A stretch of 64,000 bases of DNA from Polytrichum commune (taxonomy: Eukaryota; Streptophyta; Polytrichopsida; Polytrichales; Polytrichaceae): contig OX485803.1 of the NCBI GenBank assembly GCA_950295325.1, forward strand, positions 53,705,554 to 53,769,553, given 5' to 3'. Shown here one piece after another: positions 1-64,000 of the stretch (position 1 is the first letter of the stretch; the number at the start of each line of letters is the position of its first letter). Below the pieces are notes generated by a model that ran no database searches, was not told where the DNA came from, and saw nothing but the letters and a program-made list of their open reading frames with translations. A program made the translations under genes and the position numbers.

Positions 1-740
1 GCAACACTCAAAACACTACATGAATTGGCAAAACATTTCGAGCATGGAAACAACAACTTCTAATACCTTCTTGGGGATCATGGGTACATGGGTGCAGAGA
101 TGCTCATTCTCCATCGCATTGGGGTGAATGAGCGTCCCCAATGTGCCTTGCAATGCTATCGATGCATTCAACAAGATGCATGCATGTTATAGGGTGCGTG
201 TGGAATGTGCATTGGAGGCTTGAAGTGAAAGTTTGCAAGGTTGATGAAATGATTTGATGCTAAAAAATCAAAGCACATACACTTGTTTGGGTCTTGTGCC
301 CTTTGGACAAACTTTCTTCACCGAAGAGGGATGGATTGGTCGCAAGAGGTTACTAGAGATAGAGTTGAGAACCCAGAGGCTCATGGTGGGGAGGGAGACT
401 ATTAGTGGGTTGACTTTATGATTTCTTACATGTAAATATTTCTATGAATAGCGCCCCACCTTTCATTCACAAGCACATACATATCTTCTTGATTACAAAG
501 ACAGAGTCCATAGAATGGATAGTGTGCAAGTACAATGGAATTAGGTACATGTGAAACCTCAACCACATAAAGCTAGAAAGGATGATACACTAAAGCTAAA
601 ACAAATAGTCCATAGAGTAGATAGAATGCAAAAAATTGTGTGTGTGTGTGTGTGTGTATAAATACATGCTCAATTACATGAAGCTAGAATGAATAATATG
701 CTTGAATGAAAAAAACTTTTAATTTATTGCCAAAGTGAAA
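1..740. other. AT-rich non-coding stretch with a (GT)n run
   Basis: I see no supportable gene here. A short GT dinucleotide microsatellite lies at about 637-657. The rest is AT-rich sequence without long open frames or recognisable protein similarity. Confidence 0.5.
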
Positions 741-1740
741 TTTGTGTCAAAAATACATAGTTGAAGTAGTCGCCCTATCACTATATCTACCTACAAACCC
801 ATCAAGATCCTAACTTGCTCCCTAAAGCTCTTGTCTATAATTACACCTAAATCATGAGCCTTCTCCAAGTTGGCTATCTTGAAGTGTAACTCTTTTTGTT
901 CACTATTCTTGACCTTGGTGGCCAACAATGAGCCCCAAACCTCGCTACTAACCTTCCACATCCTTGCCATACTCTTAGACTATGCTCCTAATATCTCTCC
1001 CTTTGTCATAGGCCTCTTTGTATGATCTTGTGTACTTTTGATGCTAGCAACCTCGTTTGTGCTTGAAAGAGTAGCCGCATTATCATATGATGGAGTGGTT
1101 GGATGGGTCTCTTCCTAAGTGAAGGCGGAACCTTGCAAGATGGAGTGGTGGTGTTTAAGGACTTTCCTAGTTGCATGCTCATCAATGCTCTGTAGAGTCT
1201 CATCACATTGAGGAACGGCCTTCCCAGTACCTTGCTCATTAGATGTGCTTGTCTTAGTGGAGTTCAATGCGTCTCTTAGTCTTTCCTTTAGTGTCTCCTC
1301 TTGATGCAATGTTTAGGAAACACCTTCTTGAACCCTTCACACATTTTACGCCACACTAGATTTGGCATTGATTGGGTGACATTTTCCCTTATGCGAGAGT
1401 ATTTTGCAAAATGCACATAGTATGAAGGCGACATCTTGGCCAACATCTTCGATTCAAGTGCAGACATGTATCCCCTTTCGTTCCATGATCTCTTAGAGGG
1501 TGGCATAAATGCATTGGCACCTTTGGGCTAGGGCTTGGGTGGGGAGGGTTGAGTTGGAATAGAAGTTTGTCATGATATGGGGTCTCCATGCCATCTATCA
1601 CCTGATAATCCTCGTCCTCTCTTGCTAAAGACTCTATCAACACCTCAACCTTATTTGTCGTAAATTGATGACCATGATTGTGAGCTAGCTCAATAGCTAT
1701 CAAACTCTCATAGTTTGGTGTGTTCAAGCCGGGTCATTCC
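741..1740 (-). pseudogene. Decayed coding region of unknown family
   Basis: Reading the minus strand from 1740 to about 790, protein-like text continues across frame changes and stops. The first part (1727-1510) includes IAIELAHNHG; the second (1506-1288) is lysine-rich and contains MPPSKRSWNERGYMS; the third (1309-1115) contains LRDALNST; the last (about 990-790) is a coil-like segment with LHFKIANLEKAHDLG. No single frame spans them, so this is probably an inactivated gene or the accessory gene of a transposon. I do not recognise the family. The basic and coil-forming composition is directly visible, but function cannot be stated. It could also be chance open sequence, though several long fragments in one orientation make decay more likely. 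Confidence 0.3.
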
Positions 1741-2606
1741 ATACTTGCCAAAAAAAATTAAAAATAAAAAACCACAAGTGTGAGTAATGGAAAAAATTTA
1801 GCATGGCTTCTACACTAGATCACGAGGTTGCACAATTGCAAGTCTAGTTTAGAAAAAATTGAGCTTGGCTTCTGCACTAGACCATGAGCCCGGGGGGTGA
1901 ACTCTTCATACCACGTACATAATTAATGAGAGTGTAAGAATGGGTATTATTTGAGGCATTAGCATACATATGGGAGAGGTATTATTTTTCTCTACTGTGT
2001 ACATCTAGAAAGTTTATTAATTTTTTTGATGAACAAAAGGATGCCCTAAGGTTAGAGGAAAAAATTAACAATAGTTTCATCCAATTCAAAATTTCATCCA
2101 TTGTTGTCATATGGTCATAGTCCTTAATGACTATCATGTATGCTCTTCTTAGGGTTTACATTTGGTTCAAGGTCTCTAGTATTTACATACTAGGGGCTCT
2201 TGGAGCGCTCATGGGTTTCCTCGAGTTTTCTCTTTAAATTCCGGCTAATTTATTTGTGTTGTTGTCTTTGTTTGTTTGAGACAATCGATAAGTTACATAC
2301 TATGGATGAAAAAACATTAAATGACTTCCTCATTGGAAAGTGAAATTGAATATTATGTCCACTAAAGGCTTATTTAATCCATTATTTACTTAATTATATA
2401 TGTAGTGGAGGTATTTATCACATCAAATAAAAAAGCATAGTATAAATACATGAATATTTTTTCTAGCATTCCGCTAGTACGTATACATTTATTTTTTTCT
2501 ATGAACTTTTCGTATATAGGGGTTTAATTTTCATAGTGACCTACGCATGTCATTTAGTTCCCAATGAAGTGTCCACCCCCCGGGACCATGAGATTGCATA
2601 ATTGAG
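1741..2606. other. Non-coding AT-rich sequence
   Basis: No gene or clear repeat boundary is visible. Stop codons are frequent in all frames. Confidence 0.4.
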
Positions 2607-3050
2607 ATTCACACACGAGCCAAGAGCCGTGACCATGAAATTGTGAGAGCCCAAAAGAACGTGTCCCAAGGCCGTCCCAACACACCTCCAAAATCGTGTA
2701 GTGTGGTCACGGACCCTCGAGTGTAGTGTGAAGCAATATGTGACCGGGCCCTCAACCAAATGCTATTACAATGAATTTCTATCCATGCGGGTCCTCACAC
2801 ATGATGAAATAAAATGAACCAACGGTTGTGAGCGTTCGGAGTGTCATGGTCTCCTGGTTTTGGGTTAGGCCTACTTCCAAGAGGTGGTTATGGAAAATAG
2901 TCCAAGTGACCATGAAACATGATCCATTGGATGCCATGTAAGAATCCACGTAGACTTTACATCCATCTTGCATTCACGTACTCTATTAGTCCCTCAAGCG
3001 TAGTGTGAAGTGAACTTGGACTGGCTCCGCCTTTCCCACCAATGAGAATG
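2607..3050 (+). mobile_element. MITE family A remnant (both ends degraded)
   Basis: This stretch matches the better-preserved elements at 20900-21406 and 30395-30895 over nearly their full interior. It begins inside the left terminal repeat (TTCACACACGAGCCAAGAG, 2609 onward) and ends near the right subterminal segment CCACCAATGAGA. The outermost GGG(T/C)CAC bases and the right inverted repeat are missing or mutated, so target duplications cannot be read. Internal copies of a CCCTCAAG(T/C)GTAGTGTGAA motif are kept. No coding capacity is seen; it is a non-autonomous element, best assigned to PIF/Harbinger by its relatives' TAA duplications. Confidence 0.7.
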
Positions 3051-4261
3051 AGAACGATTAGAGGAAGAGAGGGAAACTTTCATATTTTAACATACCTCTC
3101 ATTCATCCCAAATAAAGACTTGACCCCCTATACTTACAAATCCACTTCATGATTAAATAAATAACCAACGTCGGACAATGTGACGTGAATTTGAGCCTGT
3201 TGGTCCTACCCTGCTCAAGAATTCTCTTGACGCAAGGTCAAGTTTACTGCCTACCTTACGGTGGATGGGCTCTTGGTTTCCTACCTATCTAGCTAGTTTT
3301 TTTCGTCAAGTAGAGAGATGATTTCACAGCGGGAATTGAACCGCCAACCACTCCATATGAAAATGGGTACCTCACCACTATCACCGAGTAATTTAAGGTC
3401 ATCTCAGACCAATCCGCTTCAAGTTTGTATGCCTCAAAAACTCCGTTTCTTAAGCTTGCATCATGCACATGATGGTGTTGTCATTAAAAAAGAGGCTCAA
3501 GTTTGTCTAAGATCTTGTACTTGTGCTTTTTCAAGTGTTGAGATCAATTCGGTGTTTGAATGATGACATGGCCTTCTCACCTACTACTTAGTACTACCAC
3601 CATAATGTTAGACTCTTTCCCAACATGAAATTTATTTGCGTGTCGAAGTACCGAAATAACACAAGGATTGATGTTGGACCGGTAACTTACACCTATAGGT
3701 GTATGCATGGTATTAATAATCAACATCCATAATGGTATCAACGAACCTACCCGTGGGTATGAAAATTATAGCACCAGTCAAATCTTGATGTTTGGTGAGT
3801 ATGTCAAAGTGAGAGAATTTCTTACAAGTTGGAGTTATTACTCAGGTCAATATTTTTTTTGGTAATTTTACCTAGAAATGAAGGTTCTTGCATGATACAT
3901 AGACCCAGATCATATTAACAACATAATTATCATTAATAAAGTATATCCTACTTGTATATTAAAAAAAAGTGAAATCTTCGTTATAGGAACATGAATGATA
4001 TATAAAAGAAAAAAAGGATTTTAGTCCATCTTTGGTGAAGATACACCTCATGTAGACGTGCCTTAGATGGGTACTTTTCGTTGCGCCCCCTTTGTCGAGG
4101 TCACCTTCAAACCCTCAGCAAACTTAGACGGTGTAACCCGCTGCTGACCGGTTTACATGGAAGTTACTCCCACCAAAATTAGATCCTTCATTTGATTTCC
4201 ATTTCTGGTGAAGGTGTTTGCACTCATATAATCTTAATTTTGTGATACATAATTTTAATGC
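3051..4261. other. Non-coding AT-rich sequence
   Basis: No supportable gene. Short open frames here lack codon structure and similarity to known proteins. Confidence 0.4.
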
Positions 4262-4492
4262 TCTTTTTGAATCTTCAAGGACAAATTGACCTAAGTTTTC
4301 AAGTTTATGTCCCCCAAAATCTAATGTCAAGGTTAGGTGTTCCTAAACCTTTATTAGATTTTGCATCTTATATGGACTTAGTAACATAATCCCTTTTCTA
4401 ATCAAGAGCCCTTTATAAATCTCTAAGGATAAAGTGTCCAAGTCTTTAAGTTTATGTTCCCCGAAACCCTAATGTCAAGGTTAAGTGTTTTA
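4262..4492 (+). repeat. Diverged tandem duplication, period about 148 bp
   Basis: An ~83 bp block at 4262-4344 recurs at about 4410-4492. Both contain AAGTTTATGT(T/C)CCCC followed by CTAATGTCAAGGTTA. The copies differ at many positions, so the duplication is old. No coding role is visible. Confidence 0.6.
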
Positions 4493-5337
4493 GGGAGAAC
4501 ATCGTTCATACATACAATATCTTTCATGGTTTGAATGATCGTAAAAGATTCTTAATCCATTTAAGAATATGTACTTATGATAAGGTTACAATTCCTTGAA
4601 AGTCCAAACATACTCCTTCACTAAAGTATATTCATAAGATTTTCTTCCGATATTTTAATTCCTAGAGTCCACATTCATATGCATGAATTCTTTCATTCCA
4701 AATGCTTGCCCTATGGTTATTCAAGTTATTTCCTTTGTAATCCCTAAATCATCATTTTAGAGTTTCTTTGGAGATCTTTTAGGAATTCCTACGTAATCAT
4801 TTCAAGTTCATTTAAATGACAAGATGTGTTTAGAGATGACATCTTGGATTGTAGTTGATGTGGCCTAATCGACGGCCATCTCCTTTCGGTCCTCCTCTTG
4901 ATGGTGAAACCGATATCTCCACCAAGTAAAGTACCGTGTACTCTTTAACTCACGATTCTCCGATTCCGAGCTAATTTTTAGATGAAATTGCTCCGATTCT
5001 GAAAATGTATCCTCCAAGTTCGAAACGTAATTTCTCAAAGAGGTCCTTCTCTTTTTGCTATTTTAACCCGCATTCGGTTTTCAAACTTCTCCAAACGAAA
5101 CTAGGCTTGGGTATTGTTTTACGGCCGTACACCTTCAAATTCTCCTATTTGCCCATTCTCCAAGTTTTTGAGGACTTTCCGAATCCTTCCAAGTCTTCGA
5201 GTGCAAGGATTCTTCAATTCTTTGAATCTTGAATGCCGAGGATCTTTCGATCCTTAATGTTTTCTAAACTCGCGGCCTCCAATCTCAAGGGCCTCCAGTC
5301 TCAAGGGCCTCCAGTCACTCATGGGCCTCAACGCCTC
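4493..5337. other. Non-coding sequence leading into a minisatellite
   Basis: No gene recognised. The 5' part is AT-rich; from about 5270 short CAAGGGCCTCCAGTCT repeats (two or three copies) lead into the array at 5338. Confidence 0.4.
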
Positions 5338-5466
5338 CGAGGATAATATTTCAATCCTTTAAGTTCGAACGCCTCCGAGGATATTATTTCAATCCTTTAA
5401 ACTCCGCGAGGATATATTTCAATCCTTTAACTCCGCGAGCGCGAGGATATATTTCAATCCTTTAAA
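5338..5466 (+). repeat. Four-copy short tandem repeat
   Basis: A 24-25 bp core, CGAGGATAT(T)ATTTCAATCC followed by TTTAA, begins at 5338, 5376, 5407 and 5442. Spacers are variable and GC-rich (CTCCG, CGCGAG). Copies are nearly identical, pointing to recent expansion. No open frame crosses the array. Confidence 0.8.
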
Positions 5467-6339
5467 GTTCGTAGGCCACCGGTCTTCTAGTCCGCCACCT
5501 CGAGTTGCTTGCGTTGAATGAGGTGAATTAGGTGCCATATGTGGCCCCTTTATATAGGCTTCGAATTTAGGGTAATCTAAGATGTGGCGGTTAGGTCTTT
5601 AAATGTCTGTATTTACTAATTTTATCCCTGAATGTTCATACAGTCTAAATTAGGCTCTGTCAGATCTATAATTAGACTGGCACGTGCTTTAATTAGATCT
5701 ACTCATTAAGTACATGCGGCCATGTTCTAACCGCCTAGATGTGCCTTGGGTGGTTATAACTCCTCTTCATCCATTCATCCACTTTGTACCCATCCATTCA
5801 TTTGCATAAGTTCATTACGATGAAATAGGTAGTTATGTTCATCCGGAGGGATTTCATCCCCCTCGGGTATGTCCTTTCATCCCCCCCTTTGTCCTAAGTG
5901 TCTACCACCTTTCTCACTAACCTATCTACTAATTGGTGAGGTGGCTCGGTGAGGTGGCTTGGTGAAGTGGCCGCCCCGTGCCCTAATCTGCCCTCGGTGG
6001 CCTTAAAACGCGGTCGGTCCCTCAGTCTTCACAGCTTCCTCCTTGTGGTCTCCCCGGCTCCTTGGTCTTCTGGTCCCTTGCCTGAAGGCCCTGCAGCTCC
6101 CCTGTACGCCACGTGTCCGTCTTCCTAAGCTCCTGTGCTGGCCCCCCGTCGGTCTCGCGGTCTTCAGTCCGAACGGCTCTTCCTCCGTTCCTCCTCACCC
6201 TGGTTCTGTTGCTGCTCTGTCTTCGAAAACTAACCTTCTTCGCTGCTATTTGCTTGTGAATTCATGCTTGCCTTGAGATCTCTACCCTGATTGCATACGG
6301 GAGCTTGGGAGGTCTACACCCTTCTTGTTAGGATGTGAA
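5467..6339. other. Non-coding, locally GC-rich stretch
   Basis: GC content rises between about 5940 and 6290 and a 77-codon plus-strand frame exists at 6043-6276. It has no family resemblance and no splice context, so no gene is called. Confidence 0.4.
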
Positions 6340-6640
6340 TCACAAAACTAGTGCAAGAGGATTAGTAAATCCATATTGCTTTTGTAACCATTTGCCTCGT
6401 AATTACTTGGACCTCACATGCATAGTTTATTCATTATCAAAGTGAAGATTGATGTGCCCATTAAGTGATCATATAGGTCCCCACAATCATGTTCACTATT
6501 GAGCCTAAAATGGTTAACATATTTTGAGCTCACAATCCATTTTTTATACACGTGTTTTGGGTGCTAAGTTCTTCGATCCACATTGAACCACATAACTTGG
6601 TGCCACTTAAATACATGTGTCCAAACTGTTGTTGTGTTCG
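6340..6640 (+). mobile_element. Single arm of foldback-type element (family D)
   Basis: The stretch resembles one arm of the inverted-repeat element at 26585-27330 and the copies at 47350-48060. The shared order is a GGATGTGAA(T)CACA block, then TTATTCATTNTCAAAG, a 'GATCATATAGG(T)CCCC' block and a segment ending in an 'ACACGTGT' block. Only one arm is present, so this is a fragment without a detectable partner. A similar weak fragment lies at about 11370-11600 and another at about 31320-31580. Confidence 0.5.
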
Positions 6641-6708
6641 ACTTAGGGGACGTCTACCTTAGCATTTGGGTGCTTTATAAGTGCATCTAGGTATCCAATT
6701 TGTTGCTC

Positions 6709-6711
<3 letters not shown>

Positions 6712-6741
<30 letters not shown>
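6712..6741. repeat. (GA)n microsatellite
   Basis: About fifteen perfect GA dinucleotides with no interruption. Confidence 0.95.
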
Positions 6742-6743
<2 letters not shown>

Positions 6744-7182
6744 TCATCCATCCAACATTAGATATATATATTACCTCCTATAGGTTTGTTGCCAATTCAT
6801 CTCGAATGACCTCAAGAACACTAGTCTAGGGTCTTTGAAACTACACTATTATCCCATGTTACTTTTCAGACTTACGCGGTGCTATAACTATTTATTGAGA
6901 ATGTAATATTTTACCAAGCAAAGTCATTTATGTGAATTTATAATGGTTGAACAACCTATTGAACTTTTGTTAGTAAAGATTGAAGTCTTGAGTAAGACAT
7001 TATTGCATTGCATAACTCCGAAAAGTAACACGCACTAATTGGGATAATCAATGTACTATTCCGGTGTGAAATCGACATAATAAAGTGACCTCTAGGCTAC
7101 ATACTATTTAATGGCTTTTGTGTTGGATGAATAAAAGGTACACTCGTGTATACATCAATCCCCTCGCTCTCTCTCCAAATCT

Positions 7183-7590
7183 AGTAGAGTTGCTTATTCC
7201 CGATCAAGACCCCATCGACAATATACAGGGTACCAAAATTTTGATCATGTTGATTTTGAATCTTGATAAGGTTGATATTGAGTCTTGATCAGGCTAAAAC
7301 TAAATTTTGATCCAACCGGAACCAATAGTGCCATGACACATGTCCTAGTTTTTGAGTGCTAAAGTGAGAAGGATTGAGCAGTTACAACATACTCTAAACA
7401 TTGATAATATGTTTGGGTCAAATTTTGGCTTCAAAAATTCATAGTAATTATAGTTTAAGGAATAAAATTACTGAATTTTTTTCGTTCCTCTTGATTTCCA
7501 TCTTCATACATGGAAATATTTTGCACTGCCTTATACTTCTCCAGATCTGACGTAGAATCTCTTGAGTGATCGGTTATGGGCGCCTCTACT
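7183..7590 (+). mobile_element. MITE family B, copy 1
   Basis: The ends read AGTAGAGTTGC (left) and GGCGCCTCTACT (right, its approximate inverse). The interior carries a 'GATCAAGACCCCAT' block, a 'CCATGACACATGTC' block and 'TTATACTTCTCCA', also found in copies at 7656-7994, 16577-16996, 45827-46225 and 46262-46840. It is ~408 bp with no open frame. The transposase group is not certain because target duplications are not clear. Confidence 0.7.
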
Positions 7591-7655
7591 CAAGTAAGCA
7601 CGAATGTGTTTCCCATTGAGTGTGATGAAAGCAACATGAGCAGTGGACCTACTAT

Positions 7656-7994
7656 AGTAGAGGTGCCTATTCCTTATCAAGACCCCATTGGTAATCGATA
7701 GGATACCGGAATTTCAATCAAGCCAGAACCAATAGTGCCATGACACATGTCATGGTTTTAAGTGCTAAAGTGAGAAAGAATGAACAACTATAACATACTC
7801 TAAACATTGGTAATATATTTGGGTTAACTTTTGACTGCAAAATTTCATAATAATTTCAAATTAAAGAATAAAATTACCCAAAAAATTACATTCCTCCTTA
7901 TTTCTATCCTCCTACACAGGAAAAAATACACCACCTTATACTTATCCAGATTTGGCATAGAATCTCTTAAGTGGTTGGTTATGGGCACCTCTAA
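7656..7994 (+). mobile_element. MITE family B, copy 2
   Basis: It starts with AGTAGAGGTGCC and ends with GGGCACCTCTAAT, approximate inverses. The interior follows copy 1 closely but lacks about 70 bp of its left half, which accounts for its shorter length. It lies only ~65 bp from copy 1 in the same orientation, so a local duplication or two independent insertions are both possible. Confidence 0.7.
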
Positions 7995-8943
7995 TCTAAG
8001 TGTACTGAGAAGTTAGGACCCAACAACTTGTCCTTACCAGATCAGAGGAACACTTGGCCTGGAATGATGGAAGACATTTGGGTGGCTGCTTAGAAAAAGA
8101 AAAAAGAAAAAGAAAAAGAAAGGTTAAAACCTTCTTAAGGGGAAAGGCACGGAACGGGAACTTGTGTGACTTGAAGCAATTGTATTCTTATCATAGTTGC
8201 AATATATATATATATATAAGTTAGTAAGTGGGAGTGCAGACAGTGCCACAAGAGAAGGGCCAAGGTATGAGGCTGGCAAGGCGAGGTCAATAGAATGAGT
8301 CCAACAGAAAGAGGGCACCTGGACTGAACCAGCAAAATAAATGAGGTCCCAGTTGAGGGACCCATAACATTACTAAGCCGGTCGACGATGGTCTTTTTTT
8401 CAAAGAAAGAGGTTGTAATTAAAAAAACTTTAATAATCTATAGTTGGTTTGTCGAAAACTCTATAGTACACAACCTAAACGGTGCCCTATAACCAGGAAA
8501 TGAAAGGATAACTATGCTCACCCGATACACGGTCCCACACTCGCAGCCAAGGAGTTGAGTAATGTTACGCCTTGTGGACATGCGAGTGGGCAAGCGTAAC
8601 TTAACTTTCCCCACTCCATAGTATCGATCATGTAATACCTTGTTGACGTGTTGTGTCCTCATTGGACACGGGCCTGTCAAATATAGACCATAGCGCACGA
8701 CTTTTAATTTGTGAGATGACTAGCGTTACGTCTGGTTATTGTACAAATGTCGTCTTGCGACGGGCTATAGCAAGGCGTCCTCATGTATCTAACTGAGTCG
8801 CTCGTGCGACTTGGTAGTACCACGAGGACGTCTTAATACAACTCCTAGCATGACTCCTCACGTACGATACCTAGTACTAGGACTGGCTTAGGGTTTGTTG
8901 GGCCCCACATTAGGAGGTCCAGTAAAAGCTTAGATCGGCCGCT
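7995..8943. other. Non-coding; purine tract and (AT)n run
   Basis: A purine-only AAAAAG-type tract lies at about 8092-8130 and an (AT)n run at about 8199-8218. Two overlapping minus-strand frames around 8124-8365 span these simple repeats and are not credible genes. From 8440 to 8940 the GC content is higher but no domain is recognisable. Confidence 0.4.
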
Positions 8944-9015
8944 ATGGTCACGCCCAATGGCCTTGTGTCACCACAGGTATGGTCATGCCCAAGGGCTTGG
9001 TGTCACCACGGGCTT
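8944..9015 (+). repeat. 35 bp tandem repeat, about two copies
   Basis: The unit TGGTCA(C/T)GCCCAA followed by GGC(C/T)TTG(T/G)TGTCACCAC repeats twice and begins a third time at about 9004. The copies are nearly identical. Confidence 0.7.
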
Positions 9016-9900
9016 GGTCATGTGCATCAACCCCTGAAACCCGAAGCATATGTTTATGTCCTGGTAGTCATCCACGCCCGACAACACCAACACACATGTA
9101 TACGTTATAATCTTCTTATTTTTGGACACGTGGATGGCTAAACAAACTCAGGCTCGCCACGCCCGCCTTTCATACTAATGCCTACCATCGCCAGTGAGTT
9201 CTATCTCCCAGAACCATTTGTGTAAGACAATCTTAACTACACAAAGAGGTCATCTGCGTGGTGAGATCCACCATAAGAGGTGCCAAGTATCTTTCCACAA
9301 GATGTTGAATTGGGCTAACCTATTTCACACGGTTTTGGAGAAGATTTCCACTCCGATGTCAAACGGCCACGGTCAAATCCTATGTTTCCGAAGTCCATCT
9401 CCGAGGTACACTCTAAACTCCATAGTATCATACATGTGGCAACCAAAGTGCACGTGATATTACAAAGTTTTGTAGTGTTGACATGGATGCGTGATACTAT
9501 AGAATTAGTGTAGCAAGTGACATTATAGAATAACACAAAGAAGATGTGAGGATAATTTGAATTCGTTCTCTTGTCACCTACGCTACAGTGATCCACTCCA
9601 CTCGACCTTCCCGGACGATATGACGGACACATGCACCAACATTCAAGAAGAAGAAGAAGAAGAAGAAAACACTCCACATGTCGACACATGAGGCAATGTG
9701 AGGGTGTGAGTTGACTTCTTGGATGGTTTGCATTGATGACAAAATTCATGATATAAGGGAGAGAAATGTGACAATAAGGAGTGGGATTTGAACTACGAAC
9801 AACCGTTCCCGTGGGTTTCAGGATATCAAAGAGTGTGTGACATCATGGAGGTTGATATTACAGAGTTTAGGGTTTTATAAAGAGCTTCCAGCGTTTTACC
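9016..9900. other. Non-coding; short (GAA)n run
   Basis: A (GAA)n tract lies at about 9645-9667. The minus-strand open frame across 9315-9749 includes it (a leucine run) and shows no known domain, so no gene is called. Confidence 0.4.
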
Positions 9901-10394
9901 CTTCCACCACTTACTTCAGTGCAGGCAGGCAGACAGGCGGATGCCACACCACGCCACACATCGTAACCCCCCAACGACCGGGCCACATGGAAACATAAGT
10001 TCACTACTTACTTCGTATACTTCTGCTGCTGCTGCTGTCGCATGGCACAGAGCCTGGCCTCTTGGACGGGAAGGAGGGGAGGGGGGGGGGGGTTATGTTG
10101 GTGATGGCAGCCACATGCCCGCCTGCCGCATTAACATACTTAAAAGTTATATGGGTGCTAGCTGGGCAACCCCAGTGGCCTGCTTCTGCTGCTGCAGGCA
10201 GGCCAGAGCACAGCATGGGCCCAAACTGAAAGTGAAGTAAGCTTAAGTACTGGCCTGGCCCCCCTGCCCCGCCTCGCCTGGATTTCCTCCTTCCTGGGCT
10301 CTGTGGGCCGGGAGGGGAGGGGACTCAGGGAGGGGCCGCCAGCTTCTTCTTCACCATCATCATGGACTGCATGCACGTATATAACCATAAGCTT

Positions 10395-11130
10395 ACGGCA
10401 GGCTCTCACTTGCTGCGTCGCCTGTTTCCTTCCATGCCTCGCGCTCCCGTGGCCCTCCGTGCCTTGATGACTTTGTGTCGTGGCTCCACTGACTGACTCA
10501 CTCGCTCACTCGCTCTCAATCCTCTCGATCGATCCATCCATCTCCACCGTCGTATCACCCCATGCACCGTATCAATACGGCGGGTGTTACCGGGTCCGTG
10601 TGTTGCGTGTCCTCCAGCTTCTACCGATTAGGTCTGCACGAGCACCCGGGAAGTTCTTGGGCGTATGTCGTCAGTCAAGAAAGATCCGAGTGATTCTCAA
10701 TCCAACCGGTGACGACATGTTGACATCATCGTCCGGTTTTGCTGCTTTCATTCATTTGAGGTATGGATTCCTCATTGTATGGATTCCTCGAAAAATGATC
10801 GATCAGTAATTGTCTTGGAGTCCTCGAACTTCGACCGGTGCATCTGTAACTAACGGCTGGTTGTTCCCAAGCAGTGGTCTACACGATGATGATGATGATG
10901 ATGGAGCTTGGGTTGTATATATTAGTGACTCGACGATGAATCATCAGCAAACATCGATGGGATGGATCGCCGTAGTGAGCTTGGTGCAGGCCGAGCTTGC
11001 GTTGCCTGTTCCAATGCGCTCCCACGGCCTCCGTGCCTTGAGGACTTAATTATTGTTATCATAATGACGACTCCACTGACTCGCTAGCTCCGCAATCTAT
11101 CTCCACCGTCGTATTTCCCCATGTGCCCAA
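10395..11130 (+). repeat. Pair of ~165 bp direct repeats about 574 bp apart
   Basis: Block 1 (about 10395-10565) and block 2 (about 10980-11130) share, in order, a GCAGG...CTTGC block, CCTCCGTGCCTTGA at 10454/11028, a CTCCACTGACT block and CATCTCCACCGTCGTAT. The DNA between them includes a reverse-oriented copy of dispersed family C (10640-10868). The region from 9900 is GC-rich with a G12 tract at about 10080. Open frames on the plus strand (10480-10809) lie wholly inside these repeats and are not supported as genes. Confidence 0.6.
10640..10868 (-). mobile_element. Dispersed repeat family C, reverse copy
   Basis: The reverse complement reads from a GTTAGTTACAGATGCACCGG block through GATGTCAACATGT and ends with CGCCCAAGAACTTCCCGGGT. 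Direct-orientation relatives lie at 16290-16540, 28356-28620 and, split, at 17150-18140 and 24060-24985. No terminal inverted repeat or open frame was found, so its class is unknown; it may be a solo end of a larger element. Confidence 0.55.
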
Positions 11131-11903
11131 ACGTCGCTTCATCATCGTGCGCGCTTGTTCTTTGATCCTCACCGAACCACACACCAAGATCGATCTACTA
11201 TGGGTGACCGATTAAGAAATCTATACCTGAAGAGCTAGCGCCCGCGTTATCTTACGTCTACCTCATAATTTCCACCATCGCTGCATTCCATGCGTGAAAT
11301 TCTTCGTTCTGTGAGTAAGCGAGGTAGGTGGGTCTAGCATGGGTACTCCTTTTTTTCCCACAACCCCGGTTCCTCGAGGGATACGAAACACGCGATTAGG
11401 ATGAGATCGTTAGCACATCCAAATACGGGCCATAGCCACTTTCCTCATAAATTTTCAGAGCTCATGCAAATATCAAAGTGGAGATTCTCGTGCTCATTGA
11501 ATGGTCATATAGAGGTCTCCCCAATCACGTTGATTGTGGAGCTTAGATTGGTTATCACACCAAATGACATACCACTAGAAGATGGATGCCCTAAATAATA
11601 AGAAAAGTAACCTCAAACAAGGGTCATCTAAGGGAACCAACCCATTCATGACCACAAACCCATAATCACAGCTCAGGCCAACTTATTTCCGCACAACACA
11701 ATATCAATCTCTGATCAACATCGACATGTCATGGTCACAATCCAACTTAGCCAAACGTCAATGGCTAAGTTGACATACAACGACGTTTAGATTGCAAGCA
11801 TATTATTTAGGTGGCGACATAGTTATCGGTTACAAGAATCAAGCATTCTCGATCTTGTGATTGATCGGTAACCGGAAATAGGTTAGCCTATATCACGAGT
11901 ATG
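11131..11903. other. Non-coding; weak family D arm at ~11370-11600
   Basis: A segment at about 11370-11600 resembles one arm of the foldback family described at 26585 (GATATC-like block, then AAAGTGGAGATTCTCGTGCTC). The rest shows no gene or clear repeat. Confidence 0.4.
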
Positions 11904-12247
11904 CCCCGGGCTAGATCACATCTTCATTCGGTTGGGCCCCTCCCCTCCCACGCCTCCTTCACTACCCGGTCTTCCTGTGTGGGAACTCTTCCTTGTTGGG
12001 AACCAATGTGATAATGCCCGGTCAAAATTACAAATATTCAAGTTGACATCACTTTCATTATTCCCAAGTTAACTGAAGGAGTTCCTTCACATGCGAAAGG
12101 AGCTTAATGGCTTAAGTGACCGGGTATTGTCACACTGGTTCCCAACGGAGAGAAGTTCCCACGCAGGTGCGGACAAGATGACCGGGCAGTGAAAGAGGCA
12201 TGGGAAGGGCAGGGCCCGGCCGAATGAAGATGTGATCTAGCCCGGGG
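11904..12247. mobile_element. Non-autonomous element with ~125 bp inverted repeats
   Basis: The left arm starts CCCCGGGCTAGATCACATCT and the right arm is its near-exact inverse ending at 12247. The arms match over roughly 125 bp at about 85 percent, including the internal TTGGGAACCA(A/G)TGTGA block, around a ~90 bp unmatched centre. Flanking bases are similar on both sides (ATCACGAGTATG before, ATCACAAGTGTAG after) and may be a diverged 9-12 bp target duplication. Long inverted repeats with such duplications suggest a Mutator-like MITE; this is inference. Confidence 0.75.
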
Positions 12248-13664
12248 CTTATCACAAGTGTAGGTCAAAAAGAATACCCATTAAAAAAGTAATATCACAG
12301 TAATTTGGTTACTGCAAAAAGCATTATGCAATCATATGAATTACTTGATGATTTTATTTCTCTACATGCAATTTTCTTTTCCTTTTTCTTTCTGATCAAA
12401 CTCAAACTGCAGAAATGCAAAATTGCTCAACTGGTCGGGAATGGGTCGGCCTACCTTACATGCTTTGCTTCAATTTGCGAGGTTCGTCAGCATTGCCAAT
12501 TCCGCCTGCATTTTGTACTCTTTTTTTGAGCACTTTTTGCTGAGCAATGTTACTTACAGCGGTCGCAAGAAAATCGCAGCAGGTGGGAGGAAGTGGGCAA
12601 TGATCGAGCTTGGCAGGAAACACAGGAAGGAAGGGTGGGATTTTGGTTTAGCCTTTTGTGCCGTAAGTTTGTAGTATTACCATAGCCGACTTGGGACAAC
12701 AACTATTTAGATGAAAGGCTACACGAAATATCATATCTTATTTAGTGTCACTTACAATTTGGGTTTACGCAGTGCTTTTTTTTTTATTAAAAAAAAAACT
12801 AAACTATTGGTGTAATTTTCTACCAAGTAAAGTTGTTAATGTTGTATGATGTCCGAACTACTAGTTTCACATTTGATGGTAAACTATGAGGTTCACAGTA
12901 AATAGATATAGCATTGCATAATTCCACATAGTAAGTGACGTTGTGGTTATTTATCCCTCGGACGTCATATTGGTTAGGCTCAACTAAGTTGGAATCCCAT
13001 TTGGAAACTACACCGAGTAGTCAAATACAGTGTGGAGCGGTTCTCAATGAGTATTGAGCAAGACAAATAGAATTTGGTGACACAAAATAAAATAGTTTTT
13101 CGTTGTAGTAACTCTACTACGACCTCCTAGTCCCTCGGGGGTTATACAGTCCTTGGCCGGTCTTGTCCAAAACTTCGCCGACAATTGGTCTGAGATGACC
13201 CTTAACTACCGGATGATAGTGGAAAGGTACCCAAACTGAATGGAGTGGTTGGCGGTTTGATTCCCGGCCGCGAAATCGTCTCTCTACTTGGTGGAAAACT
13301 AACTAGGTGGTCAAACACCTCATGTGTTCCAAAAAAAAAAACTTTGTTGACAACGGTAAATTCTAATTTTTCTTCACTTAAACTACCGGCACATGAAAGT
13401 CGGTTGTAAGTGTGTACATGGATCCAATCCATAAACAAATAAATACATAATAATCAATTAGGTATCAAGCCAGGTTAGTACTTGCAACTGACTCCCCAAC
13501 TTTTAGTCGGCTTCCGGTCATGCGGCCTCCCCTACTTATAGGTTTTGTTTGAGCCGAAAAAACAACAAAGTTGGCCTACTACAAATACGATCTTACAATT
13601 TTACTACGTTGTCTGCTAATCGTGTAGTTTTTTGTGTCCAATTGTCGCATATGTATCCCTATGA
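12248..13664. other. Non-coding AT-rich sequence
   Basis: No gene supported. Open frames at 12305-12674 have no recognisable domain. Homopolymer A/T tracts occur at about 12777 and 13330. Confidence 0.4.
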
Positions 13665-14112
13665 GGGCCACTTTACATTGAGCCACTTTAGCTTGAGGGC
13701 CCTTGACCCGTGATATATAAGTTTTGGGTTTGGTTGAGAAGCCGGAGACCGTCCAAGTTTGCTTTACACTAGACCTTGAAGGTTTGAGTGACCAGAGAAG
13801 TCCGAGCGGATGAATAATCTATGTGGCGTCTTGCACAACAACAAGTGGATAATGTTTTGATGGTTTATCATATATTACATTACGTCCGTCAAAAAGAGGT
13901 GGGTTGAACACAAAACCAAGGGCTCTGATGGGGACCTACATCTTCACATATGTTGCGGTCACTCAACATGGTCCCCTTTCACTTTACACTAAGCTTAAGG
14001 GCCCATGAATTGCAAAATTTGGATTTATGTTTACCAATGTACAGCCTTTGGATCATTTTCTAGGGTCTTTAGATTTCATGCTCATGGCTCTTGGTATGTG
14101 TATAAGTGGCCC
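13665..14112. mobile_element. MITE related to family A
   Basis: The left end is GGGCCACTTTACATTGAGCC and the right end, read in reverse, is GGGCCACTTATACACATACC followed by an AGAGCCATGA block, matching the family A terminus. The interior contains a CCCTTGACCCGTGATATA block also seen inverted at the right end of 22256-22681. Flanking triplets are TGA and TCA, so the three-base duplication is imperfect. No open frame. Confidence 0.6.
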
Positions 14113-15472
14113 TCAATATGATATTGCATCTTGAACGTCATCCTTGTTTCTAAACTAATTACATGAGTTTAGACCAATGTTGGACTGATATTGTCTTTTC
14201 TTTGTAACCCATTCATGTATCTAGGATGAGGATTTTTTTCAAATAATTTGCTCCAATAGGGTATGGACAATCAAAGATAGTTTTGAGGATCGTCATTCAA
14301 GTCTAATATATACAATGCAAGGACTTTCGTACATACAAGTAAAAATGCCTTAGTATCAATGTGGTTAATAGCGGTATTGACCCCAACTAGTAACTGGGGC
14401 ATGTAAATATTCTCTTGCCAAATATCACTATTTGGCCGGTATAATAAAATGAAACAAAATGACACCCACATATAGGTTCTTCGATAGCATTATTGATGTT
14501 GATTGTTGATACCATGCATTCACCTATATATCGGTCTACCATTGGTTTATACCCACTTCTAAAGTGCACAAACCATCATGAAGGAAAACAAAACAATTGG
14601 AATCCTCACTCATAAGTCATTAGGAATTATTGCACATGAATCAAGCTCTCAACCATTGAGTGAAACTTTTAGTATTTGAAAGCACACCTACTACACACAC
14701 TTTTTAGATGTCAACAACCGTAGAGGTTTGCACATTGACATCTTTCGGTTCTTCTTTATTAGATTGAAGAATCTTCTGTATAATTCTTTTAACTGGACCG
14801 GTAATTTTTCTGGAGTCTTGAATTGAACCATTTATTTCTCAAACTCAACTGGTTCATCTGTAACTAACTTACAGCAACTATTGTGTGTTAGTGTCATGGC
14901 ATGCTCGATGTCACTGTGGTAACGTTTTCTAACGACACTTTCTCAACAATCACTTTGCAAGTACTGGTATCCCAGCTCACTGTTAGTTCATCCACTACCC
15001 TAAACCCTACCTATTCCACGAGGTTGCTGATGTGTTACTGAAACAAAAGTTTATTGTGTTTTGCGTCATAACATTTTGTCTGAAACATTATCATGGATGA
15101 TTGAAATTTGAGTAGAAAAACTACTTAGTAAGTGATCACAATTGCAACATTGCAAACCTATAACGCCCCAAATGTTTTACAAGGAATGAACCCCCCCCCC
15201 CAAATGTTAGGTTTACATTTAGTGATGGTGAAACTACACAGGCAGCTCACAATTAGTGTTGAGCAAGACGCATAGGATTGGTGACATCAACTACATTATT
15301 TAGTGTGTAGCGGTCGGTCGGTTGGTTCTCCCCATTCATTGCCGTATCGATTGCAAACAACCGAGGAAATTAACACGTCATTTTGTAATTCATTTCCTTC
15401 AATAAGTTCTCAATTTATGCGTTTGAGAGTCACGGAGTCCTGAGGAGAACTCTCACACACTCTCTCACTCAA
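14113..15472. other. Non-coding; family C fragment near 14800-14875
   Basis: The only recognisable element is a short reverse fragment of dispersed family C (CAACTGGTTCATCTGTAACT at about 14848). Minus-strand frames at 14271-14569 overlap each other and have no family resemblance. Confidence 0.4.
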
Positions 15473-16043
15473 GGCTGGTTTACACCACGGACCATGAAGT
15501 CGGACTATGGAAGATGGCCCTTTCTCACGGTCCGACTTCCATGGTCCGATTTCTTTAAAAAAATTCTCAATTTCACAAAACCTTTGGGCCCCTCACTAGG
15601 TGTAAACCGAATGTGGACCAAGAAGGAATGACCACGCACCAAAAAAACTGAACATGATGAATTTTTTGTAGTGTACACCCAAAAAAGGTAGTTTTGAGAA
15701 GGAAACAGAAATCAAGTTCGACCATTACCTTGTCTTCTCTTGTCTTCATCTTCTCTTCCCCCATTAAAAAAATATTCATTACAACAACATTTCGATGCCA
15801 TGTGCCCCTGCCTCTATCCTACTAGAGTAGCTCTTTTGCCTCTCCCACCGCAAAACCCGTTGGACCATGTCAGTGGATACTATAGACCCTTAAAATAGGT
15901 CTTCTGGGAACCTCGAACTCCATGGTCACTCTGACATTTCCGTCCTTGGTGTAAACCACAGTGGTCCCATGACGAATTCAACAACCAATCACGAATGTTA
16001 CAAGGCCTTGGGACGACTTCATGGTCCATGGTGTAAACAACCC
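15473..16043. mobile_element. MITE with TTTACACCA(C/T)GGACCATG ends
   Basis: The left terminus reads GGCTGGTTTACACCACGGAC and the right terminus, inverted, reads GGGTTGTTTACACCATGGAC; both continue into CATGAAGTCG. The terminal motif also recurs inside (about 15598 and, inverted, about 15935), so there are several subterminal copies. A strong 18 bp hairpin (CGGACCATGAAGTCGGAC and its inverse with one bulge) sits at 15491-15551. The core GG-TTTACACC resembles the other families with TAA duplications, but the flanks do not show a clean triplet. Confidence 0.6.
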
Positions 16044-16289
16044 CTCACTCACTCGAGTGTCCGGAATGCTCTTGAGTGAAATGGGCGCCGGAGGGGGGGG
16101 GGGGGGTCAATTTAGCTCTGACCTACGCCACTAGCCATGCAGGCAGCTACAACTACTACGGAATAAGAAGAAGAGGAAGAGTCTTCAGGGGGTGGAGTCA
16201 AGTCCAAGGGAGGGGGAGAGAGTTAGGGCAGAATCCAATGAGGCTTCATCATGAGCATGGGAAACACACACACACACACACACTGTCTG

Positions 16290-16540
16290 GGGAGAACTGT
16301 CAGTTAGTTGCACATGAACCGCTTGAGTTTAAGGATAAATATTTAACCTCCGCTTGAAGTTCGAGACTTGAGGAGAATTGCCAATCGTTTTAGAAGAATT
16401 TGTAGAATATATCTCAAATGAATGAACGGAGCAAAAACGGAAGATGATGTCAACATGTAACTGGCTGGATTTAGAATCACCAGCTAGGATCTAGACCGGC
16501 TGTATCTACCCAAAAACTTCCTTCCCGGGCACTGATGGGA
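16290..16540 (+). mobile_element. Dispersed repeat family C, direct copy
   Basis: It shares with 28356-28620 the sequence order GGGGAGAAC, GTTAGTTGCACATGAACCG, TTGAAGTT, AAGATGATGTCAACATGTAA and a terminal CAAAAACTTCC block. The copies diverge mainly in the middle. No coding sequence. Confidence 0.6.
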
Positions 16541-16576
16541 AACCCCTGTGTCGCATTGCCAGCCCTAGCATTTTAG

Positions 16577-16996
16577 AGTAGAGGCGCCTAAAACTGACCG
16601 GCGGGGGTGAAACAACCCGTACATTGGTTCCTTGGAGGCGAGGGTTTAGGCGTCCAACAAGGAATGAGTGTATGGGTTGGTTCGCCCAAATCTAGACAAC
16701 CACTCAAGAGACTCTGCGCCAACTCTGGAGAAGTATAAGGCGGTGCCGAAGAATTCCCAATCCAAATTTTTCCTTAATTTGAAATTACTAGGAATTTTTT
16801 GAAGCCAAAAGTTGGTTTGAACATATTACATCCATGTCTACAATCTGTCATAATTATTGGTTTTAGCGGCTCGTTCCTTTTCACTTTAGCGCTCAAAACC
16901 AAGAGATGTGTCATGGTATTATTGATTCTGACATGGAAAATTTCTGGTACCCTATAGATTACTGATGGGGTCTTGATCGAGAATAGACGCCTCTAC
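16577..16996 (-). mobile_element. MITE family B, copy 3 (inverse orientation)
   Basis: The ends are AGTAGAGGCGCC (left) and GACGCCTCTAC (right). The interior is the reverse complement of copy 1, with GGAGAAGTATAAGGCGGTGC, a CATGTGTCATGG-like block and 'GATGGGGTCTTGATCG'. About 420 bp. Confidence 0.75.
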
Positions 16997-17149
16997 CATT
17001 AGCTATACTTTGTTATAAGGTGCCATGGGTAAAGTAGTGGCTGAATAGTATTCCCTACTAGGTCGGTATTTTTATCACATGGAGTACGGTGTTATGTTCC
17101 CGCTCCGTGTATCCAACCCAGATGAGAGGGCTAGGGATTTCATGGTGTC

Positions 17150-18140
17150 CAATGAACGGGGGAGAACCAACCGCTAGTTAAAGATAAACCGGTTGCCTTT
17201 GAGAAAGAATCGGTTGAAGTTCAAGACTTCCTTTGGGGGCCATTCACGGTTAGGGTACTACTTTTGGCCGTCTAACGGAAAACGAACTTTTTTGGATAAC
17301 TTCACATGCTTGGTATGCTTAGATTTGTATTGTGAAGCATATTTTGGATCATACCTGCATTTCATACTCCATATCGAGTACACTGACAAAGTTAATTTAG
17401 AAGGAATAGGGTCATCTAAGATATCCTTTTGATTCCTTAAAGGACATTCAGGAGTGCTGTCTTAATTGTTCACCTTAGGATCAAGGAATGAAAAGGACAA
17501 CAAGAATCAATCGAAACAATCCCAAATTTTTTCCTCACACTCATCGTTCAAGTGTGTACCAATAGAACCAAATATGTATTGAATAGCAATTGCCCAACTT
17601 TACATGTGGCACCAAACATGTCCAAATATACATATACTCACGGCCACACGTAAAAGGAACGTCTAGTATTAGAATTGGACAAAAAAAATTATATGAATGG
17701 ACACATGACACTTTTACCAAGGTACCAAGATACATAACAGGAAATAATTGACCAGCAATGCACACCTAAATAGCAAAAAAATGCCACTGATGTGGCCTAG
17801 GGTTTAGGGTTTAGGGTGATTACTAAATAATAATAAAAATATTTCTTGATAAAGCTTATGAACTATCTACTTATTTATGTAAAATTTATTGATCAAATAA
17901 TAGTAAATCATGATAGAAACCAAGATTAATGCGACAAAGTCCTTAAGTCCTTTGTCCCAAAAGTAGTACCCTGATCGTGAATGGCCCCTTTGGGAAAATC
18001 ACCGACCATTTTTAGAGAAATTTAGAGAACATACCCCAATTTCATAAAGAATGGCCGGAAGATGTCAACATGCAACCGGTGGTCTTGGAAACCACTAGGA
18101 TCTCAATCGATTATGCTCAAAAATCTTCCCCCGTGAACTC
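17150..18140 (+). mobile_element. Interrupted family C copy; short telomere-like run inside
   Basis: A family C left part (about 17150-17240, GGGGGAGAACCAACCG then GTTGAAGTTCAAGACTTC) and a right part (about 17985-18130, GATGTCAACATGCAACCGG then CTCAAAAATCTTCC) are separated by ~750 bp, consistent with an insertion splitting one copy. The interrupting DNA has no clear terminal repeats. It contains two to three units of the plant telomere motif TTTAGGG at about 17799-17817. Confidence 0.45.
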
Positions 18141-18320
18141 ATCCATTGCGAGCGTGGAAAACGTATTCTCCGAATGTTGTATTCTCAGTAATATGACATT
18201 TTGGCTTCCAAGGTCATATTATCAAGAAAGTGGCTTACTTCTATCTAAAATGTCATTTTGTGTACATAATGAAGATACATAAGTATCAAAGAACATGTGT
18301 GTTGAAGAAATATGCTCACA

Positions 18321-18383
18321 ACGTTCCCCAACGTTCCTTTGATGTTCCCCAATGTTCCTTTGACGTTCACAATGCTTACAATG
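18321..18383 (+). repeat. 21 bp minisatellite, about 2.5 copies
   Basis: Units ACGTTCCCCAACGTTCCTTT(G) and ATGTTCCCCAATGTTCCTTT(G) follow one another, then a partial third unit. Each unit is itself a near-repeat of a ~10 bp GTTCC motif. Confidence 0.7.
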
Positions 18384-19516
18384 TTCCCTTAGGTCCCTTG
18401 GCATGTTCCAGAGTATTGATCACATGTGAACCTTAAGTATAAACATGGATGCCACTACGAATGCATGTTAACGATCTCTATTATTCGACAAACTTGACCT
18501 AAAAATTGTTGTATTGTGAGCGTTGTAGTCGTAGCATGAAGGTAAATTAACACTGGAAAGTCTGGTGGACGGGAAATTTACAAATATTGTCAAGGTATTG
18601 TATAATCGAGTGTCGTAATATATGGAGGCTAGACCATACTTATATCCGGATTCTACGCAAGAATCAACATTTCCAACCTCTACAATAGTAGGTTTTGTGA
18701 ACATGTACTCATACCTTGGTAGTTGCATCCATTCTTGTATGAGGTAATTGGCCAATGCCATAACTTAATTAGCGAGTAGTCCTTGTTTGGTTTGGAGTCT
18801 TGTTGATGTTTGTGAAGATCACGGAGTCAACGAGAGCTTGCTTAAACATTAGGTTTTGCATAGAAGAAACGGTGACAAACATGACATGTGACTACTACTA
18901 TACATGTCCAAAATTGCCTACATCATGTGCTACTAACAACCTTGCAAATCTATCACAATGCTACACTAACATGTGAATCAGTGTGGGCCACAATATTCAT
19001 CATCGACCACATTGATCATTTTGCAAACAATGAGTGACAGTTAGAGAGGGTGTTACATAACACTCAATGCTACATGATAAGTCAAAAAGACCACTCTAAT
19101 TAACATGGCACATCAACACATGGTGATAGTTGCACATTTATGAGTTTATGTCCTAGAATCCTCCGTTCCGACCCCACCAAATGGCGCCTAGGAGCTAAAG
19201 AATGTTATGCATGTCATTCCAAAATCATGGAATTTATATATAGTTCTTAAATGTGGAGATGCTTTTGAATTGCAAGTGGTTACTCAAGCCAACCAAATGG
19301 AGGAAAAATAACCACACAAAGGAAAAGAAAAAGAAAAAGAAAAAGAAAAATGCACGGCATCCTCACAAAATTTTAGAGTTCTTCATATCCATGCCATATG
19401 TGCATTGTACCTCGGGCCGTACTATGGCATAAAAGAGTACTTCCCTTTGAAAAAAAGAACAAGCTTACCAAAAGATGTGGTTGTTTAAATATACACGGAG
19501 AATGTGCACATACACT
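18384..19516. other. Non-coding; (AAAAAG)n tract
   Basis: No gene seen. A purine AAAAAG repeat lies at about 19319-19350. Confidence 0.4.
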
Positions 19517-19644
19517 AGTAGAAATGTGGTACCCGCATGAAACGATCATCTAATGTACGAAAATGACAAGAATGACACCTCCATCTCTCATTCTAGTCAT
19601 TTCGTATTAGATGGTCATGTGATGCAGGTATCACGATTCTACTA
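19517..19644. mobile_element. Foldback mini-MITE, 128 bp
   Basis: The sequence folds on itself: TAGTAGAAATGTGGTACCCG at the left pairs with the inverse of GGTATCACGATTCTACTA at the right, and the pairing continues through a CATCTAAT(G/A)TACGAAAATGA block nearly to the centre. Arms are ~55 bp with scattered mismatches. It has no coding capacity. Such foldbacks can be small MITEs or hairpin RNA sources. Confidence 0.65.
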
Positions 19645-19849
19645 CATTGTTTATGGTATCAAGTGTCATGCACATTATTTGCAAAGGGCGTAAACAAGAT
19701 GCCTAGAGGTCTCAAAGTGTCACATTCGTTAATTGCCAATACAATTTCATTCATCAACATCAGTATCTTTCTACATTGAAAAATTATCTACATTATGACA
19801 TTCAACGTAGATCATTGGTATACTTTTGAGATGATATATTTGCGCTTTA

Positions 19850-19980
19850 GTATGCAAGGGTTAGATATTAGTGAGCATACTAAATGCCAAGTGTCATGTG
19901 TTTACATTCTAGCATGCAAAAGGAAGATATACTTGAGCATACTCATGTCAAATGTCATTTTGTATACATTTTAGTCAACT
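19850..19980 (+). repeat. Diverged tandem duplication, period about 66 bp
   Basis: Two units each contain TAG(T/C)ATGCAA, a GAGCATACT block and a GTCAT block, then TACATT. Confidence 0.5.
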
Positions 19981-20007
19981 TGTAGACCACTGTGTAACAT
20001 AGGCATA

Positions 20008-20521
20008 CATGCCTCCTAAAATATGGAAAATGCCAATATTATTATTTTTAGCTTGAATTCGGTGTCCAAAAATCTTCAAAATCGGCAATAGATAAGAAGT
20101 GGCAAATTGCCTCGAATTTAATCAATTTCCGTGACGTAAGTTGTACAAGTGTCAGTTGCTCGTTCTATTGGGCCCCAACACCATCATCGAAACCAGTCAG
20201 AACAGGAATTCCCATCACAACACGGCGCTGCTTGGCCTGAAAGATGCCCTCTAGCGTCAAGTTCATCATTGACTATCGAAAATCATCTTTTTCCCATTTC
20301 AGAATGTTAAAATCCAACTCAACAATTGTTGTGTTGGCAAAAGCATTTGCCAATCCATCGCAGAACATTCACAGTGTCATAACAAAGAACACCTCCAATT
20401 AATGACACGTCTGCGTAGCGTTTCCGGAAAAAACATTCACTTCTTATTTTTGGCGTCCAAGAAACCTTATATTATCTAAATGTGGTGTCTAAAAATAGAA
20501 TGTAACATTTTAGGAGGCATG
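20008..20521. mobile_element. TIR element with CATGCCTCCTAAAAT ends
   Basis: The left end CATGCCTCCTAAAATATG is inverted at the right end (ACATTTTAGGAGGCATG). Just inside, both ends carry a TTTTTA-type block and a 'GGTGTC(C/T)' block, extending the imperfect repeat. The flanks share GGCATA on both sides, a possible 6 bp target duplication. About 514 bp, no open frame; class undetermined. Confidence 0.55.
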
Positions 20522-20899
20522 GCATACACCCTCATAACCATATTGAACATACTCATGCCAAGATGCTAGTAAGTGCACTTGAACACCTAGTGGCATGAGG
20601 TGACATTAACAATGAAGTTGTTGATAATCAAACTTGTAACCTAACATACACCTCAAAATAAGGTAAGTGACACTGTTACGGACATGACACTAAATACCAT
20701 AAATGGCGTAGTGTACCTCTTTCTTGTCAAAGAGTGCTTCGTACAAGTGGATATTTGATGGCGGGTGGACCTTCCATGACCAACTTTGCATTGAACTTAA
20801 CTCTTAGAGCTAGATGACACCCAATAGATCGTTAAAGATCCTCCTAATGAATAATAATTAAAATAATTAAAAACACTTGTTACGAAGGTTTGTGCCTAA

Positions 20900-21406
20900 G
20901 GGCCACTTAACACACGAGCCGAGAGCCGTGACCATGAAATTGTGAGAGCCCAAAGAAAGTGTCCAAAGGTTGTCCCAAGACACCTCCAATATCATGTAGT
21001 GTGGTCACGGACCCTCAAGTGTAGTGTGAAGCCATATGTGACCGGGCCCTCAACCAAATGCTATTTCAATGAATTTCTTATTCGATGCGGGTCCTCATGC
21101 ATGATACAAATAGAATAAACCAACGGTTGTGAGCGTTCGGAGTGCCATGGTCTCCCGGTTTTGTGTTAGGCCTACTCCAAGAGGTGGTTTTTGAAAATAA
21201 TCCAAGGGTCTATGAAACATGATCCATTCAATGCCATGTAGGAATGAATCCATGTAGACTTTACATCCACCTTGCATTCACATACTCCATCGGTCCCTCA
21301 AGCGTAGTGTGAAGTAGCGAACTTGGACCGGCTCCACCTCTTCCACCAATGAGAGTGCTTGAAGCGCCCTGGTCACGGGCTCCCAGTCTCGTTTGTGAAG
21401 TGACCC
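20900..21406 (+). mobile_element. MITE family A, complete copy with TAA duplication
   Basis: The left terminus GGGCCACTTAACACACGAGC is preceded by TAA (20897-20899). The right terminus ends in GTTTGTGAAGTGACCC and is followed by TAA (21407-21409). Terminal inverted repeats extend ~35 bp with mismatches. The interior includes two GTAGTGTGAAG subterminal motifs. TAA duplication is the hallmark of PIF/Harbinger insertion. Length 507 bp; open frames across it are not conserved between copies and are not genes. Confidence 0.85.
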
Positions 21407-22255
21407 TAAGTTTTCTTTACGATCCGAATGGGGAGAGTCCACTTGGAGTTCACCGATTGGGCGTTTTGGCAACAAATTCCCGCGTTCCAAGGACCCCGAC
21501 CCCGGGGCCGGTGAAGAATTTCCATCACGGATTATCCAATAGACCTTACCTTACCAACCGGCTCCCTCCATGTGTCGAGAGCGGGTTGGACAGCCGGAAG
21601 ATCTCTAAACCCTAAACACGGAACGGGCCCAATACAAAGGGCCCGAGGCCCTTATATTAATTAAGCCCGAGACATTGTTCCGCCTCAATTGAAGGGTTCA
21701 CGTGAAATTGGGTGGTAGCACTAAGTTAAGAGTCCACCACTTTACTTGTTGACTCATACCTTCACGGCAACGACATGTTGTCGACGGAAATTGAATACTC
21801 TCAAATTTTGAAAGAATTTCAAAAAAATAAAAAAATAAAAAAATCATCAAGCATTTTGTATAATTCCGAAAATTGAACCGAAACCTACAAAATTGCATGT
21901 TTTCTTGGAATCGGTAACTCAAAATTGCATGTTGACTTCTTCACACGGGTCCCAAGTCCTTGATCCCAAAGTCACTTGAGGTCAATCTGTGCAATCTCAA
22001 CTCTCAAGAGCACGGAAGTTAGGGCTTACCACTTCACACATGTCCCGAGTCCCGAGTCCCGAGAATGACATGGATGGATGCTAGACCCTACATGTGCGTG
22101 TTAGTTACATCCAATTTTCAACAGAAGACCTGCAAATATTTTTGCATAAAATAATTTGTATGTGACTTTAATAACGATTAACTACACTTTAATGGTTTCT
22201 TGAGGCTCAAAAGTTGGGACTTGGGAACTTGGGACGACATGTCAACCGGTCCTAA
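21407..22255. other. Non-coding sequence
   Basis: No gene supported. The plus-strand open frame that begins inside the MITE and runs to 21615 has no conserved domain. CCCGAGT repeats occur near 22044. Confidence 0.4.
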
Positions 22256-22681
22256 GGGTTGCTTCACATGTAGACCAAGACCCATGACCATGAAAATTTG
22301 AAGGTCCTTGCCGAAATCATCCCAAGGGCCGTACCATGGCCAAAAAGGGGACCATGCTGAGGGACCACAACATATGTTCATGTTTGGGTCCTTACCATGG
22401 CAATGGAATATTTATAGAAGCCAATGGCACTTTAACAAAATTGCCATGATGTTTAGTTTTGCATTAGATTCACGTCTTTTTGATGGGCCTAACGCAATAT
22501 CCGAGTAGACCGTGAAACGTTATTTGCTTGTTATCGTTTGGGATGTCATGTAGATTTTTCATCCATTCAAATTTCTCTGATCCCTCATGCCTTCACAGTC
22601 TAGTGATAAAAATGAACTTGGACCGTCCTTGGCTTCTTGACCGATCAAATAAATTGTATATCACGGGTCAAATGTGGGCCC
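22256..22681. mobile_element. MITE related to family A (diverged ends)
   Basis: The left end GGGTTGCTTCACATGTAGAC is preceded by TAA and continues into a CCATGACCATGAAA block typical of family A. The right end, inverted, reads GGGCCCACATTTGACCCGTG, as in the interior of 13665-14112, and is followed by TTA. The two termini are only weakly similar, so this may be a composite or an old element. Confidence 0.5.
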
Positions 22682-23349
22682 TTAAGTACTAGTGTATAAA
22701 GCGGCCCGAAATGAGGCCACATGTAATACATAATCTATCATCTTAGGCTTGGTGTAAGACTTTACATGTATAGTAGAACATTTCAAGTGGAGGGCTTTCA
22801 AATCCGTAAGGACACTGAGGCCGAGGGTGAGAATCCGAGAAGTTAATGACATTGTATATCTTTTTGGCAAAAAAATTGCAATTTTACCATCTCAATATTT
22901 TAAAAAAAAACCGAATTATTATTCCAAAAGAGGGATTTCTTTATTCACCAATTTTGCAGATTTTTAAAAATAAATGAAAGCACCCAAAGTCAATATTAAA
23001 ATTATAGTATGGGTTGAATGTCATGTTCTATCCAAGTAACTCATGAATTCAAAATGTTCTTATGATGAAGATCGCCACTTTGGTTATAACAATCAAATGA
23101 ATAACTACACATTGTCAAGTAACCTTACACGTTCGAAAGCCCTCCACTCCGAGCACTCTACTACATAAAATAATGTTGGTTTTAGTTCTTCCTTAATTAC
23201 CCAATGCATTCCACATGATGTGTGTGACTCGACAATGCATGTCCCAATTGAACGGCCATATATGTTTGTAAGGTTGGAAGTGCCCACAACGAGGCCACAT
23301 ATCATATAATATGCATTACATAGAGTCGGCACTTCTCATTCGACCCTTG
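22682..23349. other. Non-coding AT-rich sequence
   Basis: No gene or clear element boundaries. The text CTAGTGTATAAAGCGGCCC near 22690 resembles the terminus of the element at 27501-28041, suggesting a further remnant. Confidence 0.35.
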
Positions 23350-23834
23350 ATGACCATTACACTTCAAGCACTCTCAATGGTGGAAAAGGTGGAGCGGGTC
23401 CAAGTTTGTTTCACACTACGTTTGAGGGACCAACGGAGAATTGAATGCAAGATGGATGTAAAGTCCACATGGATTCCTTCCTACTGTACATGGCATCAAA
23501 TGGATCATGTTTCATGGTCACTTGGACTATTTCCAAAAACCACCTCTTGGAGGTAGGTCTAACACAAAACCACCGGGAGACCACAACACTCTAAACGCTC
23601 ACTACCATTGATTTATTCTATTTTATCATGTGCGAGGGTCTGCATGAATAAAAATTCATTGAAATGGCATTTGACTGAGGGCCCGGTCACATATGAGTTC
23701 ACACGACACTTGAGAATCCATGACCACACCACACTACATGATTTTGGAGGTGTGTTGGGACGGCCTTTGGACACTTTCTTTTGGGCTCTCACAATGTCAT
23801 GGTCACGGCTCTTGGCTCGTGTGTGAAGTGGCCC
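23350..23834 (-). mobile_element. MITE family A, reverse copy, one end lost
   Basis: The sequence is the reverse complement of 30395-30895 from a GACCATTAC(A/G)CTTCAAGCAC block to the terminus GAGCCAAGAGCCGTGACC and GGGGCCACTTCACACACGAG. The end near 23350 lacks the outer inverted repeat. Open frames on both strands within it are by-products of the repeat. Confidence 0.7.
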
Positions 23835-24059
23835 CAAGTATAAGAGCGAGCAGTGTCAATGCAGAAACTTAATTACGGAATGATCCGTGCACTTGGAATT
23901 TGGAGAACTAGATTTGAGATCCAACAAGCACTTAATAACCCCCAAGTCGCCAAGTCCACACTTGAAGTTCAATTAAGCCGTGATTCAATTCTTACCTCGA
24001 TATATAGCGTCGTTTGTGCAATATGTGTGTGTGTGTGTGTTTGTGTGTAAGTTGTAAGG

Positions 24060-24985
24060 AAATCAATGAACGGGGAGAACCAACCGCTTAGGTACAGATG
24101 AGCCGGTTGAGTTTGAGAAATGAGCGGTTTGAAGTTCAAGACTTCACGAGAATTACCCCGCGTCATTGAGGCGTTGTGAACGCTTCCCACGTGGTCAGGG
24201 GTTAAGAAGATCTCGGCCGTTGATTGCGATTTGATGATCTAAAGGTTCCTATGTTGCCCCAACTTCTGGCCTCTCTTCCCCTTGGATAGAGCTTGGAAAA
24301 CTTCACGTTGGATGAAATCTCCACCTCCGTCCACTCACAAATCTTGGAAGATTCTTTCAACACAAAGTCCTTCATTAAATGGACTTGCAGAGGAGACAAT
24401 GACAACCAGGGGCTTCGAACCCCTATCTCTTCCTTATGAAAAGTAGATCCAAGGTTACTAGCCATCGACTCCAAGCCCCTTTCGATGACCAACCTCGAAA
24501 TGAAATGAAACGAAATTTAACCCGTTGTATGAGAGCATTTGTGTGGGAATCGGAAGGCTCCCAAAGGGTTCCTTGAGTTTCCAATGGAGTTCCCCGGAGG
24601 AACTTAAGGAACCCTCTGGGAACCTTCAAAATCCCACACAAATGCTCTCATACGATGGGATGAACAATCAACCCCTTCATCTTGCAACTATTGATTTATT
24701 CATCCACCAAAACTTCATTCGTCGGAAGCTTTCTTTCGAGCTGCCTGAACAATTTCATAGACCGTAGGATGAGACTCTGTGAATGAATGGCTTGGATGTA
24801 ATCTGCCCACGACCACACACCTTCCATTCACAGCACCTCAACGACATGGAGAGTAACCCATCATTTCAGAATAATGCATGGAATATTTTATGATGTAATA
24901 AAGATGACCCGAAAGATGTCAACATGTGACCAGTTGGACTTGGGAACACTAGGATATCGACCGATCGTGCCCGAAAATCTCAGTG
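24060..24985 (+). mobile_element. Two parts of a family C copy flanking other DNA
   Basis: The left part (24066-24160) has GGGGAGAACCAACCG and TTTGAAGTTCAAGACTTC; the right part (about 24905-24980) has GATGTCAACATGTGACC and a following TAGGATATCGACCGAT block. Intervening DNA includes the foldback at 24521-24659. A (GT)n run lies just upstream at about 24023-24042. Confidence 0.45.
24521..24659. mobile_element. Foldback element, ~139 bp hairpin
   Basis: The left arm GTATGAGAGCATTTGTGTGG pairs with CCACACAAATGCTCTCATAC on the right, an exact 20 bp match that extends further with few mismatches through GGTTCC(T/C) and CTCC(G/A) blocks. Each arm is ~60 bp. A half-like relative lies at about 29040-29130. 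It could be a small MITE or, if transcribed, a long hairpin RNA. Confidence 0.7.
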
Positions 24986-24989
24986 TACT

Positions 24990-26580
24990 AGTGCAGGAAA
25001 TTATTATGGCACGGCGCTCTAAGTTAAGTGAAGAGGCGAAAAAGTGTTGATTGAAGCCTCCTGCAACCCCACCTTAACTTAACTTACTTCCACACACAAA
25101 ATCTTTCCCTGCTGCATGCGCCGATCGAGTTCACTAGCTAGACCCGGCCCTGACACTTTGTTTTTATAACACTTGCATCTCTTTTTCCTCGGATCTATAT
25201 ATACAGTCTCAGGCTGCTCAGTTTCAAGTAGTAAATGAGGTTGACCTTGTCGACCGGAGACAAGGAATTATTGTATACGAGCGCACCTCTCATGCATTTG
25301 TGCAACACAAATTTTAGCCCACGAAATAGTATGCAACCTGGAGGTTATTCTTTAAAATATACAAATTTGACACCAGAAGTAGCTCCAAAGGTCTCAAATT
25401 AGTGTGCTCGAGGTCGTTTGAGTTGAATCGGCAGTAAACTTATAGGGGGTCAAGTTTTAATGTTCGGAGAGAGAGAAAGCTCGCGCTCTCTCGATCGATC
25501 GATCGATATGGCTTTTTGGTCGCATCGGACTAGGCTCAAGTCTGAAACGATTGAGGCAAGTGGATGTAACTTGGTTCGTTTTCCATGTTCTCCAACTTCT
25601 ACCGATTATCATCACACGACGAAACGTGTGTTGCATTAGCAAATCATCTGCAACGAAACATCGACACAAGTTGGATCAAAAATTGGACCATGCTTGATTT
25701 GATTATCATTATTGGTAGTGCACGTTTGTTGATCTTGTAGCTGAATACACAAGGCCTCCCATTTGTGTTCAATGTTGAGTGTGGAATAGTCAAACATAGC
25801 TTGAAGACGTAGTCCAATCTCATTTAAACATGTGTTTTTATGGTTTGTGTTATTTGATCCTCGCCTAATCACACACTAATCAAATACAAATGTCCGAGCA
25901 ATGAAAATAACCTGATAACACCTGCATGCCTTTATCCAAGTGGAGTTTCATCAATAAGAACAAACAGGGCTTCATCAGCAAGAACAAAATTAGATTTTTA
26001 TTAGCAAGTGCTAAACCATGGAATTATAATATTCCCAACATTTAGGAGTAGCAAGACATAAAGGTGGATGGTGCTAAAACTAACCCCAAGGAGTGCGCTC
26101 TTCGTGCCATGTACAAACTAACGTGAGTATAACAAGGGTATTATTTAAGGCTTCAATGCATATAATATACATAAGGGAAGGTATGTGTATCTCTCTGATA
26201 TGTACGAGTAAAGAGGTCGTCAAGGATTCAAAAAGTAAAGGTAGATGTACAAAAGGAGATCTTACATTTTATATAATGTATTTGACAATAGATGTTCAAT
26301 TCATTGTTCTAGCTTTATGAGCTACATCCTATGGATGAAAAAAAAATCTTGAATGCCTATGTGATTGGACAATGATATGGGTCATAGGAAAAATAAAGTC
26401 ATATTTTCTTCATGACTTGTATTTTGTGTATATAATGAAATGAGGCCCATTTTTTTCACACTGGTGACATGTGCGAGGAGCATGTGGTTCAAATTAACTT
26501 GTCATTGACTAACATTGTATTTGATCAATGGTGGTCTATCGAGGTAGTAGAGCAAGTTATGGACAACCTCGATAAAAAAA
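24990..26580. other. Non-coding; short (CGAT)n run
   Basis: A TCGATCGATCGATCGAT run lies at about 25490-25508. Minus-strand frames at 25457-25872 carry no recognised domain. Otherwise AT-rich. Confidence 0.4.
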
Positions 26581-26584
26581 ACTA

Positions 26585-27330
26585 ACTAAATTAGGCACAC
26601 CTAATTTGGGGACTTAATTTAATCAAACACCCATAATTGAGTGGTGTGTGGTTAGGTGTGCAACCAAGAAATAACACCAAAAAGATGTTTGTTTAAAAGA
26701 AAACTAGACAATGTGTTCAAAACATGCTAATGATTCTAAGTTCAATAGTCGACATAGTATTTATTTGTGAGGACCTATACAACAATTTAATGGGAGCATG
26801 AGAATATTCACTTTGACAATGAGTGAGATATTCATACAAGCTCCAATATGTATACATAATGTTGCTACAACCTCAATTTAGATTGCCAACCATCTCATAC
26901 TAGGTAATGGTGTGTTTTATATCCGAGGAGATGTACGCTAGTCATGAAAAATAACCATTTGAGATCCATCTACCTTAAGGTAAGTGGGTCTTAACTTGCT
27001 TCTTGAAGGATACAAAAGACGCAATTAGTGGAAGTTGATTAGCAATGCCAAATCAAACCTGCAACCATATTCCTCATATCATTTGGAGCTCATATGAATA
27101 TCTTATTCGTTCTCATAGCGAACATTTTCTTTCTCATCAAGCAATCGCATAGGTCCTCCCAATTTATGTCGACTATTTGAACCTATAATGGTAAGCAGAG
27201 CTTGCTTACTTAGTCCAATATGTTTCATACACATGTCTTTTTGGTGATTGTTCTTAGATTTACACCATACCACACGCCATTCAGTATAGGTGCCCGTTTG
27301 AGAGGGCGTTTTAAATTAGGCACATTTGCC
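26585..27330. mobile_element. Foldback-type element (family D), full copy
   Basis: Two arms of ~330 bp run in opposite directions about a centre near 26970. The ends carry CCTAATTT-type sequence (palindromic AAATTAGG...CCTAATTT at 26588; AAATTAGGCACA at 27313). Shared arm blocks are CATGTCTTTTTGGTG (right) with its inverse CACCAAAAAGATG (left), and a GAGCTCATATGAATATCTTATTC block matching the inverse of GAGATATTCATACAAGCTC. Arm identity is roughly 70 percent, so the element is old. No transposase is encoded. Confidence 0.55.
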
Positions 27331-27500
27331 TTATATAAGTTACACAATGCACCAAATACCGTACGACCCACAATCAACTCGGGCACTTTGGAGTTTTTTT
27401 CTTAATTTTTTTTTTCTTCAAAATTTACTTTTTTGAAAGAAGGGTGAACATTGAAAGACACCTCCACATGCCACATGGACACTTTATTCTTCCCTTATTA

Positions 27501-28041
27501 GGGCCGCTTTACACCTAGAGGCCGGGCCAATTCGTTGTGTAAGAGGCTTGAAATCCTCACTTGTGATTGGTCAAAAGGTTGAAATCGGCCCGAACCCCTT
27601 TACACCTAGAGGTCGGGGCAATTTGGTGGTGTACATTTTTTAACCAAAAAAATTAATCAAAAAATGCATGGTCTGACACAACCCGAGCTCGCTGAATTGG
27701 GTGCACCCAAAATGGAGGGCCAATGCTCGGCTTTGGAGTCAATGTCAGATTTCAATAAATAAATAAATAAAATATGATTTTTTCAATGAACTATATCCAT
27801 TAGATTTTATGGAAATCTGAACGACTCTATGCTAGATTATGCTAGATCCGTTGAATTATGCTAGATTTATTGAATCAGCCTAGCTTCTTGACCCTAAGGC
27901 CTTTACATATGGGAAAATTGGCCCCCATTATGATCTTATTATAATGTGTAGTTGAGGCCAGCCTCCAACCCCAAAGGGGCTAAAAATTCATGCAATTGGC
28001 CTCAAGGGGAATTGGCCCGGCCTATAGGTGTAAAGCGGCCC
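27501..28041 (+). mobile_element. MITE family E with perfect TTA duplication
   Basis: The left terminus GGGCCGCTTTACACCTAGAG is preceded by TTA (27498-27500); the right terminus, inverted, is GGGCCGCTTTACACCTATAG and is followed by TTA (28042-28044). The inverted repeats match at 31 of 32 positions. A second copy of the terminal motif (CCTTTACACCTAGAGGTCGG) sits ~100 bp inside the left end. Length 541 bp. PIF/Harbinger-type by duplication; its ends are better preserved than those of family A. Confidence 0.85.
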
Positions 28042-28355
28042 TTAGACTACCGGTGTCAATTGAAGCGGTTTCTTTTTGGACTTGCATGCGCAAAAGTCTC
28101 ATCAACATGGGCGGTGGAAGTTCGAGTTCTCCGTTGTATGTAGTCTTTTCCACTTTTGTTTTATTTTATTTGACTCACCGAAATCATGCATTTTGTTGGT
28201 TTGTTTGCATGCACTCATGAAGGAACGGTGACAATTTGCCGCCGATCAATTGACGTAAAGTTGACCTAGTATGTGAAGGTCAAATGGCAAGATTGGTTCC
28301 ACATTAGGGTGTTGGGGAGTGTCGCAACTTGGTGACTCATTCCGGTCTAAGCACT

Positions 28356-28620
28356 TCTCGGGGAGAACCGGCAGTTAGTTACAAATGAACCGGTTGAGTT
28401 TGAGAGAGAGAGAGAGAGAAAAAAAAAAAAAAAAAACGGGTTGAAGTTAAAGACTTCGGGAGAATCACCGATCATTTGAGAGGAATTTATGAAAGAATAT
28501 ACCTCAGATGAATGAAGAAGCCAACCGAAAGATGATGTCAACATGTAATTGGTTGGATTTAGAATCGCTGGGATCTTCACCGACTATATATGCCCAAAAA
28601 CTTCCCGGGCATTGATGCAG
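28356..28620 (+). mobile_element. Dispersed repeat family C, most complete copy
   Basis: From GGGGAGAACCGGCAGTTAGT to AACTTCCCGGGCATTGATGC this copy is interrupted only by a (GA)n plus A18 tract at about 28402-28436. No inverted termini are visible. The recurring GATGATGTCAACATGTAA block identifies the family across the window. Confidence 0.6.
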
Positions 28621-29522
28621 AGGGTGTAATATGGTGGGTGTATTCTTGTTCTCCGTCTTGTATGGGTCTCATATTTAACTTAGATCTTGAAATTTGTGTT
28701 GTATTAGCGTTATTTGCAAAGTGAAGTAGATGAAATCATGGATTTAGTCGCAACCCCTACGCTTATGAGAATTAAGACAAACTCGTTCAAGTTTTCTTGA
28801 TGCTTGAATTACCATACACAAAGAGTGGTGTCTGGCTATTTAAAAACAACTTTCTAGCTTGTCCTGCCAGGACATGTGAGCCCAGCTAGCCTTGCATAGC
28901 CATGTTGCTGAGGCGATGTGAGGGAGGGTGTGTGGTCATGGGCAAAACCGCATCCAAGCAGGACCACTCATGCAAACTGTACAAAATTATGATGGATGGA
29001 ACTTTGGCGGATGAAATGTTTGCGGTATGAAGTGGTTGATTGTTCGTCTCAAAATGTATGGGGGGTCTTGCGGAAGAATTTGGAGGTTTCTAGAGGGTGC
29101 CCTAAGTTCCGGTTGGAGTTCCCGGATGGTACCAAAACTAATTCTCAACACCTTGCACATGAAATCTAAGCCACTCCTCGCCATGCCAAAACCACGTGGT
29201 CTTACTTGCAGTCAAACACCTTGTGTTTAACTATCAAAAGCCCATGAGAAATATCTATATCAAGTACAACACGCAGTGTACCATTCTTGGTGTCATAGAA
29301 AAACACCTCGACATTCCTTTACATTTTCAACAATTTTTTTACCCATGTAAACCAACGATTATGATAGAAGGAGGCCCACACTATTACAATTATGACCTCA
29401 TACAATCGTGCAACCTTGTGGCTAATACAAACGAACGATGTTCTCTCTCCCCGAAGATGTGTTAGTAATTGCAACATAAGTTAGGCCGCACTAGGATAGT
29501 TTGTGAGAGATGTGAATAATAA
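28621..29522. other. Non-coding; half foldback at ~29040-29130
   Basis: No gene. A segment resembling one arm of the hairpin at 24521-24659 (TTCCGGTTGGAGTTCC block) lies near 29105. Confidence 0.35.
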
Positions 29523-30108
29523 GGGCCAGTTCACACTATGGCCAAACTTTGAGAGGAGAAGCGTTTGGACCAATGAAAATACATAAATGTCCAAAGTCCG
29601 TCCTCTCGGCCTTCACACTAGAAGTCGAAGTCCAAAGGATGTCGCCTCCCAAAGAGCCTAGGTGGCAACACTTTTAGGAAGTTATGGCGCCCAGAGTTCG
29701 GCCTCTTGAGCAAAGTTTGGGTCGAGCAAAATGCTTGACCCAAACTTCCGTCGAGAGGCCGAACTTTTTTTCATTAAAATATCAATCATTGACAATATCT
29801 TGACCATTAGATTGGAGGAGTTATTTTGAGCAAGGAATAAAGTGGGATGCTCCTTTGGGTTTGGACTTTGGGCTCGGCCTTTGGAGACTTCACACTATGG
29901 CCGTCCAAGTCGAGAGGCCGTGGGAATTCATGGCCAAAGGTTTGGACTTTGGGCTTAGCCTTTGGAGGCTTCACACTATGCCTGGCCAAAGGCTCCACTT
30001 ACTATATTTTATTGACTATTTTCAGCTCATTTCTTTGGACTCTCAACAAAGTTTGGCCACTCAATCCCACGGCCTCTCGACTTCGACGGCCATAGTGTGA
30101 ACCGGCCC
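29523..30108 (+). mobile_element. MITE family F with perfect TAA duplication
   Basis: The left terminus GGGCCAGTTCACACTATGGC is preceded by TAA (29520-29522); the right terminus, inverted, is GGGCCGGTTCACACTATGGC and is followed by TAA (30109-30111). A block GGTTTGGACTTTGGGCT(C/T)(G/A) with CTTCACACTATG is tandemly duplicated inside (about 29860-29990, period ~80 bp). Length 586 bp. Plus-strand frames across it arise from this duplication and are not genes. Confidence 0.85.
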
Positions 30109-30394
30109 TAAGCAATTGTGGCAAGCAAGCAACTACACCAAATTAGGTCCCTCATTGATTCTTGCCAAGAATGAACACGGTTTGCAAAATGGGAGCCTAG
30201 GGTTGTTTTGGACGCACTTGTGATCATCATCAACACTCTGGAACCTCTTAAGATAGTTATACATATATACCCCAAATGCACTCCCTAAGGTGTGTGTTGA
30301 AATCCTCACCCAATTACCCGCAAAACTTAACCAAAAACATAAAAATTACAAGAACAACTATGCTAATTATCCCATTTACTGCGTGTGGTACTAA

Positions 30395-30895
30395 GGGTCA
30401 CTTCACACACGAGCCAAGAGCCGCGACCATGAAAATGTGAGAGCCCAAAAGAAAATGTCCAAAGGCTGTCCCAAGACACCTCCAAACTCATGTAGTGTGA
30501 TCACGGACCCTCAAGTGTAGTGTGAAAGTCATATGTGACCATGCCCTCAGTCAAATGCTATTTCAATGAATTTATGTTCGTGTAGGTTCTCACACATGAT
30601 AAAAATAGAATAAATTGATGGTTGCAAGCATTCAGAGTGCCATGGTCTCCCGGTTTTATGTCAGGCTTACCTTCCAGAGGTGATCATTGAAAATAGTCCA
30701 AGTGACCATGAAACATGATCCATTTGATGCCATGTAGGAATCCTTGTATACTTTACATCCATCTTGCATTCACATACTATGTTGGTCCCTCAAGTGTAGT
30801 GTGAAGCAAACTTGGACCAGCTCCACCTTTTCCACCAATGAGAGTGCTTGAAGCGTAATGGTCACGTGCACTCAGTCTTGTGTGTGAAGTGGCCC
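30395..30895 (+). mobile_element. MITE family A, complete copy with TAA duplication
   Basis: The left end GGGTCACTTCACACACGAGC is preceded by TAA (30392-30394); the right end ...TTGTGTGTGAAGTGGCCC is followed by TAA (30896-30898). 501 bp. This copy and the one at 20900 define the family; the interior shows the same paired GTAGTGTGAA motifs. Confidence 0.88.
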
Positions 30896-32807
30896 TAATT
30901 CCCCAAAGCACGCACTATTTTGCCAAATCTCAAAATCAATGAGGGCTGATTTTTTTACCAAATTGTGATACAAAATTCGTGCTCATTTACCATACATTTC
31001 AAGAAAATCAGTGCATGTTCTAAGGTGTTTGTAGAGTGCATAATTTGTTCTGGTGAACTTGAAGAGGCTTCTTCTTCTTCTTCTTCAGTCGGCACCACTC
31101 ACTCATGAGGGCATCTCCTAACGCTAAGAAACCAAAGAGAGCTTGCATGGAGAGTTTATGACACTTTGGCTCCCAAAACCTTGGATGTTTTGGTGGCACT
31201 AATTTCATAGCATAAAGGAAGTTAGTATCACCTTCATTGATTTTCCATGCGCACTATAAGCCCACCCTCACTAAATGGGATAAGTAGTGTACTGTGCACA
31301 TATTCTTGTACATACAAATATAGGTGTGACTACCACAACATCTAGAAACGAGGTCCGTAACCCTATGTTTGGGCAGTCAACCGAGGGATATCACGGAGAT
31401 TCTCTTTCTCCTTATGCGTATCACGAATCACATGAGTCCCCCAATCATGTTGACTAGTGAACCTAGAATAGCTAAACCACATAAACACATGTCTTTTTGG
31501 TCCGTTTCCAATCCCAAATCCACCTCTAGCTACCATGCATGCACCACACCACCCATATATAGATAGATGTCCGCTTAAGACAAGTAACCGTATTTCGTCC
31601 TCGTTTACCCTAGAGGCGAGGTCGGACTATTGTACGTACATCAAGGGAGTTGAAATCCGTCTTTCAAGTAACTAAATCCTCACGAGATGCTTCAAAAGGA
31701 CAACCATAGGTGTAATAACTTCCTTAATGACATGTGTGGCATCTACTAAACAAAGTAGCGTACCCTAGCACCTAAGCCCTTTGCCCCATACCCGCCTTGG
31801 ATCCTCCCGGATACCCGCCGGGTACCATAGGCGTCCAAGGTTCTCGTCCCTCTCTAGACCTCCCGATCCCGTCTCTTTTCCGCTCTCTCTCTCTCTCGCC
31901 GAAGTAAAACAAACCCAACCACCAAATTGCGACCGCATTGCAATTCTCTCCACAAAGGCGCCACCTTGAGCCCCCGAGTCGGTCGCGGTGGGCCATCTCG
32001 CCATGATTGTAGTTGCGTTGTTCGAGTGGCGCTGTGAAGATCAAGGGAATATTCAATCGAAAGTTGCTCAGCAGGACGGTCACGTCTTTGGAACAAACTC
32101 TGGATCGATCGATCGATCGAGCAGTAACTACTTAGGTGGCAGTACTTTGATTCGTTCGTCTTGTAACTTAGCCTTCTTTTTTCCATTTTAGTTTTACGGG
32201 GAAGCAGAAGAGCAAAGCAGAAGTGGAAGTGGTCGTAGTGCTCTGTAGATTTGATGGTGGGGTCAATCAATTCCGAATTCCACAAAACTTGCGACACCGC
32301 TCTTGGGAGAGAGGATTAGATTAAGTTAAGTAGGCTTATGCAGAGGTCCAGTTGGTTATGGAGCAGTAATGTCGGTGTGGGCAGGAGCGCAGCAGTCTGA
32401 GCACTTTTAGTCAAGGCAGCTTGCAGGGCAGTGCGATCTGTTGCGGTTGTTGCAGAGTGTGTTCCTTTTTTTACCTTGAGTGATTGAGGTTAATAAGTTA
32501 GGTGCTCGTTTTGCTTAGATTACCCACAAAGTAGACAACAATCAGTTATATGCACAATATGCCCTCGAGTTGACTGGTGAAGCAGAAGAGGAAGAAGAAG
32601 GAGAAAGCATGTGGCGTGGAGTGGAGTGGGGTCCGATCTGGTCAGACAAGGGAGAAGGGAGGATTGATTAGGCGGGTAGGTAGTTTTGTATTAGTGGACT
32701 CGGATACGATCGTCAAAGGTTTTCTCTCAAGTGAGCTCTGGACTTTCTTGTCCAAGTTGTGTGTGGGCTTGGTCCTGCCTCCCTCCCTCCGTAGAGTTTA
32801 TCTGAGT
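30896..32807. other. Non-coding; upstream flank of the gene at 33969
   Basis: A (CTT)n tract lies at about 31070-31086, a (CT)n tract at about 31884 and a (GATC)n run at about 32103-32119. Overlapping short frames on both strands at 31765-32297 conflict with one another and show no domains. A weak family D arm fragment is at ~31320-31580. Confidence 0.4.
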
Positions 32808-33410
32808 CATCTTTCTCCACGTCTTGGCATTCTCTCCTCCCCTCCGTATATCACCACCAATTCTCACCACTCTAGTACACATTTGCTAAACACCAATCTC
32901 TTGCTCTTCTCTCGCTCTGAAACACACAGGAATACACACACAGGAGACTACAAGGTATCGCAGAAAAAACAAACAACAACAACTGCTACTACTACTTGGA
33001 GTATCCATCTGCACGTTTTGGCATTCTGTTCTCTCTCTGTCTCTCCTCTGCGTATGTCACTGGCAAATCTCACCACTCTTCCCATTTGCTAAAATACCCA
33101 TCTCTTGCTCTGGCTCTGTCTATCTCTCTCTCACACACACAGATATACACACACGGGATCCTACAAAATACAGGAGAACACAACAACAACAGCAACAAAC
33201 TTTACTACTTAGAGTACCCATTTCCACGTTTAGGCATTCTGTTTTCTCTCTGTCCCTCTCCTCTACGTGTATCACTGGCGATTCTCACCACTCTACCCGT
33301 TTGCTAAAATACCAATCTCGTGCTCTGTCTCTGTCTCTCTCACATACAGAGGAGACTGTAAGGTTATTGCATAAATAACAGAAGAAAGCATCAACAACAA
33401 CTTAGACTCT
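32808..33410 (+). repeat. Three tandem ~200 bp CT-rich repeats upstream of a gene
   Basis: Each unit begins with CCACGT(C/T)T(T/A)GGCATTCT (anchor CACG at 32818, 33012, 33225), continues with CT-rich tract, a 'TCTCACCACTCT' block, 'TTTGCTAAA(A/C)', a (TC)n(AC)n tract and a purine-poor tail with CAACAACAAC. Periods are 194 and 213 bp. The array lies ~560 bp upstream of the first ATG of the gene at 33969 in the same orientation, and CT-rich plus CAA-rich composition is typical of plant core promoters and 5' leaders. It may be a triplicated leader or promoter; that is inference. Confidence 0.7.
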
Positions 33411-33968
33411 GTGTCTGTTATTCTCTCTCATTCACCATAGCTATTGTTCGACAAGTGTTTGTTTGGAGGTCTTAACCTTGTCCACAAAGGCAGGAGGCTG
33501 AGTAAGTAAGATGCAGCTTACTGCCGCTGGTGTGGGGTTGAAGAGGTTAAGAGCTGCCGCTGTTTCCACTTTCGTCTTGAGAAGAAGCAAGATCAAGCTT
33601 TCGGAGAGAGTGATCCACTTGATACGGCCAGAATTGGAGGTTACCAGATCCTCGTAGTTTGTTGCAACAACCTCTCTTCATAACGCTTGTGTCCTGGATA
33701 ACTTGTTACACTTTCTTCCCTCATCTCTCATTTCCTTGGTAGCTCACTCCCTTGGTAGCAATCCTCATGTCACCTTTCTGCACCGATAGGTAGCAGTATC
33801 CTCTTTGTCGTCAACTCCAACCAACCTCAAAAGCTTTCACAGATTTGGATTATTGAACCTCGGCAAAGTTTCCACCTGGAGGGTTTGCAAAATTTGGACA
33901 GACATCTTTTGCTGCGTCAGCAGTGCTTCTACAATCCCCATTCCTGCCACAAATTTGAGTCAGGCACC

Positions 33969-36855
33969 ATGACGAGGATGGGGCTCCGAAACTTCACATG
34001 CTTGGTGCCTTCGGAGCCTCTGGATAGCAGCCATGAGTGGAGAGACTCGGAGGAGGAGATGGAGGGAGCAGCAGGGACATCCTACGAGGTTTCCTCCTCT
34101 TCTTATGCAGATCACCGGAAGTTCAAGAGCAGCAGCAGTGACCATAGTGACAGAATCAATTGCTCCAGTGGCAGTACCAATGTGTTCGCATGCTTCCGAG
34201 CCGGTGCCATCAACCTGGTTAGTCAATTTGCAAACCTACACTTCCAAGAGATCCGGTCTGATTGTCGATCCAATATATCCCACACACCAATGCCGGCCAT
34301 GTAATTTCTTGCTTGGCCACTGAACCTCTTATCGGTTCAGTGCAATTTTGGTTTGGTTCGACTATCAACGGAGGGTCAAAGGCGATGGTTGGCAAGAGAA
34401 TTTGCGTGGATGCTCTGAGAAAGGAAATGTGTGCAACCTACTGCTGATGATGGTACTGGCAGAGCAAGTAATCTGGTTTTTCCTGTGTGCGCAGATAGTC
34501 CATCCAGCTATGGCGTCCATGGGGCACCCTAAGAAAGGGGTGTCTGCGGTGCAACCAGTGAATTCTCTGCCACGCACTGCTTTCATGGAGGGAGCTGCTG
34601 AGCATCAAAGTGGCGAGGATCCAACTTCGCCTGTCGTCACTTGCATTGGGCAGGTAAACCAACTTTTCATCCCATCTCATCTCCTCTTACCCCAGTTGTT
34701 CGGGGAAATCTCGGAACACTCAATCGAAGCATACACAGAGCGATCTGTGAGCTTAGCTCTGGCCCTGTTAGCCTGTCTCTGCCTCAGAGTGTGTTTACTT
34801 TCTTTGGTTCTATTTTTTAAGGGACAAGGTGCAATGATGATAACCACAACCACAACCACTCTCACTATAACTACAATACAAGGTGTTGTTGGGATGGGTT
34901 TGGTTCAAGTTTTTGGGAGCTACTATGTGGCACTGGGAGAGAACTTCAAGGCCAAAGCATGGGAGATGATTTGTAAGAGGCGATTACTCGTAGACAAAGT
35001 TTCCACTATATTCCATAGTTTTTTTGGTCTCCACTCCATGGATAGCACAAATAGGAGAGACGAACGTTGAGGTCAAATCCATTTTTCGACTACAAGTCGT
35101 AGTTTGTGTGTAGACGAATAAAAATCGGACTTGTGGTTGAAAGTGAGCGCACAACACAACCACAACCACTTACGTAATTGTGTGTAGCCAAGGAGTAATA
35201 CCGCAAGAATTACATAAGAAAAGCTTCGGACTCTCTTGTCCTCCATGGACTTTGCTCACAGGCGGAGCAGCTTGACACTTGTTTAAGCACTGGAACCTCT
35301 TTTTCTTACGTCCTGTGTTTGAGTTACATCCTCATTGTTTGGACCCCGATCGAAACTATCCACATTTTCAGTTCATCTGCAAGTGGCACTTCCTTCCTGT
35401 AATTCACATGGTGAAGTGAACTGACGAACGATTGGAGATTGTTTTTTTTCTCATATTGCCTCTTCACCTTCTTTGCTTTCAAACTCATCACCCGAAACTC
35501 TTAAGCACTGACGAACCCTGACGAAAAGGTTCACCATATAATGACATTGATATAGAAACTAGGAACACAGATTGCGTAGAGCCTTCCGACAGAACCTTAG
35601 TTGCAACGATGGGGGTCCCCCAATATGAGGTAGGGGGCATGTTTAAGTTAATCGGGGCACTGGAAGCGGAGAGAATAGAATCTCCTATTGGTCATATGTT
35701 CACTCAACCATGTGAACCTCGGGCCGGAAGTGCCACTTGCAGGTGAACTTCGAACTGACATGTTGATAGTTGCCCATAGTGAGTAGGGAAAAAAAGCGGA
35801 GGAGGAAGATGATTCCTAATTGGTTTAGTCACTGCAACACTTAGATGCTTGAGAAATGGAAGGTGATTCTGTGCACACATATGAGAGAGCAGTCTTCTTC
35901 TAAAGAGGGCTTCTCTTGTGCGCTTGTGCAATTCTCACAAGTTTACACTTCAGCCATGTGCCCAGAAAATAGTTCACTTCCGTCATGAAGTGGGTCCGTT
36001 GATTTGTTTTGATCTTTTGCGAAATCATTTTGTCATCGGATAGGGGTACTACTGCTAATGAATCCAGTTCTGATAGGGGACGCTGAAAGAAAGATTAGGG
36101 GAACAAAGCACACCAGTGCACATGAGCAACTTCTTCTTGTGTCGATTTGGATAAAATGTTGGTGTCAGGCATGGTGATGGTTCCAGTGAGTATCTTCAAT
36201 AACGATGTTGGTAGACCTGGTCTGAAAACATTTTGTTAACCGAGTGTATTGAACTGTGTTGGTTTTGTTCCAGGTTAGGGTGAAGCCCACGAAAGCCACA
36301 AAGTCACCCGAGAAATCCATGGAGGGATTGATGGACTTGAGGAATCTGAAATCGATTCGGAAAGACAATAAGTTACAACGGATCGAAGGAGCATTCTCTG
36401 CGCCCTCGTCCCCAAGGCCGTCGAGATGGAAGCAATTTCTCGGTGCAAAAGGAACCGTCAACCCTAGCTTGCAAAACTCCCCGGAGAAGGAAGAGTTCCA
36501 GATCGACCTCAACCGGTTCAGCTCCGCGTGCTCCAGCATTGCGAAAACCACTCCCTGCTTCAAGGACATGAAGGGACGGACGCACACGGGAGCGTTCCTT
36601 GCCAAGTCCCTCATGATGTTGCAGCTTGACTGTGAAGAGCGCGAAGAAGAAAAGGAACTGAAACACACTATATACGAGGGCTCCGACAACAAAGTGAAGG
36701 ATTCTGAAACTGTGGAACAAGGGTCTTTTTGCAAACCGGTGGTTAATAATATTCTAGCCAAAGGTGCAATTGTTGAGGAGCCACTTTGGAAGCGGCGGAG
36801 TGGTGCCAAACCACTCACACTTGACCTGAAGAAGCAGAGCAGTCATGACCGTTGA
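33969..36855 (+). CDS. Three-exon plant gene of unknown function, 329 residues
   Basis: Proposed exons are 33969-34217, 34495-34653 and 36274-36855, all phase 0. Donors are CTG|GTTAGT and CAG|GTAAAC; acceptors are a TTTTTCC-rich tract ending GCAG, and TTTTGTTCCAG. The first in-frame ATG has good context (ACCATGA). The protein is serine-rich at the N terminus (about residues 20-75), has the segment DPTSPVVTCIGQVRVKPTK spanning the exon 2/3 junction (about residues 122-140), and a basic to acidic C-terminal half with SPRPSRWKQFL and an EEREEEKELKH stretch. No transmembrane segment or enzyme motif is visible. The conserved-looking SP-VTCIGQV motif across the splice junction supports the model; I recall similar text in uncharacterised plant proteins (for example syringolide-induced 14-1-1-like) but cannot verify this. 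The long second intron (~1.6 kb) contains no clear element. Confidence 0.65.
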
Positions 36856-38041
36856 CGTTCGGAGCCTCATCTCGAGATTTCGATAATTATTTTAATATTT
36901 GACCTGAAAACACGAAAGCATCCTAGTACGCGATTCCTGGTCGCGTGGACAAAACAAGCATTGAGAATACTTTCTTATCTGAAAGATTTGTTAGTTGGCC
37001 GCCCATTTGAGCAGAAAGGTGATCTTCATGATGATGAGTTGGCCCACCGTGCTGATGAATTACATGAATTTTCAAAATGGGGATTGTTTCAACAACTATT
37101 TCAAGGCTGGAGCCATGCAGACAGAAAACCGAGGGCGTCGATTTTAGGGTTTTATGAGATATGACATCAGATCAGACACGATGGCGTTGAAAGTTTACTG
37201 TACCAAAATGTGATATAGTAGTGTACATGCGCAAGTGGTTTCCAAAGTACCTGGGTTTTTCTCGGAGTTGAGACAGGTTGCTTGGTCTTGATCTGTGTTT
37301 TCAAGACTTGAGGATTTTTCCAATTTCCCAATATGAGGATCTGAAGCTTTCCGAAAGAAAGCTTGTGATGATCTGTACACGTCGTATCAAATGAAGGGAT
37401 GTCTTACCATGCACCCACACAAAGAGGTTGCTATGCTTTCCAAACCGAGTGCATCCCCAAAATATTCCACCCTGTTTTATATTGAGATGCAATTGAGTGC
37501 AAATCACTGTTTCAATTCCCAATTCTCTGGAATTCCATGGGAAATGTTGTCTAATAATGAATGTATCGTCTGACTACAAGCTTACAGTAATTCTGAGAGG
37601 TCACTCGGCCTTCGTGTTCAGTGATTTTGTTGTCAAATGTTGTTGATGTTGAATGAAGTATGAATGTAGGTGAGGCCAGTTTATGTCGTCAAATGTCACC
37701 ACTCCACCTTCACTCACTATGATGTCGAATATTACTGGAGGTTAAAGGAAGCATCAAGAATAAAGGAATTGCTGAATTGACCACATAGTTTTTTAAAACA
37801 CATGTTGTGTGGTCATATGGCCTGTCAAAATTTGATTGTTATTGCACACTTGCAGAGGGAGCAAGGTATTAGCTATGTGTTGCAATTTATACGCTTGGCC
37901 AACTTGAATGATAAAGTCAAAGCCTACTCGACACTTTACATATTGATTGTGGTTGTTTAACTAGTGTGTGGTCGTTTTTACAATCCTCCAAAAATAATGC
38001 TTAAGCAACACCTACATGTGAAGTTTGGCAATAAAATTGGT
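36856..38041. other. 3' flank of the unknown gene, no further gene
   Basis: Contains the presumed 3' untranslated region. Short frames at 36961-37573 have no conserved features. Confidence 0.4.
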
Positions 38042-38117
38042 GCACTTGCAAAAGATCTTGTGTAAGTAGACCCTAAGCCTTGCAAGAATCCTACTTACAC
38101 AAGGTCCTTTGCGAGTG
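38042..38117. other. Strong 76 nt hairpin
   Basis: CACTTGCAAAAGATCTTGTG with AAGTAG pairs with CTACTTACACAAGGTCCTTTGCGAGTG: 24 of 27 positions match, and two of three mismatches are G:U pairs in a plus-strand transcript. The loop is ~21 nt. Size and pairing fit a small MITE or a precursor-like RNA hairpin; there is no expression evidence. Confidence 0.55.
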
Positions 38118-38430
38118 TATGGATAAAGATTGGCCAATGGCAAGTATCTCGGCCTCCCTTCGAAGGAGTGTGCAAGAATTTTCTCCTTCGGTTTTCGAAC
38201 CTCGGTGGAAGAGAGTGAGGTGCTCATCTTCCTTGGTGGCTCGTGTTACCTTGATTTGTTTTGGGTATCTGGCAAGTTATCCTTGTTTTTTTCTTTTCGA
38301 GTCCTTGTTTTGGTCACCGGCCTAAACCCCCTTCGAGCATGGCTCTCTTTGGGGCTTTAATGTCATTGTAATTGTATTCTCTTGCGATGGAAATCCATTT
38401 GTTTTGTAATAATAATGATATTATCGTTGT
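38118..38430 (+). mobile_element. Possible L1-type LINE 3' fragment
   Basis: A plus-strand frame starting in NGKYLGLPS (about 38133) resembles the region downstream of the reverse transcriptase in plant L1 elements, where KYLGLP is common. The sequence ends with TTTTGTAATAATAATGATATT, which could be a decayed tail. Only this motif supports the call. Confidence 0.2.
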
Positions 38431-41400
38431 TATTATTATTTTCACTTCTTTGGATATGATATTACTGTAGATTTCTTCACTTGAAACGAACTCTTCAATT
38501 TTGTATTTTTTCTGTGTTTAAGAAGCACATGAAGTCCCTCTCTTGGCTATACAAGTAGAAAACACACTACCCATCCCCTCTAGGTTAAGTTAGGGTAGGT
38601 CTAACTTGGGAATTCAAATACTCCTTATTTCACCTTACTTTCGGATTTAAGATTAGACCCAAGCTTGAAGATTGGTTTCTCAAATTAGGAGTAACTTTTT
38701 CAGTGAGCAGTGCCAAGATTTGGTGGGAACGTGATGCCACTTCCTTGTTTCAAACATTGGACCCAGGCCCTAGTGTAAACTCCTTGGGTCCAAAATTATG
38801 CTCCCAACCATAGGATCCTAGTGCAAACCCACCCTTGTTTCTCTCATCTTGTTGAGACATAATCCAAAACTTAAGATAATTTAGAACTCCCAGTGAAGTT
38901 GGTGTTAAGGTTGTTGTTGTCAATACAAAGGCAAGCATTGCTAAGGCGCTTTAGACGGGGTCCAACAAAATGGAGCAATCCTATTGGTCAACTAGTGTAA
39001 ACTGAATCGAAGGCCTTTAGATGAGGGTCCAAGACCAAGGAAAGGCAAAGTGGGGTATCTCCTACATGAGATATTTTTGAAAGGCAACATTATTGGTCCA
39101 AACTGAGAAATGAAGTTAAGAAGAGAACGCATGTTTTGGAGAACCATTTTAGAAAATAAAGTCCAACGGAACATCCAGCTCAACGGTTCAAATCAGTCCC
39201 TATGTTCTTAGACCGTGGACTCCCATCTAAGGTGCCCCTAAGTTTCCTTGTCGTGTCTTTCATCTTGCCAAGTCTACATCTATCATGCTTGATGTGGGTG
39301 AGCCACAACTAACTTCAGTGTTTTGTTGACTAAAGGCTCGCTTTCTACTCTACATGTTTACTTCCTTTCCGAGTCAGTGTCAAGTATTTTGAAAGTGTAA
39401 AATAGGATAAAGAATACCATGCGGTTTTGCGTGCCAAGAATTATTTTTCCTTGGTCAAAGTTGGGACATGCGAGTGTCAGCTTTCCTTCTTGGAGTCTTT
39501 GTATGAAAGTGGTGTCCTTACTTACAAGATCGACACCAAATAAATGACCCAGATTTTATAAAATTCCTTAGGGGGCATCAAAATCGTGGGTAGACTTCAA
39601 CAATCTGCTAACAAAATTACCGCTAACGAACTACACTAAATGCTGTATTTAGTGTCCCAATTCTATTTGTTTTGCTCAATACAAATTGTAAACCGCCTTG
39701 CAGTGTCACCAACACTACATTAACCTTAACATGATCCGTCTACAATGTTGCAATTACCGTCATTTTCTAAGAGAAATTTCATCCAAATGTTTCATTCATC
39801 CATTGCAATCTTTCATTATAGAAATGTTAGAATATAGATAATACGAAACTTTGTTTCAATAATTGGCATTTGGATGACAACACTTGTAAACTTATTCATA
39901 AGGAGTGTCATTAGGAAAATTACTGCAGTGTAGCTTTACAAACTACAGTTGAGCAGGGGGTGCCATGCAGGAAGATAAAATAAAGCCTAAAATTTGAAAA
40001 AAAAGCACTCATATCAAAAAAAGTATTTTTTTGCTTAAGTTTGAGTTTTTAAAATTTCGTATCCTCTTATTTGAAGAAGCAAAATCCTAGAAACAAATAG
40101 AGCAGATGGTCCAACTACAGAACTTTTTTTGTTTTTTTTGTTTATGCTTGTGCTTTGTGGTACGGCAGCACCCATACTATTCCAATGGTTGGTAAGTAGA
40201 GATGTTTCCACTGGTGATGTCTCTTGACCAGACGTTGAAATGAATCTAAGCTTTTGACCTCTATTGCAGGATGGCGCTTCTGGATGTTGGTAATGATATT
40301 CAATTGATTCATATCTGATTCCATCAATTGATTTCAACCTTGAAAATATCAACTTTGATAGTGATATATATTCAGCGCTTTCAATATAATTGTAGGTGGA
40401 TATATGACTGATCTAAAATAGAATACAAAGCATTACTTTTTTTGTTCAGCTGTGCAACAGCGACTCAAACATGTTAATTATGCCATCGCTTGTGAAGTTG
40501 GTACAGTAAGAAATTGTGTCTAGGGTCTTCCGCCAAGGAATGTAATGCTAAGATCAGAGTTCAAGTTGATGACTAGAAGTTAGTCAAACACCCATAAAAC
40601 ATGACAAATTGTATCTAGGTATTTGATCACTACAAAGCTTTTAGTTGATGTTTTTTCCATCAGGAAACAACATTGAAAGCCCAGACAACGTGCAACAACT
40701 TTCTTCACACCCGATAATTGCACAGGCCAGAAAAACTCTTCTGTAATGTGACTGTAACATCAGTATTAGAACTTTTGCTGGTCAGAGTTGTTCTAGCCTG
40801 GCATGGCATGCAAATGATTTCCTGGCTTTCAAAGAAGTTTGATGGTCACCACCACTCAATGTTATCATTTCCAGAAGTGTATACATACCAAGGGGATGGA
40901 CAGTGAAGGTATCGAAAGGACATTTCAAGAGCGCTGGCACAAATGATGGAATGTCAACAAATTGAACAACCAGTCCTTTCTTCCCTCCTGAACATGCTTC
41001 TTCCACCTCCTTTCTAATCATTTAATCTTAAGGCCACAAAATAATTGGCAACCCACCTTGCACTAGTACATTTTCCTAATAAAATTTCTTCAAATACCTA
41101 CATGGGTTCACAAGACTACTGTTGTCACAAGACATGATCACCACATATTCTTGAGCAGAGCTTCCACTCAGAAAGAACAGCCTTTCAATGGTATACAGTC
41201 ACTACCAATCCTTTCGGTTTAAGGGATATATACTCTACTGCAAATCATTAAAACTTGCCGAAGGTCACAGATCTTGCTTTAAGGCCAATGAAGTAAAGGT
41301 TATTAACCTTGCTGGAAGTAATGCAGAGAATATGTAGATTGGCAAGCACATTGTTGTAGCACCAAGACTATGGGTAGTTTCCTTGACCAAGGCATTTTCA

Positions 41401-41976
41401 AGAACTGGTTAAATGAAAGCAGGAATAACAGGAAATTTGACTTTATAAAACTATACACTGCTGATTTGCAAAAACTCAATATTGCCATTCACAATAGCAG
41501 TGAACCATGAATACCGGCAAGTTACTGCAGATTTTGCATGGTGGTCGTTAGGACAAAGGTTTCAATGATACAGGGGAGGGCAAGAAATTGGCTTGCCTTC
41601 CAAGTCTGCTAAATGAACTAAGACCCTTGGGTGCTCGCAGAGTGAGAGAGAGATCAACCTAGTCTCCACTACCCAACCATCTGTTTGAACCATGATGAAC
41701 TGTCAAATGCCATCCATTGATGACTATAAACTAGGAGCTACCGTAAGTCTAAGAAGGTTCTAATCTACTAGCTAATGTGAAAGCTGTGGAGGCCATAGCA
41801 TTCTTAGCCGTCCTATCAAGTCTTTCAAAACTGCCATCAGGTATTGACTATACACAAAGATATATATAGTGACACGAACCCAACCGCATCTACAGGTCAC
41901 TGTAGATCCCCTGAACTGAATGGAGGCATGTGTATTCTAAGTCATTCCACATATTGAATTGAAAGTTAATGGTGGT
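38431..41976. other. Intergenic, no gene recognised
   Basis: About 3.5 kb of AT-rich DNA between the two host genes. The part from ~41000 to 41976 probably includes the 3' untranslated region of the syntaxin gene. Short frames (for example 40035-40352 minus) lack family resemblance. Confidence 0.4.
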
Positions 41977-44294
41977 CTAATGGCCGTTTGCAGATACTGC
42001 AGCATCATGGATGCTCTTGGCAACAGGGACGACAACAATAAGGATAAGTATAATGAGCAGGATTATCCCAATACAAATACACTTCCGGGTGTTCCTTTGG
42101 TGCTTCTTCGCAGTTTTAAGTTGACCGGTGCCTCGCTCCACATATGTAGCTGCATTGTTCACCTGCACAGAAGTGTTCAATCGTGTAAGTCTCCAGAAAC
42201 GAGGTTGAGGTTATAATTAGAAGGTTTAACAAGCCTCAGTATACAATATGACAATTGGATCACGCATTATTCCAACTGTTAAGTCTCCTTTTCGTATGGA
42301 ACATGGCAAACAAACCTCATCAGCAAGTTTGTCAACCTAGGCAATTGAGGACTATTAACACCTAAATAACTTCGGTGGTAAGAAATCACTCTAGAATACC
42401 TGTGACTCAATGTCATTGAGCTGCTCGCCCTGGGCCTCAACAAGGACTGCCATGTCCATGAAAATCTGATGCAACTCAAGCAGGTTCCGCTCAATTTCTT
42501 TCACTGCATCATGTCTCTCCTGAATCTCACGAATAGACTCGAGAATCTGTCCCCGGCCTTGCTCGTGGATGGCTTTCTGCAAGAATTTCTCGCTCTCACC
42601 AGTCTCAATTATCTGCTCAATGGTGTTCTCATCAGCTTTCTGGCCTGTGATGGTGAAGTACCTGTGGAAACAACATGCATGTCAACAACCAGATGATATC
42701 AAGGAATTCGATATACTGCCACTCTGAATGCTCTGTGGTGCAAGTCACCCTCTGAATGTATAAAAGTAGTCTCAGACCAGCATAGCCAGGACATCCGAGT
42801 CTAGGATTTACAAACATTTAACTGCGACCTGACATCAATGTAGAGTCTTGGATACTCAGATAGATGCATTGAATTCAGTTGCGAGTAAGATCCTACCTGC
42901 GTTCTATAGTGTCTCGATATTCCCCCATTATCCTCTGACGGAGTTCCTGGAACTCTCCCATGAGGTCCTTTAGCTTCTTCCTTAAAGTGTTAGTGATGGA
43001 AATGCGGGTACGATCAGTTGGGGTGCCAGCCTCACATCCTGGGCTCTTGCGGCTTGAGAGGTTAGCCCTGTCAAGGTCTTCAAGTTTGGTTCTGATGCTT
43101 CTCGCAACTTTGTTGACCTGCCACCAGAATCACGTGTTAGAATTACGCACATTTCGGTTACGCCACCTTTCTTTTCTTAGGGGACTATGCGCAGAGATGG
43201 ACGTCTGTGGCTACAGAGCAAGGATATTCTCATGAGACTGAGACCTGTGAGGAGTTCTGCTGAATTCAGTTCAAGCACTGTCAATGCAGATGACATTGCC
43301 GAAATTAAATGGGGAAAACGCACATCATGGTACGAGAAAGTTGACAACTGGGAAGCCCGCGTAAACGTAGGGAGGAGCACGAATAGGAGAGAATGTGCGA
43401 CAAATTTGTTAAGTATCCAAAACTTTCTTGACTTGAAAAGTCGTGAATTACAAAGAAAGAAAGAAAGAAAGCTACAAACTCGTGAGTTGCAATCCGATCA
43501 TTGTCCCAACCCGAACAGGATGCCAACGATGGTACAAAGTATTCCCCTAAACTCGACATCCCATCCAAGATCGATACCACGAAGACTTGGAATTTCTGAC
43601 CATCATCAATAGGTGGAACAGGAATTACAAGCTTACCAACGCGACATACTTTCGGTGCACTCCGAAAGAAGTAAATGGCATCGTGGCACGAAAAGCTTGA
43701 CAATTGGGGAGCCCATATAAATATTGAGAACATCACGAATAGGAGAAAACTTACACAAGATTTGTCAGATACTCACAAAACTTTCTTGACTTGAAGTTCG
43801 GGAGTTTCTAAAAGAAGAGGCTATAATTTCGTGAACACCATCAACCTTGCTCCAAACACGGCATTCCCTTTAACTTGATGTCCCACGATACAACTACAAC
43901 AAGACCCAGTACCATCAAGACTTGGCTCTTTGAAACCGCCTTCCGGCACCCAAGGTGTTGAACCAAACACCACTCAACGGTAGGTGGAACAGGAGTGAAA
44001 GCTTACCAATGCGACATCCTTGTCCATACGGTCCCGTAGTTGCTTCATGGTCTGGGCCTTGTGAACGGTCTTACTCTCGTCGTTCATGTCCTGCAGCTTC
44101 ACAAGGAGCTCCTTAATCCTCTCCATCTCGCTCTTGATCTGCCCAACCTCATCAAAGAACTGGGCCAAGTTCTTCTCAGTATCAACTGTGTCCATTTCCT
44201 GGTCCTGGCCCGCCTCGACATCTTTCAGGTTATTCTTCTTCAGGTCCACGTAGGCCATGCCCTGGGCGAACTTCTTCTGCAAAAGATCCTGCAT
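41977..44294 (-). CDS. SYP1: SYP1-type plasma-membrane syntaxin (Qa-SNARE), 318 residues
   Basis: Four coding exons on the minus strand: 44294-44007, 43117-42897, 42661-42400 and 42162-41977, all with GT-AG borders (TTG|GTAAGC, CGCAG|GTAGG, CAG|GTATTC donors). Joined, they give 318 residues, near the usual ~300-310 of plant SYP1 proteins. The N terminus MQDLLQKKF and [11 protein letters not shown] match the SYP1 opening; residues ~35-165 form the Habc bundle ([16 protein letters not shown], then [17 protein letters not shown]); [10 protein letters not shown] precedes the Qa SNARE helix (about 195-258) with the zero-layer glutamine in [11 protein letters not shown] at about residue 235. A C-terminal anchor ([16 protein letters not shown], ~288-303) is followed by a short tail. 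The family mediates secretory-vesicle and cell-plate fusion with SNAP33- and VAMP72-type partners. All key features are intact. SYP13 versus SYP11/12 cannot be settled by eye. Confidence 0.95.
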
Positions 44295-45826
44295 GGTGAC
44301 AGTGTGGCGTCTCTTGCCTCAAATGGGAAAGTTATACCGGAGTGATTGGAGAGTGGAGGAATAGGAAAACAGCAGAAGCTCCAGCAACTCCTCGAACAAG
44401 CAGAGCAATAAACTCGTTTTGACGATTGTGTATGTTTCGAGTCATGAGAGACTTAAGGATATGTGTGGAATGTAGTAGGTCCAGGCAGCTGCTGGTGGCA
44501 AATCAAGAAAAGAATTATGATGTCAGTATCAGAAGGCATGCAATTGTGAGCATAGCCACATCACATAGCCAAATCTGCACTCACATTGACGAAAACCACT
44601 TAGATCTACTACCAGAGCACATAAAAACACAAACTATCACATTAAAGAAAACACATATAATTACACCGATAAGCCTCGTCGTCGACACAGAACATAGACC
44701 AACTACAACAATGCAGTCGGTAGGAGCAACAGATTCGAACAAACATCGTTCAACACAGCTCCTAAACGAAAAACGCAATCTCTGAAATTGCGTTCAAACC
44801 TGAAGGGACACCTCAGAAACAGAGGTCTCGCAGTCAAAGTTCAAATCGCCATTTCAGATCCGGCACAGAGCGCCTACACATATACGCATACCTCTAGAAT
44901 GCAATCGTCCTACTCGCAATTCTCAAATACACATTACTAAGATTGAAATGCCTCCAAATTTCAAATGCAATACAAATGCCTCCAAACCTGACAAGCAACC
45001 ACGGCGCCGCACCGCAGCCCACAAATTTGTCAAGGAAGAATGATAGGCAATGTTGATGAGATACCTGGGGGGATGCTGAGGCCTAATAAAGAAAGTGGCG
45101 CTTCTTCAGATCGCGAGAGACCGAAATAGGATTTGCAAATCAAGGCGAGACGCAAATCACATACACATAGAAGTGAGAAAGATCGAACAAAACAACGAAG
45201 GAGGAGGAAATGAGCACGGGCCGGGTCGTAGCGCGGGTCCCGTTTGAATCGACCCGCCAACTGGTGACCGGAACTTCCAGTTACCATCCCGTTCAAATTT
45301 ATCTTCCCGTTAGGAACCCCTCGCAAGGGCCCAGCGCTTGGGCGGGTGGGGGGCGTTGGGGTTCGGGTGTTTGGGCGGCGACGGGGGGGTTGACCCGGTG
45401 AAGAGGCGGGTGGTGACCTGATGGTGCGGCGATATGTGGGGCCTGGAGGACGGGTGACCGGGTGACCGGGCGGGTAGGGGAGCCCGGGTTGTGGACGGAG
45501 CAGTTAATGTGTCTGGTGTAGCCGTTGGATTTTCATCTGAGCGGCAAAACTCAGGCCGCGTCATTCGGCCGTTGGATGAACCAGCTGGATGGAAAAGGTT
45601 AGCGGCAACGGATACGTTGGATGAACGTTTCTGGGCGGTGGATGGATGGATGTGAATTATTGGCCTTGACATTTAAGGCGGTGGGGTCCACGTGTGTCCA
45701 GTCAGCCTGACATGTAAGACTTCTTGGAGGTTACATTTGGCGTGGAATCTGGCCTTGTGGGTATTTTGAACGAGGATTATTAGTAGGTTTAAATCAACCC
45801 AAAATCAATTGATGAATATAGTTTAG
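44295..45826 (-). promoter_or_regulatory. Leader and promoter region of the syntaxin gene
   Basis: A candidate splice donor in untranslated leader, CAG|GTATCTC, lies at about 45065-45058 on the minus strand, and a pyrimidine-rich stretch near 44350-44400 could hold the acceptor, giving a 5' leader intron as in many plant syntaxin genes. Upstream (45200-45700) the DNA is GC-rich with GGGTGACCGGGTGACCGGGC-type repeats near 45455. The exact transcription start is not determinable. Short frames on both strands here are probably incidental. Confidence 0.4.
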
Positions 45827-46225
45827 AGTAGAGGCACCCATAACCAATCACTTAAGAGATTTTGTGCCATATCTAGAGAAGTATGAGGTGGTGCAAATTT
45901 TTCATGTGTAGGAAGATAGAAATCAAGAGAACTGTAATTTTTTTGGTAATTTTAATTCTTAAACTTAAATTAATGTATATTTTTTGAAGCCAAAAGATGG
46001 TCCAAACATATTACCAGTGTCTAGACTTTGTCATAACCGTTCACTTTAATTGCTCATTCCTCTTCACTTTAGCACTCAAAACTCGGACATGTGTCGTGGC
46101 AGTATTGGTTCCGGCTTGATCAAATTTCTATCCCAGCCTGCTCGAAATCCAATCCCAACCTTATTGAAAGTCCAGTACCCTATAGATTGCCAATGGGGTC
46201 ATGATCGGGAATAGGTGCCTCTACT
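45827..46225 (-). mobile_element. MITE family B, copy 4
   Basis: The ends AGTAGAGGCACC and GGTGCCTCTACT are exact inverses over 12 bases. The interior is inverse to copy 1, with ATCACTTAAGAGATT, a 'GAGAAGTATGAGG' block and a 'GCCAATGGGGTCATGATCGGG' block. About 399 bp and among the best preserved copies. Confidence 0.8.
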
Positions 46226-46261
46226 ATATATGTAGATGGGTCTTAAATAGTTTTTTTTTTC

Positions 46262-46840
46262 TAACTAGAGTCAATCCACCTGTTCCGATCAGGACCCCAT
46301 CGGGAATCCATAGGGTGCCATAATTTCGATCAATGTGGGACTAATTTTGGTAATTTCTTTTCATGGGTGGTTAAAATAAGGTTCCACGTTTCATGGTTCT
46401 TGATTTTAGTTTCCACATAGGCTACTTGCCCACCATATTATAGTGGGAATGTAGATGCCAACATATGCCATTGGGTGGCATCTACATTCCCACTATAACA
46501 TGGTGGGTGAGCAGCCTAAGTGGAAACTAACCCTTAGTCTCCAACTTTGGTTATGGTATCACCAAGGATTTGATAGTGCCATTACACATGTCTCAAAGTT
46601 TCAAGTGTTGAATTGAGGAGCAATTTGTCTCAAAATGAGCAATTATGGCAGACTTTGTACATTGGTAATGTGTTCATGCCAACTTTGGCTTTAAACATTC
46701 ATAATAATATAGGGAATAAAATCACCAAAACAAATGTAGTCCTCTTGATTTCTATCTTCCTACATGGGAAAAGTTTGCACCGCCTTATACTTCTCCAAAT
46801 TTGACCCATAATCTCTCAAGTGATTGGTTATGGGCGCCTA
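46262..46840 (+). mobile_element. MITE family B, copy 5, carrying a nested foldback
   Basis: It follows the family B order (CCGATCAGGACCCCATCGGG at left; TCTCAAGTGATTGGTTATGG and GGCGCCTACACT at right) but is interrupted at about 46350-46560 by unrelated DNA that includes the hairpin at 46406-46530. The left terminus is degraded. The nesting shows the foldback inserted after family B. Confidence 0.7.
46406..46530. mobile_element. 125 bp near-perfect foldback element
   Basis: TTAGTTTCCAC at the left is inverted as GTGGAAACTAA at the right; inward, GCCCACCAT and ATGGTGGG(T), then ATAGTGGGAATGTAGATGCC and GGCATCTACATTCCCACTAT pair exactly. Arms are ~57 bp with a ~12 nt loop. High arm identity implies recent origin. 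In a transcript it would form a long stable stem. Confidence 0.85.
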
Positions 46841-47349
46841 CACTCTGCATTGAATATCCAATTAGTAAGGAAAGGCTAATAGTGTGCGTGGAAAATTTAG
46901 TGAAGGTGATACTAAATTTCTTTAAGCTATGAAATTAGTGCCACCAAAAGATCTATGAAGATTGCTCATCCTGACATTTTTCAATGAAAACATTATTTAT
47001 AGCAACACTATTCATTGAAAGTATTGGCATTTTTCACAATATTCATACGATTCATACTAGTGTCAATTTCTTCTTGTTACCCAACATGGTGGATGCCCCT
47101 ATCAAGTTCTAAATATAGAAACATATTTCAACCATAGGGTTAAGTAACTTCATGATGACATGCATGTGTTTGCATACTTTTTTTTGGTCACTCTCCAAAC
47201 ACCTTAGAGCACACACTAATTTTCTTGAAATATATAGTAAATGAGCATGTGTTCATGAATTTAGTATCACTCAATAAAAAATTTCATGAATTTATGAGAT
47301 TTGGCTAAATAGTGTGTGTTTCATGAATTAGTACCACACACGCTAATTG

Positions 47350-48060
47350 GGATAGTCAATATAGCCCACTTCTCCTAGGATATGAAACACACGATTAGCA
47401 CAAGATAATTAGCAAATCCAAATTCAGGTTGTAGCCTCTTTCCTCCTAATCTTTAGAGCTCATATGGATATCTTATTCATTGTCAAAACGGAGATTCTTG
47501 TGCTCATTAAATGGTCATATAGGAACCCCCACCCCCAATTTTGTTGACTATTGAACTTCGAATGGTTGTCATATTTGGATCTCGCAATCTAATCTCCTTT
47601 GTATACGTGTCTTTTAAGTATATGTTCTTAAAACCACACCTAACCGTATACCACTCAAATATAGGTGTCCAATTAAGAGAACTAAACAAATTAGGCATGT
47701 CTCCCTATACGTATTTATTGGTCCCCTTCTAGAACTTGATTCATTAGCTAAAAAACTCCTATTCGACTACTGTTCTTACTAGGACATCTATATTTGAGGG
47801 GTATATGGTTTGGTATGGCTCCAATGATGAATACCAGAAAGACATTTGAAATGATTGGATTGCATGCTCAAATTATGATAATCATTTTAGGTTTGACAAT
47901 GAACCTAATTGAGGGGACTTATATGATCATTAATGAACACGATAATCCTCACTTTGATAGTTGATGAAATGAATAAACGAGCTCCAAAATTTATGAAGAA
48001 AAGTGGCAATGGCCTTCATTTGGAGTTGCAAACTGTCTTGTACTAATCACGTCTTTCATA
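47350..48060. mobile_element. Two opposed family D halves forming an inverted repeat
   Basis: The left half (about 47375-47705, GATATGAAACACACGATTAG to AACAAATTAGGCATGTC) is matched in reverse by the right half (about 47785-48060, ending in CTTTCATATCCTACAAG). The shared blocks are GAGCTC with TTATTCAT, GTGCTCATTAAATGGTCATA-like sequence and 'CTCAAATATAG(G/A)TGTCC'. Compared with the copy at 26585 the halves face the other way, so this is likely two neighbouring partial copies, not one element. Frames around 47507-47732 are by-products. Confidence 0.5.
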
Positions 48061-48599
48061 TCCTACAAGAAGTTGGCTAGTTGGAAAAAGAAACCATTTA
48101 AGTATCATCTACCTTAGTGCCCTCCAATCCTATGCCAACCCCAACTTAGTTGAAAGAAGGGAAATCCTATAGGGAGTCACCCACATTGTGATAAAAGTGA
48201 ACTATTCCCCGGACACATGGCTCAAGCATTCATTTTTTTTTAAGGTCAATGTTCTCTTATATTGTAGGACATTGTCTAGTTCAATACTTTTGAGTGCCAA
48301 AAGCTAATTTTCATGTTGGATTGAACATGGTCTAAACCAATGTGAATATGACACATGACCGCCCCCCAAAAAAAAAATGAAAAAAAAATCATATTACTTC
48401 AAACTAGACAACATCCTATGGTATGTGTGCACACAATTGCTTTCTATTTTAGAGTATCCAAGTGTTGCATTGACTAGGTTATTGGATGCATTCTGTTCTC
48501 AATCCTTGATATTGTTGTAGTAATTTAACTCCAAAAGTTTATAAGCATATATACCTCCCAACCATGAGCTATGATAGAGATGTTAGAGGCCTCCCCTTG

Positions 48600-48893
48600 T
48601 TCCCATCCTCTCCAAGTCTACCCCCCCCCCAAAACCTCCCATGTTTTAAACTTTAGTCCCAATCTAAAACATTACTCTACTAATGAGTTGTGTTCAACTA
48701 CCCTGACTTCATACTCAACATGAAGCATTGGGATTATGACATCTAGTTCCCATCCTCTCCAAGTCTACCCCCCCCCCCAAACCTCCCATGTTTTTAACTT
48801 TAGTCCCAATCTAAAACATTACTCTACTAATGATTTGTTTTCAGCTGCCCTGACTTCATACTCAACATGAAGCATTGGGATTATGACATCTAG
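48600..48893 (+). repeat. Recent 147 bp tandem duplication
   Basis: Units 48600-48746 and 48747-48893 both run from TTCCCATCCTCTCCAAGTCT to ATTATGACATCTAG and differ at only a handful of positions (for example GAGTTGTGTTCAAC versus GATTTGTTTTCAGC). Each has a C10-C11 tract. No coding role is evident. Confidence 0.9.
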
Positions 48894-49448
48894 AGTCGTT
48901 ATTCTTGAATCTATTGTTGGGCCCATGAACACAACTCATCAGCTGAGTAATATTATGTCACACTTGCACCAAAAGTCTATCTAAGCAAATAACTAATTTC
49001 CACATACTCACATGTTTCATGCATGGTACTTATAAGTCTATGTAATGGACTCACACTATACATGTGTATAATGGTATATATAGATGTCATCGCTTACAAA
49101 ACATATATTGACTTAATTATCCAAAGTATTTGGTTTCAAAGGGCGTAGACATATGCACTTAAGAAAAGGAATAGATTCTCATTCCAAGAACTTCGCATAT
49201 ATACATTAATTTGATATTTTCTTGGCATCCCAGTTTGAGACATGCACCTTAATACTAGGTTGGGGTAGGATTAGCACAAATTACAAGTTTAGGATCCTCA
49301 ATAAGAAAGTCGAACAATGCACGTTTACATTGGGTGCATTTTTTTGGTTTTTTTTATTTTGAGTAATCAAACACACATACAACTTTTGAGTATGGTCAAT
49401 ACCAATATTATAAATTTTCCTTATAGACTTTACGTATAGAAACATCAA

Positions 49449-49605
49449 GTTACTAGTCACTAAAGTGTTTATTCTCGGCAAAGGAGAATAGTTTTGTTCC
49501 AATGGCCCTTTGTCCGGTGAACACTTGGTCATTAACATTACCAACATACACTTTATTCACGTCGACCTTGAAAAAGGTATGGCGTTTCTATCTATCTATA
49601 TATAT
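49449..49605 (+). mobile_element. 5'-truncated 3' end of the REL-type LINE, with target duplication
   Basis: About 150 bp is homologous to the 3' end of the element at 55105-60515 (there on the minus strand) and to 61748-61886: CACTTTATTCACG, then a small hairpin (ACCTTGAAAAAGGT) and a TCTATCTATCTATATAT tail. The flanks carry ATAGAAACATCAA (49436-49448) and ATAGAACATCAA (49606-49617), a 12-13 bp target duplication with a one-base gap. This marks a genuine, old retrotransposition event. Confidence 0.75.
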
Positions 49606-50534
49606 ATAGAACATCAAATTGTGTACAATATATCATTTAATTATACATTTTTTTATTGTATAGTTCTATTGTGGACTTTTGTTTTAGAAGCGGCTTCTAA
49701 AGTCCATGGACAATGCACTTGGTATCCATTGTTCTACACACCCTCTTTTGTTTTCAATCATGTTAAAGAGAATTTGTTGAGTTCTATGCACCAAATTACA
49801 TTGGATAAATAATCTCAACATATGTATCGTGGAAAAGATAAATGCTCATCATAAAAGTTGAGAATAAACTTACATCATCCATCCATCCACTTGTTCAAAT
49901 CTCCTTCATCCATATGTCAATCACCCCTTATGTTCGTTATGCATTTTGCTAACCTCCTCAGCTAGTTGCATCAATGATGATGATTGGCTACCCTTCCAAT
50001 GTTGAGCAACCAGATCGATCAACATGGTATTCATGAGAATATCACAAATGTTAGTTTCTCAAAGATAAGGAAGGGCGGCTTGAATTGGTCTTTGTAGACA
50101 ACTTTCGCCAACTACATCTGAATGTATTTACAAAATGCTAGTAGCATGTGTGATTGACAATGAAGGAAGGAGTATTTTGATATCACGAATGTTGTGTTCT
50201 TCATTGTTACTTCAAACACTCTTGATAGCAATCAAAACACAAAATTCATGATATACATAGACTTCTTCTTTACTCTACAAACTTGTACCATAGGTGCCCA
50301 TACAAAATTTAGTTTCAAAATGCAAATTTTTCCAAAGTTGAAGTGCACTCCACAAGACTAGAAATTGAATCAACCTTGAAAAAATAAAAAGTCAGGTGTG
50401 AATGTGTCATTTCCATGAATTCTATGTTCATCTATGACACATCTAATAGTGCATATAATATTTAGGGAATTTGTCCATGTGACTATGTGTTGAATTCTTG
50501 ATTTGAACCTGTAGAACAACTAGATGTTCAACCT
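49606..50534. other. Non-coding AT-rich; upstream of the FCP1-like locus
   Basis: No gene recognised. An upstream exon of the gene at 50535 could lie here, since its frame is open back to about 50504, but I cannot define one. Confidence 0.35.
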
Positions 50535-53054
50535 ATGGAAGAATATGATGAGGATGAGCGTCCGCAGTCAGCGGAAGCAACTCAATTGGAGGCTAATCCT
50601 GCTGCAAGGTCTACATTGAAACCGTCTGCAAGGAGGAAAATGAAAGCTCCCCGAAGGGGAAGGTCATCTCTACGTCCCCCTATAGTTGGAGATCATTCAC
50701 GGTCTTCGGAGGCAATGGAGCATTCTGGTCTTCATCGCGAGGTTGAATCTGGCCAAGTAGCAGATGTGGAGGATGTTCCGCAGGATGCCATCATGTATGA
50801 AGTTGTGCATGTTGAAGGGACAAGCACAAATTTGAACGTCAACTCACCTGTGGAGGACATTGCCGCTGCCGTTCTCGAGGTCCTAGGCCATGGGCGATCA
50901 CACCGAGATTCCCCTGATGTTGTGGATGCAGATGAGCCTACAGTAACGGCACCGTCCAATGAGGCAGAGGTGGTCATTCGAACCGAAGTCATATGCTTGG
51001 ATAGTGATGACGATATGCCCGAAAGATGCGTAGAACTAGACGTGAGGGTGAAGGTAAGAGATCGAGTTCCACATCGGGTTCGGGGGACGTTTGCTGACTA
51101 CATGATAGATGATTCCGAGGATGAAGACTATGGAAGCATGGGTACAACATAGTAAAACTCAACTTTGTTGATGACCCTCACCCGGTGTTTGCTGGGAGAC
51201 CTGACATGGGCAAGGAATCGGATGGGAAGGACAAGGTACATTTTTCCCCATTTGTGGACAAATATTTGGTAGAGGTTCCCGAGAACGTGCGATTGAATCT
51301 TGCGCATTTGTACAAGTCGTATGACTATCACAAGATGTTCGCTTATCTCTCCACTCTAGCGTTTTGTGAAGCAGTGAAGGTGAAACATATTCTTCATGCC
51401 GCTGCATTAAAGAAAATGAGAAAGAGATGGATAGCGTTCGAAGCTCCAAAACATCGTGAAGAACGAGGTCAATTCCCGGGATCCTCGGCCGCTCAAGCCA
51501 GCAGTGTTGTGGACTCTACCTTGGAGATCATCGACATTAGTGAAGTGCCAGAGTTTCCAAGAAGGGAAGTCTATGTTGCAGCTGCGGAGTCCTCAAACCC
51601 TCATGTCGGCCGTTTTGCTGAGGCTCAACCGGCATCGTCCGAAATGGTAATATATATTCTCCTCCCAATGCAATATTGTGTTCAGCTTAGAAGCAAAGTC
51701 CTCGTGATTTCTAAAAGTCTCTTTGCAACAGGTGTTGGTTGCGGTAGAACAGGATGTCATTCCACCGAGTTCTCATGATGACCCTGCATATGCTGGGGAT
51801 CCCCCCCTAAACCAAGCTCAAGGTATCATATATAGTGTTATTTGAATGCAATTGGTCCCACGGGTGAACACCTGTGGGTCCACCGGTTTGTATTTTTCAA
51901 TTTCCACACAAATTGTTATCTCATTATTAATACTTATTGTTATCTCATGACTAATACTTCTACAAAGGATTTTTGATATTGTGCCCACGGGTGTTCACCC
52001 GTGGGAGAGTATGGGTTTGAGCGTGTGGATCTCATAAGTCCTGTGTGCATGTGGTCATAGATTATACAGCCAATGCCGAAATACCTCCTTCGGTACGATA
52101 TTCTACCCTAGCTCGCAAAACTAATTAATAAATGTGCAGGCATTCTTTTCTCTTGCTGATGCATACTCATGTCTATCCAATCTGTTGTTTCCTTCGATAA
52201 AAATCCTTTAGAATCTATTGTGTCCTTAGATAAAAATCCTTTAGAATGACTTTCAATTTTGTCATCGCCAAATCCTCACCTCTCCAAGCACTGTTGTCCA
52301 TCGGAGAGAGAAGATATGGTTAGTGTTGGATGTCAACGGGATCCTTGTGAGGTCAACAAAGTGCGACAATGTCAACACCATGAAGACTCTTGAATCACAA
52401 CATAGCCCTCTGATAACTGGGGAGTTGGCTCCACTCTTTCTCCCATATAGTGCCCTCATACCTAGGAAAAGACTGGGACGGTTTCTGCGTTTTGCTCTTT
52501 CAAACTTCCATGTTGTCATCTAGTCGTCGAAGCTTATGAAGAATGTCCAGCCAATTGTCCGACACTTCTTCAATGGTTGTAGACATCCAGAGTATGTGTT
52601 TGGGCAAGAACTGTGTCACACTCTGAAGGATGAGAGAGGACAAGTTCTTCCTAGTCCTATGAATGTTGATTCAAGCTTCTTCATGAAAGACATGTGCGCA
52701 TTTTTTGAGTGGAGCCGGACGCATCCAGTGCCACATACGAAGCAACCCTCTCATAGAACTACATTACTTGTTGATTACTCCCCTTACAAATGCATCCTAA
52801 ACCGTCCTGGGAGCTATGTTAACCCTCCCCCATTTTTGTCAACCCAAAGCTTGGATACTTTGCATAATTACCTGCAAAGGCTCTTGAGTTCTCAACAGTA
52901 TGTGCCAGATTTTGTGGGGAGCAACCCTTATCCATCAGGCCAGGGACCCTTCAATCTAGAGCTGCCAAGTTCTAATATTTATAAGCAATCATTAGCTAGA
53001 CATAAAATACTGACTTCTGCCCGTATGGTTCCAGAGGCGCAAATGTGTATGTAG
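50535..53054 (+). pseudogene. HAD/FCP1-type phosphatase-like gene broken by an in-frame TAG
   Basis: Coding text runs through 50535-51152 (disordered, acidic and basic: KPSARRKMKAPRRGRSS), ~51125-51646 (FVDDPHPVFAGRPDMGK, then a helical ENVRLNLAHLYKSYDYHKMF), 51732-51822, 52061-52092 and ~52284-53054. The first two frames overlap out of register, so a frameshift or small intron lies at about 51050-51155. Splice sites ATG|GTAATA, CAACAG|GTG, CAAG|GTATC, CATAG|AT and TCG|GTACG keep frame. The last exon holds an FCP1/NIF-like HAD domain: KIWLVLDVNGILVRST (motif I as DxN instead of DxD), LSNFHVVI then SSKLMKNV, and LLVDYSPYKCILN (usual DDSP changed to DYSP). Between VVI and SSK, where this family has tryptophan, the codon is TAG (52521-52523). 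The frame is otherwise open to 53054. Plant relatives often have DLNG at motif I, so that change alone is not decay; the amber codon and DYSP indicate a pseudogene or a non-catalytic homologue. Confidence 0.7.
51857..52005. repeat. 22 bp palindrome, copies 1 and 2 (intronic)
   Basis: Copy 2 (51984-52005) has perfect ten-base arms CCCACGGGTG and CACCCGTGGG around TT. Copy 1 (51857-51878) has the same arms with one mismatch around AA, i.e. the other orientation. Both lie in the intron between the 51732-51822 and 52061-52092 exons of the FCP1-like gene. More copies lie at 53297-53318 and 54124-54664. Confidence 0.85.
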
Positions 53055-53296
53055 ATCCCCTATTGGGGCCGCCGATAGTGCACATGTGCACTTAGTGTAC
53101 ATTGTATTTGAAATAAGTGGAACTGAAACTTTGTTGGCTTTCAACTTCATTTGAAACTTGTTTTGGTTTTGTGGATTTTGTTCATGCAAACATGTTATGG
53201 TCATGAATGTATCCCACTGGGATTCTACTACTTTGCAACACTGCGGTGTTAGAGAATACCCGACTATTTACAACCAGAGTGAACGTCTGGCAGTGT

Positions 53297-53318
53297 CCCA
53301 CGGGTGTTCACCCATGGC
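53297..53318. repeat. 22 bp palindrome, copy 3
   Basis: CCCACGGGTG, TT, CACCCATGGC: the left arm is perfect and the right arm carries two changes. It lies ~240 bp downstream of the FCP1-like frame's stop. Confidence 0.8.
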
Positions 53319-53429
53319 AATGTGGTAGTTGATTCAATGAATGTATTAGACCACTTGGACAATGTTAGTTGTGTTATTGGGAATTATGGTTGTTATGGCG
53401 AATTTTAATATGTAGGACTTAGTCGGCTA

Positions 53430-54099
53430 TAATTCATTCTTTTTGAACATGTTCATCTTTACTACGGGCCAACCCACGGGCTCCTCTTGCACATAATGTC
53501 CTTCTTCCATGGACTCTTATGTTCTTGTATCCTAACAACATTCCCCATTCCAAACGCGACCTAAGAACTATATTGCCACTCCACCTCGTCGACAACGTGC
53601 TCCGGATGCTAACGCCGACTTTGCCGAAGTGACATCTCCATGCCCTAAGGTAATTCATTTTCCACATGAATCCCAATTTTTGTAGTTGTGTTTCATCCTA
53701 GGGATTCTAATATCATTTTGTCCTTTGTTGTGTTAAACACATATGCTCCAAACACGCGATGTTGCGCTTGCGCTTGCGGTGGTTGTTCCGGTCGCGGTTG
53801 CAGCTCCGGTCACACGCGCTCGGGTGAAGAGACACCTTTCTCTCCAAACCACTCACCCCAGTGAGCCCACAGGCTTGGGAAATAGTTCTGGATGTTGGAG
53901 GTGTAGTTCGCCCAATACCACCTCATCCATGTCTGATTACGTGGCTGCAAGGGTGAAACAACTTCGAGAAGCTACAGTTTTGATGACGGAGAAAAAACGG
54001 CTTGAAGAAGTCAAGCGCAAGCAATGTACTATAGCTCAAAGAGAACCTCATGACAAGATGTTGAAAAGGATTATTGATTCATACTCCTCTTTTAGATAG
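53430..54099 (+). CDS. Possible exons of an unknown small basic, coiled-coil protein
   Basis: Coding-like text includes YIATPPRRQRAPDANADFAE (about 53569-53628) ending at a plausible donor CCTAAG|GTAATT (53649), and a frame to 54099 with DYVAARVKQLREATVLM and EKKRLEEVKRKQ, a basic coiled-coil segment ending in a stop. An acceptor may lie near 53699 (TTTCATCCTAG) but the start is unclear. It could be 3' exons of the FCP1-like gene's original transcript, a separate gene or part of a mobile element. I recognise no family. Confidence 0.3.
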
Positions 54100-54123
54100 C
54101 CGGACCTTTATGGTTATAGATTG

Positions 54124-54664
54124 TCTACGGGTGTTCACCAGTGGATACAACAATTCATCTACTTTGTGACATATTTTGTGCCCACTGTGGCATCTATGAT
54201 TCATCCAAATGATTTTTTGACCCTCAGTTGTGTAGTCGGGTATGACTTGTAGACCTTCCTGCATGTGTTATGGATCTTGCATCGTGTGTTGCATGGCATT
54301 GGTTGGTCACGGGCGTTCACTCGTGGTTAGATGTATTTGTATTCTTTGAGTAGTATCAAGTGCCCATGATGGCTTTTATGATTAGACCCATTTGTTGACA
54401 TGCGCATGGTTGTTCCTTAGTGGTGTCGACTTATGTTGTGTTATGGATATAGGCTCATCTGTTGCGGGGTGTTGGTTGGTCACGAGTGAACACCCGTGGT
54501 TACAGCTGGGCTAAGTTTTTATTTGGGCAAGAACATGCATTATTGTAGCTTATATATATATACACCAATGTGCATGAAATAGTGTGTTAGTCTATCTTGA
54601 TGACCTTCCAGTTGTTCTACTAAACCTTGTCAATGATGGCAATTCACGGGTATTTACTCGTGAA
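54124..54664. repeat. Palindrome copies 4-7 in a ~170 bp tandem repeat
   Basis: Degenerate copies of the 22 bp palindrome lie at 54124-54145, 54308-54329, 54479-54500 and 54643-54664, spaced 184, 171 and 164 bp. At least the first units share long flanks: GTGCCCA(C/-)TG(T/A)TGGC, TATGATT, a 'TGTGTTATGGAT' block and TTGGTTGGTCACG before the palindrome. Copies 4 and 5 are in the TT orientation, copy 6 is in the AA orientation and copy 7 is TT-like. The arms keep complementary changes only partly. Confidence 0.75.
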
Positions 54665-55104
54665 CCACGTTCCCAATGCACGTTCCCATCGGTACGAATT
54701 GTCTCATAATGGCCCAATTGGCTCATTTTAGTTAATAAGGCCATAGATGACTTATAATGTTTTTGTTTCATATATGTGCATTTCCATATTAACACACAAG
54801 GCTGTATTTTGACTCTCTTTCAAACTATATTGCATTCGAGTCTTCAGTCACAATTTAATCAAAAATTTATGGCTATGTATTGCTTACAAATATTTGCAAT
54901 CAAAATCGTCACATGTTCAAATGAAACACACATAGACATTCACCATTATCATATACATCCCTTTCATATATTTCTTGTGAATGTCTTAATTCAGTTGTTA
55001 TTTAAAAATGAAGTCAAACTTACATTTCTTTATGCATCATCATCCCTAAATAACCGTAACAACCACAAGAGGACCACATTACCTTGGGTGAAGCTACATC
55101 CACT
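54665..55104. other. AT-rich spacer before the LINE
   Basis: No gene or element recognised. The plus-strand frame at 54776-55156 enters the LINE tail and is not a gene. Confidence 0.4.
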
Positions 55105-55149
55105 AAGAAGAAGAAGAAGAAGAACTCCGGTCCCTACTAGGGACCGGAG
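55105..55149 (-). other. LINE 3' terminal hairpin and (TTC)n tail
   Basis: Arms CTCCGGTCCC (55125-55134) and GGGACCGGAG (55140-55149) are perfect inverses around TACTA. On the element's strand, the hairpin is followed by (TTC)6 (plus-strand AAG repeats 55105-55123). The fragments at 49449 and 61748 end in a weaker hairpin at the same position and a TCTATCTATC tail. A 3' stem-loop plus short-repeat tail is known for stringent LINEs and guides the reverse transcriptase to its RNA. Confidence 0.8.
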
Positions 55150-55695
55150 TGAATAAAGTGTCTGTTCGTAGGACAACCGTGGCCGTACCCCAGGGTAGCG
55201 GCATTGGGTGTAATACTACTTCACCCTTTGCAGGGAGTAGACACTATGTTAGTAACTGATGTTTTAACCGGTTGAACCGGGGGGGGGGGGGGGGAGGGGT
55301 GTGTATAGGGTGTATGGGTTTTAATTTAGAGTTTTGTGGGTCTTGCTACTTTGTTTGAGGCGAGAAGCGTGTGTATTTGTTTGGGGTATAAGTGGAGGTT
55401 GGTTGTATAGTTGGTCGCCAAGTCATGGTTCCAAGGTTGGTTGGATAAGGACGTGCGTGTCGTATTAATACGGTCCGGGTTCGATTCGCGTTGAATCCGT
55501 CTGAGCGTGTTAGTGCAATACACTTTGACTTGGTGCTGCAAGTGAGGTAATCATAGGCAGGAAAATTATGCCAACCAACCGGCTACTCCCCGCCTTTCTG
55601 AGCTATAGGTGGTAACTTAATAACTAGTGGTCTTACCACTACCCCTCTTTTGTTTGATCGGGGGGGGGGGGGGGAAGAAAGATGTTGTGTTGGGT
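55150..55695 (-). other. LINE 3' untranslated region with two C-tracts and an internal duplication
   Basis: Two long homopolymers (plus-strand G runs at about 55279-55296 and 55661-55676) mark similar sequence: after each, GGGTGTATGGGTTTTA-like and GGGTTCATGGGTTTATA-like blocks follow. A block ACTTTGTTTGAGGCGAGAAG (about 55349) resembles the coding segment near 56236-56255, so part of the ORF 3' end seems duplicated here. A plus-strand GGGTTCGATTCGCG (about 55485) resembles a tRNA T-arm / pol III B box. Confidence 0.5.
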
Positions 55696-57985
55696 TCATG
55701 GGTTTATATTGTGGTTTTGTAGATTTGTGATGGATTGGTTGTTTTCTATTCGTCTTTTATGAATCAATATTGAATGTGCATATTTTGTAGCGATTATATT
55801 TATTTGTTTGAATGTGCTTCTAATTTGGGATGTAGGGAGTTTAAGTTGTGTTTCAAGTTCATTCATCGAGGGGATGTGAGTTGTGGCTCTGGCTCCTGAT
55901 GCTAGTACGATAAGTGGGGCTACGTTCCAACCCCTTGCTATGATATTGTCAATGAGTGGTTGATATTTTGTGATTTTCCTCTCCCTTGTTTCTACAGAGA
56001 ATCTATCGTTACAGTATGTAAATTCAATGAATTGTATGGTAATTGTTGGCGTAGGTGCTTTTGGAGGTGGGGAGTTGTATGGGTGGCCAAGCAAGCATAT
56101 TATGTCGGGTTTGAGCCTAGCGTTACAGGAGCATCTTTGGGTGTTGCATGTGCATGGTAGCAACCATGTTGGGACTGTGTTTTCTTGGGGTAGTTCATTG
56201 TATGTGCCTGCATTCATAAGTATGTAGTTTCTTGTTACTTTGTTTGAGACGAGAAGTTGCGTATTTCCCATAGCTCTGTTATGTCTATTTGTTATGAGCG
56301 CGTGGATGTGTTGTTGTTTGCATTTTAGGAGTACGTGTAACCATGTATCTGCTTCTGGTGAGTTACATATGGGACATGTGTGGGACGGATATGCGATTCT
56401 ACCAAAGAAGAGTTGTTTCCTAGCGTGTCCCATATATTGTCCAGTACGGAATTTTATTAGACATGTTTTTTGTCTATCCGTGATGACTGGATTATTCCAA
56501 AAGTCATTTGATAATACTTTGTCAATATTTTTGTTGTCGAGCCACTTGTGTAATTGGTGTGTTTGGGTAGCTATGAGGGCTAGGTTGTGTTTTTTGTCAT
56601 ATTTAGTGATATATTTACCAAGGTGTCGGATGGGGCCTTTGTCGGGTGTTTCTTGCATTGAGTGCCACCAACCTTTTTGGAGGTAGTACGGTGTGAGGTG
56701 TGCATGTTCATGTGTGGCTATGGCATCTCTATGGTCTAGTTCACATCCCATTTTGGCTAACTTGTCCGCTTGTTCGTTACCGCTTATATTCGTATGGGCT
56801 TTGACTTTGTGTAGTGTAGTGATTTGTGTTCAGGATTGTAACAAGAGGTATAAAACGTTAAGACAGTCTGTAAAAATATGTGCAGGTTCATTTCGGTATG
56901 TAGTGGTGAGAAGGCATAGAGTATGATAGACAACCATCATTTCGGCTCGTAGTATGTTTTGGAGTCCTGGTAATCTTTCTGCAATTTTAAGATTTTTGAA
57001 AGCGTTGTATATGCCGTATCCTGCTTTTTCACATCTCCAATTTTCGTCAGTTAGTGCTTTGGGTGGAATAAATGACCCATCGGTATAGTAGCAAAATTGT
57101 GGTGGGTATTTGGGGGGTAGGCATATGTTGTGGTTTGTGATTGGTGGAATATTGGTAGGTTGGGTTGGGGGCGAGAAGGGTGGATTTGTAAGTTGAGACC
57201 ATTTCTTACTATGGTTTACTGGTGTGTTTGTTGGAGTGGGAGGCGCGGTTGTGGTAAATATACTGGGTATATGTAAAGATGTGCCGATATTGTGTATATG
57301 ATCGATGTATCCTATAGGGTTAATGGGCGTATTTTTGTGGTGTATGCATAGGATTCTAATGTCACAACTTTCTGTTCGGGGTTCAATTTGTAATTCCGGT
57401 GGTATTGTAGGCTCTTCATATGTAATGGTGTTTGCTTTGAAGTGTGTGATGACGTGCGAGTCCGGAAAATGACCTTCATGGGGATGGAGGTTGTGGTACC
57501 AAGTTGGGTCGGTTGTTATGAGTATTGTTATTGTGTCTGGGTTGTTTTTGGCAGCAAGTCTTGCCCAGTGTAGGGCTTGTTGAGTGTCAATTTCTGTGTG
57601 AGGATGGGCATACCCATTCCCTGTCCATTTATGTTGGAATGCGGTCCCTATTGACCCGAATACTTTATCTCTAGGGAATGGAGAAGAGAATTGTCTTAGT
57701 GAGGTGGAGCATGTTACTGGAGATGAGAAGTGTGAGTGTGTAATTTGAAATGAATCAATAATGTGCTCGAGGATGGCATTGGGTAATGTGTATTGGGCAA
57801 GTTTGAGGGGGTCGTTTTTGGGCATTCTATATTTGTATCGTTGGTATAACCATGCAACTTCCTTTTCGAATGATTGTATGGGGGGTTCTAAGTTATGTGG
57901 TTGGTGTAGTGTGTTTTGGTATTGTTCCCATAGCCATTGTAATCTCTTCTCTGGGATGGTAATTAAGTGGCGTCCGTCATCATCA
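55696..57985 (-). pseudogene. Linker block, RNase H, CCHC and REL endonuclease part of the LINE ORF
   Basis: The frame (with one TGA at 56830-56832) first encodes an unassigned block with FGSIGTAFQHKWTGNGYAHP (about 57660-57600). RNase H follows: YYTDGSF (Asp near 57080), LRAEMMVVYHTL (Glu), HIFTDCLNVLYLL (Asp) and, after the TGA, NEQADKLAKMG. Then come CPICNSPEADTWLHVLLKC (CCHC), NRHNRA (RHN motif), LKPDIICLL (KPD), IQFIEFTYCND (acidic residue of the nuclease core) and ERKITKYQPL (basic residue), the signature series of REL endonucleases of R2-type elements. All nuclease residues I look for are kept. Family knowledge: REL nicks the target for target-primed reverse transcription. Confidence 0.85.
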
Positions 57986-60515
57986 TAAATATGTGATACA
58001 CCATGTTGGCTTTGGATGGTGGTTTGTGTGCAAGCAATGTCATGATCCGGGTTACATTCATTAATATGAATGTGGCATAGGGGTATGATGTGTGGGGGGG
58101 GGGGGGGATGTGTCTTGTGTCTCTTGTTTGTGCTTCATCGAAATTGGTTTTTAAAATGTAGGTAAAGTGTTGATTTTGTTTGTGAGTATAGTATTGAGTT
58201 AGTAGTAGGATGTTATGATTGATGGTGTTTTGGTTCTCCCATGGGAATAAATCTCTTTGAGGAAGCCATTTATTGTATGTTAATTCGTTGTGGAGTATCC
58301 ATTGACATAGGTAGGATGTATATTTCTTCGTAATTTTGTTTTTATCTTTGTAGGTGTGGGGGCAGTCATTTATTATAGAGTGGATTGGGAATTGTGTATG
58401 TTTTTTTGGGATGTGCGGTGGTGGTTTTGGGAATTCGGGTGGTGGGGGCGGTGGAGATGGTGGGGGGTGTTCGTTGTGGTTTCTTGTTCTTGCATCTATG
58501 TGGTGGTTTTGTATTATGTATGCATTTTTTAGTGTGTTTGGTGTGGCATGCGTTAGGCAATTATTTGGGCATTGGTTGTGACATGATGGTTCACAAAAGA
58601 GTATTCGGGCTTGGTCTAAGGCAACTTTGATTGTTTTAGTGGGTGTGTCGTAGTAGGTTTTGAATTCATTGTTTGTCATTAGTTGTGTGCCATTAGGTTG
58701 TATTATTTGTTTAAGTTCGGTTATGTTGTGGAGTATTAATTTATGTAAATATTTTAGGAATGTTGTGGGGGTTATTGTAGGGATATTTTGTGCTTGACGC
58801 ATCCATTGGGTTTCGAGTGGTGTAGGGAGGAGGGGAAATTTTTCGAGTGTACTTTTTAGGTGGGCGCCACTAGTTGTTTTGAGTAAAAATAATGTTCTTG
58901 TGATTGGTGATCGTATACAATCTTGTTGGGATATGCGTGGTATGCTTAGTGAGCCTCCATATTTGGTAAGTATGTGTTTTGTTAGTCCTTTGTATATGTA
59001 ACCAAGTCTCCCTTTGTCGTTGAGGGCATTAATGAGTTGTTCGCCTATGCATGTAATGTATGCATTTTTTAGGGAGAAGGCTTCTGTGCCAAACATATTT
59101 TGGGGGAGTTGTGTGATTGCGTTTGACATGCATTTAGGAAGACCACATATTGTTTTGTATAGAGCGATTATTATTTTATCAAGTTTCTTAATTGCAGGTA
59201 GTGAGTACGGGACGGCATAGAAGCTATAGGCAATGCCGGCTCTTATGATTGTGTCTACCATTTGTATTTTTTGTTTCATGCTGGCTGGGCATGCTATTAG
59301 TAGTTTACATTGATTAATCAATTTGGTTGTTGTTATGTGTGTTTGTGTTTTCCATTGTAGTGATGGGACCAAATTTATTCCAAGGCAGACATATGACTCA
59401 TGTTGGCTTAGGATAGGAATATGTTGGTTCCTAAAATTTATATTAGTATTTTGTAAGTACGTTTTGAAGGCGCGATGATTGAGTTTGGTTTTGTTAGGGC
59501 AACCAGTGACTGCACATTTTGTGATGCCAAGGTCCATTTCTGCCCATTCACAGTATTTATCGAGTTTATTTAATTAGAGTTGAATGGATGCTAAGTTATT
59601 GGATAATACTGCTAGGTCGTCTGCGTAGGCTGCAGAGCTTAGTATTGTGTCAGAGGTTTTAAAGATGTATCCATTGTTTCCTCGTTGTAACCATCTAAGG
59701 AGTGGCTCTAGGAAAATTATGAAAAGATATGGACTTAGTGTGTCGCCTTGTATAGTTCCTCTTTGGATAGGAATTGGTTGGGTCTGACCGAAATGTTCTC
59801 CAATAAACGTGGTAGTGGACTGTGAGTAGATATTACCTACTAAGGTTATGGCATCTTGAGGGTAGCCTAGGTCTTTCATAATGGTAAGGAGTCTGGCGTG
59901 ATCGATAAAGCCGAAGGCGTTTTTAAAGTCGATGTATAATATGTAGATGTCTTGGTCGGTAAGTCTTGCATTGTCTAGTGCTGCAATGAGAGTTTGAAGT
60001 TGCCGGACGGTGCATCTTTCGGCTCGAAAGCCTTCTTGGCTGTCGTGTAAAATTTGGTATTTTTCTCCATATGAGGAGATGATACTCGTAAGTGTGCTAG
60101 TAAATAATTTATAAATTGTGTTGGCTAATGCAATAGGCCTATGGTTGGTAAGGTGATGGAGGTTTCATTTTTTGTATAGGAGTATTGTAAGGCTGGTTTT
60201 CCAAGATTCAGGGATTTGTTTTTGTTTATAGCAATGTGTAAAAAATAATAAAAGAAGCTTATGGAATCTTGGTGGCATAGTTTTTAGTATGATGTTAGGG
60301 ATTTTATCGGGTCCGGGGGCCTTTCCATTGACCAAGTTTTGGAGGCATATGTCATATGTTGTTTGATCAAGATATGTATGTAGGGGGGTAAGTGCATCTC
60401 CTCTTTTTTCAATAGTGTATCCGTTTAGGTCGTGCCACGGATATTGTCTGACTCCGCATATGCAGTGTGGTGTATGGTCAGGTTGATTTCGCAAGACTTC
60501 TGTTGAGAGTTGGGT
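57985..60515 (-). pseudogene. Reverse transcriptase part of the LINE ORF
   Basis: One frame is open from 60515 with in-frame stops at 60165-60167 (TGA, after TILLYKK) and 59574-59576 (TAA, after NNLASIQL). Motifs in order: VNGKAPGPDKIPN, a HLTNHRPIAL block just after the TGA, LYIDFKNAFGFIDH (the motif with the first catalytic Asp; FG in place of the usual FD), RGTIQGDTLSP, and AAYADDLAVL with the YADD box at 59627-59616. After the RT come a thumb region (CLGINLVPSLQWKTQTH) and a long linker with a proline-rich stretch (about 58450). The frame ends at 57963, where a one-base shift in an ATGATGATG run (about 57977-57990) moves the reading into the next segment. Confidence 0.85.
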
Positions 60516-60544
60516 CTACCTTTTAGCTCAACCCAACTCTCAAC
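60502..60544. repeat. 14 bp perfect inverted repeat at the LINE 5' junction
   Basis: GTTGAGAGTTGGGT (60502-60515) is inverted as ACCCAACTCTCAAC (60531-60544) with a 15 bp spacer. The first arm is the last recognisable LINE sequence, in frame with the RT ORF. It could reflect a short inverted duplication produced when the 5' end was truncated. Confidence 0.7.
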
Positions 60545-60867
60545 ACAAGTCCCAAGCCTCACCTCCCAAAAAGTGTTGCCATGTAGGCATCCATGTCATA
60601 CTTGGGACTTAAGACTTGGGACCCATGTGAAGTGGTAAGTGCCAACTTATGTGCTCTCAAAGATCAAGGGCATGATCACACCCGCCATAGCTGGTACCAT
60701 CCGTCAGCATCTCTGGCTGTAATAGTGTGAAAAGTGATGGATCAACGTCTGTTTGTCAACATAAATCCCCAACAATTTCACGTTGGAACCGGATGGAAAC
60801 ATTGGTGTGGTCGGGGCATGAGATTGCACGAATTGACTACAAATGACTTGATGAACCGGCCTTTCAA

Positions 60868-61090
60868 GGGCCACTTCACACACAAGGTTGAAGGACCATG
60901 ACCATTTCAATGTAAGAGCTTTCGTTGGTCCAAAAGGCGGAGATCATCCAAGTCTACTTCATACTAGGAGATGAAGGCCTGAAGGCCCCCAAAAAAAATC
61001 ATGGATGAAAAGTCTACATGGAATCCTACATGGCATGTTGTGGATAAAGGTGCATGGTCTGCCATAATTTGCGTTAGGCCCACTTCCAAG
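60868..61090 (+). mobile_element. MITE family A fragment (left end)
   Basis: GGGCCACTTCACACACAAGG begins the segment and the following ACCATGACCATTTCAATGTAAG and later GGAATCCTACATGGCATG blocks match family A. The interior is shorter and the right end is missing. The preceding triplet is CAA, so a target duplication cannot be confirmed. Confidence 0.55.
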
Positions 61091-61747
61091 AGATAGGCTT
61101 GATGCAAATTATGGTAGACCATGGCAATAAGACAATTGTCAATGGCTGCCATGGTTATTTTTTTCCAACAATCATTTTTGTAGGGCATACTAGTTAATAC
61201 GAGGCAAATGACCATTCTTCCAAATGCGCAAAAGTTGAAGTTTTTGGAGTTTGTTGTATGTGTGATTGAAGTAGACAATTTTTTTGAGTGAATTTTTTTT
61301 CACAATTTTATCTTCTTTAATGATAGGATTGTTGCAAGATGTGAGTGGTTCTGAAACCCAACAATGAAACCAAAATTCTTCTTGGATGTCATGGAGTCAA
61401 CCACAATTCGGATTGCATATACCTTCATTAGGAAGTAGAAATTTTAATAATTTTCAATTGTTTAATGATAAAGATGTAGAAGTTATTGGAACTCAAATGC
61501 CGCAAAATATAGAGGGTAGTAGAGATATGAACATGAGAAGAGAGACATAACATATTACTAGAAAAAGATACGATATCAACAAGAAGAAGAGAGGTAGGAC
61601 AGTAGCTTCAAAATCAAAATGAACAAAAAAAAAGACAAAAAAAGTAATTGAAGTGGAGCTGGGAGATTCGGAAGGTGAAGAAGAGGCTCTTATTAAATGG
61701 CGAGATTATGAGATCAAAATTCTCATAACTATTTGTAGTGAGATGAA

Positions 61748-61886
61748 TAGTGCCCATCCTCGAAAGAAGAGAGTAGTATTGCCCCAATGTTCCCTTGTCC
61801 GGTGGGCATTGGGTCATTGACATTACGAACGGACACTTTATTCACGCCGGCCCCTTGCTAAAAAGGGACCAGAGTTTCTATCTATC
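61748..61886 (+). mobile_element. 5'-truncated 3' end of the REL-type LINE with 12 bp target duplication
   Basis: The fragment runs from TAGTGCCCATCC to a TTTCTATCTATC tail, with AACGGACACTTTATTCACG and a GGCCCCTT...AAGGGACC hairpin as at the LINE 3' end. TAGTGAGATGAA flanks it on both sides (61736-61747 and 61887-61898), an exact 12 bp target duplication. It interrupts the PIF accessory ORF: removing it rejoins the reading frame text ...ITICSEM and KEKFVKF. Confidence 0.9.
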
Positions 61887-62458
61887 TAGTGAGATGAAAG
61901 AAAAATTTGTAAAATTTGTAAGAAAACAAGGTATGAATTAGTACATTGGATCCATTAATATTCATTTAAAAATGATTGATTGAATAAAATCTACAAAAAT
62001 TTAGACTTAGATTAGACCAATTTGGCCTTTGTCTTTTGTCCTTGGCTCCCCCCTTTCTTCTTATTGAGGATTTAGGCGTTTTGTAGAGATTGGGAATCGA
62101 CCTCATGTTCTCTTGGTTATAGGCTATTTTAGAGCTCATATAGACCACAACATTCCTCCCCTCAAGTTGATAGAGTTTTTGGCATGTAATATTTAATCCC
62201 ATTGTATTGTATTATGAAAATCTATTACATTTTATTTTATAAATTCATTTTTATTATATTATAAAATCTACTGGTTATATGTAAACACAAATGAATACTT
62301 GAATAAAGTTACATGCTCATATGATATTCAATTTGCGCAATTTTGAAAGAACTTGTTTAGCCTGTAAGAAAAAAATACAAAATTAAACTAATTGAGTACA
62401 AAAATGACAAGCATTCAAATGAAATTTAAGGTCAGACGAGAATGTCAATATTATGAGA

Positions 62459-62481
62459 ATATATATATATATATATATATA
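62459..62481. repeat. (AT)n microsatellite
   Basis: About eleven TA/AT dinucleotides without interruption, inside the PIF element remnant. Confidence 0.9.
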
Positions 62482-63039
62482 AATGGACAATGTACAAATA
62501 TAGTGTATCAAATGCCAATAAATACTGAAGAAAATTATGACCATCACAATATGCAAACCACACAACAAAATTCACTTGCAAGTGCTACAAAGGACAAAAA
62601 GAAAAAGATTTAAGACAAAATGGAAGAATTTCTAGACCATGTAGTTAGTAATTTTTCTAATTTGATTGCATTTTTTAGGCAACCACAAATTTACTGAAAA
62701 ATATGGATGCTCATATGATAGCCTTAGTACAAAAATTATAATTATTCACTCGTATCAAAATCTGTATCCATATCCTAAAATTGCAAATTTGGATTTTTTT
62801 GAAGCTTAATCTGCCACAAAAATGTGACTATTGCTATATGCATTTTTGTAGCTCCCAATAATAAATGTTTGTTTTTTTTCAAAAAAAATTCAATTTTTTT
62901 AATATCTTTGTCAAAAAAATTTAATCTTCTTGTATTATTTTCTGTAATATTAACATTTATGACCTCATTTATTGTTGTTAATTCAACCCTCATTTATTAT
63001 CATTATCTTTATAAACTATTATTTATACATCTATTCAAC

Positions 63040-64000
63040 TCTATTTGTTTCTTTTATCCATTCCATATTAAAATTTTCCTTCCCAATTGTACATATATTA
63101 TGTAGCATAGTACATGTAACAACTATATCAGCCATATGCCATAATGATATATCAACTCTTATCATAATGGTTCTCCATCTGCTTTTTAGGATTCTAAAAA
63201 CATGTTCAACACATATATGAGTAGAACTTTGAATGAAATTCTAATTTGTTTTTTAACCTTCCAAACTTTTTGCACATCCTTTGAATAGGATGTAAATCCA
63301 CGGCCATATTGGATATGCATAATCTTCAATAAACTTATAAAGTAAGAATTTGCCTTTAATGCAATCTCTTTCAACTTTTGTTAATTGAAACAATGTCCAA
63401 TCGTACATACTACATGTCCATCCAAATTCGTAATTCCAAAATATATATTTTGTATATACTATATCTTACAATAAAACCGAATGAAATGTTTTTTTGCAAT
63501 AATATAACTCTTTTCCAATTACAAGTGCAAGGATCCAAAATGTAAGAATTCTATGGAGGGCCTCAAATTCTTGGACTAGGACCCTAAACCGAGCTGGACT
63601 TGGAAATTGCACAAAATTCCCTTGCAAAATGAACTTTTACCAATCTACAAAATTTTGAACTATTTCTGTAATTGTATTTTCAGCCACCCCATATACCTCT
63701 CCTATAATATGCAAAGCAGTTCTTGTCCCAAGCCTTTGCAATGACATTACAACTATACTCTCAACTAAAATTGTCTTTCTCATATGTTTATTCTTTTTTC
63801 AGCAAATATGGACCTAACTTCTCACAAAGAAACTTGAATGTGTTGTGATATATACAAATTATTTGTTTAAACATTTTTTTATGTGAAAGAACCCAATAAT
63901 AACCTATTGGTGAACCCTACATTTCTCTCAAATACCCACACATTACGATCGCTCATCTTCATACCCTCAAAGCAATGCTCAAAATCATGGCATTTTCCCA
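63040..64000 (-). pseudogene. PIF/Harbinger transposase remnant, running off the window
   Basis: On the minus strand from 64000: HDFEHCFEGMKMSDRNVWVF, then (about 63757-63630) MSLQRLGTRTALHIIGEVYG and VAENTITEIVQNFV, matching the HTH region of HARBI1-type transposases. Near 63430-63290 lie GWTCSMYDWTLFQLT (usual GWPGS-HD, second Asp kept) and KGKFLLYKFIEDYAYPIWPW (usual GDSGYP). At about 63225-63070 QSSTHICVEHVFRILKSRWR supplies the catalytic Glu, followed by HMADIVVTCTMLHNIC, the family's C-terminal signature. Stops and frame changes interrupt it. The start lies outside the window. An intact relative would recognise TAA/TTA targets, as used by MITE families A, E and F here. Confidence 0.75.

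Follow-up and report, generated by a model that had tools for sequence, protein, structure and literature searches.

Domain content of the LINE copy in the window

The window analyzed here is the whole stretch of 64,000 nucleotides. Its minus strand carries a 5'-truncated and decayed LINE copy that preserves a reverse transcriptase (RT), an RNase H and a C-terminal residue series of the restriction-like endonuclease (REL) type (Table 1). Comparing the ORF2 of a relative to the window with tblastn yielded two blocks of 79% and 81% identity (both E = 0.0), and the resemblance to a LINE is therefore not due to chance. All the boxes that an earlier note on this DNA had named for the RT, the RNase H and the REL series are present on this strand. 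Its RT call is confirmed by Pfam (RVT_1; E = 6.8e-23 on the open piece 60164-59574). The RNase H of the window is interrupted at 56830-56832 by a stop and has lost 25 codons near 56,842, and its two pieces remain under Pfam's cut-off (E = 0.02 and 5.1e-4); the call is borne out by two intact relatives (RNase_H; 4.6e-13 and 3.6e-12), with 4e-15 in another search of relatives.

We counted three stops, one frameshift and one 25-codon deletion, close to the "about four" lesions estimated previously. Compared with the extent then given (55696-60515), the element continues further on the 3' side, to about 55,105; on the 5' side, where the limit is approximate, DNA homology sets in near 60,487 and the open frame starts at 60,515. 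A target duplication of this copy was looked for and none was found. Terminal inverted repeats were considered as the sign of a DNA transposon and rejected, because the pair consists of the element's own 3' tail facing an opposite-strand tail fragment at 61747-61888. The possibility of a chromodomain in the conserved YLCQW...W segment was also rejected: the Chromo model gave E = 0.12 in one protein and matched two of nine members (best 0.017), and no solved chromodomain was matched. A chromodomain bait found no match in the host genome, which is uninformative.

Table 1. Parts of the LINE copy and their positions in the window.
Feature	Position	Strand	Basis
LINE copy as preserved	55105..60510	-	blastn to L005/L006/L007, 78-88%; tblastn with relative's ORF2; 3' tail
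Reverse transcriptase (GTIQGDTLSP and YADD boxes)	59372..60345	-	approximate limits, transferred from RVT_1 match in L003
Stops inside RT	60165-60167, 59574-59576	-	tblastn with relative's ORF2
YLCQW...W segment, conserved, RT to PCIF1-like domain	58170..58331	-	alignment; chromodomain-like by eye only
Frameshift in C-run, approximate place	58098..58110	-	junction of two tblastn blocks (frame -3, frame -2)
PCIF1-like domain, outer limits approximate	57330..58080	-	PF12237 core 57607-57906; hhalign 95%
RNase H (TDGSF, AEM, TDCLN, H..GNEQAD)	56743..57093	-	Pfam RNase_H in two pieces; tblastn
Zinc knuckle C-x2-C-x9-H-x4-C	56320..56376	-	C, C, H, C invariant in 6/6 aligned copies
Putative restriction-like endonuclease	55963..56286	-	residue series in alignment and family B
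Residues of putative REL	RHN 56286-56278, KPD 56112-56104, E 56025-56023, K..KY 55977-55963	-	
3'-terminal hairpin CTCCGGTCCC-TAGTA-GGGACCGGAG	55125..55149	-	motif common to relatives' 3' ends
(TTC)n tail, element's 3' end	55105..55124	-	

Intact relatives in the host genome

The host is a moss-like plant, placed among land plants by its SAUR and LHCII genes. Relatives in its 408-Mb genome retain an upstream ORF1 and, towards the N-terminus of ORF2, both an APE and 2A-like NPGP motifs; the APE is missing from the window copy because of its 5' truncation. In intact copies, ORF1 is followed by a single ORF2 with a length of up to ~2,900 codons, which encodes in order an N-terminal extension ending in one or more 2A-like NPGP motifs, the APE, the RT, a PCIF1-like domain, the RNase H, the zinc knuckle and the REL-type block. 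The ORF2 of L001 (2,924 aa) presents Pfam matches to RVT_1 (1.5e-29), RNase_H (3.6e-12) and PCIF1_WW (1.3e-10). The APE, whose presence in host copies the earlier note had raised, was matched in family A (L027; Exo_endo_phos, 1.3e-5) and in family B (Exo_endo_phos_2, 2.4e-7 in L167 and 9.7e-8 in L168; Exo_endo_phos, 5e-7 in L167). In L001 and L003 it escaped Pfam; its motifs QETK, GDFN and SDHYP were read in L001-L004.

All ten copies read at length contain a 2A-like NPGP motif. The full 2A core, given as (D/G/C/N)(V/I)ExNPGP in the available text of PMC12846837, is found in at least one motif of only four of them (L003, L005, L007 and L027). An RRM guessed by eye in ORF1 found support neither in Pfam nor among solved structures, and ORF1 is therefore called an open frame only. 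Its N-terminal part looks low-complexity and may be non-coding.

One copy is ~14.6 kb long and bounded by a 14-bp target duplication; such duplications were found on three copies (13, 11 and 14 bp). Three copies (L001, L002 and L004) are mutually 99.67-99.70% identical, with 13.3 kb at 99.67% between two copies, and the family has therefore been recently active. The recent activity proposed previously thus holds for the family, whereas the copy in the window is a decayed relic, a point absent from the earlier note. Four identical 181-bp 3' ends occur among the 40 candidates scored out of 1,599, and at least 150 matches to the family were scored, of 1,483 candidates. The hairpin motif at the 3' end of the window copy also ends L001, L003, L004, L006, L012 (L005), L014 (L007) and L170, and a related form was seen by eye in family B. 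The tails are (TTC)n in the window copy and (TATC)n in other subfamilies. Nine 3' flanks compared by eye differ and present no common target. No viral relatives of the family were found in scans of viral contigs.

Placement of the reverse transcriptase and comparison with known LINEs

The best relatives of the RT among solved structures are R2 proteins (2.2e-30), followed more weakly by L1 ORF2p (1.2e-17). In the RT tree, the family forms its own clade (100/99), while L1Hs and six host L1 form a clade that excludes it (99/98). A union of the family with host L1 was rejected (p-AU = 0.007); the unions with R2 (p-AU = 0.19) and with all L1 (p-AU = 0.14) were not. The tree omitted the host loci L002, L004, L007, L023, L025, L158, L164, L165 and L166, and L160 and L161 were left out since they have no frame with an RT box. 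It included five group II RTs from 117 matched stretches (80 listed); L064 was tried and gave no row. The tree covers the family, R2, human and host L1 and group II RTs, and the family is likened to Dualen/RandI by domain layout.

Dualen/RandI elements of green algae and cryptophytes share with this family an APE, an RNase H and, going by the residue pattern here, a putative restriction-like endonuclease, a probable position outside L1 and a non-A tail, which is (ATT)n or (CTATTT)n in RandI (PMC3747384). The present family differs in its land-plant host and its size of ~14.6 kb and, judged by the available descriptions of Dualen, would also differ in the PCIF1-like domain that separates its RT from its RNase H and in its 2A-like motifs. 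R2 and other REL LINEs present the closest RT sequence and a CCHC knuckle preceding the REL residue series. However, R2 is site-specific and has a single ORF without an APE, whereas the present family has an APE, an RNase H and an upstream ORF1, and its nine flanks share no target. Plant L1 elements also combine APE, RT and RNase H, but the family has its RT outside the L1 clade, a putative REL and a non-A tail.

We consider it probable that the element in the window is a decayed member of a large and recently active non-LTR family with the Dualen/RandI layout; less surely, its PCIF1-like domain may have been captured and kept as a binding module. Alternatively, the family could be an independent lineage of APE LINEs in which a REL was gained or retained separately, with a dual layout that is convergent or deeply ancestral. 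The p-AU values for R2 and for all L1 are compatible with such a lineage, and the Dualen descriptions, in their available parts, mention neither a PCIF1-like domain nor 2A-like motifs nor a size of ~14.6 kb. Yet, in those sources, an APE and a restriction-like endonuclease within one LINE are described for Dualen only, and descent is a likelier source of the set of APE, RNase H, knuckle and REL than convergence. We therefore regard an independent origin as rather unlikely and retain the Dualen/RandI-like reading.

A PCIF1-like domain downstream of the RT

The domain located between RT and RNase H shares homology with PCIF1, the methyltransferase that forms m6Am at mRNA caps (Pfam PF12237; hhalign). 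The earlier note had overlooked both this domain and the 2A-like motifs. PF12237 was matched above its cut-off in the window (3.2e-10 and 1.8e-10) and in five of five aligned members (best 9.4e-12), and hhalign against human and zebrafish PCIF1 segments gave 95%, with a score of 49.1, while none of 60 column shuffles scored above 17.0. In family B, the matches (25.5 and 27.4 bits; 1.1e-5 and 3e-6) do not reach Pfam's cut-off of 31.1 bits, and solved PCIF1 chains match weakly (E = 0.014 and 0.11). PCIF1 baits of 74 and 60 aa, used to look for a host gene as donor, matched nothing, which is uninformative because introns split genes.

The domain shares with PCIF1/CAPAM a homologous methyltransferase core, with FGSxG, SSPxTC and the flanking core (FxSPxxC...FGSxG) kept, but it lies inside a retrotransposon polyprotein and its NPPF motif is replaced. 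Motif IV reads NPPF in none of 21 copies (AHPH in 16, AHPP in two, GHPY in one and AFPT in two); this position is HPHT in the window and FPTD in family B. A trace of the helical domain (LEPP.QSFE) scores -3.2 bits only, and no WW domain was seen in the Pfam tables.

With domain limits set by hand, dN/dS for the pairs L001/L003 and L005/L006 was, respectively, 0.094 and 0.092 in the PCIF1-like domain, 0.052 and 0.055 in RT, 0.045 and 0.083 in RNase H, and 0.079 and 0.080 in REL. These four regions are under purifying selection, and the PCIF1-like domain is selected about as strictly as REL. For the young pair L005/L007, the value of the PCIF1-like domain (0.25) exceeds that of RT (0.14) and is close to that of REL (0.23). 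The pairs L001/L005 and L003/L006 are largely saturated (PCIF1-like dN/dS undefined and 0.119, respectively).

With less certainty, the altered motif suggests that the domain was captured and is now a pseudo-enzyme, which may bind RNA ends. According to the available text of PMC10544176, the N and F of NPPF were mutated to inactivate PCIF1, and a title cited there names Drosophila Pcif1 catalytic-dead; PMC9479742, in its available part, reports the change of F to H in the NPPF of Drosophila Pcif1, without m6Am. The guess of cap binding is countered by the location of the match, which covers the methyltransferase core, while PCIF1 binds the cap through its helical domain (PMC10544176, same text). 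The domain could instead still methylate adenosines, in the RNA or DNA of the element, by means of an unusual motif IV. Its purifying selection near that on the REL nuclease, its retained core motifs and the two copies with HPP, the nearest form to NPP, would fit such an activity. However, the loss of both N and F in 21 of 21 copies, the FPTD of family B and the Drosophila precedent make it an improbable one, and we favor the pseudo-enzyme.

Within the available text of PMC5890265, LINE and DIRS elements of Symbiodinium likewise acquired nucleic-acid methyltransferase domains under selection; those are cytosine DNMTs or Dam-like, whereas the present domain is a relative of a cap enzyme inside the RT ORF, with an altered catalytic motif.

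The C-terminal knuckle and REL-type block

The residues of C-x2-C-x9-H-x4-C, RHN, KPD, FIEFT and K..KY are invariant in six aligned copies, save for the K of KPD (K/R), and the same series is present in both family-B copies examined. The earlier note had named a failure of the C-terminal block to match REL profiles as a refuting result, and sequence searches returned no Pfam model and no plausible solved structure. Single-sequence fold prediction on the window sequence gave a pLDDT of 32 for this block and of 38 for the PCIF1-like domain, both too low to be of use. Because of its residue pattern and position, we assign the block to a putative REL-type nuclease. In the available text of PMC5678591, REL LINEs are described with a knuckle spacing of x7-8, which the x9 of this knuckle exceeds by one.

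It is very improbable that the element is a diverged L1 or RTE of plants in which a zinc-finger tail, and not a true REL, forms the C-terminus: RNase H is known in plant L1 too (PMC4640811, in its available part) and the C-terminal block is without a profile match, but the RT tree separates the family from host L1, its RNase H, as judged by eye, carries the H of D-E-D-H-D where the archaeal-like RNase H is described with R in the text available, and the REL residue series is nearly invariant.

Proposed mechanism and significance

The RT would recognize the 3' hairpin and tail and would prime at a nick in unspecific target DNA, by target-primed reverse transcription. The RNase H would remove the template, and the two nucleases would share or divide the cuts of both target strands. 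The captured cap methyltransferase may have lost methyl transfer with the replacement of NPPF and may have been kept for binding, most likely of the RNA 5' end or cap, which could assist in selecting or completing the element's own transcript. We tentatively extend this into a more speculative proposal: a two-nuclease LINE of a land plant captured PCIF1 as a non-methylating module recognizing the cap or transcript end, such that intact capped element RNA would be the preferred template. If true, part of the retrotransposition machine would be derived from a cap enzyme.

In the available portions of these sources, a 2015 listing confines Dualen/RandI to green algae (PMC4438587, Table 3), the class was in 2025 annotated for cryptophytes as well (PMC12747079), and a 2022 review gives L1 and RTE as the only LINEs of land plants (PMC9033089). 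Our claim of novelty is scoped to the open-access literature retrieved. An abundant, recently active and putatively two-nuclease family in a land plant offers intact material on why a LINE keeps two endonucleases, and its PCIF1-like domain, kept by selection about like REL, suggests that a cap enzyme can join retrotransposition.

An RTE bait of approximate sequence matched mainly host L1 and the present family. It also hit a few decayed loci, possibly relics of RTE; the two of these examined had no usable frame. Several L1 copies with long frames coexist with the family in the host genome.

The LINE copy in the window and its relatives

The earlier note described a LINE combining a reverse transcriptase (RT), RNase H, a CCHC motif and a restriction-like endonuclease (REL), and considered it recently active. 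The LINE itself stands and is richer than first reported, but the copy in the window is a relic. The ORF2 of L005, a related locus elsewhere in the host genome, aligns by tblastn to 60485-58098 (81% identity) and 58080-55708 (79%) in two frames. The window copy is interrupted by three stop codons and, in a run of C near 58,100, by a frameshift; its RNase H has lost 25 codons. On the 3' side, the DNA match to relatives extends to 55,105-55,122 and the copy terminates with a hairpin followed by (TTC)n repeats. We looked for a target-site duplication around this copy and found none.

Coordinates of the LINE copy in the window
Feature	Position	Strand	Evidence
5'-truncated LINE copy	~60,510-55,105	-	open frames, tblastn, DNA match to relatives
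Open-frame pieces of a single LINE reading	60515-60165, 60164-59574, 59573-57963, 58134-56830, 56829-55696	-	tblastn with L005 ORF2

Two fragments of ~140-150 bp at 61747-61888 (+) and 49456-49607 (+) match solely the 3' end of the LINE family, and may be either copies with an extreme 5' truncation or SINEs that share the LINE tail; the match at 61747-61888 explains inverted repeat I1 of the window. Within 51851-54502, a palindrome-like unit around CCCACGGGTGAACACCTGTGGG occurs several times, and a 66-bp direct repeat is found at 54264 and 54437. The segment 25718-25923 (~206 bp) presents a 75% match to the 5' flank of the related locus L004 and appears to be another dispersed repeat.

We searched the host genome (407.8 Mb, 64 contigs) with the window RT and obtained at least 150 scored matches (150 scored among 1,483 candidates), many of them with frames of more than 1,000 codons. 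Ten copies were read at length: L001-L007 and L027, which belong to the family of the window copy (family A), and L167 and L168, which represent a related lineage (family B). For ten further loci (L028-L037), 1.3 kb spanning the PCIF1-like domain was read. The LINE family was active very recently: L001 is 99.67% identical to L002 over 13,320 bp and 99.70% identical to L004 over 7,623 bp. Target duplications flank L001 (14 bp) and, with a few extra bases at the 5' junctions, L004 (13 bp) and L002 (11 bp). Four copies share an identical 181-bp 3' end, and two more match it at 98-99% (among 40 scored of 1,599 candidates). By eye, nine 3' flanks present no common sequence, and therefore no fixed target was seen.

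The L001 copy (~14.6 kb) contains a 1,833-codon open frame (1,817 codons when counted from an ATG that lies no more than ~20 bp from the 5' end) followed by a 2,924-codon ORF2, whose ATG overlaps the end of ORF1 (ATGACTAG). Upstream of the L005 copy, a 1,381-aa open frame (frame 3-4145, flank joined to the copy) appears by eye to resemble a Ty1/copia polyprotein.

Domain organization of ORF2

ORF2 presents, in order, an N-terminal extension with NPGP motifs, an APE endonuclease, RT, a conserved linker, a PCIF1-like domain, RNase H, a knuckle and a REL-type block. Pfam matches in L003 and L001 were, respectively, 2.6e-29 and 1.5e-29 for RVT_1, 4.6e-13 and 3.6e-12 for RNase_H, and 3e-10 and 1.3e-10 for PCIF1_WW. 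The APE of these two copies is without a Pfam match, yet its motifs are present; APE is matched in L027 (1.3e-5) and in family B (L167, 2.4e-7; L168, 9.7e-8), whose domain order is the same.

All ten copies read at length contain NPGP motifs, and four contain at least one with the full StopGo core (as defined in PMC12846837), so that recoding at these motifs would be a fair guess in those four only. The N-terminal part of ORF2 in L005 and L007 contains three tandem NPGP motifs. A similar TWNNS stretch stands before most of them, which would fit duplication of a 2A-like module.

The six-copy alignment of the C-terminal block retains C-x2-C-x9-H-x4-C, RHN, PD(I) after K or R, E, and K..KY. In REL LINEs, a knuckle CX2-3CX7-8HX4C precedes the restriction-like endonuclease, according to the available text of PMC5678591; the spacing here (x9) is one residue longer. 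Searches by sequence matched no plausible solved structure and no Pfam family, and we therefore call this putative REL block by residue pattern and position, not by profile. Directly before KPD, four more cysteines (CTC....RC.C; alignment residues 123-132 of window:55699-56520:-) do not vary among the six family-A copies and have counterpart cysteines in family B. Lying between knuckle and KPD, they possibly form a second zinc site.

A PCIF1-like domain

PF12237 (PCIF1_WW) matches the window copy (3.2e-10) and all five aligned members (best 9.4e-12). In the host genome it is found at at least 150 places (150 of 697 candidates scored, all over the cut-off), counted irrespective of whether they lie in a LINE copy. 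With a five-member profile, the only plausible solved structures reached were those of zebrafish and human PCIF1, and both matches were weak (E 0.014 and 0.11). An 11-sequence profile aligned to two PCIF1 segments with an hhalign probability of 95% and a score of 49.1, relative to a maximum of 17.0 in 60 column shuffles.

The catalytic NPPF of PCIF1, an mRNA-cap m6Am methyltransferase, is aligned to HPHT/HPHN in the LINE domain. Among 21 copies, this position reads AHPH (16), AHPP (2), GHPY (1) or AFPT (2), and never NPPF; family B is altered still more in motif IV (AFPTD). In the accessible parts of these sources, N and F mutations are used to inactivate PCIF1 (PMC10544176), m6Am is absent alongside a changed NPPF in Drosophila Pcif1 (PMC9479742), and a title cited in PMC10544176 describes the latter as a catalytically dead protein that still regulates gene expression and fertility.

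In two pairs of copies, dN/dS was 0.094 and 0.092 for the PCIF1-like domain, 0.079 and 0.080 for REL, 0.28 and 0.20 for the linker behind the PCIF1-like domain, and 0.04-0.14 for other linkers. The young pair L005/L007 gave 0.25 (PCIF1-like), 0.14 (RT) and 0.23 (REL). The domain is under purifying selection, near the level of REL in the first two pairs. It must therefore serve the element and, with NPPF replaced, most probably in a role other than methyl transfer. That it binds the RNA end is a rather doubtful guess. Since family B has the same architecture, the domain would predate the divergence of families A and B.

RT phylogeny and comparison with known LINEs

By phmmer, R2 proteins are the closest matches of the family RT, followed by L1 ORF2p, whereas the host's own L1 presents the reverse order. 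In an RT tree of 27 rows (12 family, six host L1, human L1, three R2 and five group II introns), which contains long branches of which the program warns, the LINE family forms a clade (100/99) and L1 forms a clade excluding it (99/98). The AU test rejected a grouping of the family with host L1 (p-AU 0.007) and did not reject one with R2 (p-AU 0.19) or with all L1 (0.14).

APE and a restriction-like endonuclease occur in one LINE in Dualen/RandI (PMC3636483, PMC4640811), the group to which the earlier note had likened the element. The family would work like a Dualen-type LINE, the likeness being one of domain layout. In the portions available, Dualen/RandI is listed as green-algal only (PMC4438587), reported in all core-Reinhardtinia (PMC8226300) and annotated as a cryptophyte repeat class (PMC12747079), and solely L1 and RTE are given for land-plant LINEs (PMC9033089). 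Judged from titles and abstract beginnings, none of the literature matches listed concerned Dualen/RandI in plants or mosses, or PCIF1 in retrotransposons. Methyltransferases known in LINEs include the cytosine DNMTs of Symbiodinium (PMC5890265, in part).

Host genome

The host genome contains 58 light-harvesting-family matches and 13 SAUR (auxin-inducible) matches, a family typical of land plants. Among the solved chains listed for the host LHCII protein, the best after the much longer 9vfj were 8htu and 7xqp, which we take to be from the moss Physcomitrium. We take the host to be a moss-like land plant from these genes. Fourteen light-harvesting matches with identical scores lie within ~95 kb (C5:1751760-1846160) and probably form a tandem array. 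A few decayed RT places, including C2:29546365 and C5:48993990, were reached only by an RTE-like bait and are possible RTE relics.
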